From NCBI RefSeq assembly GCF_015350975.1, contig NZ_JADKRX010000005.1, forward strand, positions 1-64,000: DNA of 64,000 nt, written 5' to 3'. Made by a program: the position numbers and the translations under genes. Shown piece by piece: positions 1 through 64,000 of this stretch. The notes below the pieces were generated by a model. That model made no database searches. It was given only the letters and a program-made list of their open reading frames with translations, and was not told the origin of the DNA. This DNA is from Curtobacterium sp. VKM Ac-1395 (GTDB lineage: Bacteria > Actinomycetota > Actinomycetes > Actinomycetales > Microbacteriaceae). Position 1 is the first letter of the stretch, and each line of letters begins with the position of its first letter.

Positions 1-270
1 GAGCAAGCTCGGCGACGAGGTCAATAAATTGGCATTGACAATGTGCACGCTGTTGAGTTCTCAAGGACCAGACGCACCGGACTTCTTCCCTTTGCAGGAT
101 GCCCGTCCAGGCAACTTCGGTACTGTACCACTACTTCAGTGGCGGTCATGATGACCGGCTTCATTGGAGTGGGTGGTCCCGCTTGAGGCCGACGTGATCC
201 GGACTGCGTCTCCCGGGGCTCTCGCTCCGGTGACCGTCTCGGCGTTCCCGCCGCACCTTTGGGGTGACGA
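1..270 (-). other. Leader of an rRNA operon (16S gene off the left edge)
   Basis: Read on the minus strand, positions about 75 to 46 give CCTTGAGAACTCAACAG, the motif that precedes 16S rRNA genes in actinobacteria, followed by a TGCACATTGTCAATGCC-like run. This is the transcribed leader with its boxA-like antitermination region, running left out of the window toward the 16S gene. The 16S sequence itself is not visible. No protein-coding signal lies in 1-421; the open frames there have the wrong codon bias. The identification rests on remembered family leader sequence and was not checked by a search. Confidence 0.75.
122..149 (-). promoter_or_regulatory. Possible second rRNA promoter (ATGACC-N16-TACAGT)
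   Basis: A second minus-strand pair, ATGACC (144-149) and TACAGT (122-127), with a 16-base spacer lies inside the leader downstream of the first promoter. Tandem promoters are usual in front of rRNA operons. The spacing and -35 match are weaker than for the upstream promoter, so this is a candidate only. Confidence 0.35.
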
Positions 271-276
271 GTAAGA

Positions 277-305
277 ACATTACGGACGATCCGCCGATTG
301 GGCAA
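277..305 (-). promoter_or_regulatory. Likely main rRNA promoter (TTGCCC-N17-TAATGT)
   Basis: On the minus strand a -35 TTGCCC (300-305) and a -10 TAATGT (277-282) are separated by exactly 17 bases and point into the leader. Transcription would start near 270. The flanking sequence is A/T-richer than the surroundings, as expected for a strong sigma-70-type promoter. The 16S gene would lie more than 270 bases downstream, a usual leader length. Confidence 0.6.
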
Positions 306-368
306 ACCGAGCCCGCACGACGGCGTGTCGCCCGGAACGACGCGGATCGCGCCCCGGGGACGACCGAA

Positions 369-396
369 GGCCCGACATCCGGGTGGACGTCGGGCC
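369..396 (-). terminator. Hairpin behind the FAH-family gene
   Basis: Arms GGCCCGACATCC and GGACGTCGGGCC close a GGGT loop: 12 pairs with one mismatch, 26 bases past the stop of the FAH-family gene. There is no U tract, as is common for intrinsic terminators in high-G+C actinobacteria. It also separates that gene from the rRNA promoter, which fires in the same direction. Confidence 0.65.
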
Positions 397-421
397 CTCG
401 AGACCATGCGGTCGGGGTCGT

Positions 422-1192
422 TCAGCGGCGTGCGATGACCGGGTTCTTCAGCGTGCCGATCCCGGAGATGGTGACCTCGACGACTTCGCCGTCCTGGATC
501 TCGCCGACACCCGCGGGCGTGCCGGTCAGGATCACGTCGCCGGGCAGCAGCGTCCAGATCGCCGACACGAACTCGATGAGCGACGGGATGTCGTGGACCA
601 TCTCGCTCGTCGAGGCCACCTGCCGCAGGTCACCGTCGACGCGGGTCTCGAGTCGGACGTCCGACGGGTCGAGTTCGGTCTCGATGACTGGTCCGAGCGG
701 GCAGAACGTGTCGAAGCCCTTCGCGCGGGCCCACTGACCATCGCGCGCCTGCAGGTCTCGGGCGGTGACGTCGTTCGCGATCGTGTACCCGAGGATCACG
801 CTGGCGAAGTCCTCGCGCTTGACGTTCTTCGCGAGGGAGCCGATCACGATGGCGAGCTCGCCCTCGTGGTCGACGCGACCGATGCCCTCGGGCAGGCGGA
901 TCGGTTCGTCCGGGCCGATCACCGAGGTGTTCGGCTTGAGGAACACCACGGGGTCGTCACCTGACACGTCGTCCATCTCGGCTTCGTGCTCGGCGTAGTT
1001 GAGCCCGACGCCGATGACCTTCGACCGTGGGATCACCGGGGCGAGGAGCTTGACGTCCGACAGTGGCACCCGCTCCCCCGTCGTCTCGAACCCCTGGTAC
1101 ATCGGGTCCCCCGCGAGCACCACCAGAGCGCGCTCGTCGAGGATGCCGTACCGGGGGTCTTCACCCTTGCTGCTGAACCGTGCGATCTTCAC
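422..1192 (-). CDS. Fumarylacetoacetate hydrolase (FAH) family protein
   Basis: 256 residues. Predicted metal-dependent enzyme of the FAH family, which cleaves, decarboxylates or isomerises small beta-diketo acids in the cytoplasm. Seen: the core start VGLNYAEH near residue 62, DHEGELAIVIG near 108 (acidic metal ligands) and GYTIANDVTARDLQ near 135, then the TGTPAGVG region near the C-terminus. The length equals the single-domain members annotated as 2-hydroxyhepta-2,4-diene-1,7-dioate isomerase or oxaloacetate decarboxylase; sequence alone does not pick the substrate. The start is GTG, six bases after TAGGGT and without a Shine-Dalgarno, so the mRNA is probably leaderless and the gene transcribed separately from ilvE, which ends 31 bases upstream. 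Family certain, reaction unknown. Confidence 0.85.
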   Translation of the reverse strand: MKIARFSSKGEDPRYGILDERALVVLAGDPMYQGFETTGERVPLSDVKLLAPVIPRSKVIGVGLNYAEHEAEMDDVSGDDPVVFLKPNTSVIGPDEPIRLPEGIGRVDHEGELAIVIGSLAKNVKREDFASVILGYTIANDVTARDLQARDGQWARAKGFDTFCPLGPVIETELDPSDVRLETRVDGDLRQVASTSEMVHDIPSLIEFVSAIWTLLPGDVILTGTPAGVGEIQDGEVVEVTISGIGTLKNPVIARR

Positions 1193-1222
1193 GCTTCGAC
1201 CCTACCGACGTCCGTGCCGCGA

Positions 1223-2347
1223 TCAGGACGCGTCGGTCAGCTTGGTCATCCACCCGTGCGGGTCGGGACGACGGCCGGACTGGATGTCGGTCAGTTCCTC
1301 GCGGAGGGACATGGTGAGTTCGCCGGCCCCCACGGTCGGCGAACCGATCGTGAAGCCCTCGCCGCGGAGCTCGGCGATCGGGGTCACCACCGCGGCAGTG
1401 CCGCACGCGAAGGCCTCGGTGATCGAGCCGTCCGTCACGCCGTCGCGCCACTCGTCGAGCGTCACCCGTCGACGTTCCACCCGCAGACCGCGGTCCTCTG
1501 CCAGCTGCAGGATCGAGTCGCGCGTGATGCCCTCGAGGATCGAGGGCGAGTCGGGCGTCACCAGGGTGCCGTCGGCCTTGACGAGCACGACGTTCATGCC
1601 GCCGAGCTCCTCGAGGTAGCGCCCCTCTTCGGAGTCGAGGAACATCACCTGCTGGCAACCGTGCTCGTAGGCCTCTTGCTGCGGGAGCAGGGACGCGGCG
1701 TAGTTGCCACCCGTCTTCGCCGCACCCGTGCCGCCGCGGCCGGCGCGGGCGTAGTTCGTGGAGAGCCAGATCGACACGGGCTTCGGGCCCGAGGTGAAGT
1801 ACGCACCCGCCGGGCTGGCGATGCAGTGGTACGCCACGGCCTGGGCAGCGCGGACCCCGAGGAAGGACTCCGTCGCGATCATGAACGGCCGCAGGTACAG
1901 GCTGGTCTCCGGAGCCGACGGCACCCAGTCCACGTCGGTCTTGACGAGCTGCCGGATCGACTCCACGAAGGCCTCGACCGGGAGCTCCGGCAGCGCCAGG
2001 CGCCGGGCCGAGCGCTGGAAGCGTCGGGCGTTCGCGTCCGGGCGGAACGTCCACACGGACCCGTCGGGGTGCCGGTAGGCCTTGAGCCCCTCGAAGATCT
2101 CCTGCGCGTAGTGCAGGACGCTGGCGCTCGGGTCGAGCGACAGCGGTCCGTACGGGTGGATGGAGGCGTCGTGCCAACCGTCGTCGACCGTCCACTCGAT
2201 GGTGGCCATGTGGTCGGTGAAGTGCTTGCCGAACCCGGGGTCCGCGAGGATGCCCTCGCGTTCGGCCTCTGCACGACGCTTCGCCGACGGGGTGGTGGAG
2301 AACTCGAGTCCGAAGACCGAGTCGTCGCTGCCGGTGTCGCTGCTCAT
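1223..2347 (-). CDS. ilvE: Branched-chain amino acid aminotransferase
   Basis: 374 residues, the usual length for class IV, IlvE-type transaminases. It moves the amino group between glutamate and the 2-oxo acids of valine, leucine and isoleucine using pyridoxal phosphate. Seen: YAQEIFEGLKAYR near 80, the PLP lysine in GAAKTGGNYAAS (K211) and the EAFACGTAAVV loop near 315. The ATG start is preceded by GAAGGAG at eight bases. It follows leuB by 15 bases in the same direction, so serA-leuB-ilvE probably form one transcript. Its products complete the pathway begun by IlvBN, IlvC and IlvD farther right. Confidence 0.95.
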   Translation of the reverse strand: MSSDTGSDDSVFGLEFSTTPSAKRRAEAEREGILADPGFGKHFTDHMATIEWTVDDGWHDASIHPYGPLSLDPSASVLHYAQEIFEGLKAYRHPDGSVWTFRPDANARRFQRSARRLALPELPVEAFVESIRQLVKTDVDWVPSAPETSLYLRPFMIATESFLGVRAAQAVAYHCIASPAGAYFTSGPKPVSIWLSTNYARAGRGGTGAAKTGGNYAASLLPQQEAYEHGCQQVMFLDSEEGRYLEELGGMNVVLVKADGTLVTPDSPSILEGITRDSILQLAEDRGLRVERRRVTLDEWRDGVTDGSITEAFACGTAAVVTPIAELRGEGFTIGSPTVGAGELTMSLREELTDIQSGRRPDPHGWMTKLTDAS

Positions 2348-2362
2348 CGGTGTGGCTCCTTC

Positions 2363-3430
2363 TCAGGCGGTTCTGGTGCGTGCGGTGACCGCGCTGACGA
2401 CGGCGTCGCCGATCTCGGTCGTGCTCCGCTCGGATGTGCCCCGGTCGGCCAGGTCGGCCTCCACCGCAGCCGTCACGATCGCTGCCAGGTCCGCGCGACC
2501 GATGTGGTCGAGCAGCAGGGCGACGGAGAGGACGGCGGCCGTGGGGTCGGCCTTCTGCTGACCCGCGATGTCCGGCGCGGACCCGTGCACCGGCTCGAAC
2601 ATGCTGGGGAAGGTGCCGTCCGGGTTGATGTTGCCCGAGGCCGCCAGCCCGATGCCGCCGCTGATCGCGCCGGCCAGGTCGGTGATGATGTCGCCGAACA
2701 GGTTGTCGGTGACGATGACGTCGAAGCGACCGGGGTCGCGCACCATGTGGATCGTGACGGCGTCCACGTGCTGGTAGTCGACGGTGACGTCGGGGTGCTC
2801 CTGCGCCACGGCGTCGACGGTGCGCTGCCAGAGGGACCCGGCGTGCACCAGCACGTTGGTCTTGTGCACGAGCGTCAGGTGCTTGCGCTCGCGCCGGCTG
2901 GCGAGGTCGAACGCGTAGCGGACGGTGCGCTCGACCCCGTGCGCGGTGTTCAGCGAGACCTCGGTCGCGATCTCGTGCGGCGTGCCGACGCGGATCGCTC
3001 CCCCGTTGCCGACGTAGGGCCCCTCGGTGCCCTCGCGCACCACCACGAAGTCGACGGTGCCGGGCGCCGCGAGCGGCGAGGCCACGGAGTCGTGGACCTT
3101 GGTCGGACGCAGGTTGACGTAGTGGTCGAACGCGAAGCGGAGCCGCAGCAGCAACCCGCGCTCGATGATCCCGCCGGCGAGCCGGGGGTCGCGCGGGTCC
3201 CCGCCGACGGCGCCGAGCAGGATCGCGTCATGCGTGGCCAGGGCGTCGAGGTCGTCCTGCGTCAGGATCTCGCCGGTCTCGAGGTAGCGGGTCGCACCGA
3301 GGGCGAAGGGGGTCTCCTGGATGACCAGGTCGTCCGGGGCGACGGCGTGCAGGACCCGGAGGGCCTGGTCCACGACCTCGGGACCGATGCCGTCGCCGCG
3401 GATGACCGCGAGCTGGAGTGTCTGCGTCAT
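2363..3430 (-). CDS. leuB: 3-isopropylmalate dehydrogenase
   Basis: 355 residues; oxidative decarboxylation of 3-isopropylmalate to 2-oxoisocaproate with NAD+, the third step of leucine synthesis. Seen: the N-terminal [13 protein letters not shown], the substrate loop [13 protein letters not shown], the metal-site segment [15 protein letters not shown] and the NAD-binding [12 protein letters not shown] near 285. The chosen ATG has AGGAG five bases upstream; the open frame continues into serA but carries no homology there. It begins eight bases after the serA stop, indicating translational coupling. No leuC or leuD is in the window. Confidence 0.95.
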
Positions 3431-3438
3431 GCCGGCTC

Positions 3439-5028
3439 CTAGAGCGTGATGTCGATCTCGCGGAGCGAGGAGGCGTCGATCGTCGAACGGACGTGCTCGA
3501 GGATCTCCGCGGGCACGGGCGAGTCCACGGTCAGGACGCTCAGGGCCTGTCCGCCGGCGGCCTGGCGCGCGATCTGCATGGCGGCGATGTTGATGCCGGC
3601 CTCGCCGAACTCCTTGCCGTAGACCGCGACGATGCCCGGGCGGTCGGTGTAGTCCATGACGACGTGGTGCTTGTCGAGCGCGACCTCGACGTCGTAGCCG
3701 TTGATCTCGACGAGCTTCTCGACCTGCTTCGGCCCGGTCAGGGTGCCCGAGACGCTGATCGCGGGCCCGTCGGACTGGGCACCGCGGATCGTCAGCACGT
3801 TGCGGTACTCGGTGCTGTCGGTGTCCGTGATGAGCCGGACGGAGACCCCGCGCTGCTCCGCGATCAGCGGGGCGTTGACGTAGGAGACCTGGTCGCTCAC
3901 GACGTCGGTGAAGACGCCCTTCAGCGCCGCGAGCTTCAGCACGCTGACGTCGAAGCCGGCGAGCTCGCCGTGGACCTCGACGTCGATGCTGGTGACCGGC
4001 GACGTGGCGAGCGCGGTGAAGACCTGCCCGAGCTTCTCGACCAGGGGGATCCCCGGGCGGACGTAGGGGTCGATGACGCCACCGGCGACGTTGACGGCGT
4101 CGGGGACGAGCTCCCCGCCGAGGGCCAGCCGCACGGACCGGGCGACCGAGACGCCCGCCTTCTCCTGGGCTTCGTCGGTCGAGGCGCCGAGGTGCGGCGT
4201 GACGACGACGTTCGGCAGTGCGAGCAGCGGCGAGTCGGTCGGGGGCTCGGTGACGAAGACGTCGAGGCCGGCGCCGGCGATCTGCCCCGCGGTCAGTGCC
4301 CGGTGCAGGGCGTCCTCGTCGATCAGGCCGCCGCGGGCGACGTTCACGACGAACGCGGTCGGCTTCATGACCGCGAACTGGTCGTCGGAGATCATCCCGA
4401 GGGTCTCGGGGGTCTTCGGCATGTGGATCGTGACGAAGTCGGCACGGCGGAGGAGGTCGTCGAGCGAGACGAGCTCGACGCCGAGCTGCTGGGCGCGGGC
4501 CGTGGTGACGTAGGGGTCGTACGCGATGACCGAGACGCCGAAGGCCTGCAGCCGCTGCGTGATGAGGGCACCGATGCGACCGAGGCCGATGATGCCGACG
4601 GTCTTCTCGTAGAGCTCGACGCCGGTGTACGCGGACCGCTTCCACGCGCCCGCCGCCAGCGACGCGTGCGCTGCCGGGATGTGGCGCGCGAGCGAGAGGA
4701 TGTGGCCGACCGTGAGCTCGGCCGCCGAGATGATGTTCGACGTCGGGGCGTTCACGACCATCACACCGGCGGTGGTGGCCGCCTTGATGTCGACGTTGTC
4801 GAGGCCGACGCCGGCGCGGGCGACGACCTTGAGGTTCGGTGCCGCGGCGATGGCCTCGGCGTCGACCTTGGTGGCTGAACGCACCAGGACGGCGTGCGCG
4901 TCGGCGAGGGAGGCCAGGAGTGCGGCACGGTCGGTGCCGTCCACGTTCCGGATCTCGAAGTCGGGCCCGAGGGCGTCGACTGTGGCGGGCGAGAGTTCTT
5001 CGGCGATCAGGACGACCGGCTTCGGCAC
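3439..5028 (-). CDS. serA: D-3-phosphoglycerate dehydrogenase
   Basis: 529 residues, the long actinobacterial form; first committed step of serine synthesis from 3-phosphoglycerate with NAD+. Domains in order: substrate/NAD-binding D-isomer dehydrogenase core (1 to about 310) with [23 protein letters not shown] and the catalytic-histidine segment [12 protein letters not shown]; an intervening allosteric-substrate-binding-like region (about 320-450); and a C-terminal ACT domain (about 455-529), known in relatives to bind serine for feedback inhibition. The start is GTG with GAGG eight bases upstream. A TACGAT hexamer at 5065-5070 is a plausible -10. It is the first gene of serA-leuB-ilvE. Confidence 0.95.
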
Positions 5029-5134
5029 AGCTGTTTCCTCACACGAGACGGGCGGTGTCCGCCCATCGTATCGACGCCGACGGGCGCGTTACGACCGTGG
5101 GTGGGGGCCTGTGGAGAACCGCATGACGAAACGG

Positions 5135-5164
5135 GAGGCCCATGGCGGCGCCGCCACGGGCCTC
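5135..5164 (-). terminator. Hairpin behind the 126-residue membrane protein gene
   Basis: GAGGCCCATGGC and GCCACGGGCCTC pair over 12 positions with one mismatch around a short GGCGCC turn, 21 bases beyond the stop of the gene ending at 5185. It lies between that gene and serA, which are transcribed the same way, so it separates two transcription units. Confidence 0.6.
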
Positions 5165-5184
5165 GTGTCCGTCGACCGGTCGGG

Positions 5185-5565
5185 TCAGGACCCGATGCGG
5201 AGCGTGCTGCCGACGTACTGCAGCAGGGTGAACCAGAGCGCGGACACCGCGCAGAGCGCGGCGACGAAGACCACGACCGTGCGGACGACGTCCATCCGAC
5301 GGGAGACGACCCAGGCGGCGACGAACGCGACCGGCGCGATGGCGACGTCGATGACGAGCGCGACCCACGGCGTGGAGGTCTCGAGGCCGGTGCCGCCGTT
5401 CTTGTGGACGAAGGCGTTGAAGTCCGCGACGGACTTGGACACCCCGACGAAGTTGCCGACGGCCTGCCACGTCACGTACGCCAGGCACAGGGCGGCGACG
5501 ACCCAGACCACGACCTTGCCGGGGGTGGCGACGACGCGGCGCCGGTCGGTGTCCGCGGCGGTCAC
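5185..5565 (-). CDS. Small four-helix membrane protein, unknown function
   Basis: 126 residues. Four hydrophobic stretches (about 17-37, 66-86, 90-110 and the C-terminal VSALWFTLLQYVG region) suggest an integral membrane protein; there is no signal peptide and no recognisable motif. The GTG start at 5565 shares bases with the TGA of the preceding gene (GTGA overlap), so the two are translationally coupled and probably act together. A longer reading that adds ten upstream residues is open but would lie inside the neighbour. I do not recognise the family. Confidence 0.75.
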   Translation of the reverse strand: MTAADTDRRRVVATPGKVVVWVVAALCLAYVTWQAVGNFVGVSKSVADFNAFVHKNGGTGLETSTPWVALVIDVAIAPVAFVAAWVVSRRMDVVRTVVVFVAALCAVSALWFTLLQYVGSTLRIGS

Positions 5566-6026
5566 CCGAAGCTCCTGGTCATGATGAAGGGCCACGGGAT
5601 GAGGACGAGCGCCCCGATGAGCAGCCAGGTGAACCGGGTGCGGTTGCGGCTGCCCTGCCCGAGCCAGAGGGTGGCGGCGAACCAGAACGCCGGCGCCATG
5701 ATCGCGAGGACGCGCATGACCTCGGACACGATGCCGGCGACACCCGTGCCGGTGATGGTCAGCAGGCTGGCGCTGACGAGCCAGGCGACCGTGTAGAGCA
5801 GGTAGACACCACCGAAGACGCCCATGCCGACGAGGGCCCCGGACCCGAGTGGCTGCTCCACGTCGGACTCCCGACGCGCGCGGACACGCACCGGGTTGTG
5901 CGCGGCGTCGACGTGGGTGGCGTCGGCGGCGTCTCCCCAGGAGAGCGCGTCGTCGTCGTCGTGGTCGACGGCCGGGTCCGGCGGGGACGCGGCGGCGCCG
6001 TCGTGTGCGGGAGGTGCCGGGGTCAT
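5562..6026 (-). CDS. Membrane protein with acidic N-terminal tail, unknown function
   Basis: 154 residues. Residues 1-60 are polar and acidic with an Asp run (VDHDDDDALSWGDAAD); about three hydrophobic helices follow (70-90, 100-120, 132-150). The ATG start lies seven bases after TAGGAT with no Shine-Dalgarno, so this is probably the leaderless first gene of the two-gene unit that continues into the 126-residue protein. Function unknown. Both are typical of small unnamed membrane proteins of the Microbacteriaceae. Confidence 0.75.
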   Translation of the reverse strand: MTPAPPAHDGAAASPPDPAVDHDDDDALSWGDAADATHVDAAHNPVRVRARRESDVEQPLGSGALVGMGVFGGVYLLYTVAWLVSASLLTITGTGVAGIVSEVMRVLAIMAPAFWFAATLWLGQGSRNRTRFTWLLIGALVLIPWPFIMTRSFG

Positions 6027-6088
6027 GCCCTCGATCCTACGAGAGGCCGCGGACAGCCGTGGACCGTGCGGGGCGTCCTGTGGACGGG

Positions 6089-7279
6089 TCAGACGTCCGC
6101 TGCCTCGGTCTGCAGGACCTCGGCGACCACGTCGCGCACCGCCGGGAACAGCGGGTGGCTCTCCATCAGTCCGGTGAGGATCTCGGTGAGGGCGTGCGCC
6201 GTCGCACCGGAGCGGAGCAGGGCGTGCAGCTCGATCGACTCGGGGTCGTCCTGGTCGTCGAAGGCGAGCGCCACGCGGACCGCGCCGACCAGGTGCTCGA
6301 CGGGCATCCCGCGCTCGGCGAGCTGCGCGGCCGGACCGATGAACCGTTCGCGGCGACCGAGCTTGCGGAGCGGGTTCCGCCCGACGCGCGCGGTGGTGTC
6401 CGGCAGGTGCGGGTTCGCGATCCTGGACAGGTTCGCGGCGACGTAGCGGGCGTGGTCCGCGCGGTCGAAGCCGTGCTTGGCGACGAGCAGCTCGGTGGTC
6501 TCCGCGAGGACGCCGTCCACCGCCGCGCGCACCGTGGGGTCCTCGAGGGCTTCGCGGATGAGCCGGATCCCCCGGACGTAGCCGTGGTAGGCGGCCGTGG
6601 CGTGGGCGGTGTTGACCGTGTAGAGCTTCCGCTCGACGAACGGCTGCAGGTCGTCGACCCAGGTGACGCCGTCGATCGCGGGCGGTTCGGCGTCGGTGCC
6701 GGCGAACGGTGTGCGTTCGATGACCCACTCGTAGAAGGGCTCGAGCACGACGTCCAGGCCGCCGAGCTGACCGAGGACGCCGGACTGGTCGGGGACGATC
6801 CGGTCGATCGCGCAGTTGGCGAAGACCGCGGCGACGACCCGGTCCTCGAGCACCGGGGCGCGACGGATGCTGGCGTGCAGCGAGTCGGTGGCGTTGTAGG
6901 CGTTCTCGCACGCCACGATCGTGACGACGCCGGCCTCGGCCGGCCGTGCCGCGAGGCCCTCGGCGATGATCGGTGCGACGAGCGGCAGCGTGCGGGCGCC
7001 GACGGCGGTGGTGACGACGTCCGCCTCGGCGATCGCCTGGACGACCCGGGCGCGGTCGGACTTGCTGCTGAGTGCCCGGAAGCCGTGCACGACGTGCTCG
7101 ACGGGGGCTTCGCCCACCTCGTGGACGACGAAGCGGCCGGCTTCGTTGAGTGCGGAGACCACACGTTCGTCGACGTCGACGAAGGTGAGTTCGTAGCCGC
7201 TCGCCACGAGGAACTGGCCCACGAACCCGCGCCCGATCTTGCCGGCGCCGATGTGGACCGCTCGCTTCGTCACCGCCAT
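6089..7279 (-). CDS. mtlD: Mannitol-1-phosphate 5-dehydrogenase
   Basis: 396 residues; interconverts mannitol 1-phosphate and fructose 6-phosphate with NAD(H). Seen: the Rossmann motif AVHIGAGKIGRGFVG directly after the start, ACENAYNATDSL near 130, a VFANCAIDRIVP segment near 155, and a C-terminal helical long-chain-dehydrogenase domain (about 200-390) beginning ERKLYTVNTAHA. The start ATG was chosen because the Rossmann strand begins six residues later and GATGAT sits six bases upstream, like the leaderless starts nearby; an upstream in-frame start adds 13 unconserved residues. No mannitol PTS genes are adjacent, so it stands alone here. Confidence 0.9.
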   Translation of the reverse strand: MAVTKRAVHIGAGKIGRGFVGQFLVASGYELTFVDVDERVVSALNEAGRFVVHEVGEAPVEHVVHGFRALSSKSDRARVVQAIAEADVVTTAVGARTLPLVAPIIAEGLAARPAEAGVVTIVACENAYNATDSLHASIRRAPVLEDRVVAAVFANCAIDRIVPDQSGVLGQLGGLDVVLEPFYEWVIERTPFAGTDAEPPAIDGVTWVDDLQPFVERKLYTVNTAHATAAYHGYVRGIRLIREALEDPTVRAAVDGVLAETTELLVAKHGFDRADHARYVAANLSRIANPHLPDTTARVGRNPLRKLGRRERFIGPAAQLAERGMPVEHLVGAVRVALAFDDQDDPESIELHALLRSGATAHALTEILTGLMESHPLFPAVRDVVAEVLQTEAADV

Positions 7280-7444
7280 CGAACGATCATCCCATGCTGG
7301 TCGGGCCGGTCCTGCCACGTGGCGCGGGGACCGCCCAGCGAGGAGGAGCGGCGGTGCTCGACGCCCTGGGCAGGGGCGGAGGGACGCCTGTGCGTGGCGC
7401 CGGGGGTGGTGGAGAAGGGCTTCATGTCGTTCGGGTCACATCGA

Positions 7445-7478
7445 GAGGCGGCGGTGCACGGGTGCACACCGCCGCCTC
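7445..7478 (-). terminator. Perfect 12-bp hairpin behind ilvC
   Basis: GAGGCGGCGGTG and CACCGCCGCCTC pair without mismatch around a ten-base loop, 25 bases after the ilvC stop. It ends the ilvB-ilvN-ilvC transcript. The remaining bases between mtlD and ilvC (7280-7444) show no gene or motif that I can support. Confidence 0.7.
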
Positions 7479-7502
7479 GTCGTCGAGTGGTTCTCGGGAA
7501 GA

Positions 7503-9071
<1,569 letters not shown>

Positions 9072-9075
<4 letters not shown>

Positions 9076-10895
9076 GCGGGTTCTCCCGTCATGTCGGCGT
9101 CCTCGTCGTCCCAGGTGGGCGCGAGTTCGCGGGCGTACTCGATGGAGGAGTTGCCGGTCCCCTGCGGGACCATCGGCCACACCATGGAGTCGCGGCTGAC
9201 GACGAAGTCGATGACGACCGGGCGGTCGTTCGTGTCGAGCGCGAGCTGGATGGCGGCGTCGACCTCGTCGGCCTTCTCGACGCGGATGCCGAGGGCACCG
9301 TACGCGTCGGCGAGCTTCACGAAGTCGGGGATCCGCTTGGTGCCGTGGCCCGTCTGCAGGTCGGTGAACGAGTGGCGTCCGTCGTAGAACAGCGTCTGCC
9401 ACTGCCGCACCATGCCGAGCGACGAGTTGTTGATGATCGCGACCTTGATCGGGATGTCGTTGATGACGCAGGTCGCGAGTTCCTGGTTGGTCATCTGGAA
9501 GCAGCCGTCGCCGTCGATCGCCCAGACGACACGGTCGGGCTGGGCCACCTTGGCGCCCATCGCGGCCGGCACCGAGTAGCCCATCGTGCCGGCACCGCCG
9601 GAGTTGAGCCAGGCGTTCGGCCGCTCGTACTGGATGAACTGCGCTGACCACATCTGGTGCTGGCCGACCCCGGAGGCGAAGACGCCCTCGGGTCCGGTCA
9701 TCTCGCCGATCCGCTTGATGATCGCCTGCGGGGCGAGGAGCCCGTCGGTCGGTTCGGTGTAGCCGAGCGGGAAGTCGGTCCGCAGCTGCTCGAGGTGTGC
9801 CCACCAGTCGGAGGTCGATGCACGGTCGTCGACCGGCACGTCGGACCACGCCGCGGTGAGGTCGACCAGGACCTCCTTCGCGTCCCCGACGATCGGGACG
9901 TCCGCGTACCGGATCTTCGAGATCTCGGCGGGGTCGATGTCGACGTGGACGACCTTGGCACCCGGGGCGAAGTCGTCGACCTTGCCCGTGACGCGGTCGT
10001 CGAACCGGGCACCGAGCGCGATGATCAGGTCGCTCTCCTGCAGCCCGAGCACCGCCGGCACCGTGCCGTGCATGCCCGGCATGCCGAGGTGCTGCGCGTG
10101 CGAGTCCGGGAAGGCGCCGCGCGCCATCAGCGTCGTGACGACGGGGGCACCGGTGGCCTCGGCGAACGCGAGGAGCTCCTTCGACGCACCGGAGCGGATG
10201 ACGCCGCCGCCGACGTAGAGCACCGGGCGGGAGGACGACGCGAGCAGCTGTGCCGCCGCGGTGATCTGCTTGCCGTGGGCCTTCGTGACCGGGCGGTAGC
10301 CGGGCAGGTCGACCTTGGGCGGCCAGACGTACGGAGCCGACTTCTGCTGGGCGTCCTTGGTGATGTCGACGAGCACCGGGCCGGGTCGGCCCGTCGTGGC
10401 GATCTGGTAGGCCGCCGCGATCGTCGCGGGGACGTCCTCGGGCTTCGTCACCAGGAACGAGTGCTTCGTGATCGGCATCGTGATGCCGACGATGTCGGCC
10501 TCCTGGAACGCGTCGGTGCCCATCAGCGTCGAGAACACCTGACCGGTGATCGCGATGAACGGCACCGAGTCCATGTAGGCGTCAGCGATGGCGGTGACGA
10601 GGTTCGTCGCACCGGGGCCGGACGTGGCGATGGCGACGCCGACCTTGCCGGACGAGGACGCGTAGCCCTCGGCGGCGTGCCCGGCGCCCTGCTCGTGCCG
10701 GACCAGGATGTGGCGGATCGTCCCCGACGCCATGAGCTCGTCGTAGAACGGGATGATCGCGCCGCCGGGCAGCCCGAAGACGTCGGTGATCCCGAGGTGC
10801 TCGAGGGACCGCAGGACGGCCCCCGAGCCGGTGAGGACCTCCGGCGTGCGACGCGCTCCGGTGGCCGCGGACAGCGGTGTTGCTTCCGTGGGCAT
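9072..10895 (-). CDS. ilvB: Acetolactate synthase large (catalytic) subunit
   Basis: 607 residues; condenses pyruvate with pyruvate or 2-oxobutyrate using thiamine diphosphate, Mg2+ and FAD. Seen: [14 protein letters not shown] near 50 and the catalytic glutamate in [14 protein letters not shown]; the central FAD domain (about 215-370); and the ThDP signature [12 protein letters not shown] ending in IINNSS near 500. The chosen ATG has AGGA about ten bases upstream and sits 46 bases after the ilvD stop. No T-box or obvious Leu/Ile/Val-rich leader peptide was visible in that short gap, so attenuation is not supported. Confidence 0.97.
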
Positions 10896-10941
10896 GTGGG
10901 GTTTCCTGCCTGGAGAGGTGGCGGTGATGCGGGTGTCGACG

Positions 10942-12636
10942 CTAGCCCGTGACCGCGCCGGTGGCGGCGGACTGGACGAGCTTGGCGTACTTCGCGAGGA
11001 CTCCGCGGGTGTAGCGCGGGGGCAGCGGCGCCCAGCCGTCACGGCGGGCCTCCAGCTCGGCGGCGTCGACCAGTAGGTCGAGCGTCCGAGCCGCGATGTC
11101 GACACGGATGCGGTCGCCATCGCGCACGAAGGCGACGGGACCTGCGTCCACTGCCTCCGGTGCGATGTGGCCGATGCAGAGGCCGGTTGTGCCGCCTGAG
11201 AATCGACCGTCGGTCAAGAGTAGTACATCCTTGCCGAGGCCCGCGCCCTTGATGGCCGCCGTGATGGCGAGCATCTCGCGCATGCCGGGGCCGCCCTTCG
11301 GGCCCTCGTAGCGGATGACGACGACGTCGCCCTTGTGGATCCGGCCCTCGGTCAGGGCGTCCATGGCGGAGCGTTCGCGGTCGAACACCCGCGCGGGACC
11401 CTCGAAGACCTCGGCGTCGAAGCCGGCCGTCTTCACGACCGCACCCTCGGGAGCGAACGAGCCCTGCAGGATCGTCAGGCCGCCGGTGGCGTGGATCGGG
11501 TTGTCGAGCGTGCGGAAGACCTTGCCGTCGAGCTCCGGCGGGTCGATCTCGGCGAGGTTCTCCGCGACGGTCTTGCCCGTCACGGTCATGCACTCGCCGT
11601 GCAGCAGGCCGGCGTCGAGCAACGCCTTCATGATCACCGGGATGCCGCCGTTGCGGTCCACGTCGAGCATGACGTACTTGCCGAAGGGCTTCATGTCGGC
11701 CAGGTGCGGGACCTTCGAGCCGATGCGGTTGAAGTCGTCGAGGGTGAGCTCGACCTCGGCCTCGTGCGCGATCGCGAGCAGGTGCAGCACGACGTTGGTC
11801 GAGCCTCCGAGGGCCATGGCGACGGCGATGGCGTTCTCGAACGCCTCCTTCGTCAGGATCTGGCGCGCGGTGATGCCGAGCCGGAGCATGTTCACGACGG
11901 CCTCGCCGGAACGGTGCGCGTAGTAGTCACGGCGACGGTCGGCGCTGGGCGGCGCGGCCGAGCCGGGCAGCGACATCCCGAGGGCCTCGGCGACGGACGC
12001 CATCGTGTTGGCCGTGTACATCCCGCCGCAGGCGCCTTCGCCCGGGACGATCGCACACTCGATCTTCTTGAGCTCTTCTTCGCTCATGGTGCCGGCCTTG
12101 CACGCACCGACGCCCTCGAAGGAGTCGATGATCGTGACTTCCTTCATCGAGCCGTCGGCCTGCTTGACGTAGCCCGGCATGACCGAGCCGGCGTAGAGGA
12201 AGACGCTCGCGAGGTCGAGGCGGGCCGCGGCCATGAGCATGCCCGGCAGCGACTTGTCGCAGCCGGCGAGCAGCACGGTGCCGTCGAGGCGCTCGGCGTT
12301 GACGACCGTCTCGACGCTGTCCGCGATGACCTCACGCGAGACGAGGGAGAAGTGCATGCCCTCGTGGCCCATGGAGATGCCGTCCGAGACGGAGATGGTC
12401 CCGAACTGCAGCGGGTAGCCGCCCCCGCCGTGGACGCCTTCCTTGGCGCCCTGGGCGAGTCGGTCGAGGGACAGGTTGCACGGGGTGATCTCGTTCCAGG
12501 ACGAGGCGATGCCGATCTGCGGCTTCTCCCAGTCCTCGTCGCCCATCCCGACGGCCCGCAGCATGCCACGCGAGGTGGTTGCTTCGATCCCGTCGGTGAC
12601 GACCCGGCTCCGCGGCTTCACGTCGATGTCAGGCAT
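10942..12636 (-). CDS. ilvD: Dihydroxy-acid dehydratase
   Basis: 564 residues; dehydrates the dihydroxy acids to the 2-oxo acids used by IlvE. Iron-sulfur ligands are seen in [12 protein letters not shown] near 122 and [14 protein letters not shown] near 195, with the C-terminal [17 protein letters not shown] segment. The ATG lies six bases after TAGACT without a Shine-Dalgarno, suggesting a leaderless mRNA. It precedes ilvB by 46 bases, so part of the ilvBNC message may start here. Odd: at about 11150-11230 the codons switch to GTA, CTA, TTG, CGA, TCA and ACA, otherwise almost absent in this window, while the protein stays fully conserved. Confidence 0.96.
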
Positions 12637-12720
12637 GCGCTGAGTCTAGGACGGATTGGGATACCAGCGGCGCACGTCCATGCATCCGCATGTTGCGACG
12701 GGCGGACGGGAGCTCGCGAA

Positions 12721-12780
12721 ACACCGGTGTCCGGCGTTCGAACCGCGCCGACACGCGGCGTGGTCGCTGAACACCGGTGT
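12721..12780. repeat. Dispersed 60-bp dyad element, copy 1
   Basis: Two ACACCGGTGT palindromes (12721-12730 and 12771-12780) start exactly 50 bp apart. The 40-bp middle holds a hairpin centred on its midpoint: CCGCG, CCGACA loop, CGCGG. Flanks GCGAA (left) and CTTGC (right) continue the dyad loosely. It lies 53 bases beyond the otsB stop and about 85 bases upstream of ilvD. This copy has the shortest stem (five pairs) of the four. The sequence 12781-12832 shows nothing else. Confidence 0.85.
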
Positions 12781-12832
12781 CTTGCTGGAAAGGCGGGCGG
12801 GCGGGGCGGACGGGAGGCTCGGCTCGGCCTGG

Positions 12833-13627
12833 TCAGCGCACCGCACGCAGGCGGGCGAGCTGCTTCAGGACATCGGTCAGCGCCGCCGGGTCGGCGACGC
12901 GGAAACCGGCGAGCGTGTCGCCCTCCCCCACCTTCACGCCGACGTCGCCGTCGCCGAGCACGCGGAAGGCGTCCTCGTCGGTGACGTCGTCGCCGGCGAA
13001 GAAGACGGCGTCCGATCCGCGGAGGTCGCGGAGCCGGGCGATCGCGTCGCCCTTCGTGACGTGCCGGACGGCGAACTCGAGGATGTCCTTGCCGCCGCGC
13101 TCGAGCACGTCGGCGTCGGCCTCGTGCGCAGCCGCACTCGCCGCCGCGTCCACCTCGGCGGCGACCTCGGCGCTGACCCGGCGCGTGTGGACCCCGTGCC
13201 CGGCGGGCTTGTGCTCGATGACGACACCCGGGAACCGCTCGCCGACCGCGTCGAGCGCCGCACCGACCCGGGCGACCCGCTGCTGTTCGTCCTCGGTCAG
13301 GGCGTCCTCGGCGTGACCGTCGACCCGCCACTCGACGCCGTGCGAGCCGACGAGCGCCATGTCCGCCGGCGCCTGCGTGACCGCCGCGAGGCTGTCGAGC
13401 GGCCGACCGGAGACGAGCACCACCTCGGTGTCCTTCGCCCGCTGCAGGGTGAGCACGGCGGCCCAGCTGCCGGGCAGGGCCCCGACGTGGCCGGGGTCGT
13501 CGGCGAACGGCGCCAGGGTGCCGTCGAAGTCCAGGGCGACCAGGAGACGCGGAGCGTCGCCGAGGCCCGCCAGGGCCGCTGTGAGCGCCGACCCGTCGAC
13601 GGTGGTGTCAGTGGTCTCGTCACGCAT
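12833..13627 (-). CDS. otsB: Trehalose-6-phosphate phosphatase
   Basis: 264 residues, HAD superfamily; removes phosphate from trehalose 6-phosphate to give trehalose. Seen: motif I LDFDGTLAPFADD near 31 with the nucleophilic and acid/base aspartates, motif II in VVLVSGRPL, and motif IV GDDVTDEDAFRVL near 220. The ATG overlaps the last eight bases of otsA, so it is made from the same message with tight coupling. The C-terminus runs into the intergenic dyad repeat copy 1. Confidence 0.93.
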   Translation of the reverse strand: MRDETTDTTVDGSALTAALAGLGDAPRLLVALDFDGTLAPFADDPGHVGALPGSWAAVLTLQRAKDTEVVLVSGRPLDSLAAVTQAPADMALVGSHGVEWRVDGHAEDALTEDEQQRVARVGAALDAVGERFPGVVIEHKPAGHGVHTRRVSAEVAAEVDAAASAAAHEADADVLERGGKDILEFAVRHVTKGDAIARLRDLRGSDAVFFAGDDVTDEDAFRVLGDGDVGVKVGEGDTLAGFRVADPAALTDVLKQLARLRAVR

Positions 13628-15212
13628 CACGGGCCTCCCGGGTGTCCTCTGCTGCACGCGCCTTCTGGGCGTCCTGGTCGAAGATCGACATGCCGTCGGT
13701 CTGGGCTTCGCGGTGGCGGTCGGCCGGCTCCGTCGCCGACGCGTCGATCCGCGCGTTGCGCGGGGCATGCCGGTCGAGCGCCTCGAGGAACGACCGCGAC
13801 CAGCGGGCCACGTCGTTGTCGCGGACCCGCTTGCGGAGCGCGCGCATGCGGGTGGAGCGCTCGCGGCGGGGCATCTCGATCGCCCGCTCGACGGCGTCCT
13901 TCATGGCGCCGATGTCGTGCGGGTTGATGATGACCGCCTGTTTCAGCTCGTCGGCGGCACCGGCGAACTCCGAGAGGATCAGCACGCCGTCGTTGTCGAA
14001 GCGCGTCGCGACGTACTCCTTGGCGACGAGGTTCATGCCGTCCCGGAGCGCGGTCACGAGCATGATGTCGGCGGCCAGGTAGAGCGCGACCATCTCCTCG
14101 CGGGGGTAGCCGTGGTGCAGGTACGAGATCGGCTGGTGGCCGATGGTGCCGAGGTCGCCGTTGATCCGACCGACGCTCAGCTCGATCTCGTCGCGCAGGG
14201 TGCGGTACGTGTCGACGCGCTCGCGGCTCGGGCTGGCGACCTGCACGAGGGTGGCGTCCTCGACCCGGATGCGGCCGTCCTCGATCAGCTCGCCGAACGC
14301 CTTGATGCGGTGCCGGATGCCCTTGGTGTAGTCGAGTCGGTCGACCCCGAGCAGCACGGTCTTCGGGTTGCCGAGTCCGGCGCGGATCTCACGGGCGCGC
14401 TCCTGCACCTCGGGCTTCCTGGCGATGTCCTCGAAGCTCTCGGCGTCGATCGAGATCGGGAAGTGGCGGGCCTCGACGTGGCGCACGGTGATGCCCTTGC
14501 GGCTGCGAGGAGCCGCCGGGTCGTCCACGGGGACGTCGATCGTCGTGCCCTTGGTCGTGTAGCCCTTGATGTGGCGGACCGCTCGGAGGAAGTCGCTGGC
14601 GTCGTCCTGGCGCTGGAACCCGATCACGTCGGCGCCGAGCAGGCCGTCGAGGATCTGGGCGCGCCACGGCAGCTGCGCGTAGATGCCGACGGGCGGGAAC
14701 GGGATGTGGTTGAAGAACCCGATCGTGACGTCGGGACGGAGCTCCCGCAGCAGCGCCGGCACGAGCTGCAGCTGGTAGTCCTGCACCCAGACGATGCCGT
14801 CCTGCTCGACGATGTCGGCGATCTGCTCCGCGAAGCGCTTGTTCACGCTCTTGTACGCGTTCCACCAGTCGCGGTGGTAGCTCGGGTGCTCGATGACGTC
14901 GTGGTAGAGCGGCCAGAGGGTGTCGTTGCTGAAGCCCTCGTAGTAGTCCTGCACGTCGCTCGCGCTGAGCGGGACGGGGACGATGTGGATGCCCTCGTTG
15001 TCGAAGGGGTCGACGTCGACGTCGGGCTGGCCGACCCAGCCGACCCAGGCGCCGTCGTTGGCGCGCATGACCGGCTCGAGTGCGGTGACGAGGCCACCGG
15101 GAGAGTGCCGCCAGCCCTCGTTGCCGTCCTCGTCGACGACGCGGTCCACGGGGAGACGGTTGCTGGCGACGACGAAGGAGTACTTGGTGGACGAAGGATG
15201 CGGAGCTGACAC
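13620..15212 (-). CDS. otsA: Trehalose-6-phosphate synthase (GT20)
   Basis: 530 residues; joins UDP-glucose (or another NDP-glucose) and glucose 6-phosphate. Seen: ASNRLPVDRV near 16, GGLVTALEPV, WVQDYQLQLVP near 144, GFFNHIPFPP, LLGVDRLDYTKGI near 290, and DGMNLVAKEYVATR near 390. The last 40 residues are a charged tail not shared by enterobacterial OtsA. The start is GTG, seven bases after TAGTTT, with no Shine-Dalgarno (leaderless pattern). Together with otsB it supplies the compatible solute trehalose. It is divergent from the CorA-type gene across a 120-base gap that holds both promoters. Confidence 0.95.
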   Translation of the reverse strand: MSAPHPSSTKYSFVVASNRLPVDRVVDEDGNEGWRHSPGGLVTALEPVMRANDGAWVGWVGQPDVDVDPFDNEGIHIVPVPLSASDVQDYYEGFSNDTLWPLYHDVIEHPSYHRDWWNAYKSVNKRFAEQIADIVEQDGIVWVQDYQLQLVPALLRELRPDVTIGFFNHIPFPPVGIYAQLPWRAQILDGLLGADVIGFQRQDDASDFLRAVRHIKGYTTKGTTIDVPVDDPAAPRSRKGITVRHVEARHFPISIDAESFEDIARKPEVQERAREIRAGLGNPKTVLLGVDRLDYTKGIRHRIKAFGELIEDGRIRVEDATLVQVASPSRERVDTYRTLRDEIELSVGRINGDLGTIGHQPISYLHHGYPREEMVALYLAADIMLVTALRDGMNLVAKEYVATRFDNDGVLILSEFAGAADELKQAVIINPHDIGAMKDAVERAIEMPRRERSTRMRALRKRVRDNDVARWSRSFLEALDRHAPRNARIDASATEPADRHREAQTDGMSIFDQDAQKARAAEDTREARDA

Positions 15213-15332
15213 GCCACCGAAACTACCAGCGTGCCGGTCCCCCGCTCCCGGAAGCGGAACCTGAGCAGACTGCGCGACAGGGCCGGTCGTCCCGGTCCCG
15301 ACGCGCAGTCGACGCTCACTAGGCTCTGGCGC

Positions 15333-16304
15333 ATGGTCAGCACTCGCTCGTGGCGGAATGGTTCGGACGCGGAGCGGGACTTCCCCGTCGACCGTGTCTC
15401 GGACCTGGTCGCCGACGAGGACGCCTTCGTCTGGATCGACTACACGGACCCGTCGGCGACCGACCTCCGCCAGGTCGAGGAGGAGCTCGGCATCCACGCG
15501 CTCGCCGTCGAGGACGCCGTCGAACACGGACAGCGTCCGAAGCTCGACCGGTACCGCGACAGCCTGTTCCTGGTCGTCTACGACGTGCACGGTCGGGACG
15601 CCGAGGGCGAGCTCGTCACGCGCGAGGTCAAGGCCTTCGTGACGAAGCGGGCCCTCGTGACGATCCACGGCGCGGACGTCGACATCGCCGCGGTCGAGCG
15701 CCGGCTCGCGTCGAACGCCGACATGGCCGAGCACGGGGTGCCGTGGCTCGTGTGGGCGCTCCTCGACGCCGTCGTCGACCACGCCACCGCCGTGGTCGAG
15801 CAGATCGAGCAGGACATCGACGCGCTCGAGGACGACCTGTTCGAGCACGGCGACCCCCGTGAGCAGCAGATCCAGCGCCGGTCGTTCCGGTTGCGCAAGG
15901 CGCTCGGGGTGCTGCGGCGGCAGGTCGTCCCGACGAAGGACAGCGTCGCGTCGCTCCTGCACGGGGACGCGGAGACCATCGTCAACGGCATCCGCCCGTA
16001 CTTCCGCGACGTCGAGGACCACCTGGTCTCCATCGCGGACTCGGTCGACCAGCTCCGCGACGCCGTGGGCAGCGTGCTCGACACGAACCTCAACCTGGCG
16101 TCGAACCGGCAGAACACCGTGATGAAGAAGGTGACGAGCTGGGCGGCGATCATCGCCATCCCGACCGCGATCACCGGGTTCTTCGGGCAGAACGTGACGT
16201 TCCCCGGCGAGGGCCACTGGAGCGGGCTGTTCGCGTCCGTGGCGCTCATCATCGTGACGTCGCTGCTGCTGTACCGGTCGTTCAAGCACCGCGACTGGCT
16301 GTAG
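15333..16304 (+). CDS. corA: CorA-family divalent-cation channel with GQN instead of GMN
   Basis: 323 residues. Long cytoplasmic N-terminal domain (1 to about 260) with the coiled helix region VVEQIEQDIDALEDDLFEHG, then two C-terminal membrane helices (about 265-285 and 297-317) and the short positive tail FKHRDWL. The loop after the first helix reads GFFGQN where CorA and Mrs2 usually have GMN, the ion-selection motif. Start ATG, seven bases after TAGGCT without a Shine-Dalgarno (leaderless pattern); longer upstream starts would overlap the divergent otsA promoter. Probable Mg2+ or related metal transport; the substrate cannot be settled because of the altered motif. Confidence 0.85.
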   Translation: MVSTRSWRNGSDAERDFPVDRVSDLVADEDAFVWIDYTDPSATDLRQVEEELGIHALAVEDAVEHGQRPKLDRYRDSLFLVVYDVHGRDAEGELVTREVKAFVTKRALVTIHGADVDIAAVERRLASNADMAEHGVPWLVWALLDAVVDHATAVVEQIEQDIDALEDDLFEHGDPREQQIQRRSFRLRKALGVLRRQVVPTKDSVASLLHGDAETIVNGIRPYFRDVEDHLVSIADSVDQLRDAVGSVLDTNLNLASNRQNTVMKKVTSWAAIIAIPTAITGFFGQNVTFPGEGHWSGLFASVALIIVTSLLLYRSFKHRDWL

Positions 16305-16337
16305 CCCGAGGCGCGCGCACGGGCACCCCCGCCGTCG

Positions 16338-17489
16338 CTACAGCCGCAGCGCGAGGATCCCGGCGACGACCGTGAGCGGCGCGACGACGCAGCCGAGCGC
16401 CATGTAGCGCCCCCACGACAGGTGCACGCCCTCGGCGCTGAGCCGCGCGTGCCACAGCAGCGTCGCCAGCGAGGCCCACGGAGTGATGAGGCAGCCCGCG
16501 TTCACGCCGATGAGGAGCGCGGCGTACCGCAGGGCCTCGTGCCCCGCCGAGGGCTCGAGCACCAGGTAGGCGGGCAGGTTGTCGATCACGTTGGCGGACA
16601 CCGCACCGGCACCGCCGAGCAGGAGCAGCGAGCCGGTGCCGGTGCCGCCGGAGACGGCCTGCACGAGCGGGTCGGTGATGCCCGTCGTGTGCAGGGTCTC
16701 GACGACGACGAACAGCCCGGCGGCGAACACGAGCGTCGACCACGGCACCCGCGAGGGCTTCAGCTCGGACGGCGCCCGGAAGGCGGCGACCACGACGAGC
16801 AGGACCGCCGCGGCCAGTGCGGCGACCCACACGGTCACGCCGACGGTCAGGGCGATGACGAGCGCCACGAGGACGGCCGACGCCGCCCCGAAGAACACCG
16901 GGTCAGCGGGCCGGCGCACCTCGACCGGGGTGTACCGGCCGAAGAGCTTGCCGCGGAACACCACGAGCAGCACGGCGCACGGCACGACGACCCCGGCGAG
17001 CGCCGCCCAGACCATCAGGCCGGCGAAGGGCAGCGGGCCGTCGAGCCCGATGCGGTCGACGGCGAGCAGGTTCGTCAGGTTCGACACGGGCAGCAGGAGC
17101 GAGGCCGTGTTCGCCAGCCACACGGTGGTCAGCGCGAACGGCATCGGCGGGAGCCCCACCCGGCGTGCGAGCGCGATGACGATCGGGGTGAGGAGCACGG
17201 CGGTGGTGTCGATGGACAGGAACACGGTGCAGACCACGGCGAGGACGACGACCGCGCCCCACAGCCCGATGGTCCGGCCGCCGCCGATGCGCGCGGCGAC
17301 GTCGGCCAGGCGGTCGAACACGCCGGCGTCCGCGGCGAGCTCCGAGACGATCGTGAGCCCGAGGACGAACCCGAGGACGGGCAGGACCCGGGCGGCGAGC
17401 TCCCCGAGGTCGGTGAGCGGCAGCAGCCCGAGGGCCACGCACACGGCCCCGGCGACGAGCAGGGCGGCTCCGATGACGGCTTGGCGCAC
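16338..17489 (-). CDS. SLC13 / ArsB-like membrane transporter
   Basis: 383 residues, almost entirely hydrophobic with about ten or eleven membrane helices. It has the ion-transporter superfamily pattern: VFLSIDTTAVLLTPIV near 88 and NTASLLLPVSNLTNLLAV near 125 in the first half, and GAGAVSANVIDNLPAYLVL near 300 in the second, matching the paired N-rich re-entrant loops of ArsB/NhaD/citrate-type carriers. GTG start with GAGGAG nine bases upstream. It ends 33 bases from the stop of the CorA-type gene (convergent). Substrate unknown; there are no arsenic genes near it. Confidence 0.8.
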   Translation of the reverse strand: MRQAVIGAALLVAGAVCVALGLLPLTDLGELAARVLPVLGFVLGLTIVSELAADAGVFDRLADVAARIGGGRTIGLWGAVVVLAVVCTVFLSIDTTAVLLTPIVIALARRVGLPPMPFALTTVWLANTASLLLPVSNLTNLLAVDRIGLDGPLPFAGLMVWAALAGVVVPCAVLLVVFRGKLFGRYTPVEVRRPADPVFFGAASAVLVALVIALTVGVTVWVAALAAAVLLVVVAAFRAPSELKPSRVPWSTLVFAAGLFVVVETLHTTGITDPLVQAVSGGTGTGSLLLLGGAGAVSANVIDNLPAYLVLEPSAGHEALRYAALLIGVNAGCLITPWASLATLLWHARLSAEGVHLSWGRYMALGCVVAPLTVVAGILALRL

Positions 17490-17590
17490 GGTGGTTCTCC
17501 TCGCGGTGGTGAGCCGGAGGTGCCTGTGCGCCCGGCGGCGTTCCAATGTACCCACCGGTAGCGTTGACCCGACGACAACAGGAGGCATCT

Positions 17591-17782
17591 GTGCGCAAGT
17601 TCATGTTCAACGGTGCGGTGTGGAGTTCCCTCATCAGCGGCTACAGCGTTCTGCAGACCACCCGTCAGGGGCCCAGGGACTGGCGTCTCGCCCTGACCTG
17701 GGTGGCGTGGATCTCGACGACGATCGTCGCCATCGGCACGGTCGTCGAGGACGACCGCGCAGTGCGCTCGCGTCAGCCGTGA
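17591..17782 (+). CDS. Small conserved membrane-type protein (63 residues)
   Basis: Begins at a GTG preceded by a strong GGAGG five bases away. It carries FMFNGAVWSSLISGYSVLQ, a TTRQGPRDWR segment, one clear membrane helix (LTWVAWISTTIVAIGTVV) and a short acidic/basic tail. The ribosome site, the codon bias and the position of a long terminator right after it argue that it is a real gene. It is like short single-helix proteins common in Microbacteriaceae; no function is known to me. It is divergent from the transporter gene that starts at 17489. Confidence 0.7.
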   Translation: MRKFMFNGAVWSSLISGYSVLQTTRQGPRDWRLALTWVAWISTTIVAIGTVVEDDRAVRSRQP

Positions 17783-17797
17783 GCTGACGTCCCCACG

Positions 17798-17849
17798 GGA
17801 CGCGGCAGGTGGCCCGGTGCCAGCTGGCACCGGGCCTCCTGTCGCGTCC
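17798..17849. terminator. Bidirectional terminator, 24-bp stem
   Basis: A 24-bp stem with two mismatches closes an AGCT loop; the inner arms are GGCCCGGTGCC and GGCACCGGGCC. It sits between the convergent 63-residue gene and the MscS gene, 15 and 11 bases from their stops. The same core recurs at 27004 and 30444. Confidence 0.85.
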
Positions 17850-17859
17850 GGGGTCGCCG

Positions 17860-19032
17860 CTACCGCTCCGGTGGGACGTCCGACGCCCGGATGTCCGATG
17901 TCTGGATCGGGCCGGTGAAGAGCGCCGCGCGCTCGTCCCCCTCGCCGAAGAGCGACGCGTCGCCCTCCGACGACCGGCTGCGCCGCCGGGCGGGGGCGGC
18001 AGGCTCGGCGAGCTGCACGCGCTGGACCGGGAGCGCGTCCGGGTGGGTGCGCTGCAGCCAGTCGACCATCTCCTCGCGGACGTAGCAGCGCAGGTCGAAC
18101 AGGCCACCGGCGTCCGGTGCGGTCACCAGGATGCGCACGCGCACCATCCCGCCGACCGCGTCCGTGACCTGGAGCACCTTGGTGCGGCGGTCCCAGATCG
18201 TCGAGGTCTCGAGGATGCGGTCGAGCTCCGTGCGCATCTCCGCCGGGCTGACCCGCCAGTCCAGGTCGAACTCGACGGCGCCGAGGAGCTCGCTGCTCGT
18301 GCGGGTCCAGTTCTCGAACGGCGTCGACGTGAAGTACGTCGACGGCAGCACGAAGCGGCGGTCGTCCCAGAGGTGGACGACGACGTACGTCAGGGTGATC
18401 TCCTCGATGCGGCCCCACTGCTGCTCGACCACGACGACGTCGTCCACGCGGATCGACCCGGAGAACGCCAGCTGCATGCCAGCGAAGACGTTGCCGAGCG
18501 TCGACTGCGCGGCGAGGCCGGCGATCACCGAGATGAGCCCGGCCGAGGCGAGGACGCTCGCGCCGGCGGCCTCGACCCCGGGGAACGTCAGGAGGATCGC
18601 GCCGACGCCGATGATCACGAGCACCGCGACGGTGAGCCGGCGGAGGATGAGCACCTGCGTGCGGATCCGACGGGCGACCCGGTTGTCCGGGACGTCGACG
18701 CGGTACTTGTGCAGCCCGAGGCTCTCGAGGAACACCGCGAGCACACACGCGAGCCACGTGCCGACGCCGATGGTGGCGACGAGGAAGACGTGGGAGACGG
18801 CGTCGCGCCAGGGGTACCGGTCGGTGTCGGGGATCGTGGAGGCGAACGCCACCCAGAGCAGGGCGACGAGCAGCATCGTCCTGGTGGCGTGGCGGGAGCG
18901 TCGGGACAGCGAGGCGGCCCAGCGCTCACGACGGCCGAGTGCCCGGAAGACCAGGTGCAGGACGAGCGCGACGACGGCGGTCACGAGGAGGGCGGACCCG
19001 ACCGCGACCAAGAGGCGGATGAGGATGTCCAT
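17860..19032 (-). CDS. mscS: MscS-family mechanosensitive ion channel
   Basis: 390 residues. Four or five membrane helices (about 1-180), the MscS pore helix LISVIAGLAAQSTLGNVFAG near 188, then the beta domain (SGSIRVDDVVVVEQQWGRIE, about 210-270) and the alpha/beta C-terminal vestibule. It is a tension-gated channel that vents small solutes on osmotic downshift, a sensible companion to the trehalose genes close by. The ATG start was chosen because CACGAT lies six bases upstream, the leaderless pattern seen elsewhere. The C-terminal 50 residues are a charged, probably unstructured tail. Confidence 0.9.
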   Translation of the reverse strand: MDILIRLLVAVGSALLVTAVVALVLHLVFRALGRRERWAASLSRRSRHATRTMLLVALLWVAFASTIPDTDRYPWRDAVSHVFLVATIGVGTWLACVLAVFLESLGLHKYRVDVPDNRVARRIRTQVLILRRLTVAVLVIIGVGAILLTFPGVEAAGASVLASAGLISVIAGLAAQSTLGNVFAGMQLAFSGSIRVDDVVVVEQQWGRIEEITLTYVVVHLWDDRRFVLPSTYFTSTPFENWTRTSSELLGAVEFDLDWRVSPAEMRTELDRILETSTIWDRRTKVLQVTDAVGGMVRVRILVTAPDAGGLFDLRCYVREEMVDWLQRTHPDALPVQRVQLAEPAAPARRRSRSSEGDASLFGEGDERAALFTGPIQTSDIRASDVPPER

Positions 19033-19185
19033 CCGACCATCGTGGCAACGCCGCTCGCGCGCCGTCCAGCCGACGGACAGCCCCGGGATGGGGTCGTGTG
19101 CGATGTCGGCAGGCTGGTGGACAGGACCCAGCCCGTTCGGAGGTGGATGTGATGCATCGGCCCGATCCGCCTGTAGCGTGTCGGC

Positions 19186-20739
19186 ATGACAGCGCAGAAC
19201 GACACCGGGGTGGACCGTGCGCCCGCCAACGACTTCTCGCACGAGCAGGAGGGCTACCAGCACGGGCTGAAGCCCAGGCAGCTCCAGATGATCGCGATCG
19301 GCGGGGCGATCGGCACCGGGCTCTTCCTGGGTGCCGGTGGACGGCTGCACACCGCCGGGCCCGCCCTGGCCGTGGTGTACCTGATCGCCGGCGTGTTCGC
19401 GTTCTTCATCCTCCGGGCCCTCGGCGAGCTCGTCCTGCACCGCCCGTCCTCCGGGTCGTTCATCTCCTACGCCCGCGAGTTCTACGGCGAGAAGTTCGCC
19501 TACGCCGCCGGCTGGATGTACTTCCTCAACTGGGCGATGACCTCGATCGTCGACACCACCGCCGTCGCCCTGTACCTGCAGTACTGGCGGGCCTTCACCG
19601 CGGCACCGCAGTGGTTGCTGGCGCTCATCGCGCTGATCGTCGTCCTGGCGGCGAACATGGTGGCGGTCAAGGTCTTCGGTGAGCTGGAGTTCTGGTTCGC
19701 CATCATCAAGGTCGTCGCCCTGGTGGCGTTCCTCGTCGTGGCACTGGTCTGGCTGATCTTCGCGTTCCCGGTCGAGACCGGCGGCGAGGCGGTCCGCACC
19801 GGGTTCTCGATCTGGCAGGACAACGGCGGTCTGATCCCGAACGGCCTGCTGCCCGCCGTGCTGGTGGTGCAGGGCGTCGTCTTCGCGTACGCCGCGATCG
19901 AGCTCGTCGGCACCGCGTCCGGCGAGACCCAGGACACCGAGAAGGTCATCCCCCGCGCCATCAACTCCGTCGTCCTCCGCATCGCCGTGTTCTACGTCGG
20001 CTCGGTCGTGCTCCTCTCGCTCCTGCTCCCGTACACGTCGTACAAGGAGGGCCAGAGCCCGTTCGTGACGTTCTTCTCGTCGCTCGGCAACCCGCAGGTC
20101 GGGGTGGTCGTCGGCTCGATCATGAACTTCGTCGTCCTGACCGCCGCGCTGTCCTCGCTCAACGCCGGGCTGTACTCGACCGGACGCGCCCTGCACTCGA
20201 TGGGCATGAACGGGTCGGCGCCGAAGTGGACGACGAAGATGACCAAGGGCGGCGTGCCGTTCGCGGGCATCCTGCTGACGGCCGCGTTCACGGTCGCCGG
20301 TGTGGCCCTGAACTACTTCGTCCCGAGCCAGGCGTTCGAGATCGCCCTGAACGTCGCCAGCCTCGGGATCATCACCGCGTGGGGCACGATCATCCTCTGC
20401 CAGATGAAGCTGCGGCAGTGGGCGAAGCAGGGCCTGGCGAAGGAACCGTCGTTCAAGCTGCCCGGTGCACCCGTCACCTCGTGGCTGACCCTGGCGTTCC
20501 TGGTGTCGGTGCTCGTGCTGATGGCGATCGACTGGCCGGTCGGCACCCTCACCATCGCCTCGCTCGTGATCATCATCCCGCTGCTCGTCGTCGGGTGGTT
20601 CCTGCAGCGCGACCGGATCCTCCGCATCGCCTCGCTCCGCGAGGGCGTCACCGGCCCCTACCCGATCACCGGCCGCGACCCGGCGAACCAGGTCCGCCGC
20701 GGCGACACCGACACGGACGGGGACGACTCCCACTCCTGA
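19186..20739 (+). CDS. Amino-acid permease (APC family, AnsP/CycA type)
   Basis: 517 residues with twelve predicted helices. Seen: the family start [20 protein letters not shown] at residues 29-48, the GxG-type [12 protein letters not shown] segment and the conserved [13 protein letters not shown] in loop 2-3. It resembles L-asparagine permease AnsP and D-Ala/D-Ser/Gly transporter CycA; the sequence does not separate these, so no symbol is given. Proton-driven uptake is the family mechanism. ATG start six bases after TAGCGT with no Shine-Dalgarno (leaderless pattern). Confidence 0.9.
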
Positions 20740-20811
20740 TGCTTGTCCGCGCAACGCGACGAGCATCCTCGTGACACCGAGAGGTCCGGCACCCGCCGCT
20801 ACGATCAGCGG

Positions 20812-21117
20812 GTGCCGGACCTCTCTGCTTCCCCGACGCTCGACCTCCAGCTCTCGTGGCGTGGCACCTTCGGCCGTGTCCGCGTGTTCCCCGACCGGGT
20901 GCACGCCGAGACGAGCTACGAGCGCGACGGTCTGACGGCGGTGCCGATGGAGCACGTCCAGGGTTGGCGCATCGAGCCGTGCGACTTCGACGCCGTCTGC
21001 GTGGAGTTCGTGACCCCCGAGGACACCTACCGAGTCCTGCTCGACACCTCCGACCGGGGCGTCGCGGCCCTGGCGCTGCAGCGGGTCCTCGGCGAACCGG
21101 CTCCGACCGAGTCCTGA
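20812..21117 (+). CDS. Hypothetical protein (101 residues), PH-like
   Basis: A soluble, beta-rich short protein (LDLQLSWRGTFGRVRVFPDR, then VQGWRIEPCDFDAVCVEF), compatible with a small PH-like or bacterial-PH fold, but I do not recognise a family. The GTG start is chosen because TACGAT lies six bases upstream, exactly the leaderless spacing of the neighbours; a TTG 69 bases earlier is also in frame but has no signals. It ends four bases before a perfect hairpin. Confidence 0.65.
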   Translation: MPDLSASPTLDLQLSWRGTFGRVRVFPDRVHAETSYERDGLTAVPMEHVQGWRIEPCDFDAVCVEFVTPEDTYRVLLDTSDRGVAALALQRVLGEPAPTES

Positions 21118-21120
21118 CGC

Positions 21121-21156
21121 ACCACGGCCGCCGACCAGCAGGTCGGCGGCCGTGGT
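21121..21156. terminator. Perfect 16-bp hairpin between convergent genes
   Basis: ACCACGGCCGCCGACC and its exact complement close an AGCA loop. It starts three bases after the stop of the 101-residue gene and ends 22 bases from the stop of the lipoprotein gene on the other strand, so it should end transcription from both sides. Confidence 0.8.
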
Positions 21157-21178
21157 CCGCGCGTCGGGGTCGGACCGG

Positions 21179-21817
21179 TCAGTCGTCCGTGTCGACCGTG
21201 TTCGTCACCGTCGCACCGGAACCGGCGTCGATGCGGATGCTGTGCTTCGTGCCGGCGTCGTCGCGCACGTCGCCCTCCCAGACGACCTTCCCGAGGTGGT
21301 CGTCGAGCCCGAGCTCGGTGACCGTCCCGGCGACGACGTCCTGGAGCTTCCCGGCGGCGTCGGCGACGTCGAGCTCCGCAGCGGCCACGAAGCGCTCGTT
21401 CTCCCGCACGTCGTCGGCGTCGGAGTCGTCCACGGTCGGGGTGCCCTCGACGGCGGACCCGGCGGCGTTCGTGTGCACCTCGTGCTCCTGGCCGTCCGAC
21501 GTCACGACGAGGACCTGCCAGGTGGTGCCGCCGCGCTCCTGCTCGACGCCGACGACGGTGGGGGCGCCGGAGTCGACGGCGTCACGGGCGGTCGCAGCGG
21601 CGGACACCAGGGCGTCGTTCGACGCGGCGGCCGAGGTGGCGGCGCCGCTGGTCGAGCCGGCGACCGCGCCCGAGGACTGCGCGGTACCGGTGCCGGCAGC
21701 GGTGTCGTCGTCGTCGCGGTCGTCGCTCGCGCAGCCGGTCACGACGAGGGCCCCGGCGAGGAGCACGGAGGCGGAGAGGGCGATGCGGCGGGTGCGGGTC
21801 ATGTCGGTGATGTCCAT
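21179..21817 (-). CDS. PepSY-like lipoprotein linked to a two-component system
   Basis: 212 residues. N-terminal lipoprotein signal: basic TRTRR, hydrophobic core, lipobox VTGC with the acylated cysteine at 29, then an acidic, Ser/Ala/Gly-rich linker. The remainder (about 75-212) looks like two PepSY-type repeats, each an alpha/beta unit ending in a DGxEHEVxxNA or DDAGTKHSIRIDA strand. Such domains are usually regulators or inhibitors at the membrane surface. It lies 91 bases beyond the histidine kinase gene, on the same strand but with its own promoter region, which contains CTGAAGC-N4-CTGAAGC (21842-21859) at the same distance from the start as in front of the response regulator. Presumably the target gene of that system. 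Confidence 0.8.
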   Translation of the reverse strand: MDITDMTRTRRIALSASVLLAGALVVTGCASDDRDDDDTAAGTGTAQSSGAVAGSTSGAATSAAASNDALVSAAATARDAVDSGAPTVVGVEQERGGTTWQVLVVTSDGQEHEVHTNAAGSAVEGTPTVDDSDADDVRENERFVAAAELDVADAAGKLQDVVAGTVTELGLDDHLGKVVWEGDVRDDAGTKHSIRIDAGSGATVTNTVDTDD

Positions 21818-21841
21818 GGGCACCACCCTCGGGGTCAGGTG

Positions 21842-21859
21842 CTGAAGCAGGCCTGAAGC
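21842..21859 (-). promoter_or_regulatory. Direct-repeat box upstream of the PepSY lipoprotein gene
   Basis: Two CTGAAGC heptamers (plus-strand spelling; GCTTCAG toward the gene) repeat with an 11-base period, 25 bases from the start codon at 21817. GAGGGT at 21825-21830, eleven bases nearer the gene, is either a weak -10 or a ribosome site. The layout is identical to that at 23932-23949. Confidence 0.65.
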
Positions 21860-21908
21860 CGTCTGGACAGCCGCCCGGTCAGTCGCAGGGACAGCCGTGT
21901 CACCCCGG

Positions 21909-23237
21909 TCAGCCGCCGAGCGGCAGTCGCACCACGAACCGCGCGCCCCCGAGCGGCGACGTCACGACCTCGACGGACCCGCCGTGCGCCCGCACCGCGT
22001 CACGCACGATGGCCAGCCCGAGGCCCGACCCGCCGGCGTCGCGGCTGCGGGACTCGTCGAGGCGGACGAAGCGGTCGAACACCCGCTCGCGCTCGGACTC
22101 GGGCACGCCGCTGCCGTCGTCGTCGACGGTCAGCTCCGCCGCTCCCCCGACCTCGCGCACGGCGACGGCGATCCGCTCGCGCGCGTGCCGGCAGGCGTTG
22201 TCCACGAGGTTCCGGACGACCCGGCTGAGCACCCGGTCGTCGCCGAGCACCCGGGCGGCACTGATCCCCGAGCCGTCGACGGTGCAGACGCCAGCGCCCC
22301 GGGTCCGCGACACCTCGGCCAGCGCCAGGTCGTCGAGGTCCACCGCACGCCGCTCCCCGATCCCGCGCTCGTCGAGCCGGGAGAGCTCGAGCAGCCCGTC
22401 GACGAGGCCGGCGAGGCGGTCGTTCTCCGCGAGGACGACCTCGGTCAGCTCGTCGACGTCGATCCGGTCGGGATGGGCCCTGGCGACGGAGGCGTGCTGC
22501 CGCACCGACGCGATCGGCGACCGCAGCTCGTGCGACGCGTCGGCGACGAACCGCCGCTGCGCCACCGCGGCCCGCTCGAGCCGGTCGAGCATGTCGTTCA
22601 TGGTGTCCGCCAGCCGGGCGACCTCGTCCCCGGTCTCCGGCACCGCGACCCGCACGCCGTGCGACGCCGCGCGGACCGTGGCGACCTCGCGGCGGATCCG
22701 CTCGACGGGCCGGAGCGACCGGCCGACGACGATCCACGTCCCGATGCCCATCAGCGTCACGAGGAGCGGGACACCGATCGCGAGCAGGGTCACCACCGCG
22801 GTCGTCGCCGTGTCGGCGGCGTCGAGCGACGCACCGTAGACGATGGTCGCCTCGGACCCGCCGGGCAGGTCGACGTCGTCGGCGACGAGCAGCCACCGCT
22901 CCCCGTCGAGCGTGACCCGCGACTCGTCCGCCGTCGGGAGCGCCGGCGGGTCGGCATCGTCACCGTGTGCGAGGACGCGGCCGCCGTCACCGACGACCTG
23001 CACGAGGACCTCGTCGTAGCCGTCCACCGCCGAGGCGCCGTCGGCCTCGACCCGCGCGGCGGCCTGCTCGAGACCGCTCTCGGCACCGGCACGCACGCCG
23101 TCGACGAGCACGAGCCGCAGCACGGTGACGAACGCCACGGACCCGATGACCAGGGCCCCCAGCACCACGAGCACCGCGGCGAGGGTCGTCCGCGCCCGGA
23201 GGCTCTGCGGGCGGTGGACCCGCCCCCGCTCAGGCAC
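21909..23237 (-). CDS. Sensor histidine kinase (OmpR-type partner)
   Basis: 442 residues. One helix at about 18-40, an extracytoplasmic sensor segment of some 110 residues, a second helix near 155-175, HAMP, then HisKA with the phospho-histidine in ADASHELRSPIASV and HATPase with DDDGSGVPESE and GGSGLGLAIV. The GTG start overlaps the last eight bases of the response-regulator gene, so the pair is co-translated. Transmembrane topology and partner suggest sensing of an envelope or metal signal; the ligand is not evident. The longer open frame upstream is inside the regulator gene and was not used. Confidence 0.9.
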   Translation of the reverse strand: MPERGRVHRPQSLRARTTLAAVLVVLGALVIGSVAFVTVLRLVLVDGVRAGAESGLEQAAARVEADGASAVDGYDEVLVQVVGDGGRVLAHGDDADPPALPTADESRVTLDGERWLLVADDVDLPGGSEATIVYGASLDAADTATTAVVTLLAIGVPLLVTLMGIGTWIVVGRSLRPVERIRREVATVRAASHGVRVAVPETGDEVARLADTMNDMLDRLERAAVAQRRFVADASHELRSPIASVRQHASVARAHPDRIDVDELTEVVLAENDRLAGLVDGLLELSRLDERGIGERRAVDLDDLALAEVSRTRGAGVCTVDGSGISAARVLGDDRVLSRVVRNLVDNACRHARERIAVAVREVGGAAELTVDDDGSGVPESERERVFDRFVRLDESRSRDAGGSGLGLAIVRDAVRAHGGSVEVVTSPLGGARFVVRLPLGG

Positions 23238-23907
23238 CGTCGTCCGCCAGCCGGTAGCCGGCACCCCGCACCGTCTCGATCGTGGCGCGTCCGAACGGCC
23301 GGTCGACCTTGCGACGGAGGTGTCCGACGTAGACCTCCACGATGTTCGGGTCACCGTCGAAGTCGACGTCCCACACGTTCTCGATCACCTCGCGCTTCGA
23401 GCAGACCTGCCCGGCCCGGCGGACGAGGAACTCCAGCACCGCGAACTCGCGGCTCGTCAGGTCGAGGGGCGTGTCACCGCGGGCAGCCGTCCGCGCTGCC
23501 GGGTCGACGCGCAGGTCCCCCACGGTCAGGACGGCGGGCCGCTCCCGCGCACCACGGCGCACCAGGGCGCGGAGACGGGCGACGAGCACCGGGTGCGAGA
23601 ACGGCTTCGTCACGTAGTCGTCGGCGCCGGCGTCGAGCGCCTCGACCTGGTCCCACTCGCCGTCCTTCGCCGTGAGCATGAGCACCGGCGTCCAGTTGCC
23701 CTCGGCCCGCAGCTGCCCGCAGACTGCCCAGCCGCTCAGGCCCGGCATCATCAGGTCGAGCACGACGGCGTCGTAGTGGAACTCGCGCGCGTGCCACAGG
23801 CCGTCGATGCCGTCGTGGGCGACGTCGACCGCCCAGCCCTCGGCTTCGAGCCCGCGGCGCACACCGTCGGCGAGTCGGACCTCGTCATCGACCACCAGGA
23901 CACGCAT
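23230..23907 (-). CDS. OmpR/PhoB-family response regulator
   Basis: 225 residues. Receiver domain (1 to about 115) with the acidic pair VVDDE, the phospho-acceptor D51 in VVLDLMMPGLSG, the TAKDG switch threonine and the KPFS lysine; winged-helix DNA-binding domain (about 128-222) ending VRGAGYRLADDG. Two ATGs are possible. The second (23907) is chosen because GACAAT lies seven bases upstream (leaderless pattern) and because the direct-repeat box is then 25 bases away, exactly as in front of the lipoprotein gene. Likely autoregulated through that box. Confidence 0.92.
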   Translation of the reverse strand: MRVLVVDDEVRLADGVRRGLEAEGWAVDVAHDGIDGLWHAREFHYDAVVLDLMMPGLSGWAVCGQLRAEGNWTPVLMLTAKDGEWDQVEALDAGADDYVTKPFSHPVLVARLRALVRRGARERPAVLTVGDLRVDPAARTAARGDTPLDLTSREFAVLEFLVRRAGQVCSKREVIENVWDVDFDGDPNIVEVYVGHLRRKVDRPFGRATIETVRGAGYRLADDGA

Positions 23908-23914
23908 GGCCGCC

Positions 23915-23949
23915 ATTGTCCTCGGGCCGCGCTGAAGCGGGCCTGAAGC
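23915..23949 (-). promoter_or_regulatory. Predicted autoregulated promoter of the response-regulator operon
   Basis: Heptamers CTGAAGC at 23932-23938 and 23943-23949 (11-base period) flank the -35 position. GACAAT at 23915-23920 is the -10, eleven bases nearer the gene and seven bases before the ATG. Tandem heptamers about 11 bases upstream of the -10 are the standard binding layout for OmpR/PhoP-type regulators. Confidence 0.65.
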
Positions 23950-24055
23950 GGTGGTGGTGACCGCCCACGGTCTGGAGGCTCGGCGCGGGCCGGTCCCGCG
24001 CCTCCCGTCCGGTGGTCGGCCGGGTGGGCGCTCCGGCGACCGCGCGGGACGGGCC

Positions 24056-24268
24056 TCAGACGAGCAGCAGGATCCCGGCGACGATCGAGGCGGCGGTGAT
24101 CGCCAGGGCGATCAGCAGCAGGACCAGGTGCACCCGGTAGAAGGTCGTCGGGCGGCCGGCTGCGTCACGCGCGCGGGTGTCCTTCGCGACCCGCTGGAAG
24201 AAGCGGGGCCAGGCGACCAGGTTGAACAGGGCACCGATGAACAGGACGACTGCGGCGAAGACGAGCAC
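24056..24268 (-). CDS. SCO4848-family small membrane protein
   Basis: 70 residues with two membrane helices (about 2-20 and 46-68) around a conserved polar loop (AWPRFFQRVAKDTRARD, then GRPTTFYRVHLVLL). This matches the SCO4848 family of actinobacterial membrane proteins, function unknown. The start is GTG, six bases after TAGACT with no Shine-Dalgarno (leaderless pattern). It stands alone between the two-component operon and the peptidase cassette. Confidence 0.8.
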   Translation of the reverse strand: MLVFAAVVLFIGALFNLVAWPRFFQRVAKDTRARDAAGRPTTFYRVHLVLLLIALAITAASIVAGILLLV

Positions 24269-24328
24269 CTCGGGAGTCTACCGACGGCGTCCGAGGTGCT
24301 CGGGCCTGCGTCGCTCCGGTCCGGGGTG

Positions 24329-24353
24329 CTCGGCCGCCCCCAACGCGGCCGAG
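24329..24353. terminator. Hairpin in the gap upstream of the SCO4848-family gene
   Basis: CTCGGCCGC and GCGGCCGAG pair perfectly around CCCCAAC. It lies between the membrane-protein gene ending at 24445 and the SCO4848-family gene, both minus strand. A weaker stem, GACCCGT/ACGGGTC (24422-24446), overlaps the stop of the upstream gene. Confidence 0.5.
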
Positions 24354-24376
24354 TCCCACCGGCGATCACCACACGA

Positions 24377-24393
24377 AGTGTAGCAATGGCTAC
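24377..24393 (-). promoter_or_regulatory. A/T-rich island with GTAGC-AATG-GCTAC palindrome
   Basis: A 14-base palindrome (24380-24393) sits inside a conspicuously A/T-rich patch (about 24370-24412) in otherwise G/C-dense sequence; on the minus strand a TACACT hexamer (24377-24382) overlaps it. It could be an operator over a promoter reading left toward the SCO4848-family gene, though that gene also has its own -10 at its start. Confidence 0.35.
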
Positions 24394-24444
24394 GAACATA
24401 CACTCCGTGGCGTCCCACGTCGACCCGTGCCCGCTCCGGACGGG

Positions 24445-25371
24445 TCAGGAGGCGTCGAGCGCGGCCTCGGCCCGGGCGAGGGCGGTGCGCTCGTGGTCGT
24501 CGAGCGAGGACCGTGAGCTGCGGACGCCGTCGTTGATCTCGACGATCAGCCGGCTGAGCCGCGTGGCGGGGTCGGCGGTGGCCGGGTACTCGTTGTCGCT
24601 GCCCATGCGGGCGTGCAGCGGCGTGAGGGTCGCGATCGCGGTCTCCACGGCGCGGGCACGCCGGGCACGGGCGGTGCGGTGCCCGATGACGAGCAGGAGC
24701 ATGCCCGACGCGACGCAGAGGACCGCGCCCGGGGTGGCGATGTCGTACGGCAGCGAGAGCCGCCGGGTCAGGGCGACGTCCCCGAACACGTGTGCGAGGT
24801 CCATCACGATGACGACCACCATCCGCACGACCCCGGCCACACCGCCGAGCACGAGGACCCAGAGCCCGACGAGGTCCGTGCGCGTGCGGGCCTCGCGGAC
24901 GTGCAGCACGCAGATCCACCCGGTGGCGGCGAGGGCCACCCCGAGGTAGACCGTCTGCGCGATCGAGTAGACCGCCGCTGCCGGCTCGGCCCCGGCGACG
25001 AGCATGAAGGTCGTCGTCGTCGGGGGCTTGTCGAGCACGACGAACGCGGTGACGATCACGACCCCGACGACGGCGCAGGACACGATGATCGCGGTCCGCA
25101 ACCACCGACTGTCAGCACCGACGGCCTTCGCGACGCCCCAGAGCAGCGTGCTCGTGCCGGCGATCATCAGGCAGTCGCCGACCACGGTCACGACGTTCCG
25201 GCCGCCGACCAGGGGGTCGAGCCAGCGGTAGAGCGGGTCGACGTTCGTGACGATCGTGGCGGAGAACAGCAGGAACGTCACGGCCAACGTGCGGTCCTGC
25301 CCGCGCTGCAGGACGAACAGGACGACCGCACCCGCGACGAGCAGGACGGCCTGGGCGACGGCGAGGATCAT
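24445..25371 (-). CDS. Seven-helix membrane protein of the MAB_1171c / DUF6545 type
   Basis: 308 residues. Seven hydrophobic helices fill residues 1 to about 225, then a charged cytoplasmic tail of roughly 80 residues. Seen: NVDPLYRWLDPLVGGRNVVT in loop 2, typical of the group I recall as MAB_1171c-family putative transporters. It follows the ImmA/IrrE-type gene by 13 bases with no promoter between, so it is the third gene of a three-gene unit. Members of this group are usually found next to a Zn peptidase and a helix-turn-helix protein. Function unproven: it could be the sensor or the protected target of the peptidase module. Confidence 0.75.
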   Translation of the reverse strand: MILAVAQAVLLVAGAVVLFVLQRGQDRTLAVTFLLFSATIVTNVDPLYRWLDPLVGGRNVVTVVGDCLMIAGTSTLLWGVAKAVGADSRWLRTAIIVSCAVVGVVIVTAFVVLDKPPTTTTFMLVAGAEPAAAVYSIAQTVYLGVALAATGWICVLHVREARTRTDLVGLWVLVLGGVAGVVRMVVVIVMDLAHVFGDVALTRRLSLPYDIATPGAVLCVASGMLLLVIGHRTARARRARAVETAIATLTPLHARMGSDNEYPATADPATRLSRLIVEINDGVRSSRSSLDDHERTALARAEAALDAS

Positions 25372-25384
25372 CGCGGGTGTCCGC

Positions 25385-25846
25385 TCAGCCGAAGACGCCG
25401 CGGAAGGCGCTCGGCCGGCTGCGGTGGTCGCGGATGAGCTGCGCGAGGCGGTCGGCGAAGTGCTCGGCCTCCCGTTCGAAGGCGTTCTCGAACAAGCCGC
25501 GCGCCATGGCCCGCTCGACCTTGTACTCGGGCAGGTCCGGGATGACGTCCCGGATGTACGCCGACTGCGCCGCGGCGTCGTGGTGGGCGTGCAGCACGTG
25601 GCCGAGCTCGTGCCCGATCACGAACGCGCGGAAGGTGCGCGAGGGGGACGGCGAGATCATGATGAGGTGCTGGTGCTCGAGCGTCGCGACGAAGCCGCAG
25701 ACGGGCTCGTTCGCCAGGAAGGCCTCTTCCCGCACGACGATCGGCTTGCCGACGATCTCCGAGGCCACGCGGACGGCGTCGTCCACGTCCGCCCAGCGCT
25801 CGTCGCGTCCGCGGTCCCAGAAGGCGTCCACCCGGTCAGCGGTCAC
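25385..25846 (-). CDS. ImmA/IrrE-type zinc metallopeptidase
   Basis: 153 residues. Zincin motif HELGH at residues 79-83, with the downstream third ligand in the EREAEHFADRL helix (E126), as in ImmA and IrrE. In those families the peptidase cleaves a cognate helix-turn-helix repressor to switch on a response. The GTG start overlaps the TGA of the XRE gene (GTGA), so the two proteins are made together. There is no signal peptide; cytoplasmic. The active-site residues are intact, so an active peptidase is expected; the substrate is presumably the neighbour but that is inference. Confidence 0.85.
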   Translation of the reverse strand: MTADRVDAFWDRGRDERWADVDDAVRVASEIVGKPIVVREEAFLANEPVCGFVATLEHQHLIMISPSPSRTFRAFVIGHELGHVLHAHHDAAAQSAYIRDVIPDLPEYKVERAMARGLFENAFEREAEHFADRLAQLIRDHRSRPSAFRGVFG

Positions 25847-26283
25847 GGCAGGATCCCGCGCTGCGACTCCTCCTCGATCACCGCGGCGATCCGGCGGAGG
25901 GCGTCGGGTGAGAGCTCGCCGGGGAACGTGCGGGCGGCGAACCCGCTGACCCGGGCCGAGCGGAGCGACCGGACGAGGGCGAGCTGCGCGCCGATCCGCT
26001 CCGGGATCTGGCTGTCCTCGAGCAGGAAGCGCTCGTCGACCTCGAAGAAGCCGGCGAGGAGCTGCAGCAGCGCGGTGTCCCGGTTGCGACGACCGTCGCC
26101 CGAGATCATGTAGGTCCACTTCGCACGGGAGAGCGATCCGCCGTGGGCGTCGACCCACTCCTCGATCGCAGAGAACGGCACCGGCGCGCCGCGCTGCGAC
26201 TCCTCGAAGTCGAGCAGCAGGTTGAGCCGACGTGCGAGTTCGGCGGCGTCGAGCGCGCCGCCCTTCGGTTCGTGCGTGTCCAT
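25843..26283 (-). CDS. XRE-type helix-turn-helix regulator
   Basis: 146 residues. The N-terminal half carries an HTH of the Cro/CI type (about 14-75: LARRLNLLLDF, then GSLSRAKWTYMISGDG as the recognition region). The C-terminal half is helical and polar, ending in an exposed EEESQRGILP, a possible cleavage region. ATG start with GGAGGGGG about eleven bases upstream. First gene of XRE-peptidase-membrane protein. It begins only 60 bases past tRNA-Lys, on the same strand, with the tRNA terminator between. No other recognisable promoter is in the gap, so read-through from the tRNA is possible. Confidence 0.8.
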   Translation of the reverse strand: MDTHEPKGGALDAAELARRLNLLLDFEESQRGAPVPFSAIEEWVDAHGGSLSRAKWTYMISGDGRRNRDTALLQLLAGFFEVDERFLLEDSQIPERIGAQLALVRSLRSARVSGFAARTFPGELSPDALRRIAAVIEEESQRGILP

Positions 26284-26310
26284 GCGTCCCGACCCCCTCC
26301 GGATACACGA

Positions 26311-26334
26311 AGACCCCCGCCGGAGCGAGGGTCT
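26311..26334 (-). terminator. Hairpin behind tRNA-Lys
   Basis: AGACCC pairs with GGGTCT and, inside, CGC with GCG around TCCG (one G-T wobble between). It starts nine bases after the tRNA 3' end. It must leak if the XRE gene depends on the tRNA promoter. Confidence 0.5.
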
Positions 26335-26342
26335 CAGTCGTG

Positions 26343-26415
<73 letters not shown>

Positions 26416-26528
26416 ATGCACTCTGCTTGCGAGTGCCGTTCCGGTGTGTGTCCCGCAACGGGAATCAACAATAGCATGGGATTCGGGCGCCCGAGAACAC
26501 CTCCGGGTCCCGACCGAACAGGAGCACC

Positions 26529-26999
26529 ATGACCGACCGTCTCGTCGCCGGCGACACCGCCCCGGACTTCACCCTGCAGGACCAGGACGGCACCGAGCAC
26601 ACCCTCGGGTCCCTGCGCGGACGCAAGGTCATCGTGTACTTCTACCCCGCGGCGTCCACCCCGGGCTGCACCACCGAGGCCTGCGACTTCCGCGACAACA
26701 TGTCCTCGTTGCAGGCCGCCGGGTACGAGGTCCTCGGCGTGTCGAAGGACGACCTCCCCGCCCTCGCGACCTTCAAGGACGAGCAGGCCCTGACCTTCCC
26801 GCTGCTGAGCGACCCGGACCTCGCGGTGCACAAGGCGTACGCGGCCTGGGGCGAGAAGAACACCTACGGCAAGGTCGTCACCGGCACGATCCGGTCGACG
26901 ATCGTCGTCGACGAGGACGGCACCGTGCAGCTCCCCCTCTACAACGTGAAGGCGACCGGTCACGTGGCGAGCCTCCGGAAGAAGCTCGGCCTGGTCTGA
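26529..26999 (+). CDS. bcp: Thioredoxin-dependent thiol peroxidase (Bcp/PrxQ)
   Basis: 156 residues, the typical length. Reduces hydroperoxides in the cytoplasm using the peroxidatic cysteine C47 and, four residues on, the resolving C52 in STPGCTTEACDFR. An FxLxDQDG start and the Arg-containing STIVVDEDG strand complete the peroxiredoxin fold. ATG with AGGAG six bases upstream. It is divergent from tRNA-Lys and ends at a long bidirectional hairpin. Confidence 0.95.
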   Translation: MTDRLVAGDTAPDFTLQDQDGTEHTLGSLRGRKVIVYFYPAASTPGCTTEACDFRDNMSSLQAAGYEVLGVSKDDLPALATFKDEQALTFPLLSDPDLAVHKAYAAWGEKNTYGKVVTGTIRSTIVVDEDGTVQLPLYNVKATGHVASLRKKLGLV

Positions 27000-27003
27000 G
27001 TCT

Positions 27004-27064
27004 GCGACGCGCTGGAGGCCCGGTGCCGGTCCCTGGGACCGGCACCGGGCCTCCAGTGCGTCGC
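27004..27064. terminator. Bidirectional terminator, 29-bp stem
   Basis: Arms starting GCGACGCGCTGGAGG and ending CCTCCAGTGCGTCGC pair over 29 positions with one mismatch; the inner core again is GGCCCGGTGCC/GGCACCGGGCC. It starts four bases after the bcp stop and faces the convergent membrane-protein gene. Confidence 0.85.
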
Positions 27065-27106
27065 CGGTGGTGTCGCCGGCGGTGACGGTGGTGGCGTCGC
27101 TGGGCG

Positions 27107-27529
27107 CTACTCGACCCGGCGGGCCAACGTGGTCGTCACCGACTTCGACAGCACCAGCGTGATGGCGACGAGCGCCGGCAGGAGCAGTGCCCACCCGACC
27201 GCCGGGACCCGGAACACGCCCTGGAACGCGCCGATCGCGAGCGCTCCCTGCAGGACCTGCCACACGACGATGCCGCTGCGCACCCACGGCCGGCTGCGCC
27301 AGAGACCGACGAGCAGCGACCCGAGCCACAGCGCCGCGATCGCCGCCAGCACCACGAGGGCGATGCCGGACGCCACGCTCGTGGCCGGGGCGACGAGGAG
27401 CTCGACGAGCAGGACGACCGTCACGACCGCGACGGCGAGGAACTCGAGCGCGAGGACGATGAGCAGGCCGTACATCGCCCGCGACCGCGGCTCGGGAGCG
27501 TCGGGGACGGTCGAGGTGGGGTCAGACAC
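27107..27529 (-). CDS. Four-helix membrane protein, unknown function
   Basis: 140 residues. Short polar N-terminus with two prolines and PEPRSRAM, then four hydrophobic helices (about 20-42, 50-70, 80-97, 101-122) and a basic C-terminus ARRVE. GTG start with GGAGG six bases upstream. It is divergent from the whiB1-type gene across a 264-base gap and convergent with bcp. No family recognised. Confidence 0.75.
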   Translation of the reverse strand: MSDPTSTVPDAPEPRSRAMYGLLIVLALEFLAVAVVTVVLLVELLVAPATSVASGIALVVLAAIAALWLGSLLVGLWRSRPWVRSGIVVWQVLQGALAIGAFQGVFRVPAVGWALLLPALVAITLVLSKSVTTTLARRVE

Positions 27530-27793
27530 AGAGATCCTCCAGCATTGCAACCCTTGATTTGGTCATATCAGTATGGAACGATGTTCGAGGTCGTTTGGAC
27601 GGCACGATGTGGTGTGCGTCTCCCGTGGTTCGACGCTCCTCCCCCGAGCGTTCTGCGGGCGTCAGGCTCTCCCCGCGCGGTTTCCTCCCCACAGGATCTT
27701 CCCGCTCGTCACATGTGCATGTGCAGAGTCCTCCAGCCCCGAACCACGGCCCCGGCCTGCCGTTCGAGCACTGACATCAAGGAGCACCACCAC
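27530..27793. promoter_or_regulatory. Promoter gap of the whiB1-type gene
   Basis: 264 bases without a gene. The first 50 are unusually A/T-rich and contain TTGATT (27554-27559) and, 17 bases on, AACGAT (27577-27582), a plausible promoter reading right that would give a long untranslated leader of about 200 bases before whiB. Long leaders are common for whiB genes. The rest shows no further motif that I can support. Confidence 0.4.
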
Positions 27794-28042
27794 ATGGATT
27801 GGCGTGACAAGGCAGCTTGCCTCACCGCAGACCCCGAGCTCTTCTTCCCCGTCGGGAACACCGGGCCCGCGGTGGACCAGATCGAGAAGGCCAAGTCGGT
27901 GTGCGCTCGTTGCACGGTGACGGAGATGTGCCTGCAGTACGCACTCGAGAACAACCAGGACTCCGGTGTCTGGGGTGGCCTCAGCGAGGACGAGCGTCGC
28001 GCGCTCAAGCGCCGCGCCGCTCGGGCTCGCCGCGCCTCCTGA
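27794..28042 (+). CDS. whiB1: WhiB-family iron-sulfur regulator, WhiB1 type
   Basis: 82 residues, compact form. Four cysteines (C9, C37, C40, C46) in the C-x27-C-x2-C-x5-C spacing bind a [4Fe-4S] cluster; GVWGG at 58-62 is the turn that contacts sigma factor in relatives, followed by a basic DNA-binding tail KRRAARARRAS. ATG with AAGGAG nine bases upstream. Short, with the cluster starting near residue 9, it fits WhiB1 rather than WhiB2. It ends 87 bases before dyad repeat copy 2. Confidence 0.93.
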   Translation: MDWRDKAACLTADPELFFPVGNTGPAVDQIEKAKSVCARCTVTEMCLQYALENNQDSGVWGGLSEDERRALKRRAARARRAS

Positions 28043-28128
28043 CGCCGCAGCACTGACACCGACGCCCGTCGTGCCCCTCGGGGTGCGGCGGGCGTCGTCG
28101 TGCGCGGGGCGGCGGCTGGGCTCGCAAA

Positions 28129-28188
28129 ACACCGGCGTTCTCCAGTCACGCCGCGGGAAGTCGCGGCGTGGTAGCTGAACACCGGTGT
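28129..28188. repeat. Dispersed 60-bp dyad element, copy 2
   Basis: ACACCGGCGT (28129-28138, one change) and ACACCGGTGT (28179-28188) start 50 bp apart. The centre is CACGCCGCG, GGAAGT loop, CGCGGCGTG: a perfect nine-pair stem. Flanks CTCGCAAA and TTTCGCGA extend the dyad. It lies between convergent genes, 87 bases from the whiB1 stop and 75 from the kinase stop. Confidence 0.88.
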
Positions 28189-28262
28189 TTCGCGATGCCC
28201 GGACCCGCCCTGGCCAGGCGCACGCTCGGCTCGGCACGGCTCGGACGCGCACGCGCGCGGGG

Positions 28263-29762
28263 CTACGCGGCCGCGGTCTCCCAGCGGAACGGGATCGAGA
28301 TCGTGACCTCGGTGCCGCTGCCGGTGAGCGTGTGCCAGTCGATCGTGCCGCCGAGCTCGCCCTGGATGAGCGTGCGGACGATCTGCGTGCCGAGACCTGA
28401 GCCGACCTTGCCCTCGGGCAGCCCCACGCCGTTGTCGCGGACCTGGATCTCGAGGTGGTCGTCCGAGCGGTGGGCGACGATCTCGACCTCGCCGTCGCGG
28501 CCGTCGAGTCCGTGCTCCACCGCGTTCGTCACGAGCTCCGTCAGCCCGAGCGCGAGCGGCGTGGCGGCCTCGGAGGGCAGGACGCCGAACTCCCCGGTCT
28601 TCTTCGGGTGCACGGTCGTGTTGTGGGACGCCGCGACCTCGGTCACGAGCTTGAGCACGGAGTCGAAGACCTCGTCGAAGTCGACGTTCTGGCTGAGGCC
28701 GGTCGACAGGGTGTCGTGCACGACGGCGATCGCCGCCACGCGCCGCATCGCGTTCTGCAGGGACGTCTTGGCCTCTTCCGAGTGCGTGCGCCGCGCCTGG
28801 ATGCGCAGGAGCGAGGCCACCGTCTGCAGGTTGTTCTTCACGCGGTGGTGGATCTCGCGGATCGTCGCGTCCTTGGTGATCAGCTCGCGCTCCTGGTGCC
28901 GCATCTCGGTGACGTCGCGGCAGAGCACGACCGCACCGATCCGCTCACCGTGGTCACGCAGCGGGATCGACCGCAGGGTGACCGCGACGCCGTTCGACTC
29001 GATGTCCGCGCGCCAGGGAGCACGGCCGGTGACGACGAGCGGCAGCGACTCGTCGACGTCGAGCTGGGCGCCGAGGAGTTCAGTGGTGACCTCGGCCAGG
29101 GACTTCCGCTCGAGTTCGCCCTCGAAGCCCATCCGGTTGAAGGCGCTCAGGCCGTTCGGGCTGGCGAACGTGACGATGCCGTTCGTGTCGAGGCGGAGCA
29201 GGCCGTCGCTCGCACGGGGTGCGCCACGACGCGGGCCGGCCGGAGCACCGAGGTCCGGGAAGTCGCCCGTCGCGATCATGCCGAACAGGTCGTTCGCGCT
29301 CGCGGTGAAGTTGAGCTCCTGGCGGCTCGGCGTGCGCATCTCGTCCTGGTTGGAGTGGCGCGTGACCACGGCGATCGGCCGGTCGGTCGTCTGCTTGCTC
29401 TTCGCGCTGAGGCGACGGAGCACGGGGATGGCCCGGACACGGGTCGGGGTGTCCTCGTACCAGTCCGGCTCGGCGGAGTCGACGACACGGGCGGACGCGA
29501 AGCTCTCGGTGACCTGCTCGCGCCACTCCTCGCGGATCTCCTGCCCGACGATGTCGCGGTAGAACAGCGTCGCGGCGGACGACGGACGGGCGTGGGCGAC
29601 GGCCACGAAGGAGCCGTCCTCGGCCGTCGGCACCCAGAGCACCATGTCGGCGAACGACAGGTCCGAGAGGAGCTGCCAGTCCCCCACGAGCAGGTGGAGC
29701 CACTCCACGTCCGCTTCGGAGGACCGGCCTTGTGCGAGGACGAGATCACTGAGGGTCGACAC
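28263..29762 (-). CDS. pdtaS: PdtaS-type sensor histidine kinase
   Basis: 499 residues, cytoplasmic with no membrane helix. An N-terminal GAF-like sensor domain (1 to about 150), a PAS domain (about 185-285), then HisKA_2 with the histidine pair 305-306 in EIHHRVKNNLQTVASLLR and HATPase_c (TELVTNAVEHGLDG near 395). The architecture matches actinobacterial PdtaS, which signals to the ANTAR-type antiterminator PdtaR; no PdtaR gene is in the window. Start GTG, six bases after TAGACT with no Shine-Dalgarno (leaderless pattern). Confidence 0.88.
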   Translation of the reverse strand: MSTLSDLVLAQGRSSEADVEWLHLLVGDWQLLSDLSFADMVLWVPTAEDGSFVAVAHARPSSAATLFYRDIVGQEIREEWREQVTESFASARVVDSAEPDWYEDTPTRVRAIPVLRRLSAKSKQTTDRPIAVVTRHSNQDEMRTPSRQELNFTASANDLFGMIATGDFPDLGAPAGPRRGAPRASDGLLRLDTNGIVTFASPNGLSAFNRMGFEGELERKSLAEVTTELLGAQLDVDESLPLVVTGRAPWRADIESNGVAVTLRSIPLRDHGERIGAVVLCRDVTEMRHQERELITKDATIREIHHRVKNNLQTVASLLRIQARRTHSEEAKTSLQNAMRRVAAIAVVHDTLSTGLSQNVDFDEVFDSVLKLVTEVAASHNTTVHPKKTGEFGVLPSEAATPLALGLTELVTNAVEHGLDGRDGEVEIVAHRSDDHLEIQVRDNGVGLPEGKVGSGLGTQIVRTLIQGELGGTIDWHTLTGSGTEVTISIPFRWETAAA

Positions 29763-29881
29763 CCGACCAGTCTAGGTCCGGGCACGTTGTGGACAGATCG
29801 CCGCTCTCCACAGGTCAGGCGCGTCGTCATTTCGCATTTCGCATTCCCCATACGCTCTGCCCACCAACGAAAGGGGCCGGG

Positions 29882-30421
29882 GTGGCGCGGGAAGCACAGC
29901 GGGTCGACGACGATCCGCACCAGAGCACGGAGGCGGGAGCCACTGCGGTCGGGCAGGAGGCGACGGCGCTGCGGCTCGACGCCCTCGGGCACGAGCACGC
30001 TGCGACGACGGCGCTCGTGCCACGACCGGTCGGAGACGACGGGCCGGACCGGGCCGACGAGTCGACCCCGGGGCCGCCGCCCCTCCCCGACCCGGCAGCG
30101 ACCGCGCAGGCGCTGGCACTCTGCGTCGCCGAGATCCTCACCGGCGCTCGGGACGTCGAGAGCATCGCCCGGTGGATCACGGACGACGTGCAGCGGCACC
30201 TCCACCAGCGAGCCGCGTACGCCGCCAGGGCACGGTCCGCCTCCCCGCACCGGAATCGACGGCCGTCGATCCGCGTCGGGACCGTCGTGGTGAGCCGCCC
30301 GCGGGACGGCGTGGCCGAGGCGAGCGTGGTGGTCCACACCCGGAGCCGCGCCCGAGCGGTCGCGATCCGGCTCGAGGAGCGTGCCGGGCGGTGGCGCGCC
30401 ACCGCCATCGGGATGCTCTGA
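29882..30421 (+). CDS. Rv3235-family protein
   Basis: 179 residues. The N-terminal 90 residues are Pro/Asp/Ala-rich and probably disordered. The conserved part is the C-terminal alpha/beta domain (LALCVAEILTGARDVESIAR, about 98-178) ending in RWRATAIGML, as in mycobacterial Rv3235, which also lies beside secA. GTG start with AAGGGG about six bases upstream; earlier in-frame starts lie in promoter-like A/T-rich sequence. Function unknown. Convergent with secA across a 30-bp terminator. Confidence 0.8.
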   Translation: MAREAQRVDDDPHQSTEAGATAVGQEATALRLDALGHEHAATTALVPRPVGDDGPDRADESTPGPPPLPDPAATAQALALCVAEILTGARDVESIARWITDDVQRHLHQRAAYAARARSASPHRNRRPSIRVGTVVVSRPRDGVAEASVVVHTRSRARAVAIRLEERAGRWRATAIGML

Positions 30422-30443
30422 CCGGCGCAGTCGCTCCTCGACG

Positions 30444-30508
30444 GACCACGCCACAGACGGGAGGCCCGGTGCCAGCTGGCACCGGGCCTCCCGTCTGGTG
30501 GCGTGGTC
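30444..30508. terminator. Bidirectional terminator, about 30-bp stem
   Basis: Arms starting GACCACGCCACAGACGG and ending CCGTCTGGTGGCGTGGTC pair along about 30 positions with a single bulged base around AGCT; the inner arms are GGAGGCCCGGTGCC and GGCACCGGGCCTCC. It starts 23 bases past the Rv3235-family stop and ends five bases before the secA stop. Confidence 0.88.
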
Positions 30509-30512
30509 GGGT

Positions 30513-33293
<2,781 letters not shown>

Positions 33294-33397
33294 GTGAACT
33301 CCTTACGGTTCGTCGCGCGCGGTCGGCGCGTCCGAACAGCCAGTCATGCTAGCAACCCGCCCGAGCCCTGTGCTGTGAGGAACGCCGACGGAACACA

Positions 33398-33431
33398 GGT
33401 GTGCGCGGCCCCCGAACGGGCCGCGCACACC
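33398..33431 (-). terminator. Perfect 14-bp hairpin behind hpf
   Basis: GGTGTGCGCGGCCC and GGGCCGCGCACACC close a CCGAAC loop, 19 bases beyond the hpf stop and 105 bases upstream of secA. It separates the two transcription units, although they are co-oriented. Confidence 0.75.
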
Positions 33432-33450
33432 GGGGTGGTCCCTCGGACGC

Positions 33451-34167
33451 TCAGGCGAGCGCGGCCGCGGGCTCCGTCTGCGTCGTCTCGTCGGCGGCTG
33501 CGTCGGTGCGGACGGCGTCGGTGCCGTCGAGCCCGATGACGCCGTAGTCCCAGCCCTTGCGTCGGTAGACGACGCTCGGACGGCGGGTCTCCGCGTCGAC
33601 GAACAGGTAGAAGTCGTGTCCGACGAGCTCCATGAAGTAGAGCGCGTCGTCCACGGTCATCGGCTCCGCGGTGAAGACCTTCTCGCGGATGACGACGGGC
33701 GAGTAGACCTCGTCCTCGTCGTCGTGGGGCTCCTCGGTCATCACCGGGATCGCCCCCGTGGCGACGTCCTCGATGAGCTTGCCGTCGGCGGGCACGACGT
33801 CCATGCCGTCGAACGCGGACCCGGCCGCTTCGGCGACGGAGGTCGGACGGTGGCGACCGCGGTGCACCTTGCGGCGGTCGCGCGCCCGGCGGAGGCGCTC
33901 CATGATCCGGGCGAACGCGAGGTCGAACGCGGCGTACTTGTCCGACGCGGCGGACTCGGCCCGCACGAGGGGCCCCGGGCCGATGAGCGTCAGTTCGACG
34001 CGGTCCTCGCCCTGACCGCCGCCGCTCTTCTCGTTGTGTCGGCTGATCCGCACCTCGAAGGCGAGTGCGCGATCGGCGAGCACGTCGATCTTGTCGGACT
34101 TCTGCTCGACGTAGGTACGGAATCGGTCGGTGACCCCGACGTTCCGGCCTGTGATCGTCACGTCCAT
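33451..34167 (-). CDS. hpf: Ribosome hibernation-promoting factor, long form
   Basis: 238 residues. N-terminal S30AE domain (1 to about 105: VTITGRNVGVTDRFRTYVE), a charged linker, and the C-terminal dimerisation domain (about 165-220: MTVDDALYFMELVGHDFYLF, then SVVYRRKGWDYGVIGL). The long form ties two 70S ribosomes into 100S dimers in slow growth. ATG with GGGAG eight bases upstream; an ATG four codons earlier overlaps that ribosome site. The neighbour of secA here as in most actinobacteria. Confidence 0.95.
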   Translation of the reverse strand: MDVTITGRNVGVTDRFRTYVEQKSDKIDVLADRALAFEVRISRHNEKSGGGQGEDRVELTLIGPGPLVRAESAASDKYAAFDLAFARIMERLRRARDRRKVHRGRHRPTSVAEAAGSAFDGMDVVPADGKLIEDVATGAIPVMTEEPHDDEDEVYSPVVIREKVFTAEPMTVDDALYFMELVGHDFYLFVDAETRRPSVVYRRKGWDYGVIGLDGTDAVRTDAAADETTQTEPAAALA

Positions 34168-34231
34168 GGCGGCTCCCATCGCTGAGTCGGCGCGTCACCT
34201 GCTTCCGGCGAACTCCGACGCCTTGCCAGGG

Positions 34232-34260
34232 ACGCTAGACCCGCCGACGGACCCGTGTCA
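34232..34260 (-). promoter_or_regulatory. Candidate hpf promoter (TGACAC-N17-TAGCGT)
   Basis: On the minus strand TGACAC (34255-34260) and TAGCGT (34232-34237) are 17 bases apart and point at hpf, giving an untranslated leader of about 55-60 bases. Confidence 0.45.
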
Positions 34261-34333
34261 CCGGGTGTGGGCGCGTCGGAGCGGACACCCACCGGATGCA
34301 CAGAGGACACCGGGCGTTCACCCGAGGTCGGCG

Positions 34334-35101
34334 TCATGCCTCCACGCTCGCCGTCGCGACGCACCGCACCACCCGGCCACCGGCTGCGCGCACGGCACGG
34401 ACCGCCTCGGCCATCGTCACCCCGGTGGTGACGACGTCGTCGACGAGGACGACGGTGCGGCCCTCGACCCGCACGGCACGGAGGGTCCCGACCGTGGCGG
34501 CCACCCGTTCCAGCGCCGTCCGCTGCTTCTGGCCGGCCCCGGCGCGCAGGCCGCCACCGCGCAGGCCGACAGCGTGCAGGCTGTCACCGTGCCGGCTGCC
34601 ACAGTGCCGGCTGCCACAGTGCACGCCGCCACCGTGCCGGCTGCCACCGAGCAGCCGACGGCCGGGTACCCGGGCACGGTGCAGCTGCCCGGTCCCCCGC
34701 ACACCGCCCCGTGCGAGCAGGAGCACCACCGGGTCGAAGCCGCGTCGGCGCCGGCCCCGCGGGGACGGCGGGACGCGGAGGACGAGCGTGCCCGGCGGTG
34801 CCTCGGCGAGCGCACGACGCACCAGCGCGGCGGTCCGGCGGCCGAGGGGGCCGGCGACGTCGACACGGCCGCGCAGCTTGAGCTCGAGGAGCAGGGTGCG
34901 GACGAGGCCCTCGTACTCGAAGGCGGCGTCGAGGCGCACCCCGCCGACGAGCCGGACCCGGTGCGGGCGGCCGTCGAGGGTGGCACGGCAGGACCGGCAG
35001 AGGGCGCGGTCGGACGCGCCGCAGCCGAGACAGGCGACGGGCAGGAACAGGGCGAGGACGGCGACGAGTGCGTCGCGCCAGGGGTGTGGAGCCGTGGTCA
35101 T
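34334..35101 (-). CDS. comF: ComF-family phosphoribosyltransferase-like protein with in-frame minisatellite
   Basis: 255 residues. N-terminal double zinc-finger-like CLGCGASDRALCRSC (about residues 24-38), a middle region with the RRRRGFDPV segment, and the C-terminal PRPP-binding motif VVLVDDVVTTGVTMAEA near 218. ComF/ComFC proteins act in DNA uptake or its repair-linked remnants. Odd: residues roughly 150-187 are a Gly/Arg/His/Ser run (GSRHG-type units) encoded by seven tandem 15-bp repeats (34544-34648) between the GFDP segment and QKQRTALER; the usual family sequence has no such insert. Both flanking motifs remain in frame. Start ATG with CAGGAT six bases upstream. Confidence 0.85.
   Translation of the reverse strand: MTTAPHPWRDALVAVLALFLPVACLGCGASDRALCRSCRATLDGRPHRVRLVGGVRLDAAFEYEGLVRTLLLELKLRGRVDVAGPLGRRTAALVRRALAEAPPGTLVLRVPPSPRGRRRRGFDPVVLLLARGGVRGTGQLHRARVPGRRLLGGSRHGGGVHCGSRHCGSRHGDSLHAVGLRGGGLRAGAGQKQRTALERVAATVGTLRAVRVEGRTVVLVDDVVTTGVTMAEAVRAVRAAGGRVVRCVATASVEA
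34544..34648 (-). repeat. Seven tandem 15-bp units inside comF
   Basis: Units run 34544-34558, 34559-34573, 34574-34588, 34589-34603, 34604-34618, 34619-34633 and 34634-34648. Two are identical (GTGCCGGCTGCCACA), the others differ by one to five bases. A diverged eighth (34649-34663) may follow. Unit length is a multiple of three, so changes in copy number keep comF in frame. Confidence 0.9.
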
Positions 35102-35167
35102 GGGGCGATCCTGGCGGCGGGAGGACGCCGGGCGGGGGCCGGGGGGCGGACCGGTGGAGGGCCTCCC

Positions 35168-35259
35168 GGCCGGACCGGCTGAGGAGGGACGGCCTGACCG
35201 GCTGTGGAGGGACGGCCGGACCGGCCGTGGAGGGACAGCTGGCCCGGCCGTCGTGGGAC
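35168..35259. repeat. Four tandem 23-bp units between comF and lpqB
   Basis: Units start at 35168, 35191, 35214 and 35237. The first begins GGCCGGACCGGCTGAGG and ends AGGGAC; later units differ at two to nine positions, the fourth being the most diverged. Each carries a small GGCCGGACCGGC-type dyad. They fill most of the 174-base gap between the lpqB stop and the comF start. Confidence 0.85.
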
Positions 35260-35275
35260 CGCCTGCCGCGCCCCG

Positions 35276-37021
35276 TCAGCGCTGGACGCCGAGCACCGAC
35301 GCGCTGATCCCGGTCCGGTCCCACCCGCCGCCGGTGGACTGCACGACCTGCCCGTCCCGCATCAGCAGGAGCAGCGAGTGCGCGCTGCCGCCGACGATCT
35401 GCGTCGCCTCGTCCTCCGGTCGCTGCAGGGCGACCGACTGCCCGCCGATGGTGGCACGGACGACGCTCGGTCCACTCGACGTCTGCCCGAGCGATGCGAC
35501 GTCGAGGTCGCTCACCCACGTGGCGCCGAGTGCCTCGCCGGCTGCGGCCTGCAGGCGCACGGGTGCTCCGAGCGCCGTCGGTGAGCGGTCCGAGTCGCGG
35601 ATGATCGCCATCACGTAGAGCGCGGACCCGGCTCCGGTGTCGACGAGGGCGAGTGCCCTGGTGGAGTCGCGGGACACCTGGAAGGAGACCAGGTCCCCGT
35701 CCGGCAGGGTCGACGCGACGGCGTGCGAGTCACCGGCGAAGCCGTAGGCCGTGATCTTCCTGGTGTCCTTCGCGGTCCCCACCCACACGAAGCCCGCGTC
35801 GTCCACGGACGGGTCGACGAACCCGTCACCGGCGACGATGCGCAGCGGCCGCTTGCCGTTCTTCACCGTCCACACGCCGTCGACGTTGCCGAACGCGGCG
35901 TCCGACCCCGAGGCGGTCAGCGACAGCGACGTCGGGTCGAGGCGGCTGAGAGCGCTCCCGAGCCCGTTGCCGAGCGTGGAGACGTCCCCGCTGCCCGGGG
36001 TCGCGAAGCCGACGGTGTCGTCGTCGACGACGAGCGGGCGCGGGTCGACGTCGGGGTCGACGACGGCGCTCGTGCCGCTGGAGTCCGGCACGGAGAAGGT
36101 GGCGCCCTCGATGGTCATCGTGATCGAGGAGATGGTCGCGACCGTCGACAGCGAGCGGGCCAGCTGCTCCCGCATCCGCACCTTGTCGACGGTGGTCGCC
36201 CGGAGCGCGTCGCTCGACAGGTCCACCTGGGCGCTGCCGTTGTCCACCGTGACGGCGTTCAGCGAGAGCTGCGTGCCCTCGGGGAACGAGGACACCACGG
36301 CACCCTTGAGCCAGTCGGCCGGACCGGCGAGCAGGGCGCTCGCGATCCGGGTGCTCGTGGAGGAGCGGGCCAGGAACCAGCGCTCGTCCGGCACCAGGAA
36401 GCGGTAGGTGGGGTCGTAGAAGTAGAGGGCGTGCGCCTGGAACACCTGCTCGAAGCTGACCGGCGTCAGGATGATGCCGTCCGGCGCGTAGCTGATGCGC
36501 CACTCGCCGTCCTCCTTCACGAACTGGAAGGTCAGCGTGGACGAGGTCGGGCGGACGGCCTGGGTGTACTCGCCGTCGCTGTCGACGGTCGCGCTCGCCG
36601 TGAGCGTGTACGTGAGCTCGCGGGTGCCGGTGCGGTCGACGTCCCCGGCGCCCTGGCGGACGGTGACGCTCTGGCGCGGGTTCCACTTCTGGGCGAAGGA
36701 GGCGCTGAGGAACTCGCGGGCGATGGCGTAGTTGTCCTGGGCCCCGGTCGCGGCCTCGATGAACTGCTGCAGGATGGTGTCCTGGGCGGAGCCCTTCTCC
36801 GGTCCGCTCGGGCGGTAGTCGACCCCGGACACGGTGTCGTCCTTGAGGTCCTGACCGCTCCGCACCGGACCGCCGGTGGGGATGGCGGCGCAGGCGGTGA
36901 GCGCGACGAGGGTGAGCGCGGCGAGCGCGACGGCGAGCAGCCGGCGGGGCGAGCGTCGGCGCGAGCCGCCGGCGCCCCGGGTGCCCCGGCCGGCTGGCGG
37001 GGTCGCGGTGGTCCTGGTCAT
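35276..37021 (-). CDS. lpqB: Lipoprotein LpqB (MtrAB-associated)
   Basis: 581 residues. Signal with RRRSPRR, a hydrophobic core and lipobox LTAC, the lipidated cysteine being C44. Then an LpqB N-terminal domain with a GerMN-type domain (about 205-320, QVFQAHALYFYDP...), and a C-terminal beta-propeller-like half (about 325-581). In mycobacteria LpqB binds the extracellular part of MtrB and tunes signalling. Its ATG overlaps the mtrB stop (ATGA), so it is made with the kinase. Confidence 0.95.
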   Translation of the reverse strand: MTRTTATPPAGRGTRGAGGSRRRSPRRLLAVALAALTLVALTACAAIPTGGPVRSGQDLKDDTVSGVDYRPSGPEKGSAQDTILQQFIEAATGAQDNYAIAREFLSASFAQKWNPRQSVTVRQGAGDVDRTGTRELTYTLTASATVDSDGEYTQAVRPTSSTLTFQFVKEDGEWRISYAPDGIILTPVSFEQVFQAHALYFYDPTYRFLVPDERWFLARSSTSTRIASALLAGPADWLKGAVVSSFPEGTQLSLNAVTVDNGSAQVDLSSDALRATTVDKVRMREQLARSLSTVATISSITMTIEGATFSVPDSSGTSAVVDPDVDPRPLVVDDDTVGFATPGSGDVSTLGNGLGSALSRLDPTSLSLTASGSDAAFGNVDGVWTVKNGKRPLRIVAGDGFVDPSVDDAGFVWVGTAKDTRKITAYGFAGDSHAVASTLPDGDLVSFQVSRDSTRALALVDTGAGSALYVMAIIRDSDRSPTALGAPVRLQAAAGEALGATWVSDLDVASLGQTSSGPSVVRATIGGQSVALQRPEDEATQIVGGSAHSLLLLMRDGQVVQSTGGGWDRTGISASVLGVQR

Positions 37022-38679
37022 CGGGTGTCTCCTCCGCTCGGGCCGTCGTAGTGCTCGTCGAGCTCGGGCAGCGGGATGGCCGACGTCGCCGTGGCCTCCT
37101 GCCCGCGGCGCGGGACGGTGAGCACGAACGCCGAGCCTTCCCCCGGTCGGGACCAGACGTCGATGCGCCCACCGTGGAGGTTGGCGTCGCCGAGGCTGAT
37201 CGCCAGGCCGAGGCCCGTGCCGCCGATGGTGCGCTTGCGGCTCGGGTCGGCGCGCCAGAACCGGTCGAACACGCGGGCGGTGTCCTCAGCCGGCATCCCG
37301 ACGCCGTGGTCCCGCACGGCGATCGCGACGGTCCTGGCGTCGCTGTCGACGACCACGTGCACGGGCTTGCCGTCCCCGTGCTCGACGGCGTTGCCGACGA
37401 GGTTGCGCAGGATGCGCCGGATGCGCCGTCCGTCGAGCTGCATCGTGGTGTGTCCGCCGGGGGTCGCGAGGACGAGCTCGACGCCGGCGCGCTCGGCGAG
37501 CGGACGGAACTCGTCGACGATGTCGGCGGTGAGCGACGCCGGCACGACGGGCTCGGTCTCGAGCTCGACGGCCTGCGCGTCGTAGCGGGAGATCTCGAGG
37601 AGGTCGGACAGGAGCAGCTCGAAGCGGTCGATCTGGTCGTGGAGGAGCTCGGCCGAGCGCCCCACCGCGGGTTCGAACGCGTGCCGGGCGTCGTAGAGCA
37701 CGTCGCCCGCCAGGCGGATCGTGGTGAGCGGCGTGCGCAGCTCGTGGGAGACGTCGGAGACGAAGCGCTGCTGCACCCGGGACAGCTCGGCGAGCTGGGT
37801 GATCTGCCGGCTGACGGCGTCCGCCATCCCGTTGAAGCTCCGCGCGAGGGTGGCGACGTCGTCCTGCCCCTTCACCGGGATCCGCTCGTCGAGCCGTCCC
37901 GAGGCGATCTTCCGGCTCGTCTCCGCTGCGCCGCGGATCGGCACGACGACGAGCCGGACCACGAGCGACGTGACGAGGGCGATGAGCACGATGAGCGCGA
38001 CACCGCCAATCGAGAGCGTCTGCGACACGAAGTCGAGGGTCTGCTGGGCGTCGGAGAGGTCGTACACCAGGTAGAGCTCGTACTGCCCGGCACTCGGGAT
38101 CTGCAGCGTCGACCCGACGGCGAGCCCCGGCTGCCGGCGACCGGCGTCGTCGAGGCGCACGGCCTGCAGGCTGAGCTTGCCGGTGTTCTTCGCCACCTCC
38201 TTCCGGAGCTCGTCCGTGATGACGGCGTCCGGGAAGTACTGGCTGGCGAGGTTCTGCAGCGTCTGCGGGCCCGACGCCCCGGGCGAGCGCTCGATCGCGA
38301 TGCTCGTGCCGCCGGGGCTCGTCGTGTTCGACAGGATCGCCCGCTGCGCCTCGTTCTGCAGCGTCTCGAGCTCGGACTGGTTGTTGTCCTCGGCCGCCGT
38401 GGCCGCGTCGAAGATGCCCTGCGCCACGTTCGTGGCCCGGGCGGACTCGGCCTCGATCTGGTCGCGGCGCTGCGAGTACACGTTGCTCGAGATGCTCAGC
38501 ATCACCGCGGTGCCGATGATCGCGACGGCGAGTCCGGTGGTGGTGACGGTGATCGCCACCGACCGGAACATCAGCGAGCGCCGCCAGAAGAACGCGATGC
38601 CCCGCCAGCCCCGTCTGGCCCAGGCGCGGAGCCGCCGACGCGCCCGCGACAGGGACGGCTGCCCGGACGAGCTCGGCAC
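37018..38679 (-). CDS. mtrB: Sensor histidine kinase MtrB
   Basis: 553 residues. First helix about 38-60 after a basic N-terminus, extracytoplasmic domain of about 150 residues, second helix near 220-245, HAMP, then HisKA with the phospho-histidine in RFVSDVSHELRTPLTTIRL and HATPase ending GGTGLGLAISLGDANLHGG. GTG start five bases after the mtrA stop; there is an upstream in-frame stretch but it belongs to mtrA. Partner of MtrA in control of cell-wall and division genes. Confidence 0.95.
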   Translation of the reverse strand: MPSSSGQPSLSRARRRLRAWARRGWRGIAFFWRRSLMFRSVAITVTTTGLAVAIIGTAVMLSISSNVYSQRRDQIEAESARATNVAQGIFDAATAAEDNNQSELETLQNEAQRAILSNTTSPGGTSIAIERSPGASGPQTLQNLASQYFPDAVITDELRKEVAKNTGKLSLQAVRLDDAGRRQPGLAVGSTLQIPSAGQYELYLVYDLSDAQQTLDFVSQTLSIGGVALIVLIALVTSLVVRLVVVPIRGAAETSRKIASGRLDERIPVKGQDDVATLARSFNGMADAVSRQITQLAELSRVQQRFVSDVSHELRTPLTTIRLAGDVLYDARHAFEPAVGRSAELLHDQIDRFELLLSDLLEISRYDAQAVELETEPVVPASLTADIVDEFRPLAERAGVELVLATPGGHTTMQLDGRRIRRILRNLVGNAVEHGDGKPVHVVVDSDARTVAIAVRDHGVGMPAEDTARVFDRFWRADPSRKRTIGGTGLGLAISLGDANLHGGRIDVWSRPGEGSAFVLTVPRRGQEATATSAIPLPELDEHYDGPSGGDTR

Positions 38680-38684
38680 GGTGC

Positions 38685-39359
38685 TCAGGCTCCCCCGGCG
38701 CGGTAGCCGACGCCGCGGACGGTGGTCACGATGCGCGGTGCGTCGGGGTCGTGCTCGATCTTCGCGCGGAGCCGCTGCACGTGCACGTTCACCAGTCGGG
38801 TGTCGGCCTTGTAGTGGTAGCCCCACACCTGCTCGAGCAGCATCTCGCGCGTGAAGACCTGGTTCGGCTTCTCGGCGAGGGCCCGCAGCAGGTCGAACTC
38901 GAGCGGGGTCAGCGCGATCACGGCGTCACCGCGGCGGACCTCGTGACCGGGGACGTCGACGACCAGGTCACCGACGTGCAGGACCGTCGCGTCGGAGGCG
39001 GTCGGCCGCAGGCGCGTGCGGATGCGGGCGACGAGCTCCTTCGGGTTGAAGGGCTTGACCACGTAGTCGTCGGCGCCGTTCTCGAGGCCGGCGACGACGT
39101 CGGACGTGTCGCCCTTCGCGGTGAGCATGATGATCGGCGTGCCGCTCTCGGCGCGGATCCGGCGGCACACCTCGATGCCGTCGATGCCCGGGAGCATGAC
39201 GTCGAGGAGCACCAGGTCGGGCTTCGTCGCGTGGAAGGCCTCGACGGCGTCGTTGCCGTCGCCGCTGAACTCGGGCTCGTAGCCCTCGGCGCGGAGGACG
39301 ATGCCGATCATCTCGGCGAGGGCCTGGTCGTCGTCGACGACGAGGATGCGCGGTGTCAT
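38685..39359 (-). CDS. mtrA: Response regulator MtrA
   Basis: 224 residues. Receiver domain with VVDDDQ, phospho-acceptor D53 in LVLLDVMLPGIDG, TAKGD and KPFNPKEL; winged-helix domain (about 128-222) with EQVWGYHYKADTRLVNVHV, a signature of MtrA. ATG chosen at the start of the receiver fold; a longer in-frame extension exists but is not conserved in character. A TATCGT hexamer (39414-39419, minus strand) is a plausible -10. First gene of mtrA-mtrB-lpqB. Confidence 0.97.
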   Translation of the reverse strand: MTPRILVVDDDQALAEMIGIVLRAEGYEPEFSGDGNDAVEAFHATKPDLVLLDVMLPGIDGIEVCRRIRAESGTPIIMLTAKGDTSDVVAGLENGADDYVVKPFNPKELVARIRTRLRPTASDATVLHVGDLVVDVPGHEVRRGDAVIALTPLEFDLLRALAEKPNQVFTREMLLEQVWGYHYKADTRLVNVHVQRLRAKIEHDPDAPRIVTTVRGVGYRAGGA

Positions 39360-39503
39360 GTGATGTGGACTCCGGGTGGCGTGCGGGGATGCCCGGGCAG
39401 GCACCGTCCGTTCACGATAGCCGAGGCCCCGTCACGCCGGGTTTTCCGCCAGGATGGGGAGGTCCGCGTGTTCCCGGCGCGGCCGACGTGAGGGGGCGGT
39501 CCG

Positions 39504-40940
39504 ATGGCCGGCGATGGATGGCAGACACCAGGGGCGGGCGGGGGCCCTGCCGGTGGGCAGCAGTCCGGTGGACAGCAGTCCGGTGGACAGCAGTCCGGTG
39601 GACAGCAGTCGGGTGGACAGCAGGGTCCTCAGCCGGGAGGCCCGCGGTACGGCACGACGCCGCCTCCGTCTCCGACACCCCCACCTCCAGGGCACGGGTC
39701 CGGTCCGACACCGCCGTCACGTCCGGTGATCCCGCTGCGCCCGCTCGGGCTCGGTGACGTGCTGGCCGGCGCGTTCACCGTGTTCCGGCGCAACGCGCGC
39801 GTGCTGCTCCTCTGGAGCCTGCTGCTCTCCGGCGTGCTCGGCCTGGCGTCCACCGTCGCCACGACCCTCGGGCAGCGGTCGCTGCAGGAGCGGATGCTCT
39901 CCGCGATCGGCACGGGGACCGGTACCGGGTCCGGACCCGGCTCGGACGCCGACGCGATCACCGCGGGCTCGGTCACGCTCTACATCCTGCTCGCGCTCGG
40001 GGTGCCGTTCCTGGCGTTCCTGGCACGCGGGTTCCTCGTCGCCCCGGTCGCGGTCGACACCGGGCAGCGGGTGCTCGGCCGGCGCGGCACGTTCCGCGGG
40101 CTCTGGGCGCTCCTCGAGGGCCGGCGGCTGTCGGTGCTGTGGTGGATGCTCCTGCAGCTCGCGGCCGGCGCGGTGATCGGCGCGGTGTTCGTGGCCGTGC
40201 TGATCGGCTTCTTCGGGGCGCTGGGCGCGACGGACACGGCGATCGGCGGGTTCTTCCTGGCGCTCCTCGGGCTCGGGCTCGTCTTCGGGCTGCTCGTGGC
40301 CTTCTTCGCCACCCGGTTCGCCTTCACGGTGCCGACCATCGCGCTCGAGGGCCGCGGGGTGTTCTCCGCCGCCGCGCAGTCCTGGCGGCTGACCCGCGGT
40401 GCGTTCTGGCGGACGTTCGGCATCCTGCTCCTCGTGCAGATCGCCTTCAGCATCGTCGCGGGCATCGCGAGCACGCCGCTCACCCTCGGCGTCTCGCTGT
40501 TCTCCGGCGTGTTCGACCCGCTCGGGCAGACCACGGGGCGCCCGGGTGGCCTGTCGGCCGGAGCCGTCGTCGCGCTCGTGGTCGGCAGCCTCCTGACGAT
40601 CGCGGTGCAGTGCATCACGGACGTCCTGAGCGCCTCGGTGACCACCTTCCTGGCGATCGACCGCCGCATCCGGACCGAGGCCCTCGACCAGCGCATCGCG
40701 GCGCACCTGGAGACCGGCCAGCCCGCGGACCCGTTCGCCCCCGCACAGCCCGTCGCCCAGCGTCCGTGGCCGCAGCAGCCGCAGCAGACGTGGGGTCCGC
40801 CGCCTCCGCCGTGGGGTCCGCAACCGCCGCTGGGCCGACAGCCGCAGCAGTGGGGCGGGCAGCAGCAGCCGCCGCAGTGGGATGGGCAGCAGCCGCAACC
40901 GCCGCAGTGGGGTCCGTCGCGACCGGACGGGCGGGGATGA
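39504..40940 (+). CDS. Polytopic membrane protein, GDPD membrane-domain type
   Basis: 478 residues. Residues 1-70 are low-complexity: five GGQQS units coded by 15-bp repeats, then Pro/Thr-rich. A membrane domain (about 78-400, six or more helices) starts PLGLGDVLAGAFTVFRRNARV, like the membrane domain of some glycerophosphodiester phosphodiesterases, but no catalytic GDPD domain is present. Residues 405-478 are Pro/Gln/Trp-rich (WGPPPPPWGPQPP). ATG with GAGGGGG about eight bases upstream. First gene of the 39504-45238 operon, next gene overlapping by ATGA. Confidence 0.8.
   Translation: MAGDGWQTPGAGGGPAGGQQSGGQQSGGQQSGGQQSGGQQGPQPGGPRYGTTPPPSPTPPPPGHGSGPTPPSRPVIPLRPLGLGDVLAGAFTVFRRNARVLLLWSLLLSGVLGLASTVATTLGQRSLQERMLSAIGTGTGTGSGPGSDADAITAGSVTLYILLALGVPFLAFLARGFLVAPVAVDTGQRVLGRRGTFRGLWALLEGRRLSVLWWMLLQLAAGAVIGAVFVAVLIGFFGALGATDTAIGGFFLALLGLGLVFGLLVAFFATRFAFTVPTIALEGRGVFSAAAQSWRLTRGAFWRTFGILLLVQIAFSIVAGIASTPLTLGVSLFSGVFDPLGQTTGRPGGLSAGAVVALVVGSLLTIAVQCITDVLSASVTTFLAIDRRIRTEALDQRIAAHLETGQPADPFAPAQPVAQRPWPQQPQQTWGPPPPPWGPQPPLGRQPQQWGGQQQPPQWDGQQPQPPQWGPSRPDGRG
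39552..39623 (+). repeat. Tandem 15-bp repeats coding GGQQS
   Basis: Units at 39552, 39567, 39582, 39597 and a 12-base partial at 39612 spell GGTGGACAGCAGTCC with single changes. Near-identity at the DNA level shows recent expansion; copy number can change without breaking the frame. Confidence 0.9.
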
Positions 40941-41578
40941 CGAGCGTCGACCCCGACCAGGCCCGGCGACTCCTCGAGCGGGAGCTCGAGCGCGGCGAGT
41001 ACAGCGGCGCGCACGTGACCTGGTGGGACCGGGCGTCGCAGGACGTCCTGGCGTGGTTCAGTTCGCTCCGTCCGGACGGCGTCGGCGGTGTCGGGCTCAG
41101 CCGCACGCTGCTCGTCGTGGCGATCGTCGTGCTCGTCGCGGTGGTCGTGCTCGTCGTCGTCTCGCGCGGACTGCCACGGCGCCGCGCCCGGCTCCGGGCG
41201 GACGACGTCCGCGGAGTCCTCGACGACGACGACCTGCGCTCGGCCGCCACCATCGCCTCCGCCGCCCGCGCCGCGATGCGCGACGGGGACTGGTCGACCG
41301 CCGTGCTCGAGGGCTACCGGGCCGTCGCCCGTGGTCTCGGTGAGCGCGACCTCGTCCCCGACGTCCCCGGAGCGACCGCAGGCGCGATCGCGGTCCGGGC
41401 CTCCCGGCCGTTCCCGGCGTTCCGCGACGACCTGCACCGGGCAGCGACGACGTTCGACGACGTGCGGTACCTCGGGCTCGACACCGACGAGGCTGCAGCG
41501 CGTCAGGTCCTCGACACCGAGGACCGGCTCCGCACGGCCCGACCGGTCCGGACGGACGGGCCGGTGGTCCCCGCATGA
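40937..41578 (+). CDS. DUF4129-type membrane protein
   Basis: 213 residues. One helix (about 55-77, LLVVAIVVLVAVVVLVVVS) after a polar N-terminus, and a C-terminal domain (about 95-205) with DGDWSTAVLEGYRAVARGL and DDVRYLGLDTDEA, the layout of DUF4129 proteins often found in MoxR/DUF58 loci. ATG overlaps the upstream stop (ATGA). Function unknown; probably part of a membrane complex with the following genes. Confidence 0.8.
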   Translation: MTSVDPDQARRLLERELERGEYSGAHVTWWDRASQDVLAWFSSLRPDGVGGVGLSRTLLVVAIVVLVAVVVLVVVSRGLPRRRARLRADDVRGVLDDDDLRSAATIASAARAAMRDGDWSTAVLEGYRAVARGLGERDLVPDVPGATAGAIAVRASRPFPAFRDDLHRAATTFDDVRYLGLDTDEAAARQVLDTEDRLRTARPVRTDGPVVPA

Positions 41579-42876
41579 CCACGACGACGACCGCCACGAC
41601 GACGCCGACGCGCGACCGCGGCACCGCCAGCCCGGGTGCGCCGACGCCGGACGGGCAGCGCGAGGGCCGACGGTTCCGCGTCGTGTTCTGGGTCGCCATC
41701 GTGCTGGTCGGGCTCCTGCTCGCGGCGGTCACGGCGGCGGTCGGCAGTGGATCCAGCCCCACGGACACCCCGCTCGACCCCGGGTCGGCGACCGCGAGCG
41801 GTTCGAAGGCGCTCGTCCGGGTCCTCGAGCAGCGCGGCACCACGGTCGACGTCGTCCGGGACGCCGACCGGGTCGACCCCGACGGCACGGTCCTCGTCGA
41901 CGACTCCGCCGGCGTCCTCTCCGCGGGCGTCGCACGGCGCATCGCGCGCTCGGCGTCGGACGTCGTGCTCGTCACCACCGACCCGGGCGTCCTCGAGTCC
42001 TTCCGCGTCCGCGCCGACCCGGCCGGACCCGTCGAGTCGACCGAGCCGGTCTCGACGGCCGCGTGCGGGATCCCCGCGGCCCGGAGTGCCCGGTCGGTCA
42101 CCCCGACCGGCTCCGGGTACACGGTGCGGGCGTCCGCCGGCACGCGCTGCGCCCCGGACGGCACCGGCAGCGCCCGCGTCTGGGGACTCGTCCGGACGGA
42201 CACCGCCACGGGGACCGTGACGCTCGTCGGCACCACCGACGCGTTCCGCAACGACACCGTCACGACCGCGGGGAACGCGGCGCTGGCACTCGGCCTGCTC
42301 GGTGGCGCCGACCACCTGTCCTGGTACGTGCCCCGTGCGGGGAGCACCGACGCCGCCCCGTCGCTCGGTGACCTCGCTCCCCCGTGGGTGCCGAGCGCGA
42401 TCGGCATGGCCGCAGCGGTGGCGATCGCCGCCGGCGTCTGGCGCGGCCGTCGGCTCGGCCCGCTCGTCGTCGAGTCGATGCCCGTCGTGGTCCGCGCCTC
42501 GGAGACGACCGAGGGCCGAGCACGCCTCTACGCCAGGACCCGCGACCGCACCCATGCGCTCGACACCCTCCGGGTCGCGGCCCTCCGCCGGGTCGGTCGC
42601 TCGCTCGGGCTCCCCCGCTCCGCCCACGTCGACGAGGTCGTCCGCCGTGCCGCCGACGCCACCTGCCTGCCGGCGGCACGGGTCGGCGCCGTGCTCGTCG
42701 GCGGACCGACGCCCGACGACCGAGCGCTCGTCGACGGTGCTGCCGCGATCGACGACCTGGAACGCGCCGTGCGGCGAGCCGTCACCGGGGACGCACCACG
42801 AGCCTCCCGGCCGACCGACCCGACCGCCACCGGAACCACACACCTGACCGACCCCCGACCAGGAGGACGACCGTGA
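41575..42876 (+). CDS. DUF4350-type membrane protein
   Basis: 433 residues. A Thr-rich start, one helix at about 36-58, an extracytoplasmic alpha/beta domain (about 75-265: SGSKALVRVLEQRGTTVDVV, DGTVLVDDSAGVL) like DUF4350, a second helix near 280-298, and a cytoplasmic tail with Arg/Ala-rich helices. Overlaps both neighbours (ATGA upstream, GTGA downstream), so it is co-translated with the DUF4129 protein and MoxR. Confidence 0.8.
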   Translation: MTTTTTATTTPTRDRGTASPGAPTPDGQREGRRFRVVFWVAIVLVGLLLAAVTAAVGSGSSPTDTPLDPGSATASGSKALVRVLEQRGTTVDVVRDADRVDPDGTVLVDDSAGVLSAGVARRIARSASDVVLVTTDPGVLESFRVRADPAGPVESTEPVSTAACGIPAARSARSVTPTGSGYTVRASAGTRCAPDGTGSARVWGLVRTDTATGTVTLVGTTDAFRNDTVTTAGNAALALGLLGGADHLSWYVPRAGSTDAAPSLGDLAPPWVPSAIGMAAAVAIAAGVWRGRRLGPLVVESMPVVVRASETTEGRARLYARTRDRTHALDTLRVAALRRVGRSLGLPRSAHVDEVVRRAADATCLPAARVGAVLVGGPTPDDRALVDGAAAIDDLERAVRRAVTGDAPRASRPTDPTATGTTHLTDPRPGGRP

Positions 42877-43868
42877 CCGACCTGCCCACCACCACCGGCG
42901 CCACCGGCGCCACGACGACCGATGAGCTCCGCGACGCCTTCACCCGCGTGCGCGTCGAGGTCGGCAAAGCCGTCGTCGGGCAGGAGGGTGCCGTCTCCGG
43001 GATGATCGTCGGGCTGCTGGCGCAGGGCCACGTCCTGCTGGAGGGCGTCCCCGGTGTCGCGAAGACCCTGCTGGTGCGGAGCCTCGCCGCCGCGATGTCG
43101 CTCGACACCAAGCGCATCCAGTTCACCCCGGACCTGATGCCCGGCGACGTCACCGGGTCGCTCGTCTACGACGCCTCCACCGGGACCTTCCCGTTCCGCG
43201 AGGGGCCCGTCTTCACGAACGTGCTCCTCGCCGACGAGGTGAACCGCACGCCACCGAAGACGCAGTCCGCGCTGCTCGAGGCCATGGAGGAACGCCAGGT
43301 CAGCGTCGACGGGTCGCCGAAGCTGCTCCCCGACCCGTTCTTCGTCGCGGCGACGATGAACCCGATCGAGTTCGAGGGCACCTACACGCTGCCAGAGGCC
43401 CAGCTCGACCGCTTCCTGATGAAGCTCACCCTCGACGTCCCGCCGCGGGACGTCGAGTGGCAGGTGCTCCGCCGGCACGCCGACGGGTTCGTCCCGCGGG
43501 ACGTCCGCTCGGCGGGGATCGTGCCGGTCGTCGGGGCGGACGAGGTCCTCGCCGCCCAACGCGCGGTGCGCGCTGTCGGTGCCCGGGACGACGTGCTCGC
43601 GTACATCGTCGACCTCGCCCGTGCGACCCGGCAGGCGCCGTCGGTGCGGGTCGGGGTCAGCCCCCGCGGTGCCACGGCCCTGCTCGCGGCCGCGAAGGCC
43701 TGGGCGTGGCTCACCGGCTACGACGGCATCACGCCCGACCACGTCCAGGCGATGCTGCTGCCCGTGTGGCGGCACCGGCTGCGGGTCGCCGCGGACGCCG
43801 AGCTCGAGGGCGTCGGCGCCGACGGCGTGCTGCAGCAGGTGCTCGAGCAGGTGCGGGTGCCGATCTAG
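42873..43868 (+). CDS. moxR: MoxR-family AAA+ ATPase
   Basis: 331 residues. Walker A GVPGVAKTLLVRSL near 52, Walker B VLLADEVNRTPPKTQSALLE near 117, sensor 1 in FFVAATMNPIEFEGTY, and the sensor 2/lid domain with VRVGVSPRGATALLAAAKAW. MoxR ATPases act as chaperones for von Willebrand A-type partners, here presumably the DUF58 protein. GTG start overlaps the previous stop (GTGA) and has AGGAGG seven bases upstream. Confidence 0.95.
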   Translation: MTDLPTTTGATGATTTDELRDAFTRVRVEVGKAVVGQEGAVSGMIVGLLAQGHVLLEGVPGVAKTLLVRSLAAAMSLDTKRIQFTPDLMPGDVTGSLVYDASTGTFPFREGPVFTNVLLADEVNRTPPKTQSALLEAMEERQVSVDGSPKLLPDPFFVAATMNPIEFEGTYTLPEAQLDRFLMKLTLDVPPRDVEWQVLRRHADGFVPRDVRSAGIVPVVGADEVLAAQRAVRAVGARDDVLAYIVDLARATRQAPSVRVGVSPRGATALLAAAKAWAWLTGYDGITPDHVQAMLLPVWRHRLRVAADAELEGVGADGVLQQVLEQVRVPI

Positions 43869-45238
43869 TGGCGGTCTCCGGCCGGTTCGTCGCGCTCCTC
43901 GCCGTCGCGATCGTCCCCACCGTGCTGTTCGCCAGCGGGTGGGGCGGTGTCGCGTGGGCGGGTGTCGTCGTGCTCGCCGCGGTGCTGGACCTGGTGCTCG
44001 CAGCAGATCTGGCAGCTGTACGGATCGAGCGGCGGATGCCCCGGCTGGCCCGGCGGGACACCGTCGCCGACGCGACGCTCGTCCTCGCGAACGACGGCCG
44101 TCGTCCCCTGCGCGCCGAGGTCCGCGACATGTGGGAGCCCTCCGCCGGTCATGCACCACGACGGATCCGGATGACCGTCCCCGCCGAGGAACGCCGCACC
44201 GCCAGGATGCGCTTCGCCCCCTTCCGGCGCGGACGTCGTCGGAGTGCGGGTGTCGCTGTCCGCGCGTTCGGCCCGCTCGGGCTCGCAGCGCGGCAACGGG
44301 TGATCCCGACGGCCGCGGAGCTCGTCGTGACGCCGCCGTTCCGGTCGCGTCGACACCTGCCCTCGCGGCTCGCCCGGCTCCGGGAGCTCGACGGCGAGAC
44401 GACGCTGCAGCTCCGCGGACACGGCACCGAGTTCGACTCGTTGCGCGACTACGTGCGCGGGGACGACGTCCGGTCGATCGACTGGCGGGCCACGGCACGG
44501 CGGCAGGACCTCGTCGTGCGGACCTGGCGCCCCGAGCGGGACCGGCGCGTGGTCGTCGTCGTCGACGCCGGGCGTGCCGGCGCCGGACGCGTCGGCGACG
44601 AACCCCGCCTGGACACCTTCATCGAGACCGCCCTGCTCGTCGGCGCCCTCGCCGCGGCCGCTGGGGACCGGGTCGACCTGGTGGTCCTCGACGACCAGCC
44701 GCGCGGACGCGTGCACGGGGCGACCCGCGTCGACGTCGTGCAGCGGTTCGGGGAGACGCTCGCGCTCGCGGAACCGGGACTCGCCGCGACCGACTGGTCC
44801 TCGGTGCCGGCGCTGGTGGACAGCGTCACGACGCAGCGGTCCCTCGTGGTGCTCGCGACCAGTCTCGACTCCGTCGGGGCGTCAGCCGACCTGCTCACGA
44901 TGCTGCCGGCGCTCGCGCGACGGCACGCGGTGGTGGTGACGGCCGTGGACGACCCGGCCGTGGCGGCGATGGCGGGGCATGGCGGCGCCGGACGGGGTGG
45001 CGGGCCGGGTGCGAGCCTCCCGGTCGGTGCCGGCGGTGGTGCCGGTGGTGTGGGTGCGGGCGGTGCCGGGCGCGACGTCTACCGTCGTGCGGCGGCGGAG
45101 CGGACCCTGCTCGACGCGGACGGCGTGGCGGACGTGGCCCGTCGAGCCGGCGTCGAGGTCGTGCACGGGGCACCGGAGTCGGTGCCGCCGATGGTGGCCG
45201 ACGCCTACCTGCGGGCGAAGGCAGCCGGGCGGCTCTGA
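43868..45238 (+). CDS. DUF58 domain protein (VWA-like partner of MoxR)
   Basis: 456 residues. Two N-terminal helices, a beta domain (about 45-150), then DUF58: FDSLRDYVRGDDVRSIDWRA near 200 and RRVVVVVDAGRAGAGRV with a MIDAS-like start. GTG start sharing one base with the moxR TAG. Odd: a Gly/Ala run (residues about 375-405, GGGAGGVGAGGAGR) interrupts the C-terminal part. The short codon patch at 44000-44025 (GCA GCA GAT, GCT GTA) is richer in A/T than its surroundings. Confidence 0.9.
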   Translation: MAVSGRFVALLAVAIVPTVLFASGWGGVAWAGVVVLAAVLDLVLAADLAAVRIERRMPRLARRDTVADATLVLANDGRRPLRAEVRDMWEPSAGHAPRRIRMTVPAEERRTARMRFAPFRRGRRRSAGVAVRAFGPLGLAARQRVIPTAAELVVTPPFRSRRHLPSRLARLRELDGETTLQLRGHGTEFDSLRDYVRGDDVRSIDWRATARRQDLVVRTWRPERDRRVVVVVDAGRAGAGRVGDEPRLDTFIETALLVGALAAAAGDRVDLVVLDDQPRGRVHGATRVDVVQRFGETLALAEPGLAATDWSSVPALVDSVTTQRSLVVLATSLDSVGASADLLTMLPALARRHAVVVTAVDDPAVAAMAGHGGAGRGGGPGASLPVGAGGGAGGVGAGGAGRDVYRRAAAERTLLDADGVADVARRAGVEVVHGAPESVPPMVADAYLRAKAAGRL

Positions 45239-45255
45239 GGACGGGCAGCCCGTCC
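45239..45255. terminator. Short hairpin between convergent genes
   Basis: GGACGG and CCGTCC pair around GCAGC right after the DUF58 stop; the SpoIIM-like gene ends 24 bases farther on the other strand. Short for this genome, so a modest call. Confidence 0.45.
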
Positions 45256-45278
45256 GTGTGGGGCGTGCATCCGTGCGG

Positions 45279-46274
45279 TCAGCCGGCGACGATCGCCGCG
45301 GTGCCGCGGTCGAACTCCTCGACGTCGCCGCGCTCCCCCGCCCGGTACGCCCGACGTCCGAGCACCCACTGGTAGGTCAGCACGGCGGCGAGGGCCACCG
45401 TGCCGATGCCGATCTTCACCGGCCACGGCCAGTCCTGGCGAGTGACGGTGCCCTCGATGATGCCGGACAGCAGCAGGGTCAGCACCAGGCCGATGGCCAC
45501 GGCGATGAGCGCGCGGCCGTCCTCGGCGAGGGCCTGTGCCCGCGTGCGCTGCCCGGGAGCGACCCACGACCAGAAGATCATCAGCCCGGCCGCGGCCGCG
45601 AGGAACACCGAGTAGAGCTCGAGCTGGCCGTGCGGGGCGATGTAGAGGAAGAAGTCACCGAGCCGACCCTGCGAGTGCATGATCGCCCCGGACACGCCGA
45701 GGTTCAGAGCGTTCTGCCCGACCGCGGCCGGCACGAACAGGCCCGTGATGCCGAAGGCCACCATCCGCGCGGCGACGAACGCGTTGTTCGTCCACACCTG
45801 GGCCGAGAACGCCCCGAGCCCGTGGTCGGAGTAGTAGTCGACGAAGTCCTGGGTGGCGTACTGCCGCAGGGCGGCGTCGGTGCCGAACGTGGCGACCGCC
45901 CCCGGGGTCTCGGTGATCCACACGCCCGTGATGACCGCGATGGCGACCGTGGCGACCGTCACCCAGATCGTCACCCAGCGGATCCGGTACAGGGCAGCCG
46001 GCAGCTGGAGCGCGAAGAACGCGGTGAGCATCGTCAGCGGGTCGGTGGGCGCGCCGGTGAACCGCAACCGGGCGCGGTACAGCCGCAGCGAGAGCCGGTC
46101 CCCGGTCGCCGAGCGTGGGGCGACGCCGCGGATGCGTGCGAGGTCGGTCGCGGCGGACTGGTACCCCGTGAGGAGGCGGTCGACGTCCTCGCCGGAGGTG
46201 GTCCGGCGGCGGGTCAGGCGGTCGAGCTCGTCCCACTGGTCGCGGTGCGTCGCCGAGTACGCGTCCAGGTCCAT
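45279..46274 (-). CDS. SpoIIM-like membrane protein
   Basis: 331 residues. A soluble N-terminal part (1 to about 95: DAYSATHRDQWDELDRLTRR), then about six helices with the ALNLGVSGAIMHSQGRLGDF loop and APHGQLELYSVFLAAAAGL, the SpoIIM (stage II sporulation protein M) signature. The organism need not sporulate; the family is widespread in actinobacteria next to RDD, DUF58 and MoxR genes. ATG with a GAGGGGGG run about seven bases upstream. It is divergent from the RDD gene across a 106-base gap holding a 36-bp tandem repeat. Confidence 0.85.
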   Translation of the reverse strand: MDLDAYSATHRDQWDELDRLTRRRTTSGEDVDRLLTGYQSAATDLARIRGVAPRSATGDRLSLRLYRARLRFTGAPTDPLTMLTAFFALQLPAALYRIRWVTIWVTVATVAIAVITGVWITETPGAVATFGTDAALRQYATQDFVDYYSDHGLGAFSAQVWTNNAFVAARMVAFGITGLFVPAAVGQNALNLGVSGAIMHSQGRLGDFFLYIAPHGQLELYSVFLAAAAGLMIFWSWVAPGQRTRAQALAEDGRALIAVAIGLVLTLLLSGIIEGTVTRQDWPWPVKIGIGTVALAAVLTYQWVLGRRAYRAGERGDVEEFDRGTAAIVAG

Positions 46275-46302
46275 GCTGTTCCCCCCTCGTGCCACGGTGC
46301 GT

Positions 46303-46374
46303 CCCGGCGTGGTCGCGCCGGACGCGTTCCCGGTTCGACCCGGCATGGTCGCGCCGGGGTCGTTCCGACACAAT
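46303..46374. repeat. Imperfect tandem 36-bp repeat in a divergent promoter gap
   Basis: Both units begin CCCGGCRTGGTCGCGCCGG, at 46303 and 46339 (R is G or A). The second merges into the CACAAT -10 of the RDD gene. They fill most of the gap between the SpoIIM-like and RDD starts and could bind a regulator of both. Confidence 0.6.
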
Positions 46375-46380
46375 GGAACC

Positions 46381-47250
46381 ATGCCGAAGCGACGGACGAC
46401 CCGGGACCTCGCCGATGCCCGTTTCGTCCGGGCCCTCGACGAGACCTCCGACGAGCTCGTCGTCGGTGAGGCCGTCGCACTCGACGTCGTCCCCGCGGGC
46501 ATCGCGCTCCGGCTGGCAGCGGGGCTCCTCGACGGTGCATGCCTGATCGCGCTGTACCTCATGCTGCTGCTCGGGTTCCTGCGGGTCGTCCCGGCCGGCA
46601 TCGACCAGGCGTGGATCGCCGCGGCGCTGATCGCCTCGCTCGTCACCGTCCTCGTGCTGGTGCCCGCGGCCGTGGAGACCGTGACGCAGGGCAAGAGCGT
46701 CGGTCGGTACGCCCTCGGCACCCGGGTCGTGCGGGTCGACGGTGGCGCGGTGTCGTTCCGGCACGCGTTCACACGGTCGCTCGTCGGCGTGCTCGAGCTG
46801 TGGACGACCTTCGGCTCGGTGGCGATGGTCGTTGCCCTCTTCGGCTCGAGGCCGCGGCGACTCGGGGACCTGCTCGCCGGGACCGTCGTGCAGCACGAGC
46901 GACTGCCGCAGTCGACGGACCCGGTCGTGCTCCTGCCGCCGTCCCTCGTCGGGTGGTCAGCCGTCGCCGACGTCCGGGCGCTCCCCCAGCGCCTCGAGAA
47001 CCGACTCGGAGCGTTCTTCCGCGGTGCCGCGTCGGTGCGACCCGAGCTCCGGGACGCCACCGCGCTCGCACTCGCCGCCGAGGTCGCCGAGTACGCACAC
47101 CCGGTGCCGCCCGTGCCCGCGGTGGAGTTCCTGGCGGGGGTCGTCGCACTCCGGCGCGAGCGCGACCTGCGGGCGTTCGGGTCCCGCGCACGGACGCTCG
47201 CCGACGCCACGGCGACGGCTGGGGCGCGGCCGCCGGGCTTCCCGCGCTGA
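46381..47250 (+). CDS. RDD-family membrane protein
   Basis: 289 residues. RDD domain (about 35-170) with LRLAAGLLDGACLIALYL (the D of the RDD-type signature), GKSVGRYALGTRVVRVDGG and RPRRLGDLLAGTVVQ; three or four helices, then a soluble C-terminal 120 residues with alpha-helical character. Some RDD proteins are Na+/H+ carriers or assembly factors; not determined here. ATG six bases after CACAAT, with no Shine-Dalgarno (leaderless pattern). Adjacent to the SpoIIM/DUF58/MoxR group. Confidence 0.85.
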   Translation: MPKRRTTRDLADARFVRALDETSDELVVGEAVALDVVPAGIALRLAAGLLDGACLIALYLMLLLGFLRVVPAGIDQAWIAAALIASLVTVLVLVPAAVETVTQGKSVGRYALGTRVVRVDGGAVSFRHAFTRSLVGVLELWTTFGSVAMVVALFGSRPRRLGDLLAGTVVQHERLPQSTDPVVLLPPSLVGWSAVADVRALPQRLENRLGAFFRGAASVRPELRDATALALAAEVAEYAHPVPPVPAVEFLAGVVALRRERDLRAFGSRARTLADATATAGARPPGFPR

Positions 47251-47278
47251 GGCGCTGGCGCGGCGCGGGGCCCGGCTG

Positions 47279-47331
47279 CCCGGCCCGGCCCGGCCCGGCA
47301 CGCCGCACCCGGCCCGGCCCGGCCCGGCCCC
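47279..47331. repeat. CGGCC pentamer tracts
   Basis: Two runs of the five-base unit CGGCC (about 47281-47299 and 47308-47331), interrupted by ACGCCGCAC, lie 30 bases past the RDD stop. Short-unit tracts like this slip easily during replication and are likely to vary between strains. Confidence 0.7.
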
Positions 47332-47336
47332 ACAAA

Positions 47337-47396
47337 ACACCGGTGTTCGTCGTTCGCGCCGCGTGAGTTCGCGGCGCAAAGACCGAACACCGGTGT
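47337..47396. repeat. Dispersed 60-bp dyad element, copy 3
   Basis: ACACCGGTGT at 47337-47346 and 47387-47396, 50 bp apart. Centre GCGCCGCG, TGAGTT loop, CGCGGCGC: eight perfect pairs. It lies between the convergent RDD and ahcY genes, 87 and 65 bases from their stops. Confidence 0.88.
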
Positions 47397-47400
47397 TTCT

Positions 47401-47436
47401 GCAGCCGCCGCAGCCGCCGCAGCCGCCGCAGCCGCT
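47401..47436. repeat. Four tandem GCAGCCGCC units
   Basis: Nine-base units at 47401, 47410, 47419 and 47428 (the last GCAGCCGCT) directly follow dyad copy 3 and precede the ahcY stop by 25 bases. Confidence 0.75.
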
Positions 47437-47460
47437 TGAGCAGCCGCAGGCGGACGGGCC

Positions 47461-48939
<1,479 letters not shown>

Positions 48940-48963
48940 GCGGTCAGTCTCCCACGGGCCCCC

Positions 48964-49023
48964 GACACCTCCCGCAGGTGGGAGACACCTCCCGCAGGTG
49001 GGAGACACCTCCCGCAGGTGGGA
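48964..49023. repeat. Three perfect 20-bp repeats in front of ahcY
   Basis: GACACCTCCCGCAGGTGGGA occurs at 48964, 48984 and 49004 without a mismatch. Each unit has an internal dyad (CACCT-CCCGC-AGGTG; also CTCCC...GGGAG across joints). They lie 25 to 84 bases upstream of the ahcY start, where promoter and operator elements belong. Confidence 0.9.
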
Positions 49024-49067
49024 GCCGGTCGTCCTGGACGGTGCCGGTGGTCGCGGTGGTGGGGCGG

Positions 49068-49089
49068 GCCTCCAGGCCGGACAGGAGGC
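49068..49089 (-). terminator. Hairpin behind the DUF3499 gene
   Basis: GCCTCC and GGAGGC pair around ten bases, 45 bases beyond the DUF3499 stop. The arms match those behind whiB2 at 54266. Short stem; moderate support. Confidence 0.4.
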
Positions 49090-49133
49090 TCGGACCACCC
49101 GGGTGGGCCGGCCTGCGTACGCGGACGGCCGGG

Positions 49134-49355
49134 TCAGTCGGCGGCGCGTTCCTCGCGGAGCGGCTCACGGCGGATGACGTGCCAGCCCTGTGGCACGCGC
49201 AGGCGGGCGGCGTGGCGGGCGCACAGGTCGTAGCCGTGCGGTTCGACGCGGGTGGAGAGCGGACCGATGACGACCATCGAGTCGCCGTAGTCGTACGTCA
49301 GGGTCGACGAGGCGCTCGCGCCACAGGCGACCTTGCTGCAGATCCGTACGTCCAT
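49134..49355 (-). CDS. DUF3499 family protein
   Basis: 73 residues. Cysteine pairs in [10 protein letters not shown] (C6, C11) and a [11 protein letters not shown] segment give a small metal-binding look; the strand [20 protein letters not shown] and the [10 protein letters not shown] ending match the DUF3499 family, which lies next to whiB2 and the metallopeptidase gene in many actinobacteria. A TAGGGT lies ten bases before the ATG. Function unknown. Confidence 0.85.
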
Positions 49356-49415
49356 CTCGTCGACGACCCTAACGGACGCCCCGACGGCGTCCGGTGCCGC
49401 GCGTACGATGTGGGG

Positions 49416-49856
49416 ATGCGCCGCAAGCCCCGACTCGTCACCCCGGTCGCCCGCGGTCGCGGGCGCTCCCGCCACGGCCGGGGCCACCGCTCCAGCGTCA
49501 CCGGTCCGGAGCTCGCGCCGGTCATCACCCGGGCCGAGGCCTTCGACCGGATCGTCGGTGACACCGCCCACTACCTGCTCGGGCTCTGGCCGGACGAGCT
49601 GCAGGGCGTCGTGTTCCAGGTCGCCGACATGCCGACCGAGCCCGGGCTGCCGGACGCGCTGCCGCGGTGGCGGGTCGAGCACGGCGAGCGGCGGGTGACC
49701 GTGTTCCGGATCCCCGTCGAGCGTGTCACGCACTCGCCCGAGAAGGACGACGTGGACCGGCGCATCGTCGTCGAGACCGCGGTGTTCCGTGCGGTCGCCG
49801 AGCTCCTCGACAAGGACCCGTGGGACCTGGCGCCGGACCGCTACCGCCACTGGTGA
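49416..49856 (+). CDS. Metallopeptidase-family protein without HExxH
   Basis: 146 residues. Basic N-terminus (RRKPRLVTPVARGRGRSRHG), then the domain beginning RSSVTGPELAPVITRAEAFD and ending VVETAVFRAVAELLDKDPWDL. This is the actinobacterial metallopeptidase/zincin-like family next to DUF3499. Where the wider family has an HExxH helix, this protein reads VVETAVFRAVAE, so zinc catalysis is doubtful. ATG six bases after TACGAT with no Shine-Dalgarno (leaderless pattern); divergent from DUF3499 across 60 bases. Confidence 0.75.
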   Translation: MRRKPRLVTPVARGRGRSRHGRGHRSSVTGPELAPVITRAEAFDRIVGDTAHYLLGLWPDELQGVVFQVADMPTEPGLPDALPRWRVEHGERRVTVFRIPVERVTHSPEKDDVDRRIVVETAVFRAVAELLDKDPWDLAPDRYRHW

Positions 49857-49914
49857 GGCGCCGCGCGCCTGCGCCTGCGCCTGCTCCCTCGATCTGCTGG
49901 AGACCCGCTCGGCC

Positions 49915-51309
49915 TCAGGGGTAGACGCGGACCGGGCTCGAGACCTCGGTCGCGGGGCGGAGCGGGAACCCCGCGAGGCCGTCGCCGCCGGCGTAGGTGA
50001 CGCCCGCGACGACCCGGTCGGCGCCGGTGATCACGAGCTGCTTCGCCGTCTGGACGCGCACGGTCGAGGTCGCCCCGGCCGCGACGTCGACGCGCTGCCG
50101 GTCGTCGCCCGACGCGATGGTCACCCGGGCGTCCTCGGTCGTCGGGTTCACCAGGTTGAGACGGACGCCGTCCCCGGGTGCGACCGCGGTGACGACGCGC
50201 TTGCCCAGCGGTGCCGCCGAGGCGAACCAGCCGAGGTCCGTGCCGCGCTCGGCCGTCGGCGTGGTCGACCGCGCACCGGCGACGACGGGCTGCGTGGAGC
50301 TGACCGTGACCGAGTACCGGCCGTCCTCGAAGTCGTCGAGTGCGACGTCGGTGACCACGCCCGGCTCGGCGGTGGTGTTCACCGTGGTGCCGCCGCCCGT
50401 CGCCGTCGTGATGCCGAGGGTGACGCGGGCCGCCCTGCTGCCGGGCACGAACAGCCGGACGACCGGTGCGGCGTCGGCGGTGTCGTCGCCGCGCTGGGCC
50501 TGCTGGATGTCGCGGAGGACGACGCCGGGGATGACCTGGGCCCGCGCCGGTCCCACGCCGCCGGAGACGATGTCGTACCCGCCGGGGGTGAGCGTCCGGA
50601 CCACGGTCTCCTGCATGTGGGCGACGATCTGACCGCCGGACGAGGTGACGTGGACGACCGTCGAGGCCTGGTCGGAGACGAAGCCCGACAGCGGCACGAC
50701 CTTCTGCGAGTTCGGCGCGACGACGATGCCGGTCGTGCCCGGAGCGCTCACGGTGCCGGTCGCGTCGAACACGGACAGGTCGACCGTGGCGTTGACGTCG
50801 GTCGGGTTGGAGAGCGTGATGAGGCTGGTGCGGCCGGTCTCGGTCGAGCCACCGACGAGCCAGGTCGACTGCGAGGGGTCGTCGCACGAGGCGGCACCGA
50901 TGCCGACCAGGTCACCGTTGGAGACGCTCTGGTAGCTCGACCCGGCGACCTGCGGGGTGGTCTCCGCCGCCGGCGCGGTGAGCAGCGTCGGGTTGCTGCT
51001 GCCCGTGGTCGAGGACTGCAGGTCGGTCCGGTCGACCGTGCTGCCCGTGGTGGCCGTCGCGATGCTGGCCGACCCGACCGGGGTGGCCGTCGTCGCGTCG
51101 TTGCCGGCGTCGTCGGAGAGCCGGAGGGCACTGCCCGCGCAGACGCGTTCGGCGTCGGCCGGGACGGGTGTCACCGTGCGGCCGGCGGGACGACCGGGCG
51201 TCTCCTGGGTGCCGAAGGTGTGCGCGGCGGCGATGGTGCCGGCGGCGACGACCACGGCGATCGCGGTGGCGGTCCCGCGGAGCACCCAGCGGCGAGCGGT
51301 GGTGGTCAT
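49915..51309 (-). CDS. DUF5719 family secreted/anchored protein
   Basis: 464 residues. One N-terminal helix (RWVLRGTATAIAVVVAAGTIA) anchors or exports it; the rest is Thr/Val/Ser-rich beta sequence with repeated LSNPTDVNATVDLSVFD / LVNPTTEDARVTIASGD units, the DUF5719 pattern of extracytoplasmic beta domains. ATG overlaps the stop of the giant glycosyltransferase (ATGA). It probably works on or with the glycan made by that enzyme; no catalytic motif was seen. Confidence 0.8.
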   Translation of the reverse strand: MTTTARRWVLRGTATAIAVVVAAGTIAAAHTFGTQETPGRPAGRTVTPVPADAERVCAGSALRLSDDAGNDATTATPVGSASIATATTGSTVDRTDLQSSTTGSSNPTLLTAPAAETTPQVAGSSYQSVSNGDLVGIGAASCDDPSQSTWLVGGSTETGRTSLITLSNPTDVNATVDLSVFDATGTVSAPGTTGIVVAPNSQKVVPLSGFVSDQASTVVHVTSSGGQIVAHMQETVVRTLTPGGYDIVSGGVGPARAQVIPGVVLRDIQQAQRGDDTADAAPVVRLFVPGSRAARVTLGITTATGGGTTVNTTAEPGVVTDVALDDFEDGRYSVTVSSTQPVVAGARSTTPTAERGTDLGWFASAAPLGKRVVTAVAPGDGVRLNLVNPTTEDARVTIASGDDRQRVDVAAGATSTVRVQTAKQLVITGADRVVAGVTYAGGDGLAGFPLRPATEVSSPVRVYP

Positions 51310-54158
51310 TCGTCGCGCTCCTCGTCGAAGGTGGTGGCGGGTTCGTCGGCCTCGAGGACGTTCGAGGTGGCCCGGCGTCGGCGCGGTGCGGTCGGCACGG
51401 CGAGGAGTGCCGCGGCGCCGAACACCACCCCGAGGACCACCAGGTAGAGCACGTGCGTGGTCCTCGCCGCGGCGGACCCGGTGCTCGGACGGTCGACGTC
51501 GCCCTCGTAGTGGAAGAGCTGGCCGCTCGTCGTCTCGCCGATGCTCGTGAAGAGCGCGTTCTGCCCGATGGCCCCGGCGGCGCGGTCGTGGACCTGCTGC
51601 GCGAGGTCGTCGTCCGGTGCGTCGTCGAGCAGCACGAAGCTGACGCCGAGCTCCTCGAGCGCCGGACGCGGGTCGTAGCCGCTGCGGCTCGCCAGGTTGC
51701 CGGCGAGGGTGGCCAGCCGCGACCCGGAGGACGACAGCGACAGCGCCGTTGCGTCGAGCGTGGTCTGGTCGTCGAGCGTCGAGCCCTGCCCGCGCTCGAG
51801 CGACACCGCGAGCGAGCCGTTCGTCTGCGGTTCGACGACGAGCGTGCCGACGTCCGGGTTCGCCTGTGCCTCGGCGTTGACGTATGCGCTGAGCACCCGG
51901 CCCGTGGTCGGCTGGATGACCGCGTTGCCGAGGTAGAACGCGGCGAACGCGGGCGCCACGGCCGCACCGGCGAACACCGCGGCGACGATCCCGACGACCG
52001 GGGCCCGGCGTGGCAGCGTGTCGATGCCGATCGAGACGGCGACGACGAGCGCGAGCCAGTAGACCGTCAGACCGCTGCCCGGCCAGACGATGGTGGTCGT
52101 GGCCCCGACGCCGGTGACCGCGACGTGGGTGGCGGCGAAGGCCGTGGCGAACCCGAGCAGGGCGGTGATGAGCGCCACGCCCGCGACGTGCCAGCGGTGC
52201 CCGAGGAGGGCGCCGATGGCGGTCACGGCGACGGGGAGCGCGAGGACGGCGAGGGCGATGGGCAGCGCAGCGACGACGGCGGACAGCGGCGAGGTCACCG
52301 GCAGCCACCCGTTCCAGTCGGGCAGGGGCTGCCCGATCGCGAGCTGCAGGGCCGAGGGCGCGCGGGTCGCCGAGGGCACACCCGGGTCGGCGAAGACGCC
52401 GAGCACGTTGCCGCGGGCGATCTGCGTCAGCACGAGCGGCAGGAAGAGCACCGCGGCGGGGACCGGGATGAACACCCGTCGGTGCGCGTGCCGCCACCCG
52501 CTGACGAGCGACACGAGCCACCCGATGAGCAGGACCGGCAGGAGTGACGGTGCCGAGGCGGCGACCCCGGCGAAGAGCAGCGCGGCGCCGGCGGCCGAGG
52601 CCCAGGAGCGGTGCGCCTCGAGCACGGTGAGGAACAGCCAGGGCAGCAGCACGTGCGCGATGACCCCGCCGAGGTGGCCCGTGGTGACGGCGCCGACGAG
52701 TGCCGGGGCGATCGTGTACAGCGCCGCGCCGATCACCGGCACCCAGGTACGGGTCGTGAGCTTGCGGACGACGAACCACGCACCGAGGGCGGACACCGGG
52801 AACGCCAGCAGCATCACCAGCACGACGGCGGTCGACGGCGACCAGGCCACGATCGACCCGAGCACGGCGAGCACGGCGGCGAACGGGTCGCTCGGGCCGG
52901 TGGACCCGGTCCCGAGGGTGTGCCAGCCGTACCCGACGTTCTGCCAGAGCTTCGCGACCGAGGTGGACAGCGGCAGGAGCCCCCCACCGGTCAACGCCGG
53001 CGAGCCGAGCAGCGGGAAGAGGGTGACGACGCTGAGGAGCGCCGCGGCCAGGACGACCCAGATGCCGCCGTCGCCGAGGAACGAGGCCCGGGCGACCGGA
53101 GCGTCCTCGACGCGGGCGAGCTCGACGTCGCGGGACGTCGTCCGCCGTTCGTGGACCCGGCGCCAGCTGACGCGCAGGGGTTCGACGGCGGCCCACCCGA
53201 GCTTCTTCGTGCGCGCCAGGGACTTCCGGGCCTTCGACACCCCACCACCGAAGGCCACGGCGAACGCGGCGGAGAGCTCCCCCGACACGGCAGCCGGGTG
53301 CTTCGCGACGAGGTGGCCGATCGCCCGCCCGACCGCGAACGGCACGAGGGTCAACCAGTGGATCCAGAGCACCCCGAGGGGCGCGTAGGTCATGCGGCGG
53401 TGCAGCTGGGCCTGCCGGTGCATCCGCACGCGGCGGCCCTCGGACACACGCTTGCGGCCGAACTCCTCGATCGGTCCGGCACTCGTCGCCCGCGCCTCGG
53501 GCACGACGGCGACGCGGTACCCGGCGAGGCGGACGCGCACGCAGAAGTCGAGCGCGGCGTCGACGTCGGGCAGCGCCGGGTCGAACCCGCCGAGCGTCAC
53601 CCAGACCGAGCGACGCACGAGCATCCCGCCCGCGGCGACCGCCATCACGTCGGTGTTGCGGTCGTGCTGGCCCTGGTCCAGCTCGTCCTGCACGAGGACG
53701 AGGGACCGGCCGAACCGGGTCATGCTCTCGCCGAGGTCGCGGATGCGCGAGGCGTCGCGCGGGTCGACGAGCTTCGGGCCGGCGACCGCCACGGACGGGG
53801 CGATCTCCACCGCCGCGAGCATCTCGGCGAGTGCCGTCGGCGTGGGGGCGTTGTCGTGCCCGATGAGCCACAGCCACTCGTCGACGGCCTCGTCGGACTC
53901 GGGACGCGGCGCGGCCTTCTCGGCGACGGCGACCGCATCGCCGAACGAGCGACCGGCGGGGATCCGCGTCAGCTGGGCGGAACCGCCGAACTCGAGCTGC
54001 GCGGTCGAGCCGTCCGTCGAGCCGACGTCGACGACCACCAGGTTCTCCGGGTGCCGGGTCTGTCCGGCGAGGGCGTCCAGCGTCCGGTCGAGGTGGTCCG
54101 CCCCGTTGGCGACGACCAGGACGGCGGTGACACGGGGCTGAGCGGAACTGGGCTGCAT
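51306..54158 (-). CDS. Large glycosyltransferase (GT2 domain plus polytopic membrane half)
   Basis: 950 residues. N-terminal GT2 domain (1 to about 290): VTAVLVVANGADHLDRTLDAL, DVGSTDGS (DxD-like), and AAGGMLVRRSVWVTLGGFD; then from about 355 some 12-14 hydrophobic helices with extracytoplasmic loops, ending in a short basic tail. The architecture suggests a membrane enzyme that makes and moves, or modifies, a cell-envelope glycan. It keeps its place beside whiB2 and DUF5719 as in related genomes. A TAGAGT lies ten bases before the ATG. The exact sugar is unknown. Confidence 0.85.
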   Translation of the reverse strand: MQPSSAQPRVTAVLVVANGADHLDRTLDALAGQTRHPENLVVVDVGSTDGSTAQLEFGGSAQLTRIPAGRSFGDAVAVAEKAAPRPESDEAVDEWLWLIGHDNAPTPTALAEMLAAVEIAPSVAVAGPKLVDPRDASRIRDLGESMTRFGRSLVLVQDELDQGQHDRNTDVMAVAAGGMLVRRSVWVTLGGFDPALPDVDAALDFCVRVRLAGYRVAVVPEARATSAGPIEEFGRKRVSEGRRVRMHRQAQLHRRMTYAPLGVLWIHWLTLVPFAVGRAIGHLVAKHPAAVSGELSAAFAVAFGGGVSKARKSLARTKKLGWAAVEPLRVSWRRVHERRTTSRDVELARVEDAPVARASFLGDGGIWVVLAAALLSVVTLFPLLGSPALTGGGLLPLSTSVAKLWQNVGYGWHTLGTGSTGPSDPFAAVLAVLGSIVAWSPSTAVVLVMLLAFPVSALGAWFVVRKLTTRTWVPVIGAALYTIAPALVGAVTTGHLGGVIAHVLLPWLFLTVLEAHRSWASAAGAALLFAGVAASAPSLLPVLLIGWLVSLVSGWRHAHRRVFIPVPAAVLFLPLVLTQIARGNVLGVFADPGVPSATRAPSALQLAIGQPLPDWNGWLPVTSPLSAVVAALPIALAVLALPVAVTAIGALLGHRWHVAGVALITALLGFATAFAATHVAVTGVGATTTIVWPGSGLTVYWLALVVAVSIGIDTLPRRAPVVGIVAAVFAGAAVAPAFAAFYLGNAVIQPTTGRVLSAYVNAEAQANPDVGTLVVEPQTNGSLAVSLERGQGSTLDDQTTLDATALSLSSSGSRLATLAGNLASRSGYDPRPALEELGVSFVLLDDAPDDDLAQQVHDRAAGAIGQNALFTSIGETTSGQLFHYEGDVDRPSTGSAAARTTHVLYLVVLGVVFGAAALLAVPTAPRRRRATSNVLEADEPATTFDEERDE

Positions 54159-54265
54159 GACGGGCGACACTCTACGGACTGGAGGCACGGCTGCGGACCG
54201 GTGGGTCGGCGCGCCGTGAACCTGTGGAGACGATCAACGCGCGGTGCGGGACGGACGCGATCCGG

Positions 54266-54287
54266 GCCTCCAGATCGGACCGGAGGC
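54266..54287 (-). terminator. Hairpin behind whiB2
   Basis: GCCTCC and GGAGGC pair around ten bases; outside them CG/CG pairs add to the stem after one unpaired base. 15 bases beyond the whiB2 stop. Confidence 0.5.
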
Positions 54288-54301
54288 GCGGTGGCGGGTC
54301 G

Positions 54302-54625
54302 CTACGCGCGCTTCCGGAGCTTGCGGCGCTCGCGCTCGGAGAGGCCACCCCAGATGCCGAAGCGCTCGTCGTTCTCGAGGGCGTACTCGAGGCACTGCGA
54401 CCGGACCTCGCACGTGGTGCAGATCTTCTTTGCCTCGCGCGTGGAGCCGCCCTTCTCCGGGAAGAAGGCCTCGGGGTCCGTCTGTGCGCAGAGCGAGTCC
54501 GCCTGCCAGGCGAGCGGGTTCTCCTCGTCGTCGGTCTCCGGACGCCGGACGCCGGGGACGCCGAGCGCCACGGGGTCGACGTGCCAGTCTTCCGGAACTC
54601 CGGCGTGGAAGTCGGAACCGCTCAC
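54302..54625 (-). CDS. whiB2: WhiB-family iron-sulfur regulator, WhiB2 type
   Basis: 107 residues. An acidic N-terminal extension of 40 residues, then ligands C46, C69, C72 and C78 (C-x22-C-x2-C-x5-C), GIWGG at 90-94 and a basic ERRKLRKRA tail. The extension and the position next to the giant glycosyltransferase fit WhiB2/WhmD, a septation regulator. The second of two in-frame GTGs is chosen: AAGG lies about ten bases upstream of it, while the first GTG sits on top of that site. Confidence 0.92.
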   Translation of the reverse strand: MSGSDFHAGVPEDWHVDPVALGVPGVRRPETDDEENPLAWQADSLCAQTDPEAFFPEKGGSTREAKKICTTCEVRSQCLEYALENDERFGIWGGLSERERRKLRKRA

Positions 54626-54669
54626 CCTGATCACCCCTTGGTTCGTCTCGCTGTCGGTCGTTGCCTGTA

Positions 54670-54698
54670 ATTACAGCGGTGTGATTCGCCTGAGTCAA
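54670..54698 (-). promoter_or_regulatory. whiB2 promoter (TTGACT-N17-TGTAAT)
   Basis: On the minus strand, TTGACT (54693-54698) and TGTAAT (54670-54675) are 17 bases apart; this is the best sigma-70-type match in the window and lies in an A/T-rich island. It gives a leader of about 40 bases. Outside it and dyad copy 4, the gap 54626-54916 holds nothing further that I can support. Confidence 0.7.
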
Positions 54699-54823
54699 GT
54701 CGCGGATCATAAGAGGCACCGAGCGTTCCGGCGTGTCATGTCCCCCATTCGGGCGTGTCGCACCCGTTCTGTCGGCGTCTCGGGGGACACGACGGGAGCG
54801 GCACGCACAGCGCGGGACGCGAG

Positions 54824-54883
54824 ACACCGGTGTTCAGCGTCCGCGCCGCGGGAAGACGCGGCGCGGCGCACGAACACCGGTGT
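54824..54883. repeat. Dispersed 60-bp dyad element, copy 4
   Basis: ACACCGGTGT at 54824-54833 and 54874-54883, again 50 bp apart. Centre CCGCGCCGCG, GGAAGA loop, CGCGGCGCGG: ten perfect pairs, with seven bases on either side, so the element is exactly symmetric. 34 bases beyond the galE stop. Confidence 0.9.
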
Positions 54884-54916
54884 CGTGCGGCTCACCAAGC
54901 GCGGCGCGCCCGGGCG

Positions 54917-55879
54917 TCAGCCGACGCGGCGGCGGGCCTCCCAGGCGCTGGAAACCATCTCGTCGAGGGTGTGGCGCATCGCCCAGTCGAGGTCGCGCGC
55001 GGCGGCCTCGCCCGTGGCGACGATGCGGTCCGGGTCGCCCGGGCGACGCGGGGCGATCTCCGGCTCGAACGGGATGCCGGTGCCGCGGGCCATGGCGTCC
55101 ATGATCTGCCGGACGCTGACGCCGTCGCCGCTGCCGAGGTTGTAGGCGCGGTCGAGGGGCTCCCCCGCCTCGAGCTTCGCCGCGGCGATCGCGTGCGAGT
55201 GTGCCAGGTCGGCCACGTGCACGTAGTCGCGGACGCAGGTGCCGTCGGGCGTGGCGTAGTCGTCGCCGTTGATCCGCGGGGTGCGACCGGCGAGCAGCGC
55301 GTCGAACACGAGCGGGAAGAGGTTGTGCGGGCTGGCGTCGTACAGGTCGGGCACGCCGGAGCCGACGACGTTGAAGTACCGCAGGGACGTCGTGGTGAAG
55401 CCGCGCGCGACCTCCATGTCCTTCAGCAGCCACTCGCCGATGAGCTTCGACTCGCCGTAGGGCGACTCCGGGTTCTTCGGGGTGGACTCGACGACCGTCT
55501 CGACGTCGGGCGTGCCGTAGACCGCGGCGCTCGAGGAGAACACGACCTTGTCGACGTCGGCGTCCGCCATCGCGCGGAGGAGCGTCGCCATGCCGGTGAC
55601 GTTCTGCTCGTAGGTGTGCAGCGGACGCTCGACGGAGACGCCGGCGTACTTGAACCCCGCGACGTGCACGACGCCCGTGACGCCGTGCTCCCGGATCGTG
55701 CGTGCGACCAGGTCGCCGTCGAGGATCGTGCCCTCGACGAAGGGGACGTCGTCGGGGACGAACGAGCGGAAGCCGCTCGAGAGGTCGTCCAGCGCGACGG
55801 TGTCGATGTCCGCCGCGCGGAGCGCCCGGACGACGTGGGATCCGATGTACCCGGCACCGCCGGTGACCAGCCAACTCAT
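54917..55879 (-). CDS. galE: UDP-glucose 4-epimerase
   Basis: 320 residues. NAD-binding TGGAGYIGSHVVRAL at the start, SSSAAVYGTPD near 121 and the catalytic tyrosine/lysine in ESPYGESKLIGEW near 145; extended SDR fold. Supplies UDP-galactose for surface glycans. ATG lies seven bases after TAGCGT with no Shine-Dalgarno (leaderless pattern); a GTG three codons earlier is in the spacer. Near manA, fitting the polysaccharide genes to its right. Confidence 0.93.
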   Translation of the reverse strand: MSWLVTGGAGYIGSHVVRALRAADIDTVALDDLSSGFRSFVPDDVPFVEGTILDGDLVARTIREHGVTGVVHVAGFKYAGVSVERPLHTYEQNVTGMATLLRAMADADVDKVVFSSSAAVYGTPDVETVVESTPKNPESPYGESKLIGEWLLKDMEVARGFTTTSLRYFNVVGSGVPDLYDASPHNLFPLVFDALLAGRTPRINGDDYATPDGTCVRDYVHVADLAHSHAIAAAKLEAGEPLDRAYNLGSGDGVSVRQIMDAMARGTGIPFEPEIAPRRPGDPDRIVATGEAAARDLDWAMRHTLDEMVSSAWEARRRVG

Positions 55880-55984
55880 GGTCGCCACGCTAGCGGACGC
55901 GGCACCGCCGACCGCCGCGGAGCACCGCGCACCCGCTGCGCGAAGCCGCAGAAGCGCCCGCAGCCCCGGCCGCCGCCCGAGCCG

Positions 55985-57187
55985 CTACGCCCCCGTCGCG
56001 ATGAAGACCGTCGAGGTCACGCCGTCCGACGAGTCGGCCTCGACGGTGACGTCGCCCTCGTCCGGGGTGACGAAGCACGACTCGCCCCGGCGGAGCAGCG
56101 TCGCCGAGGTCGCCCCGACCAGCGTGACGACGCCCTCGGTGCAGATCGCGATCGAGGGCCCGGACAGCGGTGCGACGCCGCCCGTGCTCAGCCCGACCGG
56201 CCGCCCGTCGCCGGTGACGCGCACGAGCGCGAAGCCCACGCCGGCCGGGGCGAAGCGGTCGACGCCGGGCGCGATCTCCTCGGGTTCGAGGAGCGGCGCC
56301 GGGTACGCGGTGAAGTCGAGCACGCGCAGCAGCTCCGGCACGTCGACGTGCTTGGGCGTGAGACCGCCGCGCAGCACGTTGTCGGACGGCGCCATCAGCT
56401 CGATGCCGAGGCCGTCGAGGTAGGCGTGGATGTTGCCGGCGGGCAGGTACATCGCCTGGCCGCGGCTGAGCGTCACGCGGTGCATGAGGAGCGACACGAC
56501 GACGCCGGGGTCCCCCGGGTACGACTCGGCGAGCGCCGCGGCGGTCGCGATGTTGGCGGAGGGGTCCTGGACGTCGGGTGCCAGGTGCCCGACCGCGTCG
56601 ACGACCGCGAGCGCGGACCCGTCGGCGTCCTCGAGCCACCGGACGGTGTCCTCGAGCCCCTGGTGCAGGTGCGCGACGAGCGGGCCGAGGCGGCCGCTGC
56701 CCCCGTCGAGCGTCTCGACGTCGGCGAGCGTGGACTCGACGGGCCGGAAGCCGCTGAGGGCCTCGAACCTTTCGCTGAGCGCCACGACGAGCTCGGGCTT
56801 CGGGTACGGGTCCTTGTAGTTGCGGGCGGGGTCGTCGAGCGCGACACCGGCGGCGTCCTCGCGCTCGAAGCCGTCGCGGGCCTGTTCCGGTGTCGGGTGG
56901 GCCTGCAGTGACAGGGGTGCGGCGGCGGCGAGCACCTTGAGCAGGAACGGCAGGCCGGTGCGGTCCCCGCCGAGGGCGACCTGCGGTTCGGCGGCGATCC
57001 AGTCGAGCACGGTGTCCGCGCCGCCGACCATCGCGGGGTTCACGACCACGCTGGGGCTGCCCGGGTGCGCGCCGAGCCAGAGCTCCGCCTGCGGGGCGCC
57101 GGTGACGGTGCGGCCGAGGAGCTCGGGGATGGCGGAGACGGAGCCCCACGCGTAGTCGCGCGGGGTGTTGGTGATGCCGAGGAACAT
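55985..57187 (-). CDS. manA: Mannose-6-phosphate isomerase (type I, zinc)
   Basis: 400 residues. Start GITNTPRDYAWGS, the zinc site with SLQAHPTPEQARDGF and the downstream EIxxxH-type ligands in YLPAGNIHAYLDGLGIELM near 250. Links fructose 6-phosphate to mannose 6-phosphate for GDP-mannose. ATG six bases after TACGCT with no Shine-Dalgarno (leaderless pattern). Only 65 bases separate it from the divergent acyltransferase gene, and both promoters fit there. Confidence 0.92.
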   Translation of the reverse strand: MFLGITNTPRDYAWGSVSAIPELLGRTVTGAPQAELWLGAHPGSPSVVVNPAMVGGADTVLDWIAAEPQVALGGDRTGLPFLLKVLAAAAPLSLQAHPTPEQARDGFEREDAAGVALDDPARNYKDPYPKPELVVALSERFEALSGFRPVESTLADVETLDGGSGRLGPLVAHLHQGLEDTVRWLEDADGSALAVVDAVGHLAPDVQDPSANIATAAALAESYPGDPGVVVSLLMHRVTLSRGQAMYLPAGNIHAYLDGLGIELMAPSDNVLRGGLTPKHVDVPELLRVLDFTAYPAPLLEPEEIAPGVDRFAPAGVGFALVRVTGDGRPVGLSTGGVAPLSGPSIAICTEGVVTLVGATSATLLRRGESCFVTPDEGDVTVEADSSDGVTSTVFIATGA

Positions 57188-57252
57188 GTGCCGAGCGTAT
57201 CGGCAGCCGGTGTCGTCGCCGTGGACGATCCGCGATACATAGACTCTCCGCG

Positions 57253-59367
57253 ATGTCTGCACTCCTCGACACCGCGTCGGCGCCGCCGCGCCCGCGAGCC
57301 CGCGACACCACGCGGTGGGACGTCCAGGGGCTGCGGGCGTTCGCCGTCCTGGCCGTGGTCGCCTACCACCTGTGGCCGAACCGGCTGCCCGGTGGCTTCG
57401 TCGGCGTGGACGTGTTCTTCGTCATCTCGGGGTACCTCATCACCGGACACCTGCTCCGCGAGCAGGTGTCGACCGGACGCATCGCCCTCGGTCGGTTCTG
57501 GGCCCGGCGGGCGAAGCGGTTGCTGCCCGGCGCGTTCCTGACGCTGCTCGCCACCGGCACGGCCGTGCTGCTGACCGTCCCGAGCACGCTCTGGGGGCAG
57601 TACGGCCGCGAGCTCATCGCGTCCACGGTGTACGTGCAGAACTGGCAGCTGGCGTCCGACTCCGTCGACTACCTGGCGTCGGACAACCAGCCGTCGCCGT
57701 TCCAGCACTTCTGGTCGCTGTCGGTCGAGGAGCAGTTCTACATCGCCCTCCCGGTCGTGCTGGCCCTGCTGGCGCTGGCCCTCCGCCGGACGCGCTGGCA
57801 CTCCCCCGTGCGGACCGCGCGGGTCCTGCTCGCCGCGGTCGTCGTCCTGTCGTTCGTCTGGTGCGTGGTCGAGACCCGGACCGCGCCCGGCATCGCCTAC
57901 TTCTCGACGGCGACGCGCGCGTGGGAGTTCGCGCTCGGTGGGCTCGCGTCCACCGTCGTGCTGGCGGCGCCCCGCACGCGCGTGGCCAGGTGGGTCCGGT
58001 CGGGAGGCTCGTGGCTGGGTCTGGTCCTGCTGCTCGCGGCCCTGTGGGCGATCACCCCGGCGACCCCGTTCCCCGGCACCGCGGCGCTGCTGCCCGTGGT
58101 CGGGGCGGTGCTCGTGGTCCTGCTCGGCGGCCACTCCGGGCTCGCCGTGCTCGGCCGGTTCGCCCCCGTGGCGTTCATCGGCCGGATCTCCTACGCGGTG
58201 TACCTCTGGCACTGGCCGGCGGTCGTGCTGCTGCCGATCGTCCTCGGGCACCCGCTCGGCCTGCGGTCGAAGGTCGTCGTGCTCGTCGGGTCGGTCGTGG
58301 TCGCCGCCCTGACGACGCTGCTCGTCGAGGAGCCCCTGCGTTCCTCCTCGTGGGTCAGCGCCCTCCGGCCGCGTCGTGTCGCGCTCTACGGCGTCCTCGG
58401 CTCGGTGCTCGTCGTCGCGCTCGGGGCGGGCACCCTCGGGGCGCTCCAGGTGCAGCAGGACCAGGCCGCGGCGTACCAGCAGCGCCTGCAGGCCGGTGAC
58501 GTCGCCTGCTTCGGTGCCGCCGCCCGCATCGGGTCGGCCGACCCCTGCGTCGACCCGAGGCTCGCCGACGTCCGGGTGCCGGCGCCCGCAGCCGCCGCGG
58601 GGGACGACCAGAACCGCGACGCGTGCTGGTCGAACACCACGGCGGACTTCAACGTCTGCACGCTGGGGCCGTCGACCGGGTACACGAAGCACCTGCTCGC
58701 CGTCGGGGACTCGCACAACAACGCCCTCATCTCGGCGTACCGGGCGATCGCCCAGCAGCGGCACTGGCGCATCGACGTCGCCGGGCACATCGGGTGCTAC
58801 CTCACGACCGCCGAGCAGTGGGCGCCGTCCCAGGCCTACACGGACACCTGCCAGGGCTGGAAGCGCTCCGCGACCGCCTGGATCCGCGCCCACGCCGACG
58901 AACTCGACGGTGTCGTCGTGACGCACGCGACCACGAAGAGCCCGGTCGTCGTCCCGGCCGGCAGCACGAACGAGGCCACCGTCGTCGACGGACTGGTCGC
59001 GGCGTGGCGGGCCGCGACCGACAACGGCGTGCCGGTCGTCGCGATCCGGGACAACCCGGTGGCCCGTCCCGACACCCTCGACTGCGTGGCGCAGATGCGC
59101 GGGCCGACGACGTCCGCCTGCGACGTGCCGCGCGCCGAGGCGACGGCGTCGTTCGACGGGTCGCAGCAGGCCGTCGCCCGGATCGGCGGGGCGGCCCGGT
59201 TCGTCGACATGACCGACTGGTACTGCACCGCGGACAGCTGCCCGGCGGTCGTCGGGGGCGTCGTCGTGCACCGTGACCCCACACACCTCACCGCGACCTA
59301 CGCCACCACGCTCGCGCCGTTCCTGGGGGCCAGGATCGCGCGGGCCCTGGACGCGGTCGGACGCTGA
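57253..59367 (+). CDS. Acyltransferase (OafA/YrhL type) with SGNH domain
   Basis: 704 residues. Membrane acyltransferase_3 domain (about 24-385, ten helices) with the conserved histidine in FAVLAVVAYHLWP and FVGVDVFFVISGYLI, then a periplasmic SGNH domain (about 420-704) with AVGDSHNNALISA and, near the end, DPTHLT holding the Asp/His pair. Such proteins O-acetylate surface polysaccharide or peptidoglycan. ATG seven bases after TAGACT with no Shine-Dalgarno (leaderless pattern). Confidence 0.9.
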   Translation: MSALLDTASAPPRPRARDTTRWDVQGLRAFAVLAVVAYHLWPNRLPGGFVGVDVFFVISGYLITGHLLREQVSTGRIALGRFWARRAKRLLPGAFLTLLATGTAVLLTVPSTLWGQYGRELIASTVYVQNWQLASDSVDYLASDNQPSPFQHFWSLSVEEQFYIALPVVLALLALALRRTRWHSPVRTARVLLAAVVVLSFVWCVVETRTAPGIAYFSTATRAWEFALGGLASTVVLAAPRTRVARWVRSGGSWLGLVLLLAALWAITPATPFPGTAALLPVVGAVLVVLLGGHSGLAVLGRFAPVAFIGRISYAVYLWHWPAVVLLPIVLGHPLGLRSKVVVLVGSVVVAALTTLLVEEPLRSSSWVSALRPRRVALYGVLGSVLVVALGAGTLGALQVQQDQAAAYQQRLQAGDVACFGAAARIGSADPCVDPRLADVRVPAPAAAAGDDQNRDACWSNTTADFNVCTLGPSTGYTKHLLAVGDSHNNALISAYRAIAQQRHWRIDVAGHIGCYLTTAEQWAPSQAYTDTCQGWKRSATAWIRAHADELDGVVVTHATTKSPVVVPAGSTNEATVVDGLVAAWRAATDNGVPVVAIRDNPVARPDTLDCVAQMRGPTTSACDVPRAEATASFDGSQQAVARIGGAARFVDMTDWYCTADSCPAVVGGVVVHRDPTHLTATYATTLAPFLGARIARALDAVGR

Positions 59368-59404
59368 GCGCGGCCGCCGTCCTCCCGCGCGTTAGCCTGT
59401 CCTC

Positions 59405-60784
59405 GTGACGAACACCTGGCCCCTGGCGCGCGGCACCGTTCCCGAGCGCGAGGTCTTCGCCTTCGCCACCGCGGTGCTCTTCACGCTGTTCGCCGGGGAC
59501 GCCGTCCCGAACATGCTCACGTGGTACGGCGCCGCCGTTGTCTGGGCGCTCGAGGGGGCCTGGGGCATCGCGATCGTCGTCCGGGCCCGACCGACCATCC
59601 GACGGACCCCGCGGTCGCTGTGGCTCTTCCTGGCCTGGTGCCTGGTCTCGGTGGCGTGGTCGCACTGGCGCTTCGCCACCGTCGCGAGCCTCGTCGCGCA
59701 GGTCCTCTGCGCCCTCGTCGCGTTCGCGATCGCGTCCGGGCTGACCTGGCGCCGGGTGCTCGACGCGATCAGCCTGGCGTTCCGGGGCGTGCTCGGCCTG
59801 TCCCTGCTGTTCGAGGCCGTGGTGGCGGTCGTCGTGCGGCACCCCATCGCGCCGATCTGGACCCACTACGGGGACCGGGACATCCCGGACGCGTTCTACT
59901 TCTCCCGCGCCGAGCTGTTGACGGGTGGCCGCATCCAGGGGCTGCCGGGCAACGCCAACCTCCTCGCGATGGTCGCCCTCCTGACCGCGATCGCCGTCGG
60001 CGTGCAGCTCGCCGAGGGCCGGATCCGCCGGAACAGCGCCATCGGCTGGCTCGTCGTCGCCGCGGTCGTGTTCCTGCTGACCCGCTCCTCGACCGTCGTG
60101 GTCGCCGCCGCGGTCGTCGCGCTCGTGCTCCTCGCCGCCCTGGTCGTGCGCCGGGTCCCGACCGAGCGCCGCACCCCCAGGTACCTCGCGATCGCCGGCA
60201 TCGCGGCCGTCGTCGTGGTGGTCGGGGTCGTGTCCCGCGGCGCCGTGGCCGGGCTCCTCGGCAAGAGCGCCGACTTCACCGGTCGCGGTGAGATCTGGCA
60301 GGCCGTCCTCGGGCAGGTGCACGAGCACCCCGTGCTCGGTCTCGGGTGGATCGGCTACTGGTGGCCGAGCATCCCCGAGCTCGCGGACCTCGCCCCGCGC
60401 AACGGCGTGACCTACCTGCAGGCGCACGACGCCTTCCTCGACGTGTGGATGCAGACGGGCATCGTCGGGCTGGTCCTGTTCGCGCTGTACGTCCTGACGA
60501 CGCTGAACCGCTCGTGGTCCTGCGCCACCCGGATCGGCTACGACGCCAGCCTGCAGCCGCGTCGCTTCGACCCGGTGTCGCTCCTGCCGCTGCTCGTCGT
60601 CGTGGCGCTCCTGGTGCAGTCGGTCGCGGAGTCGCGGCTGCTCTACCAGGGCAACTGGGTGCTGTTCGCCCTCATCGCGGTCAAGTCACGCATCGTCCTC
60701 GTCGGCGAGGAGCCGGTGTCGGTCGGAGACGGCCCCCGGACGCCCCCGACGAAGCGCGAGTTCCGCTGGCCCGTCGCCCGCTGA
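59405..60784 (+). CDS. O-antigen ligase / Wzy-like polymerase family protein
   Basis: 459 residues, about twelve helices. The Wzy_C-type loop near residue 300-345 has LGLGWIGYWWPS and TYLQAHDAFLDVWMQTGIVGL, with the histidine expected in this family. Polymerises or ligates undecaprenyl-linked glycan repeats at the outer face of the membrane. GTG start, six bases after TAGCCT with no Shine-Dalgarno (leaderless pattern). Convergent with the GT-C-like gene by 18 bases. Confidence 0.85.
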   Translation: MTNTWPLARGTVPEREVFAFATAVLFTLFAGDAVPNMLTWYGAAVVWALEGAWGIAIVVRARPTIRRTPRSLWLFLAWCLVSVAWSHWRFATVASLVAQVLCALVAFAIASGLTWRRVLDAISLAFRGVLGLSLLFEAVVAVVVRHPIAPIWTHYGDRDIPDAFYFSRAELLTGGRIQGLPGNANLLAMVALLTAIAVGVQLAEGRIRRNSAIGWLVVAAVVFLLTRSSTVVVAAAVVALVLLAALVVRRVPTERRTPRYLAIAGIAAVVVVVGVVSRGAVAGLLGKSADFTGRGEIWQAVLGQVHEHPVLGLGWIGYWWPSIPELADLAPRNGVTYLQAHDAFLDVWMQTGIVGLVLFALYVLTTLNRSWSCATRIGYDASLQPRRFDPVSLLPLLVVVALLVQSVAESRLLYQGNWVLFALIAVKSRIVLVGEEPVSVGDGPRTPPTKREFRWPVAR

Positions 60785-60802
60785 GCACGGGCCACGCCGC
60801 CC

Positions 60803-62179
60803 TCACCGGTCCCGGAGCACCAGCGAACAGGGCACCTGGGCGGTCCACGGCAGGGCTCGGACCGACACCGTCCGTCGCTCCGGGTCCGCTCGGCACGATG
60901 CCTCCGCCTGCCGGAACTGCGGCTGCCAGAGGTGTCCGCCGTCCCGGGTCGTCGGTCCGGGGGCGGCGGCGCCCACCCACGCCGTGACGACCAGGGCGAC
61001 CACGACCCAGCCGACGGCCGCGCGCGCGACGCGCACCGTGCCTCCCGTCCGGACCGGCGGCACCGCGTCGGACGCGGGCCGGACGGCACGACGGCCGGGG
61101 TCCACCAGCGTCGCCGCCGCGACGACGACCGCGCTCGTGAGCAGCAGACCGGCCGCGGCGGCGTACCGGGACGGAGTGGCCTCGGTCAGCACGGCGGGGA
61201 CCGCGTCGGACCAGCGCGCATCGGCCGAGGCGTTGGCAGCGAGTGCGGCGCTCCACACCACGACGGACCCGGTCGTCAGGGCGGCCAGGAGCACCCGTGC
61301 CCGCCACCGCGCCGCGACCACTGCGACGACCAGCACCGCGAGCAGCAGCGCGGACGGCACGACGAGGACCACCCAGCCGCGGTCGACGACCGCGCGTCCG
61401 ACGGCTCCGACGTCGGCGGACCAGCTCCCGCCGACGACGTTCGTCAGGTACCCGGCGGCGACGTCGAGGACCCGCGGGTCCCCCGGGGTCGAGGTCCGCG
61501 CGGTGGTGAGCGCGGTGACGACCTGCGCCGCACCCCCGGCGAGCGCCGTGACCGTCACGGGGAGCGCTCGGAGTGCGGCCCGGCCCGTGCCCCGCACCGG
61601 CAGCCACGCCAGGAGCAGCAGCGGCAGGAACAGGACGGCCTGGACCTCCGTGCAGGTGACGAGGACGGCGGCCGATGCGGTGACACCGGCGCCCCACCAC
61701 GTCCTGGCGCGGTAGGCGAAGAGCCACGGGGAGAGCACGAGGGCGAAGGTGTGCAGGTTCGCGGCGTTGCCGGTGACCTCCCACGGCGCGCTCGGCAGCA
61801 GCACCGGGACGGCGGCGAGCACGAGCCGCAGGGGCCAGGGACGGACGACGTCGCGGGCCAGGACGAACAGCGCCGCCGACACGAGCCCGACCAGCGCGCA
61901 GCAGAGCAGCGAGACCGACAGGGCGTACCGGTCGACCGGCAGCGCGAGGGCGACGTCGACGACGAGCCGGGGCACGAGGTGCAGGTACCCGGCGTACGGG
62001 TGGAACAGGCTGCCGACGGGTCCCAGTGCCTGGTGCTCGCGGAGGAAGAGGCCGACGTCCTCCGCCCACCCGGTCCCGCGGGCGGCGGGGCCGAGGCGGA
62101 CCCAGGCGGTCGTCGCGGCGGCCAGCGCGAGCGCCACGAGGCCGACGGCGCCGACGGTCCTCGCACGTGCTCGTTGCAT
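60803..62179 (-). CDS. GT-C-like polytopic membrane protein
   Basis: 458 residues, about eleven helices. The first outer loop has GTGWAEDVGLFLREHQALG, an acidic pair where GT-C glycosyltransferases keep their catalytic aspartate, followed by LFHPYAGYLHLVPRL; the C-terminal 40 residues are extracytoplasmic with two cysteines (possible disulfide). I infer a lipid-linked sugar transferase but no family match is certain. A TAGCGT hexamer lies nine bases before the ATG. It is read against both flanking ligase-like genes. Confidence 0.7.
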   Translation of the reverse strand: MQRARARTVGAVGLVALALAAATTAWVRLGPAARGTGWAEDVGLFLREHQALGPVGSLFHPYAGYLHLVPRLVVDVALALPVDRYALSVSLLCCALVGLVSAALFVLARDVVRPWPLRLVLAAVPVLLPSAPWEVTGNAANLHTFALVLSPWLFAYRARTWWGAGVTASAAVLVTCTEVQAVLFLPLLLLAWLPVRGTGRAALRALPVTVTALAGGAAQVVTALTTARTSTPGDPRVLDVAAGYLTNVVGGSWSADVGAVGRAVVDRGWVVLVVPSALLLAVLVVAVVAARWRARVLLAALTTGSVVVWSAALAANASADARWSDAVPAVLTEATPSRYAAAAGLLLTSAVVVAAATLVDPGRRAVRPASDAVPPVRTGGTVRVARAAVGWVVVALVVTAWVGAAAPGPTTRDGGHLWQPQFRQAEASCRADPERRTVSVRALPWTAQVPCSLVLRDR

Positions 62180-62273
62180 CGAGCGATGACGCTAGCGGAG
62201 ACATCGCGATCTGCGATATCGACGCACCGGCATGACGCGGCGGTCGTCCGGCCGCGTGGGCCAAGATGGTCCA

Positions 62274-63572
62274 GTGACGGACGGCAGGGTGACCAGACGC
62301 GCGCTCGGGCGCCGCTACCTGTCCGCGTGGATCGGGTTCTCCGCCGGAGGGCGCTTCAGCCAGGCCCTCGCGACCGTGATCCTCATGTTCGCCTTCGGCC
62401 AGCCCACGGTGCAGGCGCTGGTCGGGAGCGCCGGCACGTGGGCCGTCCTGGTGACGCTCGTCGTCCTTGGCGGCCTGAGCCTGCTGGGGCAGCGGTACCG
62501 GATCGAGTGGCACGGCGTCCTCCCCCTCTCCCTGCTCGCCTTCGTCGGGTACTGCGCACTGAGCGTCCTGTGGAGCGAGTACTCGTGGGTGGCGCTCCGC
62601 GAGTTCGCTGCGACGCTCGGCTTCATCGGCCTGGGGCTGTACCTGGCGCTCGGCCGGGACCTGGTGCAGGTCATCCGGGCCTCCGGCGACGCGTTCCGCA
62701 TCCTGCTCGTCGTGGCCCTCGGGCTCGAGGTCCTGTCCGGGCTCGTGCTCGACGTCCCCATCCCGGGCTTCGGCATCCGCGGCGACATCGCCTACGGCGG
62801 ACCCATCCAGGGCATCGGCGGCACCCGCAACTTCATGGGGTTCGTCGCCGCGATGGCGCTCGTGACGTTCGTGGTGGAGTTCCTCACCCGGTCGGTGACC
62901 GCCTGGCGTGCCGTCGCGTCCACCGCCCTGGCCGTCATCGCGCTCATGCTCGTGCAGTCCCCGATCACCGGTCTGGCGATGATCGCCCTCGCCGTCACCG
63001 CCCTGGCGCTGTGGGCGCTCCGACACGCGCAGCCCCGCACCCGCCCCGTCGTGAACGGCGTGCTCGGGGTCTTCGTCATGGTCGTGGCCGTCGTCGCGGT
63101 GCTCGCGCACTCCCGGATCCTGGCCGAGATCGGGGCGGCCGGTGGCAGTGCGTCACGGCTGGCGCTGTGGTCGCAGCTCCGGGTGCTCATCGAGCAGCAC
63201 CCGGTCCAGGGCTGGGGCTGGGTGGGGACGTGGCCGAGCGAACCGGTCGTCCCGTTCGACGTCGTCCTCGCGCCGAGCGGCCTGCCCTTCACGTCGGCCC
63301 TGAACGCGTTCGTCGACGCCTGGCTGCAGATCGGACTGGCCGGCATGCTCATCCTGCTCGGCACCGCGGTGCTGGCGTTCGCCCGGGCCTGGGTGACGGC
63401 GACGACGTTCCCCGGGGTGGCGTACGTGTGGCCAGCCGCGGTGCTCGTGCTGCTGGCCGTCACGAGCACCGCGGAGAGCTACCTGCTGCACGGCGCGGGG
63501 CTCATGGTGTTCACCGCCGTGCTCGTCATCGCCGCACGACGCCGGTCCTGGCGGGGCCGCCTGCCGCGCTGA
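62274..63572 (+). CDS. O-antigen ligase-like protein lacking the loop histidine
   Basis: 432 residues, about eleven helices, the same fold as the protein at 59405. The large loop has VQGWGWVGTWPSEP and SALNAFVDAWLQIGLAGML; the position of the essential His of WaaL/Wzy proteins is Leu here. GTG start, six bases after CAAGAT with no Shine-Dalgarno (leaderless pattern); a longer ATG reading has no upstream signals. Perhaps a polymerase of different mechanism or specificity. Confidence 0.8.
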   Translation: MTDGRVTRRALGRRYLSAWIGFSAGGRFSQALATVILMFAFGQPTVQALVGSAGTWAVLVTLVVLGGLSLLGQRYRIEWHGVLPLSLLAFVGYCALSVLWSEYSWVALREFAATLGFIGLGLYLALGRDLVQVIRASGDAFRILLVVALGLEVLSGLVLDVPIPGFGIRGDIAYGGPIQGIGGTRNFMGFVAAMALVTFVVEFLTRSVTAWRAVASTALAVIALMLVQSPITGLAMIALAVTALALWALRHAQPRTRPVVNGVLGVFVMVVAVVAVLAHSRILAEIGAAGGSASRLALWSQLRVLIEQHPVQGWGWVGTWPSEPVVPFDVVLAPSGLPFTSALNAFVDAWLQIGLAGMLILLGTAVLAFARAWVTATTFPGVAYVWPAAVLVLLAVTSTAESYLLHGAGLMVFTAVLVIAARRRSWRGRLPR

Positions 63573-63671
63573 CACGAGCGGGCACGGCCGCCGTCGGGGG
63601 CCTGCGTCCGTCGGAGGCCGCCGGGTACACTGCCCGTGGTCGTCAGGGGGCGGCCGGAACGGGAGAGCTCG

Positions 63672-64000
63672 ATGCAGCGTGTGCACCACTTCGTCGCCCT
63701 CGTCCTCGGCGTCCTGCTCGTCGTGGTGGGACTCGTGGTCGTCACGCCCGCCGGTGCCGCTCAGGCCGCGGCCCCGCTGACCGGGCGATACACCCCCGTC
63801 GAGACCAGCCGCGTGTACGCCGGGTCGGTCGGCACGAAGCCCACCGTCGTCCCGATCAGCGGGAAGGCGGGCGTGCCGTCGAACGCCAGGGCCGTCGTCC
63901 TCAACGTCGAGGTCAAGTCCCCGACCGCCGCCGGGTACGTCCGGGTGACGCCGGCCGGGTCCGACCCGCAGGTCGTGACGCAGGCGTTCACCCGCGGTGG
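63672..64000 (+). CDS. Secreted surface protein (partial, runs off the right edge)
   Basis: At least 109 residues. Signal peptide with HHFVALVLGVLLVVVGLVVV and a likely cut in PAGAAQAAAPL. Then a beta domain (SRVYAGSVGTKPTVVPISG, AVVLNVEVKSPTAAGYVRV, TPAGSDPQVV) like the modules found in actinobacterial cell-surface proteins and amidases. GGGAGAG lies about six bases before the ATG and a TACACT -10 farther up (about 63627). The 3' part is outside the window, so its enzymatic domain, if any, is unknown. Confidence 0.75.
   Translation, partial: MQRVHHFVALVLGVLLVVVGLVVVTPAGAAQAAAPLTGRYTPVETSRVYAGSVGTKPTVVPISGKAGVPSNARAVVLNVEVKSPTAAGYVRVTPAGSDPQVVTQAFTRG

Follow-up and report, generated by a model that had tools for sequence, protein, structure and literature searches.

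What reads the repeat that stands, in identical form, before a regulator–kinase operon and before the PepSY lipoprotein gene behind it, and to what effect? All of this lies on the minus strand of the window, by which we mean the whole 64,000-nucleotide stretch of DNA that was analysed. Comparison of the locus with its relatives suggests that TTCAG-N6-TTCAG is, in all likelihood, the operator of the regulator encoded at 23230–23907, which would activate both its own operon and the PepSY lipoprotein gene. The features concerned are these.

23230–23907, minus strand: regulator gene, an OmpR-family response regulator of the UipR type, 225 aa
21909–23237, minus strand: sensor histidine kinase gene, 442 aa, with Pfam HAMP, HisKA and HATPase_c
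21179–21817, minus strand: lipoprotein gene, 212 aa, 91 bp beyond the kinase gene
23932–23949, minus strand: predicted operator of the regulator gene, GCTTCAGGCCCGCTTCAG, core TTCAG-N6-TTCAG
21842–21859, minus strand: predicted operator of the lipoprotein gene, GCTTCAGGCCTGCTTCAG
23915–23920, minus strand: GACAAT, predicted −10 of the regulator operon, at positions 12–17 past the box and 7 before the ATG
21825–21830, minus strand: GAGGGT, a weak −10-like hexamer of the lipoprotein gene, as far from its box as GACAAT is from its own
21863–21867, minus strand: TCCAG, a degenerate third half-site, 10 bp above the first TTCAG of the lipoprotein-gene box

The regulator joins a receiver domain to a winged helix (Pfam Response_reg, 1.1e-26; Trans_reg_C, 1.2e-24), and its start was set at 23907 rather than 23916, the orthologues beginning at the same residue. 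Its nearest relatives among the named loci are from Curtobacterium, the closest being 96 % identical. The kinase gene appears to begin at a GTG overlapping the 3′ end of the regulator gene, and a lipobox ending at Cys29 was read from the translation of the lipoprotein gene. Both boxes are exact copies of GCTTCAG-N4-GCTTCAG on the minus strand, and the lower end of each lies 25 positions from the A of the ATG (23932 to 23907 and 21842 to 21817), as the initial annotation had stated; the GACAAT that it placed eleven bases inside the regulator repeats is found at 23920–23915. The GAGGGT hexamer of the lipoprotein gene, which was absent from that annotation, is a poorer −10 than GACAAT. A receiver and a Trans_reg_C domain, together with direct repeats approximately 10–11 bp apart above a −10, are what is expected of an OmpR/PhoB-type system. 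Assignment to the heavy-metal CopR-type regulators (NCBIfam TIGR01387) was rejected, with a score of 230.3 bits against a cut-off of 279.2.

The box is rare. A scan for the heptamer pair, which the initial annotation had proposed, returned three exact sites in the 3,916,099-base genome, and the core TTCAG-N6-TTCAG likewise gave three exact copies, compared to none for the reversed control; two of the three lie at this locus and the third at another two-component locus. Looser matching was dropped as evidence, as six matches with up to three mismatches were found in the window against 3.79 expected, and 18 sites with two mismatches in the genome against 69 for the reversed control. Because loose matches are at chance level, exact cores alone were used genome-wide. 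Across 398 genomes of the family, 123 exact heptamer sites were found, compared to 18 for the reversed control; the exact pair was present in 74 genomes and absent from 324, counted regardless of the presence of the regulator. Two sites on one strand and less than 6 kb apart occurred in 37 genomes, with a spacing of 2.0–2.7 kb in 34 of them, typically one before the regulator and the other after the kinase. A script assigned 121 of the sites (that of L001 was read separately and that of G171 left out) to 56 PepSY promoters, 48 regulator promoters, three promoters of regulators of the RR2 type considered below and 14 other positions. Of these 14, eight belong to RR2-type loci and point towards the adjacent gene, one precedes a regulator (L080), one is at a contig end (L097) and the remaining four, L079, L084, L093 and L115, fit none of these groups.

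The initial annotation had made its proposal depend on conservation of the repeat in orthologous promoters, and conservation was nearly complete. A search with the regulator provided 80 named loci, including Curtobacterium, Microbacterium, Agromyces, Nocardioides, Actinoplanes and Nesterenkonia; they were found partly via the peptide DPNIVEVY, and the sample is therefore biased toward Asn at that residue. Of the 80 regulator genes, 79 are preceded by a box with at least nine of the ten core bases, the box being exact in 74; of the 75 PepSY genes found in these loci, 72 are so preceded (68 exactly), with no automatically assigned start codon in 15 of the 72. The three PepSY promoters below this threshold are L153 and L161 (seven bases each) and L177 (eight). 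Measured as heptamers, 61 of 80 regulator promoters score at least 12/14 and six score 10 or less; control stretches, two per locus and taken from within its coding region, never scored above 10/14. In redundancy-weighted logos the two TTCAG pentamers stand out, as do the A and the T of a −10 eleven bases below them; the 20 bases upstream of the regulator boxes show next to no conservation. The conserved unit is thus TTCAG twice, 11 bp apart. Of the heptamer originally described, the TTCAG part holds and the leading GC, which is only weakly conserved, does not. The OmpR/PhoP-type layout that had been recognized, with repeats above a −10, is well supported.

The distance from box to start codon is 22–24 nt in 64 of 80 regulator promoters, which fits leaderless mRNAs whose first base is the A of the ATG, and a leaderless start appears probable at both genes of the window. 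Four PepSY genes have an exact box with the orthologous regulator absent from the 6.1 kb stretch around each, which indicates that the box belongs to the PepSY gene and not to the neighbourhood; in two of these genomes (G135 and G072) another exact site stands before a regulator, 12.6 and 32.6 kb away, respectively. In a class-wide sample of 69 regulator loci, read among the matches listed, at least nine core bases were present in 23. The box followed identity to the window regulator, being found in 20 of 32 loci at 65 % identity or above, three of 22 at 60–65 % and none of 15 at 50–60 %. A regulator 73 % identical (L223) had no box in the 200 bases examined upstream. A PepSY gene was found in three of the 69 class-wide loci, two of them boxed, many of the stretches being too short to tell. 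Among distant regulators with NVVEVYVGY helices, CTCAG-like repeats were frequent by eye, although these were not counted.

The best available sign that the window regulator would read the TTCAG box comes from a lineage in which operator and recognition helix have both changed. L161, from Frondihabitans sp. PhB188, is the sole one of the 80 orthologues without the box and the sole one with DPSIVEVY, in which Ser replaces Asn; GCTTAGGCT is common to both of its promoters. When 396 genomes of the family were searched for codons of Ser, Thr, Arg, Cys or Trp at the Asn residue, three genomes turned up, each reading DPSIVEVY and one carrying the L161 regulator, and all three have TTAGG-N6-TTAAG at the PepSY promoter, 23 nt before the lipoprotein-gene ATG and with the spacing unchanged. 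One of them, G246, has a second, ordinary copy of the regulator with an exact TTCAG box (L081). The three Ser-helix regulators have several residues of the DNA-binding domain in common that are rare in the 80 other sequences; in the recognition helix, Ser188 occurs in none of the 80 and Ala195 in one. In a quick tree, L161 is joined to L215 in a starred pair, and the two are nested next to Frondihabitans sucicola, of which the regulator promoter retains TTCAG-N6-TTCAG. The PepSY promoters of this species are altered (TTCAG-N6-TTAAG in L155; L153 is damaged, at 7/10) and might resemble an intermediate. The joint change, confined to one lineage, counts as a single event in evolution. Inspection by eye showed no box upstream of the regulator in genus g34, and there is no sign of autoregulation there; one g34 regulator reads as frame-shifted.

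A one-residue recognition code is not claimed. Two regulators of the class-wide sample, L253 (66 % identical) and L257 (64 %), likewise carry DPSIVEVY, in a helix that differs in its other residues, and have the TTCAG-like boxes TTCAG-N6-TTGAG and TTCAG-N6-ATTAG upstream, respectively. The aligned residue of E. coli BasR is Asn, in an alignment made without the out-of-frame L215 row, and the BasR box is of the TTAA type. The joint change offers a natural pair of regulator and operator variants with which recognition can be tested.

Above the box, PepSY promoters differ from regulator promoters, which the initial annotation did not describe. A third TTCAG, matching in at least four of five bases, lies ten bases upstream of the box in 57 of 72 PepSY promoters compared to five of 80 regulator promoters. 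Eleven bases above this third repeat, an exact CTGAA in inverted orientation is seen in 48 of 72 PepSY promoters compared to none of 79 regulator promoters. In the window itself the third half-site is the degenerate TCCAG, and reading of the sequence above the PepSY-gene box found no inverted CTGAA. The inverted half-site partly overlaps the TGA stop codon of the kinase gene, and the box is 18 nt past the stop in 26 loci. The stop codon does not account for the motif, since loci including L132, L133, L140, L189 and L196 keep CTGAA with the stop elsewhere. In the case of BqsR, added upstream pentamers raise promoter output (PMC4682146). The PepSY gene would seem to be generally a more responsive target than the regulator operon.

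Taken together, the boxes, which are conserved at both promoters in several actinobacterial families, are very probably the landing sites of the regulator itself, and the original finding stands in a stronger form than first stated, as a predicted operator in a system of known kind. Autoregulation, proposed at the outset, is supported by the box that precedes the regulator gene; the PepSY lipoprotein gene, proposed as a direct target, is well supported as a member of the regulon by the boxes of its orthologues. In the circuit that we propose, two regulator subunits would bind head to tail, one per pentamer, to a box that spans roughly −41 to −24, counted from the predicted start, where it would replace a −35 element, and the bound regulator would recruit RNA polymerase to the −10 eleven bases downstream. 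The regulator–kinase operon would be switched on, amounting to positive autoregulation, and the PepSY lipoprotein gene behind it would be switched on from its own promoter. The lipoprotein would be located outside the membrane beside the kinase and would probably tune the kinase or buffer its ligand, perhaps a metal. We infer that binding is direct and that its effect is activation rather than repression; feedback of the lipoprotein on the kinase is plausible.

The main rival to feedback is an effector role, in which the lipoprotein would serve, for instance, as a sink for metals outside the cell, as has been suggested for UipA, rather than as a feedback part of the sensor. We regard this as a substantial possibility, if somewhat short of an even one. 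The orthologous locus of Microbacterium oleivorans encodes a relative of UipA (PDB 7ath, E 1.9e-26), by which the locus of the window corresponds to uipRS-uipA, and UipA is described as uranyl-binding and strongly upregulated by uranium (PMC8963506). However, DbfQ of V. cholerae, a PepSY protein beside a kinase, binds the sensor domain of the kinase and shifts it to phosphatase activity (PMC12714742), a precedent that makes the feedback-inhibitor idea of the initial annotation reasonable as a possibility. The structure of the window lipoprotein was modelled with a pLDDT of 82.7, a disordered N-terminus and two alpha–beta stretches, and two PepSY-like domains are predicted; the Pfam PepSY match (2.1e-7) covers the C-terminal domain only. 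Two fold matches fell below E 0.001, namely 4exr, a putative lipoprotein of Clostridium difficile and the best of the two (TM 0.42/0.54), and 2gu3, which is YpmB, a protein of the PepSY type. UipA gave no phmmer match to the window lipoprotein and was not among the fold matches listed, and a single comparison with the M. oleivorans PepSY protein gave a weak match (E 8e-5). The window protein appears too diverged for a direct match to UipA. The roles of metal-buffering effector and feedback partner are not exclusive, and both may hold.

A paralogous regulator of the same genome, RR2 (C12:81856–82503), might read the box mainly or in addition, the two systems being cross-regulated. The third exact site of the genome adjoins RR2 and faces the gene of a predicted membrane-anchored Pro/Gly-rich protein, and the RR2-side site recurs in four (L046–L049) of the nine further genomes of the genus that have the heptamer pair. 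In genus g17, four of seven box-bearing genomes have the box at the RR2-type locus, three of them in both directions, and these four have no orthologue of the window regulator (best match 48 %, equal to its OmpR paralogues). The recognition helix of RR2 also retains the Asn. However, no exact box faces RR2 itself in the window's genome, RR2 and the window regulator are only 43 % identical, and the box tracks the window-type regulator, as 98 of the 103 box-bearing rows of the quick tree fall in one clade of 102 rows (support 88, not starred), most of them outside the genus. We find it rather unlikely that RR2 governs the sites of the window, alone or jointly. RR2-type proteins nevertheless probably read the same box, in which case the two systems may overlap in this genome. 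The presence of this box at a paralogous regulator locus, which the initial annotation did not report, serves as a warning that the box alone does not name its regulator.

That the regulator represses from both sites, rather than activating as we favour, is unlikely. The end of the box, approximately 24 bases above the start point, could allow a bound protein to block polymerase, and whether CutR of Streptomyces activates or represses typically goes with where it binds with respect to the start point (PMC12802291). However, the pentamers are in the −35 place, eleven bases above the −10, which is the usual activator position for the OmpR-type family. BqsR, with its identical 11-bp repeat, acts as an activator, and its lowest pentamer overlaps the −35 (PMC4682146); the dbfQRS promoter behaves as positively autoregulated (PMC12714742). 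The chance that the two boxes are identical by accident, or by shared ancestry of adjoining DNA, is negligible, for although the window holds about as many loose matches as chance would give and orthologous loci share descent, the bases above the regulator box have diverged where the pentamers were kept, three exact cores were found in 3.9 Mb, four PepSY genes keep the box with the regulator absent from the fetched stretch, and promoter conservation, the logos and these regulator-free PepSY genes already contradict it.

An activating regulator with this operator can be compared to several known systems. MprAB of Corynebacterium glutamicum is an actinobacterial two-component system with suggested positive autoregulation, although its MprA motif, TKTTAAGAAM, is a loose 10-bp sequence unlike the TTCAG tandem of the window (PMC12113857). 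CutRS of Streptomyces, also an actinobacterial two-component system, is tied to secreted-protein stress; its motif is TAWATAAA and, unlike in the window, no site was found at the promoter of CutRS itself (PMC12802291). Both motifs differ from the window box and were rejected as its identity. DbfQRS resembles the window in having a PepSY protein gene beside a regulator–kinase pair and an autoregulated locus, and the window's PepSY gene lies within the four genes of a kinase or regulator by which DbfQRS-like systems are recognized (PMC12714742). However, dbfQ is upstream and predicted to be in the same operon, whereas in the window the PepSY gene follows the pair and has an operator copy to itself; kinase binding, demonstrated for DbfQ (PMC12714742), would apply to the window lipoprotein by analogy.

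BqsRS of Pseudomonas aeruginosa resembles the window in its box, as the activator binds TTAAG-N6-TTAAG with the last pentamer overlapping the −35 (PMC4682146), and a part in regulating BqsRS is proposed for its PepSY neighbours BqsP and BqsQ (PMC4282423). The 6-bp spacer is equal in the two boxes and the window has C for A in each pentamer (PMC4682146). The BqsR-like A appears in TTAGG-N6-TTAAG, the box of the Ser-helix lineage. A speculative and, in our judgement, unlikely extension would make TT(A/C)AG-N6-TT(A/C)AG on the −35 a grammar common to actinobacterial and proteobacterial PepSY-linked OmpR-type systems, in which helix changes (Asn188Ser with Gly195Ala) would switch the middle base from TTCAG toward the BqsR-like TTAAG; with up to four half-sites, one of them inverted, at PepSY promoters and rarely or never at regulator promoters, it would describe a conserved graded feedback circuit in which the surface partner holds the stronger operator. 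This extension is weakened by L253 and L257, which have Ser without a TTAAG box.

Among the papers listed by the literature searches, we recognized none that describes the TTCAG operator; the original UipA paper (Gallois et al. 2021) lay outside this coverage and may discuss the promoter. The locus corresponds to uipRS-uipA of Microbacterium in gene order, as regulator and kinase genes lie upstream of the gene of an extracytoplasmic PepSY protein (PMC8963506) and the window likewise has regulator, kinase and then PepSY gene. The regulator of M. oleivorans NBRC 103075 (locus L129) is 81 % identical to that of the window, and both of its promoters are boxed. UipA is described as a single-pass membrane protein, whereas the window protein has a lipobox in place of such a membrane anchor, and according to a review a part for UipRS in uranium sensing and resistance is not shown (PMC8963506). 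Our analysis gives the uipRS family a predicted operator and the promoters that it should control, and although the circuit is not surprising in kind, the predicted operator makes a little-studied system testable.

A third genomic copy of the box GCTTCAG-N4-GCTTCAG was located in the organism's own genome, at the locus (L001) of RR2, a paralogous regulator encoded at C12:81856-82503. Two repeats were distinguished at this locus:

L001 1501-1518 (C12:82578-82595 of the own genome): third copy of the box
L001 about 1482-1500, minus strand: heptamer repeat CCAGGTG-N4-CCAGGTG, unlike the box, facing RR2

The third box faces the gene for a Pro/Gly-rich protein, predicted to be membrane-anchored, which is divergent from RR2, and the same layout of box, Pro/Gly-rich protein and RR2 was seen in 4 of 9 other genomes of the genus (L046-L049). 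The CCAGGTG repeat before RR2 was only partially retained among the related loci compared. At L056, L058 and L059, in genus g17 of the family, the stretch that separates the RR2-type regulator gene from the gene of a small secreted protein contains several TTCAG pairs, in both orientations. Among the classified sites of the family genomes, the exact boxes at L079, L084, L093 and L115 faced no recognised regulator or PepSY gene.

One lineage, with DPSIVEVY for DPNIVEVY in the recognition helix, carries TTAGG-N6-TTAAG at its PepSY promoter. In the class-wide sample, GCTTAAGCCAGCATTAAC lies upstream of a regulator with the helix DSNIVEVYIAHLRAK (L239, family f10), and this is perhaps a second move to TTAAG; however, the repeat sits at an unusual distance from the start codon, and the match is possibly due to chance. 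CTCAG-type repeats, identified by eye upstream of sister regulators with NVVEVYVGYLRRK helices (L240, L241, L244, L245, L249, L252, L255 and L256), are perhaps the operator of this neighbouring subfamily. The receiver part of the DPSIVEVY regulator in genome G329 (L213 and L216) reads frame-shifted, reflecting either mutation or assembly error.

One PepSY protein of this family, from locus L069, matched PDB entries 2kgy and 2lra, solved as a 'possible exported protein', which we take to be mycobacterial Rv0603, encoded beside the TcrA system. If so, the TcrA locus is perhaps a relative.
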